Part shown: positions 1 through 33,031 of the stretch, piece by piece
Layout of the letters: each line of letters starts with the position of its first letter
Numbering within the stretch: position 1 is the stretch's first letter
From: Candidatus Methanophagales archaeon
GTDB taxonomy: Archaea > Halobacteriota > Syntropharchaeia > Alkanophagales > Methanospirareceae
Direction: 5' to 3'
NCBI GenBank assembly: GCA_025435355.1
Contig: JANJFQ010000008.1
Span: 1-33,031, forward strand
Length of the DNA stretch: 33,031 bases
Program-made: the position numbers and the translations under genes
The notes under the pieces: model-generated
Told to the model about the DNA's origin: nothing
The model's database searches: none
Seen by the model: only the letters and a program-made list of their open reading frames with translations

Positions 1-1166
1 ATGGATTAATAAGGATGGAGGAAATAGCCAAGAAATACTCTGAAGGAGGAATAAAAATAGCAACAGATAATAGAGTTCCTATTAAAATCAGCGACAAGGA
101 TGGAAATATTTACTTAATGCAAATGAATCGAGGTGGGATAAATTTCAACTCGATTTCGGAAGCATTTTGTAGTGGATCAAAAGAAGTTTACAGATTGAGA
201 ACAAAATCAGGATATGAGCTTGAAGCAACTGGGGATCACAAAGTTTTAACCAATGAAGGATGGATTGAGTTAATTGAACTCGATCCAGCAAAGCATAGGG
301 TTTTAATTCAGTCGTGTGAGGGGGAATTTGGCGAGAATTACAGGCTACCCGTTGAGGTAAACAAGTCGAATCTACCGGAGAAATGGTCAAAGGAGCTGGG
401 ACACGTTTTGGGATGGCTGATAGGTGATGGATGGCTAAGGGCAGGGGATGAAAATTGCCGAGTGGGATTTTCTTTTTCAGAAGAGGATAAAGAGGAATTG
501 GGTCATTTGAAAGGAATAATTAATAGTTGGTATGGTTATGGAATCAAAGAAATAAGAAGGGAGAACGGAATCTATCATTTATCTTACCATTCAAAGTATT
601 TCGTCGATTTCTTCATGAGATTGGGGGTGAGACCTGTAAAAGCAAAGGAGAAAGAAGTTCCAGAATCGATATTCAACGCTCCGAGAGAGGCAGTGGTTGG
701 ATTCTTACAGGGTTTGTTCTCAGCTGATGGCATTATCAGGGATAGTAGAAAAAGCAACAGTGATTGGTTAGCGTTGACATCTAAAAGCTTGAAACTCCTG
801 AAAGAAACTCAAATCTTGCTCATAAACCTCGGGATCAAATCGAGAATATTTAATCGCTCGAGGCCAGAACGAAAGGATTTATTTGAATATATCACTAAAG
901 GAGGAGAAGCGAGAACTTATGGTTCGGATGGCGTATTATATGAACTCGGTATTTTCGGTCGTAATTTAGATGAATTTGGAAAGGAAGTTGGGTTTATATC
1001 TAGCGATAAGACGAATAGACTAAATAATATTCGACCTAAAAAGAGGAGAAAAGTCAATTTTACTGATAAAATAGAATCTATTACAAAGGTGGGTAAAAGG
1101 AGAGTTTATGACCTGACAGAGCCTATAACCCATTCGATGATCTGTCAAGGAATTGTAGTGCACCAG
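1..1166 (+). other. Intein with LAGLIDADG-type (DOD) homing endonuclease inside nrdJ
   Basis: In-frame protein-splicing element. Counting from the Met at base 15, the residues GLIRMEEI at the window edge look like the end of intein block A, so only about ten residues, including the N-terminal nucleophile, are missing. TGDH (72-75) is block B. LGWLIGDGWL (132-141) and LQGLFSADGII (231-241) are the two dodecapeptides of the endonuclease, each with its Asp. VYDLTEPITHSM is block F. The element ends GIVVHQ (379-384), directly before Cys385. The penultimate His is present, but the usual terminal Asn is Gln. Gln-ended inteins are known and can splice by Gln cyclisation. The exact N-terminal boundary is outside the window. 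Confidence 0.9.
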
Positions 1167-2114
1167 TGCGGCGAGCAGCCACTCTTGCCTTACGAATCTT
1201 GCAATTTAGGCTCGATAAACGTTTCAAAATTTATCGAAAATGGTGAAATAGACTGGGAAAGACTTGGAGAAGTGGTTTGGCTCTGCACGAGGTTCTTAGA
1301 CGACGTCATAGATGTGAACAAGTATCCGCTGCCGGAAATAGAGAAGATGACGAAGACGAACAGGAAGATAGGGCTTGGAATAATGGGATTTGCGGAACTG
1401 TTAATCCAACTTGGGATAGCGTATGATTCAAAGGATGCGCTTTCGATGGGTGAAAAGCTCATGCGATTCATCACAAATGAAGCACGGCGGTGTTCAACAG
1501 AGCTTGGGCTTGAAAAGACGTCTTTTCCTAACTTCGAACTCAGTGTTTGGTCTGCAGACGAGGCGATGCGAAATGCTACGGTAACTACTATCGCACCAAC
1601 GGGAACAATAAGTATAATTGCCGGATGCTCCAGTGGAATAGAGCCTTTATTCGCAGTTGCATTCGTTCGGAATGTAATGGGTGGAATGCTGGAGATAAAC
1701 AAACTGTTTGAGGAGATAGCGAAGGAAAGGGGCTTTTATAGTAAAGAATTGATAACAGGGATTGCTAAGTGCGGCTCGATACGGGATATTGATGGTATTC
1801 CCGCGGATGTTAAAAGGGTGTTTGTCACAGCGCTGGACATCGCACCGGAATGGCACGTGCGAATGCAAGCGGCGTTTCAGAAATACACGGATAATGCAAC
1901 TTCGAAAACAGTGAATCTGCGGAGCGATGCAACATGGGTGGATGTAAAGACAGTGTTTTTATTGGCGTATAAACTCAAGTGCAAAGGTATTACCGTTTAC
2001 CGGTATGGGAGTAAAAAGCAGGTTCTATCGCTGGAAGTTCCAAAGCTCATGCTTGAAGAATACGTATGCGCAGATTCGGAATACACGGGCGAGTGCAGGA
2101 TTTGCTCAGTGTAA
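1..2114 (+). CDS. nrdJ: Class II (adenosylcobalamin-dependent) ribonucleotide reductase, 3' part, intein-containing
   Basis: Reduces ribonucleotides to deoxyribonucleotides using a B12-generated thiyl radical. The frame is open to the window edge (codons from base 3 read GLIR before the first Met at 15), so the gene is partial and most of the N-extein lies upstream. The C-extein starts at the Cys encoded at 1167-1169 and reads CGEQPLLPYESCNLGSIN, the NrdJ active-site region. Further NrdJ marks are NATVTTIAPTGTISI, the CKGITVYRYGS segment and a C-terminal CRIC pair that would re-reduce the active site. About 315 C-extein residues fit the family C-terminal half. The +1 Cys corresponds to the thiyl-radical Cys of the N-x-C-x-E motif, so unspliced protein must be inactive. 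The numbering of the full protein cannot be given from here. Confidence 0.93.
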   Translation, partial: GLIRMEEIAKKYSEGGIKIATDNRVPIKISDKDGNIYLMQMNRGGINFNSISEAFCSGSKEVYRLRTKSGYELEATGDHKVLTNEGWIELIELDPAKHRVLIQSCEGEFGENYRLPVEVNKSNLPEKWSKELGHVLGWLIGDGWLRAGDENCRVGFSFSEEDKEELGHLKGIINSWYGYGIKEIRRENGIYHLSYHSKYFVDFFMRLGVRPVKAKEKEVPESIFNAPREAVVGFLQGLFSADGIIRDSRKSNSDWLALTSKSLKLLKETQILLINLGIKSRIFNRSRPERKDLFEYITKGGEARTYGSDGVLYELGIFGRNLDEFGKEVGFISSDKTNRLNNIRPKKRRKVNFTDKIESITKVGKRRVYDLTEPITHSMICQGIVVHQCGEQPLLPYESCNLGSINVSKFIENGEIDWERLGEVVWLCTRFLDDVIDVNKYPLPEIEKMTKTNRKIGLGIMGFAELLIQLGIAYDSKDALSMGEKLMRFITNEARRCSTELGLEKTSFPNFELSVWSADEAMRNATVTTIAPTGTISIIAGCSSGIEPLFAVAFVRNVMGGMLEINKLFEEIAKERGFYSKELITGIAKCGSIRDIDGIPADVKRVFVTALDIAPEWHVRMQAAFQKYTDNATSKTVNLRSDATWVDVKTVFLLAYKLKCKGITVYRYGSKKQVLSLEVPKLMLEEYVCADSEYTGECRICSV

Positions 2115-2216
2115 CGTCACTATACGCCGTACTGAAGGGCTTGTCCCATAATTGGATATTTTCCAAAATCTTATTTTCCGATACAAATCTCTATTTGTGG
2201 TTATTTAAATCCGATT

Positions 2217-3017
2217 TCATTTTCTCCTTCTCAAAAGATAAGCTACGGCTAATAATGCCACAGTTGCTGTGATTATTTGGTAAGCTGGGATTGAAGTATT
2301 GGAGGGGGAAGAAACAGCAGGATTAATTTGTGGTAGAGACGTTGTTGAAGTTACTGGATTAGGTGTGTCGGATTGATTTGAAGGCATTTGATCGGACTTA
2401 AGCTCTGGCCTCTCAACTTTTATTGTAAATGCGGATATTGTGTTTTTGTAACATTTACCCTCAACAACGACTTTGTCATCTAGTTTTACATCATCCATTT
2501 CAACACCAGATAATACCACGTTAATCTCCCCAGTATCATCGTTAATCACTAACTCTGTTTTTTCATGCGTGAGTACTATTTTACTTATATCCCCTTTTAC
2601 ACGTATGGAATTACCATAATAATATTCTGGGAATTCTTTGAGCTCTGCAATGGTTGTGTCTTTGTATCCACGCTCTGCATCTGAGCTAAATTTATCTGCA
2701 TAGATCATGCCCTTGCCTACATATATCCCTGTTACCGTAATCTTTTGGTGTCCATAAGGAATTTCGAGAAGCCTTGCATCATATTTGACAGCTATTGTGC
2801 CTGATCCATCATCTATTGTTAGGACATACTTGTGTTCCGGCGCAGAACTTATACTTCCGACATCACCAGACACTGTCACCGCTTTATGGATATATGAATC
2901 ATTTATGCGGGCAATGGGGATTATATCCGCACATACAACTGGTATAAGCACAGCCATAGCTATTATGACCATGACGATTGTCTCGATTTGTGTTTTAAAG
3001 ATAGTTTTAGACCGCAT
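2217..3017 (-). CDS. Exported OB-fold protein with C-terminal membrane anchor
   Basis: Unnamed surface protein of 266 residues. It starts with a signal peptide (MRSKTIFKTQIETIVMVIIA and following residues, ending near VVCAD). Two beta-rich segments follow, about 35-115 and 125-205, each with the DDGSGTI or DDTGEIN turn typical of OB-fold nucleic-acid or ligand-binding modules. A Ser/Thr/Pro/Asn-rich linker (about 208-240) leads to PAYQ, a hydrophobic helix and RRRK, which resembles archaeosortase-processed PGF-CTERM-type tails. The start is supported by GGGGTTAGG just upstream of ATG. It is convergent with nrdJ and followed by a hypothetical membrane gene on the same strand. Function is unknown; extracytoplasmic binding is an inference from the folds and anchor. 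Confidence 0.75.
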   Translation of the reverse strand: MRSKTIFKTQIETIVMVIIAMAVLIPVVCADIIPIARINDSYIHKAVTVSGDVGSISSAPEHKYVLTIDDGSGTIAVKYDARLLEIPYGHQKITVTGIYVGKGMIYADKFSSDAERGYKDTTIAELKEFPEYYYGNSIRVKGDISKIVLTHEKTELVINDDTGEINVVLSGVEMDDVKLDDKVVVEGKCYKNTISAFTIKVERPELKSDQMPSNQSDTPNPVTSTTSLPQINPAVSSPSNTSIPAYQIITATVALLAVAYLLRRRK

Positions 3018-3280
3018 CCTAACCCCTGTGTAATGAAGATGCTTTTTTAATCTTAAACCTTTCGAAATATTAACATCAACTTACTAATATCCACAATTTT
3101 TCTTTCATATGCTTCCGCTCACTTTTTAGGTGTATTTTCCAGGCTAAGAGTTCATACTCGCTTTTATAACTTATCTAAACCGATAACAGGATAAAAATAA
3201 AAAACGATGATAGCTACCTTGAATGTTACTCGGGCTATGCATACCTCTTTTACATTCAATATGTTCCCGCAGCAGACGCA

Positions 3281-3802
3281 TTATTGCCCTCGTTGGATTC
3301 TATTTTTTTCGGCGGGCTCAATTCCTTCTTTTCCTAAAATATACAATAGAACTATTAATATACTAAATAGACCTATTAATACATATTTTACGCTTATTAT
3401 TCCCGTAAAAAGGAATGCAATTAAAATCATACTACCAGCAAAAACACCTGTTAATGCAGAAGCAGCAATAAAATAAGTAATAAGCTTTTCGCCGAACTTA
3501 AAGTCATCTATTTCTCTAAAGCCTTTATGGTATTTACTCAATCTCAGACGGCGGTGATAAATCCCTCCGATTGATTCCACAGCTATTTTACTCGTCCAGA
3601 TATAACCAACAAGAATTAATAAGTTGTGGAGTATTTCATGATGATAATAAGCAAAAAAACACAGAACAGAAATATAAAGGATAATTTTTGAAGGTCGCCA
3701 ATACTTTTCAAATGCACTCATTTCATCTGAGCGTCCAAACTTTATTCTCGCTTGATACCAGAATTCCGCTTTAAAAGGCTCTAAAAATTCTTTCTCCTTC
3801 AT
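3281..3802 (-). CDS. Hypothetical membrane protein
   Basis: 173 residues, family not recognised. Hydrophobic segments lie at about 37-57, 58-76, 108-130 and 136-155. The N-terminus is charged and soluble (MKEKEFLEPFKAEFWYQARI) and the C-terminus is charged. A strong ribosome-binding site (GAGGTGA) sits 6-7 bases upstream of the ATG, supporting a real gene. It is divergent from leuB with about 105 bp of shared upstream DNA. The 263 bp between it and the OB-fold gene hold no convincing gene. Confidence 0.6.
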   Translation of the reverse strand: MKEKEFLEPFKAEFWYQARIKFGRSDEMSAFEKYWRPSKIILYISVLCFFAYYHHEILHNLLILVGYIWTSKIAVESIGGIYHRRLRLSKYHKGFREIDDFKFGEKLITYFIAASALTGVFAGSMILIAFLFTGIISVKYVLIGLFSILIVLLYILGKEGIEPAEKNRIQRGQ

Positions 3803-3867
3803 ATATTCACCTCATCGTAATACCGTGATTTAAAGAAAAACAAATTTCTTTTAATTAGTAAAGTTTT

Positions 3868-3902
3868 TTTCATTAATAAACGGTTTTGGTGCATTAATGA
3901 AA
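3868..3902. promoter_or_regulatory. 10-bp inverted repeat directly upstream of leuB
   Basis: TTTCATTAAT (3868-3877) is repeated inverted as ATTAATGAAA (3893-3902) with a 15-base spacer. The right arm ends 5 bases before the leuB ATG, covering the place of its ribosome-binding site. It could be a dimeric repressor operator or an RNA hairpin that hides the translation start; sequence alone does not decide. A similarly spaced repeat (9 bp, 15-base spacer) sits before the gene at 13143-13811. Confidence 0.5.
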
Positions 3903-3907
3903 GAAAG

Positions 3908-5047
3908 ATGAAACAAGGATATAAGATCGCGGTAATTCGCGGCGATGGTATAGGGGCAGAGATATTAAGCGAAGGAGAAAAGGTGCTTGAAGCGGTTTCG
4001 GAACTCGAGGACTTTGAGCTCGAATGGATAGAATATCCGCATGGTGCAGAGCATTACTTGATGACCCGCGAGTTAATGGGTGAGGATACGCTAAAAGAGT
4101 TGGAACGGTGTGATGCGATATATTTCGGGAGCATAGGCGACCCGAGAGTAGAACCAGGCGTTTTAGAGCAGGGTATTTTGCTCACGCTCCGGTTCTATTT
4201 CGATCAATATGTAAATCTGAGACCGGTGAAGCTTCTGGAAGGCGTTCGCACACCGCTGGCGGGTAAGCGACCCGAAGATATAGATTTTAGTGTGGTCCGT
4301 GAGAACACAGAGGATTTCTATGTCGGCATTGGCGGCAGGGTAAAAGGGAATGGAAAAAAGAGGGATGAGCTGGAAATCGAAAGGAAGCTTTATAATATTA
4401 AATTCGGGCTGGACATCGAGACCGATGCAGACGAGCTCGCATATCAAATTGGTGTCGTGACGAGGGCTGGCTGCGAGCGCGTTATGAAGTTTGCATTTGA
4501 GCTTGCGAGGTCGAAGGGTAAGAAGAAGGTGACGAGTGTGGACAAGGCGAACGTGTTAACGCATAGCTATGGTTTGTGGAGGGAAATTTTTAACGAAGTT
4601 GCACGGGCATATCCTGAGATGGATACCGAGTTTAATTTCGTGGATGCGATATGCATGTGGCTCGTTAAGAATCCAGAATGGTATCAGGTTGTGGTTACGC
4701 CAAACATGTTTGGAGATATAATTACCGACCTAGGTGCGATGATTCAAGGCGGTTTGGGGCTTGCACCGGGAGCGAACATAAATCCGGATGGCGTTTCCAT
4801 GTTCGAGCCTATTCATGGCTCCGCACCGAAATATAAAGGTAAAGGCATTTCAAATCCGGTAGCCACGATCTGGGCAGGTGCTATGCTTCTGGAGACCGTG
4901 GGAGAGAAAAGTGCATCGGAAAAAGTTTTGGATGCAATCGAAGCGGTTTTAAAGGAAGGTAAGGTGAGGACATACGATCTTGGTGGGAACTCGAAGACGA
5001 GTGAGGTTGGTGATGCGATTGTTAGCGAGATTAGGAGGCAGGATTGA
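3908..5047 (+). CDS. leuB: Isopropylmalate/isocitrate-type beta-decarboxylating dehydrogenase, probably 3-isopropylmalate dehydrogenase
   Basis: Oxidative decarboxylation of a 2-hydroxy-dicarboxylate, in leucine synthesis if LeuB. 379 residues, normal length. Motifs are GDGIG (12-16), [12 protein letters not shown] (129-140) in the substrate loop, catalytic VDKANVL (Lys213), metal ligands in [12 protein letters not shown] (Asp270, Asp274) and [15 protein letters not shown] (303-317) in the coenzyme site. leuC (8340) and leuD (11483) on the same strand support the leucine assignment, though they are not contiguous with it. The stretch [11 protein letters not shown] with RENTED also resembles the D-malate/tartrate branch. 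Lys308-Tyr309 sit where NAD-dependent enzymes usually have Asp-Ile and match the NADP signature of E. coli isocitrate dehydrogenase, so coenzyme use is open. The start is the first Met after the inverted repeat. Confidence 0.85.
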
Positions 5048-5085
5048 TAGATTTAAAGTTTTTTATTTTTTATTCCGGTTTTAGA

Positions 5086-6492
5086 TCATAGTTTTTCGAG
5101 TTCTTGTCTGTATATTTCCATGAATTTCAGGAAGGAGTCACGGTATTGCTCTTCTAAATTCGATTCGTAGTCTTGAATCGCAGTCTTGACGATTGCTCCG
5201 CTTAAAATTGTTAATTCTGCAAGAGACTCCGCTGCTTGCTTTGTCGCTGCTTCAAGACCTTTTTCCGTAGCAGTTCTTCCAACATCTCCAAGAGACTCCG
5301 CTGCTTGTACTGTCGCATCCCCGAGTCTTTTCTCCGCAACAGCTTTTCCAACATCTCCAAGAGACCGTGCTATTTGTTTTGTTATTCCTCCAAGTCCTTT
5401 TTCCGCGGTTGATTTCCCGAATTGTCCAAGATACAGTGCAGCATGCCGTGCCGTCTTTTCAAGACCTTTTTCCGTAGCAGTTACTCCAACAGCTTCAAGA
5501 GACTCTAATGCTCGCAATGTTGCAACTACAAGACCTTTTTCCGCAGCAGCGTTTCCAACAGCTTCAAGAAACTCTGCTGTTAGCGCAGTTGCATATTCAA
5601 ATCCTTTTTCTGCTGTTGATCTCCCGAATTTCTCTAAATTTTCAATAACTTCTGAGGTTGATTCGTCATCCGCTCTGCTTGCAGCGAATCTGCTGACTCG
5701 ATGCAGATGATCACAAAAACGATCTGAGATCTTCACTTCACCATCTGAATCAATAACTTTGATTATCCGATCAGTTACTGCTTTTAACCCAACCCTTGTC
5801 GTCTCAATGTCATATTTCATGATTGAACCGTGCACTATATCCATGACGGGTTGAATTGAGTCTTCTTTCGAGTTTAAAAGGTTATCTTTGGTAATCTCAA
5901 TTGTCAATCGGTTTATAATACTTTCCGGCTTTAAAAGATCCATAATATTCCGCATATACGGAATTAGTACAACAAACGTGAATGCCCCAAGCCAATATGC
6001 TATGGAAACATAAGACTCAAACGAGATAGATACGCGACCAACAGACCAGATAGCACTTTGACTCACTAATTCACCTTCTGCCCCTTCCACAAGTTTCAAT
6101 ACGAGTAACCCATAGAATATCGATATCCCGTAACAAGCCAAAAGTATCCACATATCTAGATTCTTTTTGAATATATCAATTACTCGTGGCGAATACGCGG
6201 ATGCGGTGAGTTGAACTGCAATCAAGGTTAGTGATATAACGATGGCAACGATTGCCGCCTGACTCTGAACCAATGCGCTGAGCATGTATCTCGCACTGTC
6301 GACATCGGTATGGAAAAGATTTAAATGACTAAAATTGAGATAAAAGGCTAAAGAAAACAACAAAAGAAGAAAACCGTACACAAAGATGCGTTTAAGCCAC
6401 CGTGCAGCCCACAGATGTCTGGATTCCCAATCACGCACTTTCTTCTTGATGGTTTTCACAAACCCCTTAAAAATCTCTTTTCCATCTTGCAT
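5086..6492 (-). CDS. DUF2254-like membrane protein with tandem 23-residue cytoplasmic repeats
   Basis: 468 residues, role unknown. The N-terminal half resembles DUF2254: a basic N-terminus, then membrane segments near 35-55, 66-90, 106-126 and 160-182. Between the second and third is the family-like string VQLTASAYSPRVIDIF. A soluble region (185-280) follows, then six tandem 23-residue repeats (285-422) of the type SLxxVGxxxxEKGLxxATxQAAE, and a charged C-terminal helix. The repeats are predicted helical and probably stack as a solenoid or lengthen a coiled coil. Convergent with leuB, with a T-rich 38-bp gap between them. The upstream gap 6493-6670 has only a weak 37-codon frame on the other strand. 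Confidence 0.7.
   Translation of the reverse strand: MQDGKEIFKGFVKTIKKKVRDWESRHLWAARWLKRIFVYGFLLLLFSLAFYLNFSHLNLFHTDVDSARYMLSALVQSQAAIVAIVISLTLIAVQLTASAYSPRVIDIFKKNLDMWILLACYGISIFYGLLVLKLVEGAEGELVSQSAIWSVGRVSISFESYVSIAYWLGAFTFVVLIPYMRNIMDLLKPESIINRLTIEITKDNLLNSKEDSIQPVMDIVHGSIMKYDIETTRVGLKAVTDRIIKVIDSDGEVKISDRFCDHLHRVSRFAASRADDESTSEVIENLEKFGRSTAEKGFEYATALTAEFLEAVGNAAAEKGLVVATLRALESLEAVGVTATEKGLEKTARHAALYLGQFGKSTAEKGLGGITKQIARSLGDVGKAVAEKRLGDATVQAAESLGDVGRTATEKGLEAATKQAAESLAELTILSGAIVKTAIQDYESNLEEQYRDSFLKFMEIYRQELEKL
5227..5640 (-). repeat. Six in-frame 69-bp coding repeats
   Basis: Tandem units of 69 bp encode 23-residue repeats whose conserved core is (A/T)EKGL at the same register in every copy except one (EKRL). 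The two copies nearest the 3' end of the gene are the most alike, sharing the block complementary to TCTCCAAGAGACTCCGCTGC, which suggests the array grew there most recently. The strict 69-bp spacing inside an open frame rules out a CRISPR array. Confidence 0.85.
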
Positions 6493-6670
6493 ACAAACAA
6501 AATAATCATGAAGTATTTTAAAATTTCGCCCTAATTTGTAGTTAATAGATTTCGGTGCAAAAACTTACCATAATCTCGGCATGTGTATGAACTTATGGGC
6601 GATAAAGAAAAGGCGGAGGAGAATTTTGAGAAGGCGAAAGTGCTAGAGGCAGATATTTACCACCATTGGG

Positions 6671-7063
6671 TCACGGTGTGTGATCTGCTATATCTTCAAG
6701 TTTGCTGAGTTCTCTTTTCCTGAAGCCTATGAAAATACCACCTAATTTACCACCAACTAAAGTTCTCGTCTTTTCGCCATCTTGAAGCACTCTGTTAAGT
6801 AAGGGATGAATGATTTTCACTTCATCGCTCTTTTCAGTTATAATCTGTATCCCGTTTTCAATTCCTTCAATCCGGGCAAAAGTCTTTGCTTTTGGAGGAA
6901 TTATGCTGTTAAGCTTGGGATGCTCGATGTCGAGATGCGTTACGGTAGCGCGCGAATAACCCTTAAGATGGATATAAACATTCACGTCTGCCAGTTCTTC
7001 TGAGCGAAGGTAAACTTTTGCATCCAGTGCCAATTTGCCTTCTGCGGGGCCGGTCATGCTCAT
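6671..7063 (-). CDS. Conserved-looking hypothetical protein
   Basis: 130 residues, not recognised. No signal peptide or membrane segment. It alternates predicted strands (AKVYLRSEELADVNVYIHLK, ATVTHLDIEHPKLNSII, KTFARIEGIENGIQIITE, EVKIIHPLLNRVL) and ends in a basic helix, so it is probably a small beta-rich cytoplasmic protein. The ATG at 7063 has no strong ribosome-binding site, but an AT-rich TATA-like run (7070-7085) lies close upstream, so a leaderless transcript is possible. Met3 is an alternative start. Confidence 0.5.
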   Translation of the reverse strand: MSMTGPAEGKLALDAKVYLRSEELADVNVYIHLKGYSRATVTHLDIEHPKLNSIIPPKAKTFARIEGIENGIQIITEKSDEVKIIHPLLNRVLQDGEKTRTLVGGKLGGIFIGFRKRELSKLEDIADHTP

Positions 7064-7208
7064 CAGAGTTTATAATATTTAATGAGATTTTTGAGGTGGC
7101 TATAACGTTAGGGATTAGAATCACAGACTCTTTATATCGTTTATATACCTCCCAACTTTCTTAAGCTCTATTTTCACCGTTGCGGTGCCAAGTATCCCTT
7201 CATAGAAC

Positions 7209-7577
7209 TTACTTCGACAAAAGTTCCTTCCAAAGCTGCGGAAGAATCTCTGCTGCCTTTCCGCGAATTGAGAGCGTAACCAAAGGAGTTATCGGGGTTG
7301 GTTCACGATTGACCTCTATAACGGTAGCTCCCTTTTTAAGTGCTATTAAAGGAAATTCACGAGCTGGGGAAACTACTGCTGAGGTTCCTATAACCAAGAA
7401 AAGGTCAGCACGAGCGCTTGCAGTTAGAGCGGCATTTAGTGTCTTCTCATCCTCCCACATCGAGCCCTTACCTCTGAAAATTGGCACTCCACTCTCGGCT
7501 GATATACCTGCACCTGTAAGGACCGCAACGCGTAATTTGGGGTCAAGTATTAAGTGTAATCTGTCAATGAGTCCCAT
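7209..7577 (-). pseudogene. Sir2 (sirtuin) with large internal in-frame deletion
   Basis: Sirtuins are NAD-dependent protein deacylases of about 240-250 residues; this reads only 122. The N-terminal NAD-binding motif TGAGISAESGVPIFRG (21-36) is intact and is followed by KGSMWED. At about residue 44 the sequence jumps to the distal part, ARADLFLVIGTSAVVSPA (55-72), GATVIEVN (83-90) and GKAAEILPQLW (107-117). Missing are the QNID motif, the catalytic His and the four-Cys zinc ribbon, roughly 120 residues. The frame is preserved, so a short protein could be made, but deacylase activity is not expected. It lies at the edge of a zone with other deleted genes. An assembly artefact cannot be excluded. 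Confidence 0.8.
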
Positions 7578-7647
7578 GTTTTTCCATCTATCTTTTTATT
7601 ACAAAAAGAAAATGTTTATGTTCCTAAGAAGGAATTACTAAAAACAT

Positions 7648-7905
7648 ATGAATCCCGAACAAGCAAAGGAGAGGGCAAGAGCACTTCTTAACGTGATTGA
7701 AACCATGTATGAAATACAGATTACTAATTTAGAGGAAGTTATCGAGGCTATAATTAAAAAAACACTCGATGAGATTAAGATATTAACGATTTGTACCGCT
7801 TTAAATTCATGGCTTGCAATGAATGCTGCACTGACCGGGGAAGTCGAGATACCGAGCGAGGTTGTGAACGGATTAACGGAGAGGATGCTGTGCACAGATA
7901 ATTAA
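7648..7905 (+). CDS. Small hypothetical helical protein
   Basis: 85 residues, not recognised. Predicted all-helical and acidic: NPEQAKERARALLNVIETMY, then EEVIEAIIKKTLDEIKI and a small hydrophobic helix ICTALNSWLAMNAALTG. No signal peptide. AAGGAA lies about 14 bases before the ATG, a weak ribosome-binding site. The opposite strand is open over the same span but encodes an improbable Ser/Ile-rich product, so the plus-strand reading is preferred. It is followed at once by the receiver-domain stub. Confidence 0.5.
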   Translation: MNPEQAKERARALLNVIETMYEIQITNLEEVIEAIIKKTLDEIKILTICTALNSWLAMNAALTGEVEIPSEVVNGLTERMLCTDN

Positions 7906-7969
7906 TCTGCCCAAAAATTCGTGGAATTTTGACCCGCTAATTGCTCGAACTACACAAGATTTTGAGCAA

Positions 7970-8167
7970 TTGCTACATCATAATTTTAAAATCACACCAG
8001 TATTATCCGCGGAGCAGGCATTAGAAAGATTGGAAAAGGAAACTTTTGATGTCGTTGTTGCTGATTACGCGATGCCTGGAATGAATGGGCTCGAATTTCT
8101 GGGAGAACTGAGGAAGAAAGGAAACGATATTCCTTTTATTATCGCTCCGTATTTGTATGGCACTTAG
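7970..8167 (+). pseudogene. Response-regulator receiver domain, truncated
   Basis: The frame reads NFKITPVLSAEQALERLEKE, then FDVVVADYAMPGMNGLEFLG and GNDIPFII. This is the middle of a CheY-like receiver domain, with the phospho-acceptor Asp in VVADYAMPG. The N-terminal strand and acidic pair (usually VDDE) are not recognisable upstream although the frame stays open, and the domain stops after strand 4, so the conserved Lys and last helix are missing. No ATG is present; the first possible start is TTG at 7970. Read as a fragment of a former regulator or hybrid kinase. Confidence 0.7.
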
Positions 8168-8339
8168 AAAATACTAAATCCTAAGCTCTAAGTATAGTTT
8201 CTCTAATGACTCGAAGATCATCAATGATCCGTTGTAACTCTCCTGCTTCAATAAATTTAAATCATTAAACTCGAAATCATGAACAAATCCAAACGGCCAG
8301 AAACCATAAATATACAGAATGACTATAAATTAATGCGAA

Positions 8340-9572
8340 ATGCCTACGATAGCGGAAAAAATACTGAGTGGAATGGCAGGTGAAATCGTTGAATGCGAAG
8401 TGGATTACATAATGGTGAACGATGTAACTGGCGTGCCGGCTTTTGAAGTCTTCGAGAAGCTTGAGCGGGGGATGAAAAAGGAGAAAGTAGTGGTGATACA
8501 GGACCATTATGTTCCAAACAAGGATGTGGCTTCCGCGGAACAGGCGAACGCATTGCGGAACTATGCCCGGAGATACGGGATTGAGAATTATTACGAGATA
8601 GGGAAAGGGGGGGTATGCCATCAGGTAATGATAGAGGAAGGATTTGCTGCACCGGGAAGGTTAATAATAGGTGCGGATTCACATACCTGCTCTTATGGCG
8701 CACTGGGCGCTTTTTCCACTGGTGTCGGCTCGACAGAGGCGGCAGCGGCAATGGCTACCGGGAGATTGTGGTTTAAAGTTCCAGCAACACAGAAGTTTGT
8801 GATTAACGGTGATTTGAAGAGATACGTGATGGGGAAGGATATAATTCTGCATGTCATTGGCGACATAGGCGTTTCGGGTTCTCTATACAACTCACAGGAG
8901 TTTTATGGCACCGCAATAAACAATTTAAACCTTTCCGACCGCATAACGATCTCGAACATGACAGTGGAAGCGGGTGCGAAGGCAGGGATTATTCCTCCTG
9001 ACGAGAAGGTCTTCGATTTCCTGCGTGGTAGGGTAAGAGGAGAATATAAAGCGGTTTATGCCGACACTGGAAGTGAATACGAGGAAGTATTCGAGTATGA
9101 TGCATCGGAGATAGTTCCAACGGTTGCAAAACCATTCTCTCCTGATAATACCGTGCCTGCAAGCGAATTGGACGTTCCTATTGACCAGGCGTATTTAGGG
9201 TCTTGCACAAATGGTAGAATTGAGGATTTACGGGTTGCTGCAGAGATATTGAGAGGTAAAAAGGTGAATACCGAAGCGCGGATGATTGTAGTGCCAGCGA
9301 GTGAGAATGTATTCAAGCAGGCGATAGAAGAGGGTTTGATTCAAATTTTTCTTGAGGCTGATGTTTTTGTCTGTGGTCCCACCTGTGGCGCATGTTTGGG
9401 CGGACACATGGGCGTTCTTGCAAAAGGTGAAAAATGCATAAGCACAACGAACCGAAACTTTATCGGGCGAATGGGGCATAAGGATTCAGAGGTTTATTTA
9501 GCGAATCCCGCGGTAGTTGCAGCTTCGGCAATTAAAGGACGAATAACCGACCCGGCGGAGTTGGGGATATGA
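8340..9572 (+). CDS. leuC: 3-isopropylmalate dehydratase (homoaconitase-type) large subunit
   Basis: With LeuD, isomerises 2- and 3-isopropylmalate; archaeal paralogues do the homoaconitase step of coenzyme B synthesis, so substrate is not fixed by sequence alone. 410 residues, standard archaeal length. Motifs are IIGADSHTCSYGALGAFSTG (109-128) in the substrate site and the three [4Fe-4S] ligands, Cys289 in GSCTNGR and Cys349 and Cys352 in CGPTCGACLGGHMG. No Shine-Dalgarno is obvious; ATAAATATA at 8306-8314 lies about 30 bases before the ATG, which fits a leaderless archaeal transcript. Intact, although flanked by remnants of signalling genes. Confidence 0.92.
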   Translation: MPTIAEKILSGMAGEIVECEVDYIMVNDVTGVPAFEVFEKLERGMKKEKVVVIQDHYVPNKDVASAEQANALRNYARRYGIENYYEIGKGGVCHQVMIEEGFAAPGRLIIGADSHTCSYGALGAFSTGVGSTEAAAAMATGRLWFKVPATQKFVINGDLKRYVMGKDIILHVIGDIGVSGSLYNSQEFYGTAINNLNLSDRITISNMTVEAGAKAGIIPPDEKVFDFLRGRVRGEYKAVYADTGSEYEEVFEYDASEIVPTVAKPFSPDNTVPASELDVPIDQAYLGSCTNGRIEDLRVAAEILRGKKVNTEARMIVVPASENVFKQAIEEGLIQIFLEADVFVCGPTCGACLGGHMGVLAKGEKCISTTNRNFIGRMGHKDSEVYLANPAVVAASAIKGRITDPAELGI

Positions 9573-9915
9573 ATATAAAGTCAACGTAACACAATTCCTG
9601 AGGCATGCATTTATCAACGTTCTCGACAATGCGATAAAGTATAGTCCCCCCGGCACAGTAGTTGAAATCGGTATCACGGACCAGAGTAAAAAGTGGAAGA
9701 TATGCATAAAAGACCAGGGAGAAGGTGTTTCTGATGAGTCGAAGCAGAAAATATTCGATAGGTTCGTGCGCGGAGTAGAGAGTGGAATTAAATGCAGTGG
9801 AATCGGGCTTGCAATCGCTAAGACCGCTGTAATGCAGAACAAGGGAAGGATTTGGGTTGAAGACAATCCCGAGGGAGGGGCGGTGTTTTGCATCGCTTTG
9901 CCAAAATGGAAATAG
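9547..9915 (+). pseudogene. Histidine-kinase HATPase_c domain without N-terminus or start codon
   Basis: Reading from 9571 the frame gives FLRHAFINVLDNAIKYSPPG (N box), IKDQGEGVSDESKQKIFDRF (G1 and F box) and SGIGLAIAKTAV (G2), ending ALPKWK at the stop 9913-9915. This is a complete kinase ATP-binding domain of about 115 residues. A stop lies at 9544, and there is no Met until the last third, so no start is visible. The sensor and His-phosphorylation domains are absent. The frame overlaps the end of leuC. It ends inside the start of the phosphatase remnant (ATG at 9906), an overlap typical of coupled genes. Confidence 0.8.
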
Positions 9916-10179
9916 TAGCAATCTCAAGACCAAAACCGGGAGAGGATGTTAATGGCGATGCATACCTCGATGAGTGGCGTGCTTGGCTGGAACCTGAGAA
10001 AGGTAAAAGAGTTCAAATACGACTTCCACGCCGGATGGCTCGTCATGAACTCAGACGGAATCGGCAGGTTCAGCGCTTCTGAATACGCATCGGATGATTT
10101 ACATGCGATGGCAGCAAAAATACAGAATGAGCATGGCAAGGACAACGATGACGCAACTGTCGTGGTAGTAAGAAGTTAA
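9906..10179 (+). pseudogene. SpoIIE/PP2C-type phosphatase, internally deleted and frameshifted
   Basis: From ATG 9906 the frame reads MEIVAISRPKPGEDVNGDAY, the N-terminus of SpoIIE-family Ser/Thr phosphatases with a metal-binding Asp. It then loses homology. In the next frame, from about 9970, the C-terminal part follows: GVLGWNLRKVKEF, FHAGWLVMNSDGIGRFSASE and DNDDATVVVVR. Roughly 100-150 residues between GDA and GVLG are missing and the two ends are out of frame. In partner-switching systems such phosphatases pair with HATPase-type kinases, and the overlap with the kinase remnant at 9913-9915 fits a former operon. A 77-codon frame (9946-10179) could still be translated. Confidence 0.72.
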
Positions 10180-10251
10180 TTACATCCCCATCGTCAAAAG
10201 TTTTGCCTGTCAATCGAAAGTTTTAAATAGTATAACAATTACGGTGAAAGT

Positions 10252-10770
10252 ATGGATGAAAAAATCTTAAAGGCTGTTCTCTCTGCAATTCCGACGATTT
10301 TACTCGTTGTGTGCGTTGTAGCGGCATTTGCGACACATGACTGGAATGTGCAAGCTGCCCTCTTCTCCGAAGACCCACTGGAAATAGTGGAAAAGATATT
10401 ACCTTCTGAGATTGGTGCAGAAGAAGAATTTTTAAACGTCACAGGTTTTGAGATTTCTGAGGACTGGAGCAAGTTTACTATCGAAGCTGTGCTCAATTCG
10501 CCGTTGAACGTGCCAATAGAAATAAAAGAGATGTCGGCTGAAGCTACTCTGGCTGATAGCATCGTTACCATAAGCTTGCCGAACGAGGTAGAAATTCCTG
10601 CGAAGGGCTCAGCGAACTTGAAGTTGGAAGGGGCGCTTCCTGAGGTACAAGCGCAAATGCCACCCACTTCGCCATTTGAGGAAAACTTAACACTTCGCAA
10701 CATGAAGATGAAGTTAGACATCAGCGGGATAGAGCTGGAAATAGAAGAATCAGGACTGGGAGGTCAATGA
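10252..10770 (+). CDS. Membrane-anchored exported protein with LEA14-like beta domain
   Basis: 172 residues. An N-terminal membrane segment (AVLSAIPTILLVVCVVAAFA, 8-27) acts as anchor or signal. The remainder is beta-rich: FEISEDWSKFTIEAVLNSPL, then IEIKEMSAEATL and a strand-rich IPAKGSANLKLEGAL segment. The pattern recalls LEA14/WHy domains, a tentative match. GGTGA just before the ATG and TTTTAAATAG about 25 bases upstream support the start. It is followed after 3 bases by another membrane gene behind a GGAGGT site, so the two form an operon. Function unknown. Confidence 0.6.
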   Translation: MDEKILKAVLSAIPTILLVVCVVAAFATHDWNVQAALFSEDPLEIVEKILPSEIGAEEEFLNVTGFEISEDWSKFTIEAVLNSPLNVPIEIKEMSAEATLADSIVTISLPNEVEIPAKGSANLKLEGALPEVQAQMPPTSPFEENLTLRNMKMKLDISGIELEIEESGLGGQ

Positions 10771-10773
10771 AAA

Positions 10774-11424
10774 ATGCAAATATCAAAATGCAAAATAATA
10801 CATGGTGGTGTCCCCGGATTGATGTCTGAAACGATTCTGGAGTGGGCGGGATGGCGAAAGGTAAACTGGCCTGGAGTCATTGCAGGTGCGCTTGTGATTG
10901 CACTGCCCTTTCTGGGGACGTGGTGGCAATTCATGCTCGGCACGGAAGCAGTAACCATGTCGCTCTCGCCGTTCGGAGTGGAGATGAGCATTTTCGGTGA
11001 AGCGATAAGTTCGCCACTCTTCTGGTGGGTCTGTCTCGGTCTTAAGCTCGGTGTTGTGTATCTCGGCGTGCTTCTGATAGCAGGCTCAGTGCTGTCGTTT
11101 TCGGAGCGGTATGCGGTGATTGCGGAGCAGTTCGTGCATCTCAGCGCAAGAAAGCTGTTATGGCTTGTCGTAGCGTTTGTTGCTATGTTGCTCATCGTCA
11201 TCGTGCTTATGAATCAGTCCTCGGGGCTGTTCGGGCTTCCATTTCAGTTACAACTGCCTTATCTCGTCGGCAAAAGCTCAGTCAGTGCAGGGGTGGAGGG
11301 CATGCGTCTTGCCACCGCAATCTCCATGAACTTCACGCAAGCATTCGCAGTAGCAGTGCTCGCTGCTGCACTTGGAATCGTTGCAAGCGTTTACCAGAAA
11401 AAGCTTTATCCGAAGGAGCAGTAA
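10774..11424 (+). CDS. Polytopic membrane protein, hypothetical
   Basis: 216 residues with about four membrane segments: VIAGALVIALPFLGTWW, the VCLGLKLGVVYLGVLLIAGS region, LLWLVVAFVAMLLIVIVLM and AFAVAVLAAALGIVASVY. Family not recognised. GGAGGT (10759-10764) nine bases before ATG 10774 supports this start; a second in-frame Met, followed by SETILEW at 10822, is the likelier first residue of the conserved part. The first codons lie in AAATGCAAATATCAAAATGC, a string like short dispersed repeats in related genomes. The operon with the preceding exported protein suggests they act together at the membrane. Confidence 0.6.
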   Translation: MQISKCKIIHGGVPGLMSETILEWAGWRKVNWPGVIAGALVIALPFLGTWWQFMLGTEAVTMSLSPFGVEMSIFGEAISSPLFWWVCLGLKLGVVYLGVLLIAGSVLSFSERYAVIAEQFVHLSARKLLWLVVAFVAMLLIVIVLMNQSSGLFGLPFQLQLPYLVGKSSVSAGVEGMRLATAISMNFTQAFAVAVLAAALGIVASVYQKKLYPKEQ

Positions 11425-11482
11425 ACATTATCGAAAGGGTTTATCTGGTAAAGCGTTCTTTTTTAAAAAAAGTTTGTTTAAC

Positions 11483-11968
11483 ATGAGAATCTGGAAATTT
11501 GCGGATAATATAGATACGGACCAGATAATTCCTGCGGAATATCTGACGACCGGGGATGCGAAGAAACTTGCAGCTAATGCCTTCGCTAAAGTGCGGCCGG
11601 AATTTTCAAAAGAAGTGAAAGAAGGCGATATTATCGTGTCAGGCGAAAATTTCGGCTGCGGCAGTTCGAGAGAGCATGCACCTCGTGCATTGCTCGGTGC
11701 GGGTATAAGTTGCGTGATTGCAAAGAGTTTTGCACGAATCTTCTTCAGAAATTCCATAAATATCGGGTTGCAGTTGCTCGAAGCTGATGTCTTTGACAGG
11801 ATAGAAGAACGGGATGAAATAGAAATAAATTTTGAAGATGGTGTGATAATGAATCATACAAAAAAGGAGGACTACAAATTCAAACCGCTGCCGGAATTTA
11901 TGCAGAAGCTATTGGAAAGCGGGGGATTGATTCCATATATTAAAATGCAGAACTCTCATTTAAGATAG
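11483..11968 (+). CDS. leuD: 3-isopropylmalate dehydratase small subunit
   Basis: Partner of LeuC; supplies the swivelling substrate-binding domain. 161 residues from ATG 11483, normal for archaeal LeuD. Motifs are FADNIDTDQIIPAEYL (6-21) at the N-terminus and GENFGCGSSREHAPRAL (54-70), the substrate-recognition loop. An in-frame upstream Met at 11372 would add 37 residues from another frame of the previous gene and is rejected. The gene lies about 1.9 kb from leuC, separated by decayed genes and a membrane-protein pair. Its 3' end overlaps the convergent U32 gene by 13 bp. Confidence 0.9.
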   Translation: MRIWKFADNIDTDQIIPAEYLTTGDAKKLAANAFAKVRPEFSKEVKEGDIIVSGENFGCGSSREHAPRALLGAGISCVIAKSFARIFFRNSINIGLQLLEADVFDRIEERDEIEINFEDGVIMNHTKKEDYKFKPLPEFMQKLLESGGLIPYIKMQNSHLR

Positions 11969-12957
11969 GTTAATGCCTCCTTTGTGAGTGCACCACAATA
12001 TCCACATTCATTGCATATTTTTTTACAGCTCTTCCATTTTTCTATGCTCCCCGCAAGCTTTTCATTCTCTATATAAAACATATACCGGAGCATTTGAGGA
12101 CAATCCAGGAGTTCGAGCAAGTTCCCTTCGAACGACCTCTTAGAATATATCCTCATGCAATCTATTATCCAGTTCACCGTTTTCGTCCTTCCGGAAAGCT
12201 TGAAGTTCTTTATTCCTATCGCTTCATATTCTTTTAAATCCTCCGGTCTTATCCATGCTGACTTTATTATCTGTGTGGGGTCCCTCAGGCGGATGTTTAT
12301 GCATTTATCAAAATAGAAGTCAGGAGCGAATAGAGGAGCGCGTGGTTGGTTTAAACTGCTGAGATGCGAGGCGAGGTTGTAATGCGAGTACCGGAAAGGA
12401 CACCTGTAAAGACAGCCTTCGTTCACTATCAGCCTTATTTCACACTTAACAGCCTTTACCATTCCTTCTAACAGAGAGAAGTGCCGGTTTATGTTCGTGT
12501 CCACGGTTATCACATCGGCACCAAGGTCTTCAAAGAATTTGGCACGTTGTGGAGCATCAACATAAGATAAACAGGATACAACGGTCTGCATTGGGAACTC
12601 ACGAAGTAGCTCCGCGAGGTATGGCTCTGCCACCGTAACGGCGTCAACACCCACTTTGTTCAGTTCGCTGAAATACCACTCAAACATCTTATAGCCCTCG
12701 AATGTCAGGTGATGACCGCCAGTGCATGGCGAATTCATCACAACGTTCATTTTTATGCCGTGTTGATGCGCATATTCGGTTTGTTCCCTTATCTCGTCAA
12801 TGAGTGGCGCATGCAGCACACCTCTTCCACTTCCCATCACCTCTGGAGAGCCACCCATAAAGACCTCATCTACTTCGTTCAAGCCCTCTGCTTCTTTGAC
12901 TTCTATTATCTCCTTCAGAGCTTCAAAATGTCCCGGATGCGGAACCATTAATCGCAT
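11956..12957 (-). CDS. Peptidase U32 family protein (probable Fe-S hydroxylation-type enzyme)
   Basis: 333 residues. The N-terminal barrel begins MRLMVPHPGHFEALKEI, with VDEVFMGGSPE and KMNVVMNSPCTGG. The U32 signature region is NEGCLYRCPFRYSHYN, followed by FDKCINIRL. A Cys-rich C-terminus reads CKKICNECGYCG. Characterised U32 proteins (RlhA, TrhP, UbiU/UbiV) hydroxylate RNA or quinones and bind Fe-S clusters rather than acting as proteases; the Cys pattern fits that, but the substrate is unknown. The start is preceded by a GGGAT-type site, and the AT-rich TATAAATATA-like run near 13003-13013 may be the promoter. Convergent with leuD. Confidence 0.75.
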   Translation of the reverse strand: MRLMVPHPGHFEALKEIIEVKEAEGLNEVDEVFMGGSPEVMGSGRGVLHAPLIDEIREQTEYAHQHGIKMNVVMNSPCTGGHHLTFEGYKMFEWYFSELNKVGVDAVTVAEPYLAELLREFPMQTVVSCLSYVDAPQRAKFFEDLGADVITVDTNINRHFSLLEGMVKAVKCEIRLIVNEGCLYRCPFRYSHYNLASHLSSLNQPRAPLFAPDFYFDKCINIRLRDPTQIIKSAWIRPEDLKEYEAIGIKNFKLSGRTKTVNWIIDCMRIYSKRSFEGNLLELLDCPQMLRYMFYIENEKLAGSIEKWKSCKKICNECGYCGALTKEALTYLK

Positions 12958-13142
12958 TTTGTATCCCTTATCCTATATACTATTTTCTTGATTTCATTAT
13001 TTATAAATATATGTATAAAAAATCTGCACAATAACCCCTGGATATTATATACCGGATGGGGCTATAAGGGGCCTACGGCTGTGAAAAGTCTTAGGATAGG
13101 TTTTAGAGCGGTTAATTCAGATACAAAATTAGGGGGTATCTA

Positions 13143-13811
13143 CTAATCTTCTCGGCTAGTCTTTAGAAGCTCTGGAGCTTCTTCATATAGCTCTGCCAGA
13201 TGTCTATGAATGTTTTGGTTGGGCGCAATTTCCTCAGCCTCCTTTAACAACTTATGCGCTTTTTCAAAATCGTCTGACTTCTTTCTTTGCGTTAAAAGGA
13301 AACCATAAGTATCGAGAAATGCGGAATACTGCTCAACACGGATCCGTTTATATTCCTTCTCTATCTGCTCACATAATTTAATTGCGCTATCCAAATATGA
13401 TTTTTCCTTTTCTCTTCTATATAGTTCCCCGTAAAAATAGGCCAAATTATTAGCGGATTCAAGTTTCATGTGCCGATTAAGTTCTTTTCCTTTGCTTTCA
13501 GCTCTCTGTGTCAGCTCTATTTGGTATTTATAGATAATAGTACCTAACTTAAGATTTGCAAGAAAATGCTGAGGATCCTCCTTTAAGATTTCTTTATACC
13601 AATCAATAGCGTAAACTTCTTCTGCCTTAGTGGCTCTCTGTAAAAGGGATTTTATGTAATCGCTTGGAGGCGAAATATGCATTGTTTCATTAATTTTTAG
13701 CTCATTTAGCCATATTACTTCACAAATGCCAATTTTTGATTGTATTTCATCGAGATCTTTGAGTCCTCGTTCCTTCTTATAATCTTTTTTCGGCATGCCC
13801 CAAAAACCCAT
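13143..13811 (-). CDS. TPR-like helical repeat protein
   Basis: 222 residues, predicted all-helical. Several tetratricopeptide-like units are seen: AEEVYAIDWYKEILKEDPQH, ESANNLAYFYGELYRREKEK with YLDSAIKLCEQIEKE, and SDDFEKAHKLLKEAEEIAPN. TPR proteins mediate protein contacts; the partner is unknown. Met1 and Met6 are both possible starts. The start codon abuts a 9-bp inverted repeat. The same-strand neighbour upstream is a radical SAM enzyme about 90 bp away. No membrane or signal segment. Confidence 0.6.
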   Translation of the reverse strand: MGFWGMPKKDYKKERGLKDLDEIQSKIGICEVIWLNELKINETMHISPPSDYIKSLLQRATKAEEVYAIDWYKEILKEDPQHFLANLKLGTIIYKYQIELTQRAESKGKELNRHMKLESANNLAYFYGELYRREKEKSYLDSAIKLCEQIEKEYKRIRVEQYSAFLDTYGFLLTQRKKSDDFEKAHKLLKEAEEIAPNQNIHRHLAELYEEAPELLKTSRED

Positions 13812-13844
13812 GACAGGTGCGAAAATGTAAATCTGGCGCCTGTC
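13812..13844. promoter_or_regulatory. Inverted repeat abutting the start codon of the TPR gene
   Basis: GACAGGTGC (13812-13820) and its near-inverse GCGCCTGTC (13836-13844) form a 9-bp dyad with one mismatch and a 15-base spacer, immediately next to the CAT at 13809-13811 that encodes the start Met. It could be an operator or a 5' hairpin that would block initiation. Spacing matches that of the leuB dyad, but the arm sequences differ. Confidence 0.4.
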
Positions 13845-13903
13845 GTGGTAAAAAATAGTGCAAAAGAAATGTTATAAAAAAGAACTAAACAACTACCTGC
13901 CTT

Positions 13904-14947
13904 TTATTCTATATCTAACAACCACGGCTCTTTTAATCCCGAAGCGGGGCAATTCAACTTCATCGGGCATTCACCACAGTTTCTATTTTCGGTGGTGCAA
14001 CCCGCAAGCTTAGAATATGCGAAAGCAAGCCTTGCCCCTTCATGCTTGACGCCAGTAAACCCAGTCGCCAGCCCATTCGCACGCTTTGACGTCTTCATCG
14101 GATAGTAACCCGCCCACCAGACATTTTCAAGACCTGTTTTTAAGACTGCCTCTCCGATTTCGTCCATTCTCCTCTTCGTAGGTCCCGGATGATAATATAA
14201 AATATAGTTAGGTCTGAAGGGAATGATACGTAGCGGCACTGTGGGGTCAATAGAAGTGAGAAACTCCGCTATTTCTTCTATTTCCGTATCATTTATTCCC
14301 GGTATCACAATGGTTCTGAATGCACGTATTTTCTCTCTACCCTTTCTGATGAGGTATTCGGCATTTCGTAGAACTGGTTCGACTGGCGCTCCAGTTATCG
14401 CCCGGTGCGTTTCATCGTTAAACGCCTTTATCTCGAACGTAACATAAGAACAGAGGTCTATAATCCGTTGAAGGGTCTTCTGGCTCGGAAATCCATTTGT
14501 GGCGAAGCCCACACCCAATCCCGGTATCTCTTTCCTCGCCTCTTCCACTACCTTTGCGATATACGGAAAATGTATCGTTGGCTCTCCACCTGTAAAGCTT
14601 ATTTTATCCACGCACATCGCCCTTCCTTCCGGTGAATCAATCCGGCGAATTGCTTCTGCTGCAAGCTCTTCTGGAGTTACATAGCCCCGATAGAACCAGC
14701 CACTATCTGGATACTGCGAAATCCGATAGGCATTACAATAGATACACTTGAAACTGCATCCAAGCATCGTAACCGAATAACTCTGCAGAACCTGTGCAAG
14801 GTTACAGTAGGCAACCTCGGGCATACCGACACCACAAACGCCGAGTTCACCTTCTAACCGGTTAACACCACATTTCCACGCGCATAGCTCGCAATTCTTG
14901 TACTCTCTTCCCCACGCATCGAGCCCTAACTCCGACTGATACTGCAT
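13904..14947 (-). CDS. Radical SAM protein, PflA/AmmeMemoRadiSam-like
   Basis: 347 residues. The SAM-cleaving [4Fe-4S] motif is C64-SFK-C68-IY-C71. Upstream is an extra Cys-rich segment (CELCAWKCGVNR, 19-30, and GVCGVG), seen in pyruvate-formate-lyase-activase-like archaeal proteins. SFTGGEPTIHFP is the SAM-binding GGE motif. The C-terminus has another Cys cluster (CTTENRNCGECPMKLNC), possibly an auxiliary cluster. The target is unknown; the family includes glycyl-radical activases and enzymes modifying unknown substrates. TTATAAAT at 14970-14977 lies about 27 bases upstream of the ATG and there is no Shine-Dalgarno, fitting a leaderless transcript. Confidence 0.8.
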   Translation of the reverse strand: MQYQSELGLDAWGREYKNCELCAWKCGVNRLEGELGVCGVGMPEVAYCNLAQVLQSYSVTMLGCSFKCIYCNAYRISQYPDSGWFYRGYVTPEELAAEAIRRIDSPEGRAMCVDKISFTGGEPTIHFPYIAKVVEEARKEIPGLGVGFATNGFPSQKTLQRIIDLCSYVTFEIKAFNDETHRAITGAPVEPVLRNAEYLIRKGREKIRAFRTIVIPGINDTEIEEIAEFLTSIDPTVPLRIIPFRPNYILYYHPGPTKRRMDEIGEAVLKTGLENVWWAGYYPMKTSKRANGLATGFTGVKHEGARLAFAYSKLAGCTTENRNCGECPMKLNCPASGLKEPWLLDIE

Positions 14948-15147
14948 GAATACTTAATAGCCCATGAACTTATAAATCCTAAACTATGGTGATTGTAGTG
15001 CACCTCCAATACTTACGATTGTGGCATTGGCGAAATATGCTTCCCGAAATATTCTATCTCTGTTCTAAATACATCGGAAATCTACGCTACATAAAACTCT
15101 CTGCAACCGTGTGACACTACACCTAATCTTTTTCATCCGCAGTAGTC

Positions 15148-16494
15148 TTACTTTTGAGCTTTCACCGCAGCATCTACTATAACGTCCTCCACCATGGTAA
15201 GTGATGGCTCAAAGCACCTTTCTCTCATGCATATGTCATTTGCAGTTATCCGCTCTTTTATAGCGAGTGTAAGCTCATTTATACGCTCTGCAACCGTCTC
15301 CTCCGAGATTATCTGTGCTCCTATCAACTTCTCCGTATGTGCCTCAAAAATCAATTTTACGATTATCAGCTTCCTACCAGGAAAAAATCTTGCCCTTGTA
15401 TATCTAATTGCTTTTCCAACTTTTAGTTTTATTCCGTATCTCCTTGCCGTCTCTGATACTACCCCCACGCTTCCCACTTGTAGACCAGAGATAGCAGCTA
15501 CCGTGGGGCTTAAGCAAGGTTCGTATGAAGAACTGATACCAAGTATGTTATTCGCGACAACCCTTGCCTGTATTAATGCTGTGGATGCTAATTGACTCAG
15601 TCGTGGACGATATGTGACTGCATCTATTACCTCTACACAATCACCAAGAGCATATACGTTATTCAAATATGATTTCCCTTTCTTAGCACGCAATGACCGA
15701 TCTGTCACTATTCCTCCACTCTCCCCTGTCTCTATACCTGCTTTCATCGCAACATCCACATTTGGGCGCATTCCCGCGGATATAAGCACTATATCGGCCG
15801 GAATTTCTTCGCCTTCCACTATAACGGCTCTTACTTGGTGATCACCTTTTATAGCACTTACCGGTTTTCCAAGAAGAAAAGTAACATCTTTATGCAACCA
15901 TTTTTGAACTATTGAAGTCATATCTGCGTCTAAGATAGTCGGGAGGAGATGAGGTAACATTTCCACGACCGTTGTATTTATACCTTTTTTTGAGAAAGCG
16001 ACCGCTGTTTGCAGCCCTATTAGTCCAGCACCAATAATTAAAGCGTTTCCCGAGCGGTTCGCATTCATCGCTGCTTCTACCCTTTCTCCATCTTCCTTTC
16101 CGGTTAACGTGTAAACTCCCTCAAGGTTCGTTCCTTCTATCGGTGGAATAAAAGGTTTACTCCCCGTTGCTATCACCAGGAAGTCATATTTTATATCTTC
16201 TCCTGTATCAACACTCACATACCCATTTTCTAAATTGATGCCCGTAACTTCAGTCCCTGTTCCGAACTCAACCCCTTTGTCAATGTAATAGTTTGGTTCA
16301 ATCAGCTCGAGCTCCTTTATGCCATACATACCTTGCAGTGCGAAAGGTAATCCACAAGTTGAGAAGAAGCCCTCCTTCTCCTTCTTTATCAGTGTTATTT
16401 CCATCTTTTCAGCACCTTCTTTCCCTCTAAGCAAAAGATCTAAAACGTCTATCCCCGCAGCTCCTCCTCCTATTATCACTACCTTTTTTGCCAT
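15148..16494 (-). CDS. FAD/NAD(P)-dependent disulfide oxidoreductase (CoA-disulfide reductase/NADH oxidase family)
   Basis: 448 residues, full length. FAD-binding GGGAAG (9-14), single redox Cys47 in FSTCGLPF as in CoA-disulfide reductases and NADH oxidases, ATGSKPFIPP, the second dinucleotide-binding site IIGAGLIGLQTA, and the FAD motif VYALGDCVE. The C-terminal dimerisation domain ends CFEPSLTMVEDVI. Likely role: NAD(P)H-dependent reduction of CoA disulfide, persulfide or oxygen, i.e. thiol homeostasis in an anaerobe. The exact substrate cannot be read from sequence. GGAGTG and CGAGGT precede the ATG. Upstream, divergent, is moaD. Confidence 0.85.
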   Translation of the reverse strand: MAKKVVIIGGGAAGIDVLDLLLRGKEGAEKMEITLIKKEKEGFFSTCGLPFALQGMYGIKELELIEPNYYIDKGVEFGTGTEVTGINLENGYVSVDTGEDIKYDFLVIATGSKPFIPPIEGTNLEGVYTLTGKEDGERVEAAMNANRSGNALIIGAGLIGLQTAVAFSKKGINTTVVEMLPHLLPTILDADMTSIVQKWLHKDVTFLLGKPVSAIKGDHQVRAVIVEGEEIPADIVLISAGMRPNVDVAMKAGIETGESGGIVTDRSLRAKKGKSYLNNVYALGDCVEVIDAVTYRPRLSQLASTALIQARVVANNILGISSSYEPCLSPTVAAISGLQVGSVGVVSETARRYGIKLKVGKAIRYTRARFFPGRKLIIVKLIFEAHTEKLIGAQIISEETVAERINELTLAIKERITANDICMRERCFEPSLTMVEDVIVDAAVKAQK

Positions 16495-16551
16495 ACCTCG
16501 TTTTCACTCCTACTCATATTAAAATACTTTTTCAAAGAAAGGTTTCTTGTG

Positions 16552-16575
16552 AAAATCTGTGTAATCTTGTGGTTA
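16552..16575 (+). repeat. Dispersed 24-bp repeat, copy 1
   Basis: AAAATCTGTGTAATCTTGTG followed by GTTA, in the intergenic region before moaD. It matches 24671-24694 at 22 of 24 positions (two T/C changes). Short strings of this kind recur between genes in several archaeal and bacterial genomes; no function is shown here. Confidence 0.55.
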
Positions 16576-16606
16576 TAAAAGGAGCTAATCAAATACTAAT
16601 AATGTA

Positions 16607-16846
16607 ATGAAGATTGAAATAAGATTTTTCGCAAGATGCCGGAAAATCGTTGGTGATAATCAAAAGGAGTTGGAGGTAGAGGAAGGCATGAAGATAAAGG
16701 ATATTATAGACATTTTAATAAATGAGTATCCGGAATTGAAGAAAGAGAAGTTAATAGCTTCGCGGAATCATAAATCTGCATCTCTAAATACGGAATTAAA
16801 AGATAAGGATGTGGTTGCTGTTTTTCCACCGGTGAGTGGGGGATGA
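16607..16846 (+). CDS. moaD: Molybdopterin synthase sulfur-carrier subunit (MoaD/ThiS family)
   Basis: 79 residues, ubiquitin-like fold: MKIEIRFFARCRKIVGDNQ, VEEGMKIKDIIDILINEYPE, KDKDVVAVFPPVSGG. The C-terminal Gly-Gly is the site that carries the thiocarboxylate; the VAVFPPVSGG ending is diagnostic. Followed by moaE 4 bases later, so the two synthase subunits are co-transcribed. They make molybdopterin, needed for tungsten or molybdenum enzymes such as formylmethanofuran dehydrogenase. TTATAAAAGG (16573-16582) is a plausible promoter element about 30 bases before the ATG. Confidence 0.9.
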   Translation: MKIEIRFFARCRKIVGDNQKELEVEEGMKIKDIIDILINEYPELKKEKLIASRNHKSASLNTELKDKDVVAVFPPVSGG

Positions 16847-16850
16847 GAAA

Positions 16851-17231
16851 ATGATTACAGAAGATGATTTCTCGATTGATGAGCTCGTAAAGAAGCTGAA
16901 AAAGCCGGAGATAGGTGCTATCGTGACTTTTTTAGGTGTGGTGCGCGATGAAGGCATAAGGGGAATGGACGTGGATGTGTACGAAGAGATGGCGGATGAA
17001 GAGTTGGAGAAACTGGAGCGAGAGGTTTTAGAGAATTTTGAGGTCGAAGCAGTGGAAATAGTTCATCGAAAAGGTTCATTGAAAGTGGGTGAGAACATCG
17101 TTGCCATTCTCGTGGGTGCGAAGCACCGGAAGGATGCTTTCAGAGCTTGTGAATATTTAATAGACGAGTTGAAGGAGCGCGTGCCTATATGGAAGAAGGA
17201 GTTGAATGAAAAATCAGAGCAACCCCAATAA
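16851..17231 (+). CDS. moaE: Molybdopterin synthase catalytic subunit
   Basis: Transfers sulfur from MoaD to precursor Z to form molybdopterin. 126 residues from ATG 16851; GGGGATGA six bases upstream favours this over the in-frame GTG at 16836, which would overlap moaD. Motifs are GAIVTFLGVVRDEG (N-terminal strand and loop), VYEEMADEEL, HRKGSLKVGENIVAILVGAK and the catalytic-site region DAFRACEYLIDELKERVPIW, with the Lys of WKKE. The last 26 bases overlap the transposase remnant that follows, so the final residues NEKSEQPQ may be replaced sequence. Confidence 0.9.
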   Translation: MITEDDFSIDELVKKLKKPEIGAIVTFLGVVRDEGIRGMDVDVYEEMADEELEKLEREVLENFEVEAVEIVHRKGSLKVGENIVAILVGAKHRKDAFRACEYLIDELKERVPIWKKELNEKSEQPQ

Positions 17232-17511
17232 GTGGCCAGACTTCAGATTTAAGCTTTTGAGGGATAGATTTCAGCATCTTAAAGAGTGGTGCCCTGATCA
17301 TCTGTGGGCGCCAAGTTGTTATCATGGGTCAGTGGGACAGGGATGGGAAGTGGTGGAGAAGTATATCTCAGGACAAAAGGGTTATAGTTACGAGAAAACG
17401 GATACTATACCCGTAGTTGTAATAGATGAGGAGAAAGAAAAAGCTCTCAAAACCGGGTATATAACTCTTTATACCAAATTTTTTGATAAACGTAATCTTT
17501 ATATCATCTAA
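17206..17511 (+). pseudogene. IS200/IS605-family Y1 transposase (TnpA), C-terminal remnant
   Basis: 101 codons. KLLRDRFQHLKEWCPDHLWA, then PSCYHGSVGQGWEVVEKYIS, match the last third of TnpA: the LWAPSYY-GSVG loop followed by the helix with the catalytic Tyr (Tyr53 here) in YIxxQ. The HUH motif and the first two thirds, normally about 90 residues, are absent. After GQKGYS the sequence (TIPVVVIDEEKEKALKTGYI) no longer resembles TnpA. The frame begins inside the end of moaE. It cannot transpose by itself. It marks a former insertion next to the toxin-antitoxin pair and the group II intron. Confidence 0.72.
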
Positions 17512-17528
17512 AATCTACATTATTTAAG

Positions 17529-17708
17529 ATGGCTGCTATAAAGAGGATACCTGTATCGCCAGAAATTTTGGAAGAGTTAAGTAGATTGAAAGAGCCTGAA
17601 CAAACTTTTGGTGAACTAATCGCGGGGATGATTGAAAGGGAGAAAAAGTTCAGGCTTCTGAAAGATATGAAAAGGATTGAAGAAACGGCAGAATTCGTGG
17701 AGATTTAG
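17529..17708 (+). CDS. Antitoxin of RelE-type pair
   Basis: 59 residues, too short for usual ORF cut-offs. IKRIPVSPEILEELSRLKEP, TFGELIAGMIEREKKFRLLK and a charged tail resemble small helical or ribbon-helix-helix archaeal antitoxins (RelB/VapB-like). It would bind its own promoter and neutralise the toxin. The stop (17706-17708) is one base from the toxin ATG, typical for such operons. An AT-rich run before the ATG (TTTATATCAT near 17499-17508) is a plausible promoter. Confidence 0.75.
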   Translation: MAAIKRIPVSPEILEELSRLKEPEQTFGELIAGMIEREKKFRLLKDMKRIEETAEFVEI

Positions 17709-17709
17709 G

Positions 17710-17991
17710 ATGTACAGCGTTCTTATAAACAGAGATGCTCAAAAATACGTGGATTCGCTTACTGAAAAGAGCAGGAGGTTGGTTAAGAAAAAGCTTGAAA
17801 TGCTGAAAGACAATCCGCATCCCGGAAGAGCAGACAAGAAGAAGTTGCAACTTCCAAATTACGACCTCTTCCGGATGCACGTAAGTCGAAGTTATACGAT
17901 ATTCTACCGAATTTACGAGGAGGAAAAGACCGTTAAGGTATTGAATATTATGACGATTGAAGAGGCACATAAGAAATATGGGATGCTTTAA
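17710..17991 (+). CDS. RelE/ParE-family toxin
   Basis: 93 residues from ATG 17710; an in-frame upstream extension lies in the antitoxin and is rejected. MYSVLINRDAQKYVDSLTEK, KKLEMLKDNPHPGRADKKKL, YDLFRMHVSRSYTIFYRIYE and VLNIMTIEEAHKKY match the RelE fold: N-terminal strand, two helices, then a beta sheet with basic residues (Lys/Arg in KKKL, FRMHVSRSYTI) that in RelE contact ribosome-bound mRNA. RelE members cut mRNA, ParE members poison gyrase; the YTIFYRI region favours RelE. Overlapping the antitoxin operon by spacing of one base. A hairpin and group II intron follow. Confidence 0.85.
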   Translation: MYSVLINRDAQKYVDSLTEKSRRLVKKKLEMLKDNPHPGRADKKKLQLPNYDLFRMHVSRSYTIFYRIYEEEKTVKVLNIMTIEEAHKKYGML

Positions 17992-18010
17992 AAAGGTCAA
18001 ATGGGATGCC

Positions 18011-18026
18011 TCGGAATTTATTCCGA
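18011..18026 (+). terminator. Palindromic hairpin after the toxin gene
   Basis: TCGGAATTTATTCCGA is a 7-bp stem with a 2-base loop (or 6 bp and 4 bases), 20 bases after the toxin stop and 10 bases before the likely 5' end of the group II intron. No long T tract follows. Group II introns of some classes insert just downstream of terminator-like hairpins, which may be what this shows. Confidence 0.4.
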
Positions 18027-18035
18027 TGGTGGACT

Positions 18036-18536
18036 GTGCCTCGTAGCCTAATCAGCCAGAGGGTTAAAATCCCTCCTGTGCTGTTTACCCGACAAACTTT
18101 CTTTCACAAGAAAGTTTGATCAAAATGCTTCGCTACGAGAAGTCGGACGGATTCATAGTAGCGATGATGTCGGTGCCTGTGAATGGCTGGTAACAGCCGG
18201 GAGGATAAAACGCCGACTAAGCCCTTACAGGGCTTGCGGGGTCGTGGGGCAGGGCCCCACATGCGAAGGAATCCTGCTTTGGCGAAACCGAACAATGGGT
18301 GAGATAGATGCGCAAATCAAGTAGGAAATTGGCGAAAGTAAGCTCAGGAGAAAGACGCCACGCTGATTGCCGAAATGGTTTGGGCATTGAAACAGCTTGT
18401 TGGAGGTTGGTGGGAAGAGTAGGTTGATCTCACTCCCTGTAATGGGGCAACGCCATCGGAGAGCCGTATACGGGAAATCCGTACGTGCGGTTCGATGAGG
18501 GGACGGAGGTCGAAAGACCTCCTCCTCCTCTGCGAC
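18036..18536 (+). ncRNA. ORF-less group II intron
   Basis: About 500 nt. Domain V is at 18461-18493: an 8-bp lower stem (GAGCCGTA with TGCGGTTC), a CG bulge on the 3' side, a 5-bp upper stem (TACGG with CCGTA) and a GAAAT loop, 33 nt against the canonical 34. Domain VI follows: a long stem 18497-18511 with 18516-18530 closed by GAAA. The 5' end is set at GTGCC (consensus GUGYG). Domain I parts include an 11-bp perfect stem (18093-18103 with 18108-18118), GTGGGGC/GCCCCAC and a GCGAAGGAATCCTGC segment familiar from group II introns. No reverse transcriptase or maturase is encoded; domain IV is reduced. A bulged branch-point A is not obvious in domain VI. Boundaries are accurate to several bases only. 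Mobility, if any, would need a protein supplied in trans. Confidence 0.82.
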
Positions 18537-18670
18537 TGTGGATGTACCGCCAAAATGTAAGGATATGCGAATTTATATATACTACCAGGTTGGAATGACA
18601 TATGAAGCATTGCGGATAGATCGAAAATGAATGAATGAATCAGCTTTTAAAGTAAAGAAAATAAAGTAAG

Positions 18671-19150
18671 ATGAAACACTCATTGATAGTAGGATTTAGT
18701 TTTGGCTTAACCTCTGGAATAATCACGACACTTGGACTGATGGTAGGTTTACATTCGGGCACGCATTCAAAACTTGTGGTTATTGGCGGGGTATTGACAA
18801 TCGCAATAGCGGATGCATTCTCAGACGCATTGGGCATTCATGTTTCTGAAGAGTCCGAGAAGAAGCACACTACAAAAGAGATATGGGAATCAACAATCGC
18901 TACTTTTTTGTCTAAATTCGTTTTTGCATTGACGTTTATCGTTCCACTTCTGGTGCTTCAACTCACAACCGCGATTATCGTAAGTGTAGTTTGGGGTTTA
19001 TCGCTGTTAGGTCTTTTTAGCTTTTATATTGCTAAAGAGCAAGAAGCAAAACCCTGGAAAGTGGTTATTGAACATCTGGTTATTGCATTGGTAGTTATAA
19101 TTATAACACATTATGCTGGTGGCTGGATTTCAGCTACTTTTGGTTGTTAG
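18671..19150 (+). CDS. VIT1/CCC1-like membrane transporter (iron/manganese)
   Basis: 159 residues. SFGLTSGIITTLGLMVGL (9-26) and TIAIADAFSDALGIHVSEES resemble the first two conserved helices of the VIT1/CCC1 family, whose members move Fe2+ or Mn2+ out of the cytosol. Two further hydrophobic blocks follow (FALTFIVPLLVLQLTTAIIV and HLVIALVVIIITHYAGGW). It is shorter than yeast CCC1 and lacks a long cytoplasmic metal-binding helix bundle beyond the EESEKKH segment, as in many archaeal members. The ribosome-binding site is weak (AAGTAAG next to the ATG). The neighbouring strand change isolates it as a single gene. Confidence 0.7.
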   Translation: MKHSLIVGFSFGLTSGIITTLGLMVGLHSGTHSKLVVIGGVLTIAIADAFSDALGIHVSEESEKKHTTKEIWESTIATFLSKFVFALTFIVPLLVLQLTTAIIVSVVWGLSLLGLFSFYIAKEQEAKPWKVVIEHLVIALVVIIITHYAGGWISATFGC

Positions 19151-19196
19151 CCGGGCTATAAAGCAAAAATCATTCGGTTGTAGTGAAAAAATATAG

Positions 19197-19685
19197 TCAT
19201 TCCGCCAACAAATTGCAAAAATAGTAGCCAAAAATGCGTTCATCCGAAAAGCCCGCTTTCCTCAGTAATCCGGCAGATGCTGCTACATGGTTGCCAAATC
19301 TTACTCTCGATACTTTTCCCAAGTCATGTGCCAGTGCCTCTATCATCTCTCTTCTAACCACGCTTCTTTTGTTTGATAATCGATAAATCTTAAATTTTGA
19401 TAGAAGTTCTCTGAACCCTAATATAATTGGAATATAATTCGTGTCCGCGAAATAAGCCATAAACCTATACTCACCTGTAATTCTCTCTTCATCAACTAAA
19501 TGACAGCAGATCTCTCCAACTTTCACTTCCATTTTACATTCCTCTTTTGGTATCAGCCCTTTTACATAATGCGACTTCAACAATATATTTATCTCTGATT
19601 TTGACCAAATCTCTTTGGGAATTAAAGAAACATAAGCTCCTGTATCAATTATGGCAGGATAGGCTATCGTCAACTTCTCTCTCAT
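19197..19685 (-). CDS. Retropepsin-like aspartic protease, probably frameshifted at its 5' end
   Basis: 162 residues as read. PAIIDTGAYVSLIPKEIW has the DTG catalytic motif of the clan AA aspartic proteases. GLIPKEECKMEVKVGEICCH and the later YIPIILGFRELLSKFKIY (hydrophobic-hydrophobic-Gly) are further fold marks. One DTG per chain implies a dimeric enzyme. The C-terminal 55 residues after KIYRLSNKR are helical and not part of the fold. The ATG at 19685 is preceded directly by an in-frame TAG. The residues normally before KLTIAYPAIIDTG are found in another frame in the overlapping upstream ORF (19645-19749). Protease activity is unproven. Confidence 0.65.
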   Translation of the reverse strand: MREKLTIAYPAIIDTGAYVSLIPKEIWSKSEINILLKSHYVKGLIPKEECKMEVKVGEICCHLVDEERITGEYRFMAYFADTNYIPIILGFRELLSKFKIYRLSNKRSVVRREMIEALAHDLGKVSRVRFGNHVAASAGLLRKAGFSDERIFGYYFCNLLAE

Positions 19686-19749
19686 CTATCTTCTCAGACA
19701 ATTCTTCTTCCGTGGAAACGCCAAAAAATGCCTGAATTTTTACCATCAT
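19645..19749 (-). pseudogene. N-terminal piece of the retropepsin-like gene in the -1/+2 frame
   Basis: 34 codons: MMVKIQAFFGVSTEEELSEK, then IDER, after which the frame departs. Its ATG overlaps the stop of the DUF5678 gene as ATGA, a coupled-translation layout. Adding one GA to the (GA) run at the complement of 19675-19685 would continue IDER-EKLTIAYPAIIDTG into the protease in frame. So an ancestral single gene seems to have lost two bases in a dinucleotide run, or the frame is restored by slippage. Confidence 0.55.
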
Positions 19750-19985
19750 TTCCTCAAACGATAGATATGCGAGCCACTCTCAACAAATATTACAGGAATA
19801 TCTTCTTTACCTGTTTTCCTCTTCGCTTCTAGTTCTACTTCAGCTAAATCACCACTCGCAACAACCTTTTTATCCCTTATCGCAACCCATTGGTCCGGAT
19901 ATTTTCTAACTAATTCCGAGTAATGTTTAAATCCCCACTTCTGATCTTCCCAAAACTCCTTTGGTTCCATTTTTATCTTTTCCAT
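19746..19985 (-). CDS. DUF5678-family small protein
   Basis: 79 residues from ATG 19985, chosen because GGAGGTGA ends six bases upstream; an in-frame TTG at 19991 touches that site and is rejected. HYSELVRKYPDQWVAIRDKK, then VVASGDLAEVELEAKRK and IPVIFVESGSHIYRL show the DUF5678 pattern (WVAI..VVASG..EV). Such proteins are commonly found just before retropepsin-like genes, as here with an ATGA overlap. The pair is often viewed as toxin-antitoxin-like, which is not shown by this sequence. Confidence 0.7.
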   Translation of the reverse strand: MEKIKMEPKEFWEDQKWGFKHYSELVRKYPDQWVAIRDKKVVASGDLAEVELEAKRKTGKEDIPVIFVESGSHIYRLRK

Positions 19986-20001
19986 TCCCAATCACCTCCT
20001 C

Positions 20002-20414
20002 ATTATTTTAGGTCTAAGGTGCAAGGTTTACGGTTTTAGCATATCACCTATCACCTCTCTTTGCCTTCCACATCCTTAGCGCTGATTCCAATCCTCATAA
20101 CAATTTTGCACATTCTTCATACCTTCCTCGATATTTTTAAATAAGTATCTTTATCAATATAACCTTTCGCTACATGCAACGTCCATAGACCTGTTGCAGC
20201 GACTATTCAACAAATGAATAAAGAACATATAAGCTTTTACTATTAGATTCTTTCTACCGATCTGCGGGGTAGAACAAAAACGGCACTATGTTAATGGTCA
20301 TTACATCTACTCTTCTTAATGGAAAGCGAAACCTATATCAAACATTTTTTCGCGTGAAAAATAGAAAATCCTTTTATATAACTATGATGAAAGTAAATGT
20401 TATGTTAGCCATTT
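20002..20414. other. 413-bp intergenic region with an ORF remnant and a promoter-like module
   Basis: No intact gene. On the minus strand about 20206-20076 reads ATGLWTLHVAKGYIDKDTY and then, one frame over, LFKNIEEGMKNVQNCYEDWN before a stop. This looks like a decayed small helical protein of unknown identity with no start codon. At 20353-20378 (plus strand) is CGTGAAAAATAGAAAATC followed by CTTTTATA, a TATA-type promoter almost identical to one at 22210-22235. Only a 12-codon frame follows it before the end of arsM on the other strand. Confidence 0.4.
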
Positions 20415-21248
20415 CTAAGTAGTTTCTTCTGGTTTGAGTCCCTGAACTTTAATGCTCCTTATTGAACTCGTGACCTCGTTGACTTTCTCAAGCGGTATTT
20501 TTAAATTCGCAATTAAAGCCGTTGCGGTGGGATCATTAGCCATACACTCGATAGGGAATGACGATTCATCAATTATCTCGACTTCATGAAAACCCGCCTC
20601 TTTCATCAGTTCTATGTATCTGTCCCTCATGATGGCACCGGAAATGCAACCGATATATGCGTCAATAGAGTTCTTTATGGAGTCCGGAAGCGCTTTTAAC
20701 AAAACAATATCCGAGACCATCAGCTTGCCACCGGGTTTTAGCACCCTGAACGCTTCTCGGAAGACCCTGCCTTTGTCCGGTGTGAGGTTTATAACGCAAT
20801 TTGAAATGACTTTATCAACAGAATCATTACCAACAGGTAGATTCTCAAGCTCGCCGAGCCTGAACTCTACGTTTCCGTAGTTTCCTTTCTTAGCGTTTTC
20901 GCGGGCTTTCGCAATCATCTCCGGTGTCATATCCACACCGATAACTTTTCCGTTCTTACCAACCTTGTTGGCAGCAATAAAACAATCAATTCCCGCACCT
21001 GAACCAAGATCGAGAACAGCCTCACCTTCTCTTAACGATGCATGAGCAATGGGATTACCACATCCAAGGCCTAAATTCGCACTTTCGGGGACTGCGTTGA
21101 GTTCTTCCTCTGTATATCCAATCTCCTTACTTATACCCGCCGTCAAATCCGTGCCTCCACAGCACGCCGTGCTGCAACAGGAACTATCCCGATTGGCTAT
21201 TCTGGCATAACCCTCCCTCACAAATTGCTTTATTTTTTTGTCTTTCAT
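20415..21248 (-). CDS. arsM: Arsenite S-adenosylmethionine methyltransferase
   Basis: Methylates As(III) using SAM. 277 residues from ATG 21248, preceded by GGAGAG; in-frame Met codons at 21278 and 21293 are possible, while longer starts run into the divergent neighbour and are rejected. SAM motif VLDLGSGAGIDCFIAANKVG, then VIGVDMTPEMIAKA. All As-binding Cys positions are present: the CC pairs in SSCCSTACCGG, Cys in ISNCVINLTPDK and Cys in YIGCISGA. GYTEEELNAVPESANLGLGC and NPIAHASLREGE are typical of ArsM. The divergent promoter region (21249-21345) lacks the ArsR-type palindrome seen in the ars island, so arsM may be under separate control. Confidence 0.93.
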   Translation of the reverse strand: MKDKKIKQFVREGYARIANRDSSCCSTACCGGTDLTAGISKEIGYTEEELNAVPESANLGLGCGNPIAHASLREGEAVLDLGSGAGIDCFIAANKVGKNGKVIGVDMTPEMIAKARENAKKGNYGNVEFRLGELENLPVGNDSVDKVISNCVINLTPDKGRVFREAFRVLKPGGKLMVSDIVLLKALPDSIKNSIDAYIGCISGAIMRDRYIELMKEAGFHEVEIIDESSFPIECMANDPTATALIANLKIPLEKVNEVTSSIRSIKVQGLKPEETT

Positions 21249-21345
21249 ATTAATTGTCTCTCCATCTTTTTTGACCATTTCCGCCAACCTCATACAAGTA
21301 ATAGTTTCCAGAGTATTTAAGCTTTTAAAATAAATTTCATACAAA

Positions 21346-21900
21346 ATGATTCCGGATATTTTAATACCCTTATTGACAGTAGGTCTGGCTGAATTGGGAG
21401 ACAAGACACAATTAGCCATTTTCTGTCTGGCTTCGAGGACAAAAAAATATTTACAACTGTTATTAGGGGTCACGTTGGGGTTTGCCATTGCCGATGGCTT
21501 TGCGATTATTCTTGGTGATTTTCTTACAACCGTAATTCCAACAGATTATATCAAAATTGGAGCGGGTGTTATATTCATCTTATTTGGAATCCTAACTCTG
21601 TTGAATAAAGAAGAATCAGAAGAAATATGCGACCTCAAGAAACCATTTATGTCCGGTTTTATTATGGTGTTGATAACAGAAATGGGTGATAAGACACAAA
21701 TTGCAGCAGGGCTTTTTGCAACAAAATTTAACCCGATTCTCGTGTTTGTAGCGGTAATGGCAGCATTAATAGCCCTGTCCGTGATGGCAGTATTTCTGGG
21801 AAAAATCATGGTTACAAAAATAAACCAAAAGGTGATTTCAATACTCGCTGCGGCTATTTTCATTATTATTGGGGTCGGCACCTTAATAGGATTAGTCTAA
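21346..21900 (+). CDS. GDT1/TMEM165 family (UPF0016) membrane transporter
   Basis: 184 residues, six predicted membrane segments in two homologous halves. Each half has the family signature: ELGDKTQLAIFCLAS (about 16-30) and EMGDKTQIAAGLFAT (about 110-124), with a central acidic loop (NKEESEEICDLKKP). Characterised members export or sequester Mn2+ and Ca2+, so a divalent cation role is likely. Divergent from arsM with about 97 bp between starts; TTTAAGCTTTTAAA in that gap may give TATA elements to both. Weak ribosome-binding site, so a leaderless or near-leaderless mRNA is possible. Confidence 0.88.
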   Translation: MIPDILIPLLTVGLAELGDKTQLAIFCLASRTKKYLQLLLGVTLGFAIADGFAIILGDFLTTVIPTDYIKIGAGVIFILFGILTLLNKEESEEICDLKKPFMSGFIMVLITEMGDKTQIAAGLFATKFNPILVFVAVMAALIALSVMAVFLGKIMVTKINQKVISILAAAIFIIIGVGTLIGLV

Positions 21901-21977
21901 TTGCTTACATTACTGTGCTCGTTTACCGCTGAGCACGCAGAGAACACAAGAGAGTCAATATTTGTTCCCCGCACAAC

Positions 21978-21997
21978 ATATCAAATATATTTGAAAT
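21978..21997. promoter_or_regulatory. Orphan ArsR-type operator
   Basis: ATATCAAATATATTTGAAAT matches the 20-bp palindrome at 31508-31527 in 19 of 20 positions. It lies 78 bp after the GDT1-family gene. Downstream on the plus strand GTGAGG precedes an ATG at about 22031, but the frame stops after six codons, so the gene it once governed may be lost. Confidence 0.6.
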
Positions 21998-22209
21998 ATC
22001 AACCTGATTTTTCCAGTTAAGTGAGGCGCGTATGCAATATTCAAAAATGTAGTAATCCTGTAAATTATGCCTTCCCCGTTCCTTCCCCTTTATATGCTTT
22101 TCCCTTTCAGTTCACGAAGTATGCAATTTTAATTACGAAGAATTATGCCCAAAATTTCACTACTTTTCATTTTTAGTTCTAACGGTTGAAACAATTTTTG
22201 GTATATTTC

Positions 22210-22235
22210 CGTGAAAAACCGAAAATCATTTTATA
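22210..22235 (+). promoter_or_regulatory. Promoter-like module shared with 20353-20378
   Basis: CGTGAAAAACCGAAAATC then ATTTTATA. It agrees with the module at 20353-20378 in 23 of 26 positions, differing only at two bases in the middle and one before the TATA box. The A-rich part upstream of TTTTATA fits an archaeal BRE plus TATA box. If used, the transcript of the exported protein (22471) would have a leader of over 200 nt containing the palindrome at 22263-22276. Confidence 0.45.
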
Positions 22236-22470
22236 CGTCATCCCATAGTTATTATTGATGGTTACCTTATAAGGTACTGACAAGGGATGCCGAATGAGGT
22301 AGTAAATAAACTTCCCCTTTGTGGCCACCCTGCTCAGTATCTTAAATGGGATGAAGAGGCTGAAAATGGCTGGCAAAAAGCATAAAACCAGGAAAAAAAT
22401 GTCCACTCCGTGGTGCGAATCCACGAGCGGGCTAAAGAAGAAGGAAATAATAAAAAAATTGGGGGGTGCT

Positions 22471-23631
22471 ATGGAAAAAATGAAGAAACAAACTTTAGTA
22501 ATGTGTATAGTAGCTATGGTAATACTGATGGTAGTATTGTCGCTGACTGCTGGAATAGGAATTGCAGGACAGGGAGAGGGCGATAAAGCTCAAAAAGGTC
22601 AGGAATACCCTTCGAGTGATTTGACGGATTATGGAGATATGGTTGAGGTTTTCAGAGAGCCGGTCAACGGCATACCCGAATATGATGTAAACGGCTGCGA
22701 AATCCTCGTGAGCGCGATAGATGGTAGCGCGATATGCATGGAATACGACAACGATTCTGGTCACTGCTCAATACCAGAAGGTGCGCCTGTCACAGAAGTC
22801 TCCTTCGGTCGTTTGAATGTTGTCCGGGCACCACCAGAGGTACTGGAAAGCGGATTCGATGAAGCCATAAATGCAATAAACGAGGCAACATATATAACGC
22901 TCGACGCTGGTGGACGCTTACTGTTGACACGACCTGCTGTGGATGCTGATGGTGTTGCGTATGAATACGTAAAGGCAATTGATTCTCCTCGTGAAAATCT
23001 TGCATTATATAATAAACTTATGCTGGATGGACACCTGGAAGGGAATTTAGGCGATGACCCATACGCCCATGTAGGTGACCCACAAGCCGACCCAGTACTC
23101 AGACCCGTATTGGATGTGCCTCACTTCAGTGAAGTGACAGGTGGAACTATGCTTCATCTACTGGATGACGGCGATCCACTTACCCAGGCTGATTTCATGA
23201 GTGCTGCATCGTTCCTGGCAGCAGGTGCAGATAAACCCGGTCATATAACAGTTGACATGGTGTTTTACATGGATACCATTCTGGGTCTCAATACTAAGAA
23301 TGAATACGGAGCTTACGTTACCTACGTGAACTTCGACCCCATGACTTACGCCAGAGAGAACGTATATACCAAAGACGTCTATGTACTCGTTCCGGAATTG
23401 TACGCCGGCGGCAACTGGGTATTCGGACATTGGATACAGGACTATGTTTGGCTGATGAGTTCCGAGTACTCCGGTTATTTAGGGTCTAATCCAGATGTGT
23501 ACACCTGGGACCCTGAGGATCCTGTGTGGCAACCAGCTACCGACGATATTGGAGGATTTGCGCAGGCATCAGATGACGCACTGAGAGTGATTGCCTATAC
23601 ACATGACAATGAGATTCCGCCAGCACCATAG
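22471..23631 (+). CDS. Exported protein of unknown function
   Basis: 386 residues from ATG 22471; Met4 (22480) is an alternative and sits at a better distance from GGGGGTG. Signal peptide: MEKMKKQ, then hydrophobic VMCIVAMVILMVVLSLTAGI, cleavage probably near GIAGQ. The mature part is acidic, rich in Asp/Tyr/Gly, with two Cys near the start (NGCEILV, AICMEYDN, HCSIPEG gives a third). No family recognised. Segments such as DKPGHITVDMVFYMDTILGL and NVYTKDVYVLVPELYAGGNW look like beta-sandwich surface protein. No C-terminal anchor, so it is probably released. A terminator follows, and a metalloprotease lies downstream on the same strand. Confidence 0.65.
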   Translation: MEKMKKQTLVMCIVAMVILMVVLSLTAGIGIAGQGEGDKAQKGQEYPSSDLTDYGDMVEVFREPVNGIPEYDVNGCEILVSAIDGSAICMEYDNDSGHCSIPEGAPVTEVSFGRLNVVRAPPEVLESGFDEAINAINEATYITLDAGGRLLLTRPAVDADGVAYEYVKAIDSPRENLALYNKLMLDGHLEGNLGDDPYAHVGDPQADPVLRPVLDVPHFSEVTGGTMLHLLDDGDPLTQADFMSAASFLAAGADKPGHITVDMVFYMDTILGLNTKNEYGAYVTYVNFDPMTYARENVYTKDVYVLVPELYAGGNWVFGHWIQDYVWLMSSEYSGYLGSNPDVYTWDPEDPVWQPATDDIGGFAQASDDALRVIAYTHDNEIPPAP

Positions 23632-23649
23632 AACGGTATAGAACTCGGA

Positions 23650-23682
23650 GGGAGGGACCTTCCCTTCCCATTTTTATTTTTT
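23650..23682 (+). terminator. Stem-loop plus T-rich tract
   Basis: An 8-bp stem with one G-T pair (23650-23657 with 23661-23668) and a CCT loop, followed by ATTTTTATTTTTT, 18 bases after the stop of the exported protein. Confidence 0.7.
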
Positions 23683-23782
23683 AAAGTTGAGGAGGAATAG
23701 AAACGAATGAAAAAACATTTAGAAAAGCATGCATCTCACTCTATGATGAGATTGAAAAAAGTAGGAGGTGATATGAACAAGA

Positions 23783-24631
23783 ATGAATACAAAAATAATT
23801 TTTGCTATGGTTGTAGTAGGAATCCTACTAACCGGTGTTGGAGCAGCTACATTGCTACCAGTTCCAGATGAAGTAAAAGACAAAGGAAAAGCACCTGAGA
23901 ACGTTCAGGTTATCAAAGCAGTGGAAGATGGTGTATGGGTTCGTATGCCTAACGGAATGGAACGGATGGTTACAGTGCATTACATAGACCAAGATTGCGA
24001 TAAAAACCAACATAGGGATAAGGATCGAGATAGAATAAATCGGAGTAAAGTGAGTCCTGCAAAGCCTGATTGGGTTGACGACAAAAAGGACAAAGATGGC
24101 TGCTACGATTTCTTAGGAAAGGGTGTGCTGTGGAAAAAAATGCCTGTAAGCTACGTAATACATCCTGATCTCAATGCAGATGCCGTTTTTGCAAGTGCAG
24201 AGACGTGGGACGAAGAAACAAATGTTGAACTTTTCAACAATATATACAGTAGTGATTACGATGCGAATTACGATGTGGATAGTCCAGACGGTAGAAACGA
24301 ATTATCTTTCGGTGATTACGAGCAGGATGGAGTTATAGCAGTTGCTGTAGTTTGGGCGTTTTACACTGGAAAACCAGCCAATCGAGAAATTTTTGAGTTC
24401 GACGTTATGCTGGACACTGATTTCTGGTGGAGTGATCAGAAGTCTCCTGGCCTGATGGACATACAAAATATCGCAACTCACGAGTTGGGACATGGACTTG
24501 GATTAGCGGACATCTACTCTGATAGCTGTGATTTCGTAACGATGTATTATGGTAGTTCTTCTGGAGAAATAACAAAACGAACACTCACAACGCATGATAT
24601 AACAGCACTGCATCTTTTGTATGGTGAGTGA
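23783..24631 (+). CDS. Matrixin-like zinc metalloprotease (M10-type), exported
   Basis: 282 residues. Signal peptide MNTKIIFAMVVVGILLTGVG followed by a charged, probably propeptide-like region rich in Asp/Lys/Arg (about 70-110). The catalytic domain starts near GVLWKKMPVSYVIHPDLNAD. The zinc site is HELGHGLGLADIY (HExxHxxGxxD, metzincin form) and the Met-turn is in VTMYYG. It would cleave proteins outside the cell or in the envelope. AGGAGGTGAT (23762-23771) is the ribosome-binding site, ten bases before ATG 23783. A nearer ATG at 23773 is in another frame, part of a 54-codon frame from 23707 that may be a leader or nothing. Confidence 0.82.
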   Translation: MNTKIIFAMVVVGILLTGVGAATLLPVPDEVKDKGKAPENVQVIKAVEDGVWVRMPNGMERMVTVHYIDQDCDKNQHRDKDRDRINRSKVSPAKPDWVDDKKDKDGCYDFLGKGVLWKKMPVSYVIHPDLNADAVFASAETWDEETNVELFNNIYSSDYDANYDVDSPDGRNELSFGDYEQDGVIAVAVVWAFYTGKPANREIFEFDVMLDTDFWWSDQKSPGLMDIQNIATHELGHGLGLADIYSDSCDFVTMYYGSSSGEITKRTLTTHDITALHLLYGE

Positions 24632-24657
24632 GAAATCACTCATTCTTTTTATTTTTT
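24626..24657 (+). terminator. Hairpin plus T tract overlapping the metalloprotease stop
   Basis: GAGTGA (24626-24631) and TCACTC (24636-24641) form a perfect 6-bp stem with a GAAA loop, followed by ATTCTTTTTATTTTTT. The left arm contains the stop codon. Confidence 0.7.
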
Positions 24658-24670
24658 AGTGATTGTATAT

Positions 24671-24694
24671 AAAATCCGTGTAATCCTGTGGTTA
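24671..24694 (+). repeat. Dispersed 24-bp repeat, copy 2
   Basis: AAAATCCGTGTAATCCTGTG followed by GTTA, in the gap between the metalloprotease terminator and the end of the ArsG-like gene. 22 of 24 positions match 16552-16575. Confidence 0.55.
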
Positions 24695-24695
24695 G

Positions 24696-25406
24696 CTAAA
24701 CAAATAAAATAAAATAATAAAGCCCAATTACCACAAAAATCACCCCGATAACGGTTCTTAGCACCTTCTCGAATTTATAAACATTCTGAACGTGTTTGTT
24801 AATTTCCTGTGCGCCGAGATAAAATAAAACTGCGAAAATAATAACAGGGATTCCTGTTCCGAGTCCATAGAATGCAGGTAATATTATACCCTCGCCGGAG
24901 GCGAGTCCAAGCGGTATCAATGCACCGAAAAATAAAACTGCACTGTAAGGACAGAACGCTAAGGCAAATAGAGCTCCTATGAAGAATGCACCTATCAATC
25001 CGGAGTCAGCGGTTTTTTTGCTCAGTTTCTCTGTAATTCTTCCACTACCAACAGTAAAATTGAAATGTATACTACCTATCATAAAGAGCCCGGATATAAT
25101 CAAGATAACACCTAAAATTTCACCGTGGATGCTCTGGACTGTAAGTGAGAGGTCTATCACATTCATGCCAATTAAAATTATACCCGCGCCTAATACAGAA
25201 TATGTGAACGTGCGTCCGAGAGTGTAAACGAGTCCATTTAAAGGTGTATGATCAGGATTTTTAATATCTCGTGAGATATATGCAATTGCTGCTATGTTCG
25301 TTGCCAGAGGGCATGGACTGATGGACGTTAAAACACCAAGTAAAAATGCAACGAGTATCACAAATTCTGTGTTCGCTATAAAATCCTGTATGACCGATTC
25401 AAGCAT
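24696..25406 (-). CDS. arsG: ArsG-family (CcdA-like) membrane protein
   Basis: 236 residues, six membrane segments. FLLGVLTSISPCPLATNIAA (Cys in SPCPL) and FALAFCPYSAVLFFGAL (Cys in AFCPY) are the two redox Cys sites of the CcdA/DsbD fold. The string SPCPLATNIAAIAYISRD is characteristic of the ArsG branch, named for efflux of aromatic arsenicals. It is the last gene of the ars transcription unit, starting 1 base after the stop of arsF. In this setting it could exchange electrons with the thioredoxin-like ArsE and ArsF or move an arsenical; sequence does not separate the two. Name assigned by resemblance. Confidence 0.75.
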   Translation of the reverse strand: MLESVIQDFIANTEFVILVAFLLGVLTSISPCPLATNIAAIAYISRDIKNPDHTPLNGLVYTLGRTFTYSVLGAGIILIGMNVIDLSLTVQSIHGEILGVILIISGLFMIGSIHFNFTVGSGRITEKLSKKTADSGLIGAFFIGALFALAFCPYSAVLFFGALIPLGLASGEGIILPAFYGLGTGIPVIIFAVLFYLGAQEINKHVQNVYKFEKVLRTVIGVIFVVIGLYYFILFV

Positions 25407-25407
25407 T

Positions 25408-25923
25408 TTAGTCTCCCTTTTTTAGCGCATCCAATTTATTTTTGAATACTTTTATGTAATCCTCTTTATCCCAGACATAATTCCACATCTCAGTTGCATC
25501 TATTATCTCTTCTTTACCATCTTTTATAACGTTAATATAGAGCGAAGAACCCATAACACCATACTTTTTTACTAAAATTATGTTTTCGGGGTCCTGAAAA
25601 TTAACAGTTTCGTAACTTATTTTTCCTGTTTTATAATCCTCTGGAAAGTGTAGTTCTAATGTTTCTTTTGCAAAGTTACCGAGGTTTGCGCATGACGGAC
25701 ACGGACGTGCTGGCTCAAATTTAACAACCTTTATTGACGTTATATTTGCGGGTTCCGGGATTGAAGCCGTAGGTTTTATGTCCTGAGTTGTATTTTGCAG
25801 TGAATTGTTTGTCACCTCATCGTTTTCTTTTTCCGGTTCAATACACCCGCAAAATAAAATCGTTATTAAAATGCCGGTTATTATAATTCCTGCAACCAAA
25901 CATGATTTTTGTTCTTGATTCAT
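25408..25923 (-). CDS. arsF: ArsF-family thioredoxin-like lipoprotein
   Basis: 171 residues from ATG 25923, which overlaps the arsE stop as ATGA; a start 12 bases upstream is less likely. The N-terminus has a membrane segment (CLVAGIIITGILITILFCGC) ending in a lipobox-like Cys, then a Thr/Asn/Pro-rich linker. The thioredoxin-like domain has VVKFEPARPCPSCANLGNFA (CPSC), VNFQDPENIILVKKYGVMGS and SLYINVIKDGKEE, matching the ArsF family (named as a nitroreductase subunit acting on nitrophenyl arsenicals). Exposed on the outer face of the membrane by inference. Between arsE and arsG, as in known arsEFG clusters. Confidence 0.72.
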   Translation of the reverse strand: MNQEQKSCLVAGIIITGILITILFCGCIEPEKENDEVTNNSLQNTTQDIKPTASIPEPANITSIKVVKFEPARPCPSCANLGNFAKETLELHFPEDYKTGKISYETVNFQDPENIILVKKYGVMGSSLYINVIKDGKEEIIDATEMWNYVWDKEDYIKVFKNKLDALKKGD

Positions 25924-26153
25924 TCCAGCACCCATTTTTTTATTTCCTCCGTGTTTGGAATTCTTCCGCTCGCTTTAACCACTCCATTGATAACTACTGC
26001 TGGCGTCATCATTACACCAAAACTTATTATTTTATCTATATCCTCTACTTTTTCAACCTCGGAATCAACACCGAGTTCCTCTACGGCTTTCTTTGCATTT
26101 TCGTATACTTTTCTACATTTCGGACAGCCCGTTCCCAAAATTTTAATCTCCAT
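25920..26153 (-). CDS. arsE: Small thioredoxin/glutaredoxin-like redox protein (ArsE-like)
   Basis: 77 residues: MEIKILGTGCPKCRKVYENA with redox pair Cys10-Cys13, then the cis-Pro motif GVMMTPAVVINGVVKASGRI. This is the compact archaeal redox-active disulfide protein family. Gene order (E, F, G) and the 4-bp overlap with the next gene support the ArsE assignment. A paralogue with a C-terminal zinc ribbon lies at 29982-30398 and a remnant at 28828-28908. The ribosome-binding site is poor, so expression may depend on the upstream MtrA-like gene 36 bp away. Confidence 0.78.
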   Translation of the reverse strand: MEIKILGTGCPKCRKVYENAKKAVEELGVDSEVEKVEDIDKIISFGVMMTPAVVINGVVKASGRIPNTEEIKKWVLE

Positions 26154-26189
26154 TTTTTTGTTTCTTGATAGGTTACTATATTATTATAT

Positions 26190-26471
26190 TTAGCCCTTCT
26201 CCTCCCCCAGCATCTCTGCCAAATATCTGATGTTTGGGTTTGCAACCAGGTTACACACCATCTTTTCTATCCCGATGTTCTCAGTTTGAAGCATCCCTGC
26301 CAAAGCCGCGCCTGCATCCAAAGCTATCATCACAAGCTCTTCAAGCTCACCGGGTATATTAAAGTCAAATGTATTGAGTATAACGCATACCGCAACAGGC
26401 GAATAGTCATTCCCTCTTGCGTATCTCCCTTCCTCCGGTGGGTATTCCTCAGGTGGCTTTACTTTAAGCAT
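26190..26471 (-). CDS. MtrA-like corrinoid-protein fragment
   Basis: 93 residues. EYPPEEGRYARGNDYSPVAV, then LDAGAALAGMLQTENIGIEK and MVCNLVANPNIRYL match the N-terminal two thirds of the MtrA cytoplasmic domain (methyl-tetrahydromethanopterin:CoM methyltransferase subunit A). Homology ends at about MtrA residue 73 and the frame closes with AEMLGEEKG, just before the segment that carries the cobalt-coordinating His84. No membrane anchor. So corrinoid binding in the MtrA manner is not expected. GAGGTAA seven bases before the ATG suggests that it is still translated. First sizeable gene after the ArsR-type operator, upstream of arsEFG. Either decayed or recruited for another task. Confidence 0.75.
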   Translation of the reverse strand: MLKVKPPEEYPPEEGRYARGNDYSPVAVCVILNTFDFNIPGELEELVMIALDAGAALAGMLQTENIGIEKMVCNLVANPNIRYLAEMLGEEKG

Positions 26472-26476
26472 ACTTT

Positions 26477-26569
26477 TTACCTCGCTATCGGATTATCTAA
26501 AGCCCCCCTTAAAGAGCTGACTTCTTCCGGGATTCTATCCTTTCCCTTCACCCCCATTTCCTTTCTCAT
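26477..26569 (-). CDS. 30-residue leader ORF at the arsEFG promoter
   Basis: MRKEMGVKGKDRIPEEVSSL followed by RGALDNPIAR. The ATG is just downstream of the operator at 26575-26594 and about 35 bases from the TATA-like AAATATAACA, so it would be the first codon of a nearly leaderless mRNA. The ribosome-binding site of the MtrA-like gene spans its stop codon (GAGGTAA), allowing translational coupling. Not recognised; may be a true small protein or chance. Confidence 0.35.
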   Translation of the reverse strand: MRKEMGVKGKDRIPEEVSSLRGALDNPIAR

Positions 26570-26574
26570 TTTTC

Positions 26575-26612
26575 ATTTCAAATATATTTTAAATATCTTA
26601 TGTTATATTTAG
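26575..26612 (-). promoter_or_regulatory. ArsR-type operator and TATA box for the MtrA-like/arsEFG unit
   Basis: ATTTCAAATATATTTTAAAT (26575-26594) differs at one base from the perfect palindrome at 31508-31527. On the minus strand AAATATAACA (complement of 26601-26610) lies six bases upstream, in the position of a TATA box, so the operator would cover the transcription start. This is the same arrangement as at the permease promoter. Confidence 0.65.
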
Positions 26613-26648
26613 GTAGGAGGTAAATTTGAAATAAATTATACGAGGCGA

Positions 26649-26990
26649 TTATAGCGATTTTTTTATCTCTGCGATGACTTCTAAAACCTCTTTTCCTAAT
26701 TCCGTCAGGCTATATATTATAAATTTACCTTTTTTCCTATAATCCACTAATTTCGCCTCTTTAAGTAGTTTCAGATGGTAAGATAGTGCTGAATATTTTT
26801 GATCCGTCACTTCAACAAAAACGCACACACAGAAGTCGTCGGCATTCAATGCCTTTAATATCCCTATTCTGATCGGATCAGACAAGACCTTGAAAATAAA
26901 CGCTATGTCTTCAACGTCCTCTTCCACGAGACTCCTTACTTTTTCTAATATCTCCGATGATATGTCATAAGAAGGCGGTATTGCACGCAT
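26649..26990 (-). CDS. arsR: ArsR/SmtB-family metalloregulator
   Basis: 113 residues. Winged-helix core: FKVLSDPIRIGILKALN, then DDFCVCVFVEV and the recognition helix YSALSYHLKLLKEAKLVDYR, followed by a beta wing KKGKFIIYSL. Cys54-Val-Cys56 matches the CVC of the As(III)/Sb(III) site in ArsR (ELCVCDL), although the flanking residues differ. It should repress the ars genes until arsenite binds. Palindromes with the 20-bp consensus flank the gene: one just after it (26575) and a shorter one (27076) before it. No strong ribosome-binding site. Confidence 0.9.
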   Translation of the reverse strand: MRAIPPSYDISSEILEKVRSLVEEDVEDIAFIFKVLSDPIRIGILKALNADDFCVCVFVEVTDQKYSALSYHLKLLKEAKLVDYRKKGKFIIYSLTELGKEVLEVIAEIKKSL

Positions 26991-27075
26991 ATTATATGTA
27001 TTATTTTGGTTATATTAATTTGTAACGCAACGATTAAAACGAGCTTCTGGAGTATCAATGAAGGAGTTATCCATT

Positions 27076-27093
27076 ATTTCAAAAAAATGAAAT
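27076..27093. promoter_or_regulatory. Variant ArsR-type palindrome upstream of arsR
   Basis: ATTTCAAAAAAATGAAAT has the same half-sites (ATTTCA and TGAAAT) as the 20-bp operator but a spacer shortened from 8 to 6 bases. It lies 86 bp before the arsR start and overlaps the end of the small MtrA remnant. The spacing difference makes binding uncertain. Confidence 0.4.
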
Positions 27094-27177
27094 ATTATTG
27101 AGTTTCATGTATTTGCCCTCTTCGGGCGGATATTCTGGCGGTTGTTTTACTTTCCTGATTTCTTTATCGCTTTTCAT
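27079..27177 (-). pseudogene. Second MtrA-like N-terminal remnant
   Basis: 32 codons: MKSDKEIRKVKQPPEYPPEE followed by GKYMKLNNISFF. The part KVKQPPEYPPEEGKY parallels KVKPPEEYPPEEGRY of the gene at 26190-26471, after which the frame runs into an A/T-rich stop. It is a truncated duplicate lying on the other side of arsR. Located 13 bases after the Trx-Trx-CcdA gene. Confidence 0.6.
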
Positions 27178-27190
27178 TCAAATCTTCTAC

Positions 27191-28741
27191 TCATATCCAA
27201 CCTAATAGCAGAGAAATTCCCAGGGCAAGCATTATCACTCCAGAAATCAACCTCATGTACTTTCTGGTTCTAAGCCGCCACTCCTCTGCTCTTTCAACTT
27301 TCAAGTTAGCCCAGTAAATCAGGGTTATCAAAACCAGCAAAGGAGCGGTGCGGAATAAGTTGTACCAGAGGAGATAGAAGGTAGAAGCAGAGTCCACACC
27401 TATTTCTGCCATCGTTGTGATATAACTTAACACCAAACCTGTTGTGCACGGCAGCCCGACCAGGGTGGAGAAGGCAGCGAGGAAGACAGCCGATGGCAGC
27501 GTTGCCCTCTTTGCAAGTTTGTTTATTGTCGGCTTCGTTGAATCAGGAATTTTTAGAGAGAACCACCTTCCAAGCCAGAAGAAGTCCTTAACCATGATGA
27601 GTCCCGCAGCCAGTATAAAAGCCGCAACGATAACCTTCACCTCCCACAGGAAAAAGATAACATCAAAAATGTTAACCAGTCCAAGCATGTAGAGAAAGTA
27701 TATTATGAAAAAGGTCGCAAGAAATGCAAACCCGATCTGTAAGATTTTCCTTCTCTCGCCACCAGCACCAAACAAAACTCCCATCAGGTAAAGAAAGACA
27801 GCGATGACGCAGGGATTCACTCCATCCACAGTTCCTAAGATAATCCCAAGCAGAAGGATATGGGTGCCAAAACCTATCTCTGATTCGAATCCGAGGATTG
27901 AAATCGGGATTTTTCTTTCCTCTTCTGGCGTAATCTCACCCGGTTTTGGGAGATACGGTGTCATCCCTCTGATTTTCCACAGGGGGCAGGGGCATCCTTC
28001 TTTTATGCAACGTTTAACTTCGTCCTCCAGGTTCTCAATTATCGCTCTGTCTCCAACAAGGTATCTGTCGCCAATAAAAGCAGCGGGGAAACCTGCGTAT
28101 TCAAGCCCGTAGAGTTCTTTGAACTTTTCATATAACTCTTTGTTGGTTTCATTTGTGGCTTCGTATTCGTTGATTGTCGCAGTGTACTCCTGCTCCAGTT
28201 GGTCTAAAAGCGGTAGAACTCTCTCGCACTGGGAGCAGTTATCACGTGTAAAAACATGGATACAAAGCTCTTGATGCTCTTCGACTGCTCTCGGTGTCGG
28301 AGTTTGTGTTAAAGTGGGCGTAGGGGTTGGAGTAACACTCAGTGTCGGAATTATCCCCTCTCCTGCATCCGGACATCCATATTGGATGCAATTTTTCACC
28401 AGATCTTCTATCTGCTTTCCTGTGGTTGCGTCCGTGTGGTATCCGACGACGTAATCATTTCCAACGAAAGTGGTTGGAACTCCATGAGGCGGTGGAACGT
28501 CATGGGTTCGTAGAAATTTTTGAAACAGCTCTTCATTTTCTCTGTTATTCCAAGTTTCAAATTCTTTCACTTCCAGTTGCGGATATTTCTGATCCAATTG
28601 TTCTAAAAAAGGTTTTTCTACGACACAGTGGGAGCATCCTTGACCCCAGAAAAAGTAGAGAGTGACGCTGCTGTCAGATGTCTGCGTCGCCGTTGCTATG
28701 GAGATTGCCAAGATACAAAAAAGTATTGTCGCTACTTTCAT
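27191..28741 (-). CDS. Fusion of two exported thioredoxin domains with a CcdA/DsbD-like membrane domain
   Basis: 516 residues from ATG 28741, which has GGGGGTAG five bases upstream; a longer frame adds 17 residues without such a site. Order: signal peptide (ATILFCILAISIATA), thioredoxin domain 1 with FFWGQGCSHCVVE (Cys36, Cys39) and GVPTTFVG cis-Pro, a Pro-Thr linker (TPTPTPTLTQTPTP), thioredoxin domain 2 with RDNCSQCERV (Cys169, Cys172) and GFPAAFIG, then six membrane helices with GVNPCVIAVF and LVGLPCTTGLVL, the paired Cys of CcdA. It resembles DsbD: electrons from cytosolic thioredoxin pass through the membrane to the outer domains. Position between acr3 and arsR suggests arsenic-linked thiol chemistry. 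Confidence 0.85.
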   Translation of the reverse strand: MKVATILFCILAISIATATQTSDSSVTLYFFWGQGCSHCVVEKPFLEQLDQKYPQLEVKEFETWNNRENEELFQKFLRTHDVPPPHGVPTTFVGNDYVVGYHTDATTGKQIEDLVKNCIQYGCPDAGEGIIPTLSVTPTPTPTLTQTPTPRAVEEHQELCIHVFTRDNCSQCERVLPLLDQLEQEYTATINEYEATNETNKELYEKFKELYGLEYAGFPAAFIGDRYLVGDRAIIENLEDEVKRCIKEGCPCPLWKIRGMTPYLPKPGEITPEEERKIPISILGFESEIGFGTHILLLGIILGTVDGVNPCVIAVFLYLMGVLFGAGGERRKILQIGFAFLATFFIIYFLYMLGLVNIFDVIFFLWEVKVIVAAFILAAGLIMVKDFFWLGRWFSLKIPDSTKPTINKLAKRATLPSAVFLAAFSTLVGLPCTTGLVLSYITTMAEIGVDSASTFYLLWYNLFRTAPLLVLITLIYWANLKVERAEEWRLRTRKYMRLISGVIMLALGISLLLGWI

Positions 28742-28827
28742 GAGGACTACCCCCTTCTTGCCAGGATTGCCAGGTTCTCCGAAGCTCATCACGCCTTCCA
28801 GGCGTCTTTTGAAATCGTCTGTCCCCC

Positions 28828-28908
28828 TCAGTTGTTCTTCACCTCTCCTTCTCGGTCGCTTTTACATTTCGCACACGGTGGTGTCGTGCCAAATACTTCT
28901 ATTTTCAC
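28828..28908 (-). pseudogene. ArsE-like redoxin, N-terminal remnant
   Basis: 26 codons from GTG 28908, which directly follows the acr3 stop (TGAGTG): VKIEVFGTTPPCAKCKSDRE followed by GEVKNN. The KIEVFGTTPPCAKCK part equals the redox-site start of small archaeal thioredoxins. The rest of the domain is gone. An inverted repeat ACGCCTTCCAGGCGT (28791-28805) lies between it and the next gene. It shows that a third small redoxin once sat in this operon. Confidence 0.55.
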
Positions 28909-29979
28909 TCAACTAAAGAACCCCCTCGTGCGTTTGCATAGCCATACGAGTGAAAGCATTATCGGAACCTCAGTCAGAACGCCAACGACTGTTGCAAGTG
29001 CCGCGCCGGAATTCACGCCGAATAATGTGGTGGCAACTGCTATCGCAACCTCAAAATGATTGCTGCCAGCGATGATTGCCGTAGGTGCGGCATCCTCATA
29101 CCTCAATTTTATGGGTTTTGAGATGAGATACGTGATTGCGAACACTAATAGGATGTTTGCAACTATCCCAACCGTAATCATACCGATTATCGCTGGCAGT
29201 TCAACCAATTTCTCACCCTGGTAGGTGAAGAGCACTACCAATGTAATTAACAGCGCTATTATTGATATCTTTCCCAAACGAGGAACAAGTTTCTCTTCAA
29301 ACCAGTCCGTACCTTTTCTTTTTATTGTTTGGTCCCTTGTAATCCACCCTGCTATCAAGGGTGTGCAGATGTATATGACTACGGCAAGAGCTATTGTCTT
29401 CCAGGGCACTGCTATGCCAGAGACGCCGATAAGAAATGTAGCCAGCGGAGCAAATAGGAAAACCATTGTCAGAGAGTTTATTGCAGTCATCACAAGCGTA
29501 TGACCCATGTTCCCTTCTGCTAAGTAGCTCCACACAAGGACCATTGCAGTGCATGGAGCCACGCCTAAAAGAATCAATCCCGCTATATATTGCTGAACAA
29601 TAGGTATCTCACCTAAGGGCGTTAGCGTTGCTCCCTGCGGTAAAAACGGTGAAAAAACCACGCCTAAAAATAGCCATGCGAAGAAAGCCATTGTGAATGG
29701 TTTTATCGCCCAGTTCATGAACAATGTGGTGGCTATTGGTTTTGGCGTCCTGATCGCCTTCCTCACTTCTCCAAAGCTAATTTGAACCATTATTGGGTAT
29801 ATCATGGCAAACAGACAGATAGCAATGGGGATAGAGATATGAGCCACTTCCAATATTGCCAGAAGTTCCGAAAGCTGCGGGAATGTCCTGCCAAGAATTG
29901 TGCCTGCAAGTATGCAGATTATAACCCATAAAGTGAGATATTTCTCCCAGATTCCAAGTTTTCTTTCTTTTTTCTCCAT
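28909..29979 (-). CDS. acr3: Acr3-family arsenite efflux transporter
   Basis: Exports As(III) using the membrane potential. 356 residues with ten predicted membrane helices, normal length. YLTLWVIICILAGTILG, then MIYPIMVQISFGEV and ATTLFMNWAIKPFTMAFFAW are N-terminal family marks. LILLGVAPCTAMVLVWSYLA contains the conserved Cys needed for transport, and TAIIAGSNHFEVAIAVATTL is the second signature with its Glu. Third gene in the island, two bases after the thioredoxin stop, so co-transcribed with it and with the permease. A remnant redoxin frame starts at its stop codon. Confidence 0.95.
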   Translation of the reverse strand: MEKKERKLGIWEKYLTLWVIICILAGTILGRTFPQLSELLAILEVAHISIPIAICLFAMIYPIMVQISFGEVRKAIRTPKPIATTLFMNWAIKPFTMAFFAWLFLGVVFSPFLPQGATLTPLGEIPIVQQYIAGLILLGVAPCTAMVLVWSYLAEGNMGHTLVMTAINSLTMVFLFAPLATFLIGVSGIAVPWKTIALAVVIYICTPLIAGWITRDQTIKRKGTDWFEEKLVPRLGKISIIALLITLVVLFTYQGEKLVELPAIIGMITVGIVANILLVFAITYLISKPIKLRYEDAAPTAIIAGSNHFEVAIAVATTLFGVNSGAALATVVGVLTEVPIMLSLVWLCKRTRGFFS

Positions 29980-29981
29980 AT

Positions 29982-30398
29982 TCAGCTTTTCTCCTCACAT
30001 TCGAAGCAGTATTCCTTCCCTGTGTTACTTAAAAATTCACGCCCGCATCCCTTGCACTTCACTCTATAAAGTGATGACTCCTTCTTAGTCTTCCTTGCCC
30101 GCTCCTGAAGGTAGTAAAGGCATGCGCACTGTTCTTCCACCTTATTCTTTCCTGTTCTTCCTGAAATCCAATGCTCTATCTCATCCTTCAAGGGAACCCT
30201 TCCTGTTGACATAAGCTCGTCATCCACAAAGACCGCCGGTGTTACCATAACTCCACGGTCTATAATCTTATCAATATCAGAGACCTCTACAACTTCTGCA
30301 TCCACTTGCAAATCCCGAATTACTCCCTCTACCAACTTTTTTGTTGCCCTGCACTTAGGACAGCCCGGTCCCAAAACTTCTATAATCACCTTTCCCAT
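29982..30398 (-). CDS. Thioredoxin-like protein with C-terminal zinc ribbon
   Basis: 138 residues from ATG 30398, one base after the permease stop; a start at 30419 would overlap the permease. The redox domain reads MGKVIIEVLGPGCPKCRATK (CPKC) and GVMVTPAVFVDDELMSTGRV with cis-Pro. It is fused to an extra region with QCACLYYLQERAR and then VKCKGCGREFLSNTGKEYCF with ECEE, two CxxC pairs that look like a zinc ribbon. The ribbon may bring arsenite or a partner to the redox site (inference). Coupled between permease and acr3. Confidence 0.8.
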   Translation of the reverse strand: MGKVIIEVLGPGCPKCRATKKLVEGVIRDLQVDAEVVEVSDIDKIIDRGVMVTPAVFVDDELMSTGRVPLKDEIEHWISGRTGKNKVEEQCACLYYLQERARKTKKESSLYRVKCKGCGREFLSNTGKEYCFECEEKS

Positions 30399-30399
30399 T

Positions 30400-31506
30400 C
30401 TACCGTACAACACCTCCATATATCGTTCCCATTACTGTCGAGATGATTATAACCAGAGCAAAGTAGATACCAGCTCTTCTCGCTCCGATTGTCCTCCATA
30501 TCACGACCATGTTCGGCAAGCTTAGAGAAGGTCCTGCGAGCAGAAGTGAGAGTGCAGGTCCAGAAGCCATCTGCCCGGTGGTGTAGCCGAAAAGATCCCC
30601 AACTATCGGAACTTCCAATAACGTTGGCATATACAATATCGCACCGATTATGGAAGAAATAAAGCAAGAGAAAAAGGAGTTGTTTCCAAAATAGGGTTTC
30701 ATTATCTCCCCTACTGCAATTTGAGGGTCATGAGTGGGAGCATAAATCGCAGCAACACCTCCTAATATACCTATGGCGAATACGCCTACCAAAAGAATAG
30801 GGAATATCATCTTTGCGAGCCACCATGTCTCCTTTCCCCATTCTTTCACCTCTTCTCGGGAATAGTATAAAATCAGGATAATTGATCCTATCGTCATGAA
30901 AGAGAGGGCTGTGAGTTTCGTGACCCAAGAGATTAACCCAGACGCTCCAACGAGGAGTATCGCCACTAAAAGGCTAAAAAACAGCAAAGTGATATACCTG
31001 GGTCTTCCCACCTCTGGGTCATAAGTCATGGCAGCCACTCTAACAACTTTCTTCTCCTCTACCTTTGCGCCTCGCTCAAATATCGCCGCCATGCTCAAGC
31101 CTATCACCACGGACATCAAAACAGCACACACCGCCCTCGCAATCCCTATATTCAGACCGAGAACTCTTGCTGTAAGAACGAGAGCAAGAAGGTTTATCGC
31201 CGGTCCCGAATATAAAAAAGCAATGGCGGGTCCTATACCCGCACCCCTTCTGTAAATACCTGCGAACATCGGCAGTACCGTGCAACTGCAAACTGCGAGA
31301 ATAGTTCCTGAGATGGAAGCAACACTGTAAGATAGCCATTTTTTCGCTCCCGCACCAAAGTATTTTAGTATAGCCTCCTTAGATAAAAGAGCAGCAATTG
31401 CACCGGCTATGAAGAAAGCCGGCACTAAACATGTCAGAACGTGAAGTGAGAGGTATTGCATCAGCGTATCCACGCCCGCCCTCAGAATTTCGTCTACCCC
31501 GTCCAT
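30400..31506 (-). CDS. ArsP/DUF318-type permease
   Basis: 368 residues, about ten membrane helices. VSASISGT-like SVASISGTILAVCSCTVLPM, then FAGIYRRGAGIGPAIAFLYS and GPAINLLALVLTARVLG are the permease family (PF03773) signature; the CSC pair fits ArsP-like members that export organoarsenicals. The second half repeats the pattern (MPTLLEVPIVGDLFGYTTGQ, ASGPALSLLLAGPSLSLPNM). The family also includes two-Cys membrane proteins of unknown substrate, so the ArsP role rests on context. First gene of the island; its ATG lies two bases after a perfect palindromic operator and about 29 bases after a TATA box, implying leaderless mRNA repressed by ArsR. Confidence 0.82.
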   Translation of the reverse strand: MDGVDEILRAGVDTLMQYLSLHVLTCLVPAFFIAGAIAALLSKEAILKYFGAGAKKWLSYSVASISGTILAVCSCTVLPMFAGIYRRGAGIGPAIAFLYSGPAINLLALVLTARVLGLNIGIARAVCAVLMSVVIGLSMAAIFERGAKVEEKKVVRVAAMTYDPEVGRPRYITLLFFSLLVAILLVGASGLISWVTKLTALSFMTIGSIILILYYSREEVKEWGKETWWLAKMIFPILLVGVFAIGILGGVAAIYAPTHDPQIAVGEIMKPYFGNNSFFSCFISSIIGAILYMPTLLEVPIVGDLFGYTTGQMASGPALSLLLAGPSLSLPNMVVIWRTIGARRAGIYFALVIIISTVMGTIYGGVVR

Positions 31507-31507
31507 T

Positions 31508-31539
31508 ATTTCAAATATATTTGAAATACTTATTTAAAG
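31508..31539 (-). promoter_or_regulatory. ars island promoter with perfect 20-bp ArsR-type palindrome
   Basis: ATTTCAAATATATTTGAAAT (31508-31527) is a perfect palindrome placed between the TATA box CTTTAAATA (complement of 31531-31539) and the ATG of the permease (31506). A bound repressor would block the start site. Two near copies (26575, 21978) and a variant (27076) occur elsewhere in the window. Confidence 0.75.
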
Positions 31540-31647
31540 TTCTTCATTGTAGCCAAAAATTTTGTAAGGACCCGATATCCTTATAGAACTCTGGAACTTA
31601 AATACAAAAAAATAAAAAAGGGAAGAAGCCGAGTATAGTTGCATCCA

Positions 31648-32163
31648 TTACAATGCCCCTACGCCAGCTTCTGCAACTTCTATGTCCTGAGGTACTGCTC
31701 CTCCGCTGACACCAATTGCTCCTACAAGCACACCGTCTTTCTTCAGCGGAATTCCTCCCCCAAATATTACTAATCTACCGCCGTTCGTTACGTGTATGCC
31801 AAATAGCGATTGCTCAGGCTGTGACGCTTTACCCAGTTCTTCGGTCGTCATATCGAACGCAACAGCGGTAAATGCCTTGTTAATAGCTATGTCTATGCTC
31901 CCTAACCATGCATCGTCCATCCTTTCAAAAGCCACTAAGTTCCCTCCTGCATCCACAACTGCAATGTTCATTGGCACACCTATCTCAACCGCTTTTGCTT
32001 CTGCTCCCGCGACAATCTTCTTCGCGTCTTCCAAAGTTAGCCCGGACGCAGTCGCATCATTTGTGTTCTCAATGGCAGTACTAAACGAGAGTGCACTCAC
32101 TATAATTGCTATAACTGCTGCACAACTCAAAATAGCCATTAACACTTTTTTTCTCTTATTCAT
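31648..32163 (-). CDS. Exported HbpS/GlcG-family (DUF336) protein, unanchored copy
   Basis: 171 residues. Signal peptide from MNKRKKVLMAILSCAAVIAI. The GlcG/HbpS domain follows: LTLEDAKKIVAGAEAKAVEI, then VPMNIAVVDAGGNLVAFERM, SIDIAINKAFTAVAF, LFGIHVTNGGRLVIFGGGIP and VGAIGVSGGAVPQDIEVAEA. HbpS-type proteins bind haem or other small ligands outside the cell; the ligand here is unknown. It is a close tandem duplicate of the upstream gene but ends right after AEAGVGAL, lacking linker and anchor, so it would be released. The same GGGGACGTGAG site precedes both copies. Regulation by the ars promoter is unlikely: it is on the same strand but upstream of it. Confidence 0.85.
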   Translation of the reverse strand: MNKRKKVLMAILSCAAVIAIIVSALSFSTAIENTNDATASGLTLEDAKKIVAGAEAKAVEIGVPMNIAVVDAGGNLVAFERMDDAWLGSIDIAINKAFTAVAFDMTTEELGKASQPEQSLFGIHVTNGGRLVIFGGGIPLKKDGVLVGAIGVSGGAVPQDIEVAEAGVGAL

Positions 32164-32191
32164 TTTCTCACGTCCCCTCCATTTTTTTATT

Positions 32192-32806
32192 TCAAATTCT
32201 TCTTCGCCGCAATACTAAATATGCAACTGCAAGGATTCCTGTCATGGCGAAGACAGCCTCAAAGCCTGGTGTTGGTGTTGCTTTTGGCGTTGGTGCTGGC
32301 GGTGTAAATGCCTTTACGCCAGCTTCTGCAACTTCTATATCCTGAGGTACTGCTCCTCCACTGACACCAATTGCACCTACAAGCTCATCTTCTTTACTCA
32401 GCGGAATTCCTCCTCCGAATATTACCAATCTACCGTCGTTCGTTGCGTGTATGCCAAATAGCGATTGCTCAGGCTGTGACGCTTTACCCAGTTCTTCAGT
32501 CGTCATATTGAACGCAACAGCGGTAAATGCCTTGTTAATAGCTATGTTTATGCTCCCTAACCATGCCTTGTCCATCCGTTCAAAAGCCACCAAATTCCCC
32601 TCCACATCCACAACAGCAATGTTCATTGGCACACCTATCTCACCCGCTTTTGCTTCTGCCGCCGCTACAACCTTCTTTGCGTCTTCCAAAGTTAGCCCGG
32701 ACGTAGTCGTGGCACTTGTGCTCCCAATGGCGGTACTAAACGAGAATGCACCTATTATGATTGCACAACTCAAAATAGCCACTACTGCTTTTCTTCTCTT
32801 ATTCAT
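32192..32806 (-). CDS. Exported HbpS/GlcG-family (DUF336) protein with PGF-CTERM anchor
   Basis: 204 residues from ATG 32806, chosen because GACGTGAGGAA just upstream is shared with the tandem copy; a longer frame to 32863 is not. Signal peptide (KAVVAILSCAIIIGAFSFST), DUF336 domain (LTLEDAKKVVAAAEAKAGEI, SINIAINKAFTAVAF, RLVIFGGGIPL, GVSGGAVPQDIEVAEAGV), a Pro/Thr linker (TPPAPTPKATPTPGF) and a tail PGFEAVFAMTGILAVAYLVL with RRRR: a PGF-CTERM signal for archaeosortase processing and lipid attachment. It should sit on the cell surface, binding a small ligand. The upstream 225 bp to the window end hold no gene I can support. Confidence 0.87.
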   Translation of the reverse strand: MNKRRKAVVAILSCAIIIGAFSFSTAIGSTSATTTSGLTLEDAKKVVAAAEAKAGEIGVPMNIAVVDVEGNLVAFERMDKAWLGSINIAINKAFTAVAFNMTTEELGKASQPEQSLFGIHATNDGRLVIFGGGIPLSKEDELVGAIGVSGGAVPQDIEVAEAGVKAFTPPAPTPKATPTPGFEAVFAMTGILAVAYLVLRRRRI

Positions 32807-33031
32807 TTCCTCACGTCCCCACCATTCCTTCAACCTTTTATACGTATAGGGCGTTTTCTCCAAAAGCTTTTCGATTTTTTTCTACATATATGCTTTTCGA
32901 TTTCGCAGGAGTTCCAGATGGGTAATTACCCCTTGAAAACAGTGTAATAACAGCCCTTTCAGAAAAATAGGCGAAAATATACCAAATACCGCCAAAATAG
33001 TATTAGATTGAGGAGTAACAGTCATTTAGAG

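What the first reader, a model, noticed from the sequence alone, without database searches (positions are those of the whole stretch)
18036..18536. ORF-less group II intron in an archaeal genome
The window holds a compact ribozyme-like sequence with a near-canonical domain V (8-bp stem, CG bulge, 5-bp stem, 33 nt) and a domain VI stem but no reverse transcriptase. It would need a maturase in trans. It starts 10 bases after a 16-bp palindromic hairpin behind a RelE-type toxin, and it has a 5-nt domain V loop and no clear bulged branch-point A, so it may splice by hydrolysis or be dead.
Basis: seen in the sequence. Interest (0 to 1): 0.65.

Follow-up and report, generated by a model that had tools for sequence, protein, structure and literature searches.

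The report
Dead ORF-less intron in methane-eating archaeon
This is a broken, protein-less copy of a self-splicing mobile intron that jumped into the hairpin ending a mobile toxin-antitoxin unit in an ANME-1 (Methanophagales) archaeon; the copy itself looks dead, but it belongs to a sizeable, apparently undescribed archaeal intron family that inserts behind gene-end hairpins.

Summary
Window 18036-18533 is a group II intron copy. Rfam RF00029 hits 18459-18533 (45.5 bits, cut-off 40), and a paralogue in the same genome (82% identical) fixes both ends. The organism is a Methanophagales (ANME-1) archaeon. DNA matches lie in 34 of 59 searched genomes, nearly all in its family. I recovered 19 end-to-end copies: 16 lack the ORF and 3 carry a reverse-transcriptase/maturase reading frame (one truncated).

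The 'compact ribozyme' reading is only partly right. About 300 nt of domain I, including the probable exon-binding loop (EBS1), are replaced by a 35-nt hairpin repeat. A second dispersed repeat sits inside 18219-18260. The branch-point A, kept in 37 of 38 copies scored, is C at 18527. The assembly (82% complete) holds no cognate maturase. The 5-nt domain V loop is family-wide, not a defect. The best reading is a dead remnant.

The upstream hairpin is the homing site: intron-free copies of it exist, one behind a 93%-identical toxin-antitoxin module. These hairpins end mobile, same-strand gene modules resembling integron cassettes, although no integron integrase passed its cut-off. That, with the dominance of ORF-less copies, is the interesting part; the window copy itself is ordinary decay.

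The parts
18036..18533 (+). Group II intron remnant, 498 nt, ORF-less
   Evidence: RF00029 hit; paralogue in C122 82% identical, and 19 end-to-end copies, share both ends
18036..18089 (+). Retained 5' part of domain I (GTGCCTCGTA...TTTACC)
   Evidence: Up to 100% identical to the 5' ends of intact relatives
18090..18124 (+). AT-rich hairpin repeat standing in place of about 300 nt of domain I
   Evidence: Absent from intact copies; near-identical dispersed repeat elsewhere in the genome; two direct copies flank a domain I remnant in the C122 paralogue; fold z -5.5
18125..18218 (+). Retained 3' end of domain I and start of domain II
   Evidence: Aligned without a break to all intact relatives
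18219..18260 (+). REP-like double-hairpin repeat inserted in the domain II region
   Evidence: 16 copies in the own genome at up to 3 mismatches, reversed-pattern control 0; absent from the other aligned introns
18261..18458 (+). Domains II-IV; the ORF of relatives lies near 18419-18427 and is absent here
   Evidence: Alignment and the 1160-nt gap position in ORF-bearing relatives
18461..18493 (+). Domain V (33 nt, AGC triad, 5-nt loop)
   Evidence: Rfam match and fold
18497..18530 (+). Domain VI stem; branch-point position 18527 is C instead of A
   Evidence: Fold; 37 of 38 scored copies have A at -7
18003..18035 (+). 5' half of the homing site: GGGATGC-hairpin-GTGG palindromic repeat
   Evidence: Intron-filled and intron-free copies in many loci
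17529..17708 (+). Small ORF (59 aa), probable antitoxin of the module
   Evidence: Reading frame before and overlapping-operon position with the toxin; no family search of this ORF succeeded
17710..17991 (+). ParE/RelE-type toxin gene
   Evidence: PF05016, E 1e-8
17510..18032 (+). Mobile toxin-antitoxin plus hairpin module
   Evidence: 93-98% identical in G034:C76, G034:C165 and G011:C14 (part) in different surroundings; the first has an empty hairpin

Best explanation
18036-18533 is a degenerate, splicing-dead copy of an ORF-less group II intron from a family spread through Methanophagales (ANME-1). Shown: an intron copy lies at a fixed position behind the conserved end hairpin of a mobile toxin-antitoxin module; it lacks the ORF, most of domain I and the branch-point A, and carries two foreign palindromic repeats. 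Inferred: an intact ORF-less ancestor was copied into this site with a maturase supplied in trans, an AT-rich repeat entered domain I, and recombination between two direct copies of that repeat (still both present in the C122 paralogue) removed the domain I remnant. With no EBS1, no branch A and no cognate maturase in the assembly it should neither splice nor move. Being between genes, it can persist without harm.
For: Rfam match above the cut-off. Paralogue with both ends. Alignment showing the domain I loss, the repeat insertions and the branch A to C change (37 of 38 copies keep A). Intact ORF-less (722-750 nt) and maturase-bearing (1896-1944 nt) relatives at the same kind of site. Probable EBS1 loop lies in the lost segment: loop-exon pairing score 65.0 against a shuffled mean of 57.8, 117 of 5000 shuffles as good, with one copy (L112) that changed loop and target together. 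Intron-free copies of the homing site. Only one RT fragment in the own genome, 39% identical to the family maturase.
Against: Domains V and VI are almost unchanged, so decay is recent or incomplete. The assembly is 82% complete, so a trans-acting maturase could be missing from it. The deletion route through repeat recombination is inferred from one paralogue. No expression data exist.
Confidence: 0.88

Rival explanations
1. A working ORF-less intron spliced (and perhaps still moved) by a maturase acting in trans.
For: 16 of 19 end-to-end copies in the family lack the ORF, and the most alike are up to 95% identical across different sites, so ORF-less copies probably do move with help. Domain V is intact.
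Against: This copy lacks most of domain I with the probable EBS1, and the branch A. No cognate maturase in the assembly.
Confidence: 0.05
2. A streamlined, group III-like intron or an RNA exapted for another purpose, kept by selection in its reduced form.
For: Several copies in different genomes share an AT-rich insertion at the same place in domain I (L041 ORF-less copy, C122, L172), and domains V-VI are conserved.
Against: The extent of the domain I loss differs among copies, none is fixed; the window copy has lost the branch A. Euglena group III introns keep DI and DVI motifs (PMC4424553), while this keeps domain V and loses domain I.
Confidence: 0.04
3. A chance domain V-like fold with no intron origin.
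For: Only domains V and VI are in the Rfam model, so domains I-III get no model hit.
Against: Full-length nucleotide relatives with the same ends, maturase-bearing versions, and a fixed insertion site.
Confidence: 0.005

Closest known systems
ORF-less group II introns of archaea and bacteria (reviewed in PMC4424553; original archaeal reports not held, known to me by title)
   Same: Group II ribozyme domains, no ORF in domain IV, related maturase-bearing introns in relatives.
   Different: In bacteria ORF-less introns are called rare (PMC4424553); here they are the majority of recovered copies. The window copy also lacks most of domain I.
Group IIC (class C) introns, which insert after terminator hairpins
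   Same: Insertion a few nt behind a DNA hairpin at many sites; short pairing to the 5' exon; maturase without an endonuclease domain; the best solved relatives of the maturase are MarathonRT and GsI-IIC RT.
   Different: Domain V has an AGC triad, not the CGC given for IIC (PMC7923331); the intact RNA without ORF is 722-750 nt; the hairpins are a conserved repeat with a fixed tail, not T-run terminators. Class not settled.
Group IIC-attC introns of integrons, and the same-strand IIB (CL1) intron behind an attC site (PMC7923331)
   Same: Home to the recombination-like hairpin at the end of gene cassettes.
   Different: Same strand as the genes; target GTGGNNN|GGTTGGGGCTT rather than TTGT/T; the hairpins lack attC R boxes; no integron integrase over the cut-off.
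Archaeal integrons (PMC9668308)
   Same: Arrays of short same-strand genes separated by hairpins, rich in toxin-antitoxin genes.
   Different: Non-attC-like hairpins and no IntI found; a text search of the paper for ANME or Methanophagales gave nothing.

Membership tests
Group II intron (functional) | Domain V | tested here: met
   RF00029 45.5 bits, cut-off 40
Group II intron (functional) | Domain VI with bulged branch-point A | tested here: not met
   Stem present; C at 18527 where 37 of 38 scored copies have A
Group II intron (functional) | Domain I with EBS1 | tested here: not met
   About 300 nt missing against intact relatives
Group II intron (functional) | Defined 5' and 3' ends at a target site | tested here: met
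   Shared ends in 19 copies; empty sites. The 3' GC instead of AC occurs in 13 other copies too
Group II intron (functional) | Intron-encoded protein in cis or trans | tested here: inconclusive
   None in cis; no cognate one in an 82%-complete assembly; intact ones in relatives
Group II intron (functional) | Splicing | not testable with these tools
   No RNA data
Group IIC | Insertion just after a hairpin | tested here: met
   Most of the listed sites
Group IIC | CGC catalytic triad | tested here: not met
   Domain V reads GAGCCG or GAGCAG, an AGC triad, in aligned copies; criterion from PMC7923331
Group IIC | Class C maturase | tested here: inconclusive
   Best solved relatives are class C enzymes, but classes D, E and F were not compared and no tree was built
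IIC-attC | Insertion in attC bottom strand at TTGT/T, opposite to the cassettes | tested here: not met
   Same strand, different target
Integron cassette array (for the homing sites) | attC R boxes RYYYAAC and GTTRRRY | tested here: not met
   41 sites: GTTGGGG in place of GTTRRRY, no positioned R'' box
Integron cassette array (for the homing sites) | IntI integrase | tested here: not met
   TIGR02249 over its cut-off in 0 of 12 genomes; best 135 bits against 265
Group III intron | About 90-120 nt with DI and DVI motifs | tested here: not met
   498 nt, keeps domain V and loses domain I

The most novel reading that the evidence does not exclude
Methanophagales carry integron-like arrays of mobile gene modules whose 3' hairpins (GGATGC-variable stem-GTGGNNWGGTTGGGGCTT) are recombination sites of an unknown system, and a dedicated group II intron family, mostly ORF-less and driven in trans, uses these hairpins as homing sites.
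Probability: 0.35. Interest if true: 0.75.

Novelty: new member of a known kind. Interest (0 to 1): 0.4.

Why it matters
The window copy by itself is a relic. Its family matters more. ORF-less introns are described as rare in bacteria, yet here they are most of the recovered copies, a natural case of trans-mobilised introns in archaea. The family inserts behind hairpins, which the literature ties to class C, while its domain V triad is not of the class C type. The hairpins mark the ends of mobile gene modules in methane-oxidising archaea, which would be a gene-capture system if confirmed.

Tried and rejected
Chance domain V: rejected by full-length relatives. Group III-like streamlining: rejected, since domain I loss is not uniform and the branch A is gone. 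The maturase fragment in C181 as the helper: rejected as cognate, 39% identity and only part of the RT domain. A protein-coding origin of the homing repeat (a short ORF with a Shine-Dalgarno-like stretch precedes some copies): rejected by eye, since 40- and 41-nt versions shift the frame and stems change with compensation. attC identity of the hairpins: no R boxes, no IntI over the cut-off. No match in the phage collection, and no exact match to the domain V stretch in viral contigs. Only the domain V region and nearby bases match in plasmids. A nearby bacterial relative (Sulfobacillus thermotolerans pY0017) sits behind the truncated end of a gene rather than after an obvious hairpin.

Full report
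What is there. Rfam's group II intron model (domains V and VI) matches window 18459-18533 at 45.5 bits, above its cut-off of 40, and the stretch folds far better than its shuffles (z -5.8). The genome (G000, 2.16 Mb in 227 contigs, 82% complete) has five such matches. One of them, in contig C122, belongs to a copy 82% identical to the window sequence, from GTGAC at the 5' end to CTCTGC at the 3' end. An alignment with relatives places the window copy at 18036-18533.

Where it occurs. A search with the window intron found matches in 34 of 59 relatives, nearly all in the same family; some of those matches are only the nested repeat described below. A scan of named genomes for the domain V stretch gave 32 contigs, whose titles are mostly Methanophagales or ANME-1, others Methanosarcinales or unplaced archaea. 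From the fetched loci I recovered 19 end-to-end copies: 16 of 258-884 nt without an ORF and 3 of 1896-1944 nt with one. The ORF is a group II reverse transcriptase/maturase (TIGR04416, 424.5 bits against a cut-off of 300; RVT_1 and GIIM domains). It is intact at 424 aa in L041 and 386 aa in L112, and truncated in L079. Its best solved relatives are MarathonRT and GsI-IIC RT. The L041 contig carries a maturase-bearing copy and, 0.9 kb downstream, an ORF-less copy that still holds the tail of the maturase gene, so ORF-less copies can arise by deletion.

What is wrong with this copy. Intact ORF-less relatives are 722-750 nt long. The window copy keeps their first 54-56 nt, then jumps to the end of domain I; about 300 nt are missing (relative positions 57 to roughly 355-380). 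In their place is a 35-nt hairpin repeat (18090-18124). The C122 paralogue holds two direct copies of this repeat around a leftover piece of domain I; recombination between two such copies would give the window arrangement. That step is inferred. A second repeat (18219-18260), present in 16 copies in this genome, lies in the domain II region. Position 18527 is C where 37 of 38 scored copies have the bulged A; one further copy, L026, also reads C in the flank listing. The 5-nt domain V loop is found in intact copies too, so it is not a defect.

EBS1. In intact copies a variable loop inside domain I (CCTCC-loop-GGGGAAG) can pair with the last nucleotides of the 5' exon. Across 13 copies the summed pairing score is 65.0 against a shuffled mean of 57.8, with 117 of 5000 shuffles as good. 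This is modest, since most targets are alike; the telling case is L112, where a different target (TGATCCGAAGC) goes with a different loop (TTTGGATA). This loop lies in the segment that the window copy has lost.

Homing site. Most copies sit behind a hairpin. The commonest site is a repeat: GGATGC, a stem of about 8 bp whose sequence varies with compensation, GTGG, two or three free bases, then GGTTGGGGCTT. Introns lie after the free bases, before the GGTTGGGGCTT part. Intron-free copies are common (reversed-pattern controls zero). In G034:C76 the toxin-antitoxin module that precedes the window intron is present at 93% identity with an empty hairpin. A second site type is the very repeat that is nested in the window intron, which other introns have split (L055, L105). 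L112 sits behind a hairpin in a transposase-like gene.

Hairpin-ended modules. The hairpins lie shortly after stop codons of same-strand genes and come in runs at 0.3-2.4 kb spacing. G011:C85 has six, between HicBA, RHH-PIN and other short genes. The window's toxin-antitoxin module (17510-18032) recurs, whole or in part, in three other places with other neighbours, and in two of them it begins directly behind another hairpin. This looks like an integron cassette array, but the hairpins lack attC R boxes and no integron integrase passed its cut-off in 12 genomes. I therefore call them integron-like only.

Verdict. The sequence is a remnant of an ORF-less group II intron, not a working compact ribozyme. 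A trans-acting maturase may exist outside the assembled 82%, but with domain I and the branch A gone it would have little to work on. The class is open: hairpin targeting and the nearest solved maturases point to class C, the AGC triad in domain V does not.

Noticed in passing
L172 (G011:C85) 1353-12640; L169; L159; L090; window 17510-18032: Runs of same-strand short genes and toxin-antitoxin pairs, each ended by a GGATGC-hairpin-GTGGNNWGGTTGGGGCTT repeat; modules recur in different surroundings, like integron cassettes without attC or IntI.
   Followed up: partly
window 18219-18260 and 15 other places in G000: REP-like double-hairpin repeat AAGCCCTTACAGGGCTTGCGGGGTCGTGGGGCAGGGCCCCAC, also in many relatives; it serves as a homing site for some introns and is itself nested in this intron.
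   Followed up: partly
window 18090-18124; G000 C27, C122, C152, C190, C162, C7: AT-rich hairpin repeat CAAACTTTCTTTCACAAAGAAAGTTTGATCAAAG, found in domain I of several introns and elsewhere.
   Followed up: partly
window 17330-17485: The 3' part of a 101-aa ORF with no Pfam match recurs in many loci at 70-87% identity, always ending at 17484-17486, including just upstream of the C122 intron.
   Followed up: no
L007 (G000:C181) 2802-3269 minus; L001, L002: A group II RT fragment of another lineage and further RF00029 matches in the same genome, so more than one group II intron family is present.
   Followed up: partly
L209 (G015:C85) 4-810; L210 (G005:C316) 2-703: Tyrosine recombinases weakly like integron integrases (up to 135 bits, gap over positions 179-233) on contigs that also carry copies of this intron.
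   Followed up: no
L041 700-940: The maturase-bearing intron in G035:C189 lies near what reads as the start of an IS200-type transposase on the other strand (read by eye).
   Followed up: no

Follow-up and report, generated by a model that had tools for sequence, protein, structure and literature searches.

ArsR/SmtB-family proteins bind inverted repeats that lie over bacterial promoter elements (PMC5658604, PMC4562236). Bacterial ArsR operators, for which the consensus ATCAAN6TTGAT has been quoted, are inverted repeats located within the promoter or immediately ahead of the ars start codon, beside an arsR gene encoding a CVC motif (PMC9137774). In Bacillus sp. CDB3, a 22-bp inverted repeat precedes the ars1 operon, and binding of ArsR was shown and found to be impaired by arsenite (PMC4562236). 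SmtB/ArsR operators of the 12-2-12 type and TtSmtB of Thermus thermophilus likewise place the repressor over core promoter elements, which in the case of TtSmtB include the bacterial -35 box; release is by metal or arsenite, and the targets can be dispersed (PMC5658604). Does an element of this kind exist in ANME-1 archaea? Arsenic detoxification genes in ANME-1 have been mentioned in passing (PMC9576274), and our literature search found no paper on archaeal ArsR operators in this group.

Here we analyse a 20-bp palindrome in a stretch of 33,031 nucleotides (hereafter the window) from a Candidatus Methanophagales archaeon. Like the bacterial operators, it is an inverted repeat just before ars start codons and beside an arsR gene with a CVC motif, and its core, TCAA-N6-TTGA, fits the bacterial consensus (PMC9137774). 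With its flanking bases it resembles the 22-bp repeat of CDB3 ars1; in that bacterial promoter binding has been demonstrated (PMC4562236), and at the archaeal site it is predicted. It also differs from bacterial ArsR operators in residing in archaeal TATA-type promoters (PMC9137774), in being longer and more uniform (20-22 bp, with TTTCAA half-sites), and in recurring before TauE, DUF169 and MtrA-like genes. Unlike the TtSmtB site, it lies downstream of the TATA box; release by metal or arsenite, as in TtSmtB, is predicted here (PMC5658604). The palindrome thus appears to be an archaeal example of a familiar class of element, and its conservation supports this well.

Results

The palindrome is confined to three sites in the genome scanned

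The palindrome ATTTCAAATATATTTGAAAT is perfect at 31508-31527 and carries one mismatch at 26575-26594 and at 21978-21997. A shorter variant of 18 bp, ATTTCA-N6-TGAAAT, is found at 27076-27093. A preceding sequence-only reading had listed these four sites, and its coordinates and mismatch counts are all correct. At up to three mismatches the window holds three matches, against 0.01 expected, and the next closest carry six. A scan of the whole genome (2.16 Mb, 227 contigs) at the same threshold returned only these three sites and none for the reversed palindrome, a count from which further sites may be missing, as the genome is 82% complete. Occurrence at chance frequency, or before unrelated housekeeping genes, had been named beforehand as evidence against an operator; with no other site and a control of zero, the palindrome withstood this test in this genome.

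The sites and the promoter elements beside them are as follows.

31508..31527, minus strand: predicted operator 1, perfect 20-bp palindrome (22 bp with flanking T/A), 1 nt before the arsP ATG
31531..31538, minus strand: TATA box TTTAAATA of the arsP promoter, matching the archaeal TATA consensus used at 8/8 positions
26575..26594, minus strand: predicted operator 2, one mismatch, 54 nt past the arsR stop codon
26604..26611, minus strand: TATA-like box TAAATATA of the second promoter, upstream of 26575
21978..21997, minus strand: orphan palindrome, one mismatch, probable relic of an acr3 promoter by its flank match to locus L088
27076..27093, no strand: 18-bp palindromic variant, without a TATA box and without support as an operator

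Genes of the arsenic island

Besides arsR, the island holds arsM, arsP, acr3, a gene for an ArsE-family thioredoxin, and DsbD-like and thioredoxin-like genes. Four of the products (ArsM, Acr3, the ArsE-family thioredoxin and the regulator) score above the curated thresholds of their NCBIfam models. From arsP to arsR the genes run in one direction behind the site at 31508. This site would govern a first unit (arsP, thioredoxin gene, acr3, redox gene, arsR), and the site at 26575 a second (truncated mtrA, arsE, thioredoxin gene, dsbD). The proposed members and two short frames are listed below.

30400..31506, minus strand: arsP-type permease (ArsP_1), first gene of unit 1 (Pfam PF03773, 1.7e-61)
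29982..30419, minus strand: thioredoxin-like gene with a C-terminal zinc-ribbon-like tail, unit 1 (ORF; similar to the neighbouring Thioredoxin_3 gene and to relatives)
28909..29979, minus strand: acr3 arsenite efflux transporter, unit 1 (NCBIfam TIGR00832, 371 bits against a cut-off of 283; Pfam SBF)
27191..28792, minus strand: membrane protein with tandem glutaredoxin/thioredoxin-like domains, unit 1 (Pfam PF00462; start codon uncertain)
27079..27177, minus strand: 32-codon frame KVKQPPEYPPEEGKY, a remnant (read from the sequence; resembles the start of an MtrA-like gene, compare ORF 26190-26471)
26649..26990, minus strand: arsR, 113 aa, CVC at residues 54-56, last gene of unit 1 (Pfam HTH_5, 4e-9; NCBIfam HTH_metalloreg; family tree)
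26477..26569, minus strand: 30-codon frame MRKEMGVKGKDRIPEEVSSLRGALDNPIAR, remnant or leader (read from the sequence; resembles the start of a radical-SAM protein, compare L068 4810-6219)
26190..26471, minus strand: truncated MtrA-like gene, 93 aa, unit 2 (Pfam MtrA, 1.5e-17, 73 of 173 positions)
25920..26153, minus strand: ArsE/MTH895-family thioredoxin-like gene, unit 2 (NCBIfam TIGR00412, above cut-off)
25408..25935, minus strand: secreted, lipoprotein-like thioredoxin-like protein, unit 2 (ORF; no match in a Pfam search; neighbour conserved in relatives)
24696..25406, minus strand: DsbD/CcdA-like membrane protein, last gene of unit 2 (Pfam DsbD_2, 1e-22)

The second unit opens with gene remnants, first the 30-codon frame and then the MtrA-like gene: in a same-genus genome an MtrA-like gene (L104 3772-4647) encodes 291 aa, against 93 aa in the window. 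The order arsR, site, second unit recurs in genomes G049, G001, G002 and G017, and an arsR gene followed by a site after 38-54 nt is found in five genomes of three genera. At the second operator, spacing and sequence are identical in the same-genus genome (L104 3658).

Several neighbouring genes were recorded in passing. In the same-genus genome, the genes immediately before arsR (L104 2-3180) encode a molybdopterin enzyme, nearest to thiosulfate/polysulfide reductase, and a DmsC/NrfD-like membrane protein. For the molybdopterin enzyme next to arsR in G049, a role in arsenate respiration was considered and found no support, its best match being thiosulfate/polysulfide reductase. In G001 acr3 and arsR are separated by genes for an aldehyde ferredoxin oxidoreductase and a ThiS-like protein (L067 8328-10443). 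At the other end of the window, the translation of 15-2114 reads by eye as the C-terminal part of a ribonucleotide reductase preceded by an intein-like region.

Promoter layout

Minus-strand TATA boxes were found just upstream of 31508 and 26575, which bears out the proposal that two of the sites lie between a TATA box and the first codon of an ars transcription unit. In archaea, about 25 nt separate the centre of the TATA box from the transcription start, so the start is expected to fall inside the palindrome or at its edge. The order TATA box, palindrome, ATG suggests that the palindrome covers the TATA-to-start region and that the leader is very short. The stretch between TATA box and start is the classic place for blocking polymerase. 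The core TCAA-N6-TTGA is exact at 31508 and at 21978, and the site at 26575 has TTTA in one half-site. The sites at 31508 and 26575 lie over core promoter elements of ars genes; those at 21978 and 27076 do not. An arsenite efflux gene, the acr3 equivalog, is part of the arsP unit behind 31508.

The 27076 variant is present as an 18-bp palindrome, as first described, and its proposed kinship with the operators found no support. It has a TATA box on neither side and overlaps the 3' end of the 32-codon MtrA-like remnant frame, and it was not recovered near arsR of the same-genus genome, where the best matches in L104 carry four mismatches and are non-palindromic. We therefore rejected it as an operator; it is probably not one.

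The palindrome across ANME-1-type genomes

In 51 genomes of the ANME-1-type family we found 29 sites at up to one mismatch and none with the reversed palindrome. The carrier genomes are related and their sites share ancestry, so these are not independent counts. At three mismatches the family counts resemble the reversed control, which gives 14, and sites at that level were set aside as background. Seven further genomes of the class, outside the family, have no site at up to one mismatch. Family sites precede arsP in many genomes, with an operator in this position in at least eight related genomes; the other genes behind them are acr3, arsR2, Trx-TauE, TauE, DUF169-MtrA and mtrA. In one case at up to one mismatch, the gene behind the site encodes a multihaem cytochrome (L075), whose link to arsenic is not obvious. 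Many of the palindromes stop a few nucleotides short of the start codon. At 26 of 33 sites the 18 nt upstream on the gene side contain a TATA box, and AAACCTTTWTATA is its typical form; on the opposite side none of the 33 sites has one, and by the same test 7% of random intergenic positions do.

ArsR was detected in 16 of the 19 site-bearing genomes and in 8 of the 32 without a site (16/3/8/24; Fisher p 5e-5, relatedness of the genomes uncorrected). Genomes G008 and G014, both incomplete, have a site and no detected ArsR; in G004 and G009-G012 an ArsR is present and no site at up to one mismatch was found.

The ArsR proteins

The product of 26649-26990 had been read as an ArsR with a CVC metal site, and Pfam, NCBIfam and the family tree confirm it as an ArsR/SmtB metalloregulator. 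Its winged-helix fold is recognised by Pfam HTH_5, above cut-off, and NCBIfam NF033788 (71 bits against 55). Sequence matches in the PDB are SmtB, CadC and ArsR, with Lmo1102, SmtB and CadC as the nearest solved relatives; the closest relatives overall come from MAGs assigned to Methanosarcinales and Methanophagales, one of them labelled ANME1, and on this basis we take the source to be an ANME-1-type archaeon. The C-x-C metal box of helix 3 is present as DFCVCVF, and CVC is kept in 30/30 family homologues. The protein has just two cysteines in its 113 aa and thus lacks a third for trigonal As(III) binding, which is unnecessary for membership of the wider ArsR/SmtB family. From work in E. coli, an arsenite response with two cysteines is plausible.

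Family ArsR proteins fall into two subfamilies: a short type that includes the window protein (ArsR1) and a longer type with extra cysteines (ArsR2). Both are encoded in the window's genome, on C81 and C224, and the C224 protein is 52% identical to the window ArsR with a similar recognition helix. Its own cluster (G000:C224, L106), with the order arsR2, thioredoxin gene, secreted thioredoxin gene, dsbD, shows 77% DNA identity to window 24709-26161, and its promoter is lost at the contig end.

Discussion

The presence, rarity, conservation, promoter layout and gene association of the palindrome were established by computation. The same layout of TATA box, palindrome and start codon before ars or ars-linked genes across ANME-1 argues that the palindrome is very probably the operator of an ArsR/SmtB-family arsenic repressor, governing two units in the window. 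Could it instead be part of the promoter proper, or a spacer that was inherited and copied together with arsP promoters? Many sites do stand in homologous arsP promoters. This alternative is nonetheless very unlikely: the palindrome also precedes non-homologous genes with differing flanks, has no further match in the genome at up to three mismatches, and fits the ArsR consensus. Which regulator owns the operator is a closer matter. The sequence-only reading assigned it to the 26649-26990 protein, and an ArsR/SmtB gene does adjoin the sites; exclusive ownership is the part we would modify, as the second ArsR (C224) probably shares the operator. Either type was found alone in site-bearing genomes and the recognition helices are close, so a shared operator is expected. 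That the palindrome belongs mainly to ArsR2 seems unlikely to us. ArsR2 is the sole type found in site-bearing G006, G007, G016, G018, G019, G021, G022 and G038, and in G022 it lies directly behind a site; against this, G046 and G047 carry a site with ArsR1 as the sole type found, and ArsR1 is the type embedded in the two-operator arrangement.

The island had been proposed to comprise two or three separately repressed units. We retain the two behind 31508 and 26575 and drop the third, because the site at 21978 lacks a promoter and has the look of a remnant. With 19/20 positions as in the consensus it still matches the motif, yet a role as active operator of a third unit, serving a gene at about 22471 or an unannotated transcript, is very unlikely. 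The nearest candidate gene start is more than 300 nt away, and no TATA box was found on either side (best 5/8). On the minus strand, the flanking sequence TTGTGCGGGGAACAAATATTG is similar to the beginning of acr3 in G021, TTGTGCGGGAACAAAGTATCA, but has one extra base; further on it passes into a repeat that has dozens of copies across the family. Over 38 bp, 21961-21998 is 92% identical to L088 8133-8169, which holds an acr3 start and operator. The 21978 site is thus probably the relic of an acr3 promoter. An intact version of 21901-22320 was also sought, and the search returned mainly dispersed repeat plus the short acr3-promoter match; the repeat, TTTACCGCTGAGCACGCAGAGAACACAAGAG..., at window 21914-21957 has many copies in this genome and in the ANME-1-type family.

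For the two promoters that we retain, we infer binding and release of ArsR, as well as the transcription starts and operon boundaries. An ArsR dimer would bind the palindrome between TATA box and transcription start and keep RNA polymerase off the promoter; arsenite at the CVC cysteines would free it. As the last gene of unit 1, arsR would itself be repressed through the site at 31508.

The additional genes behind the same operator are the less expected part. MtrA-like corrinoid-protein genes occur in ars clusters at L104 3772-4647, L082 447-1337, L085 5956-6831, L073 12849-13343 and L069 17904-18593; three of them share the cluster with a DUF169 gene, and some lie close behind an operator. 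Outside the core ars cluster, a conserved module of operator, Thioredoxin_3 and TauE is found at L071 600-1920 and at L076, L080, L097 and L099, followed in L080 by an Fe-S domain protein. We tentatively consider it possible that the ANME-1 ArsR operator also governs MtrA-like corrinoid proteins, DUF169 and Trx-TauE export modules, wiring arsenic sensing to one-carbon/sulfur chemistry.

With the palindrome as a search pattern, the regulon can be picked out across ANME-1-type genomes, and for a group of archaea not yet in culture there is now a concrete model, open to experiment, of how operator and promoter may be arranged under ArsR control. Genes for MtrA-like, DUF169 and TauE proteins emerge as likely to respond to arsenic; if this is true, arsenic sensing would be tied to one-carbon or sulfur chemistry in these methane oxidisers.
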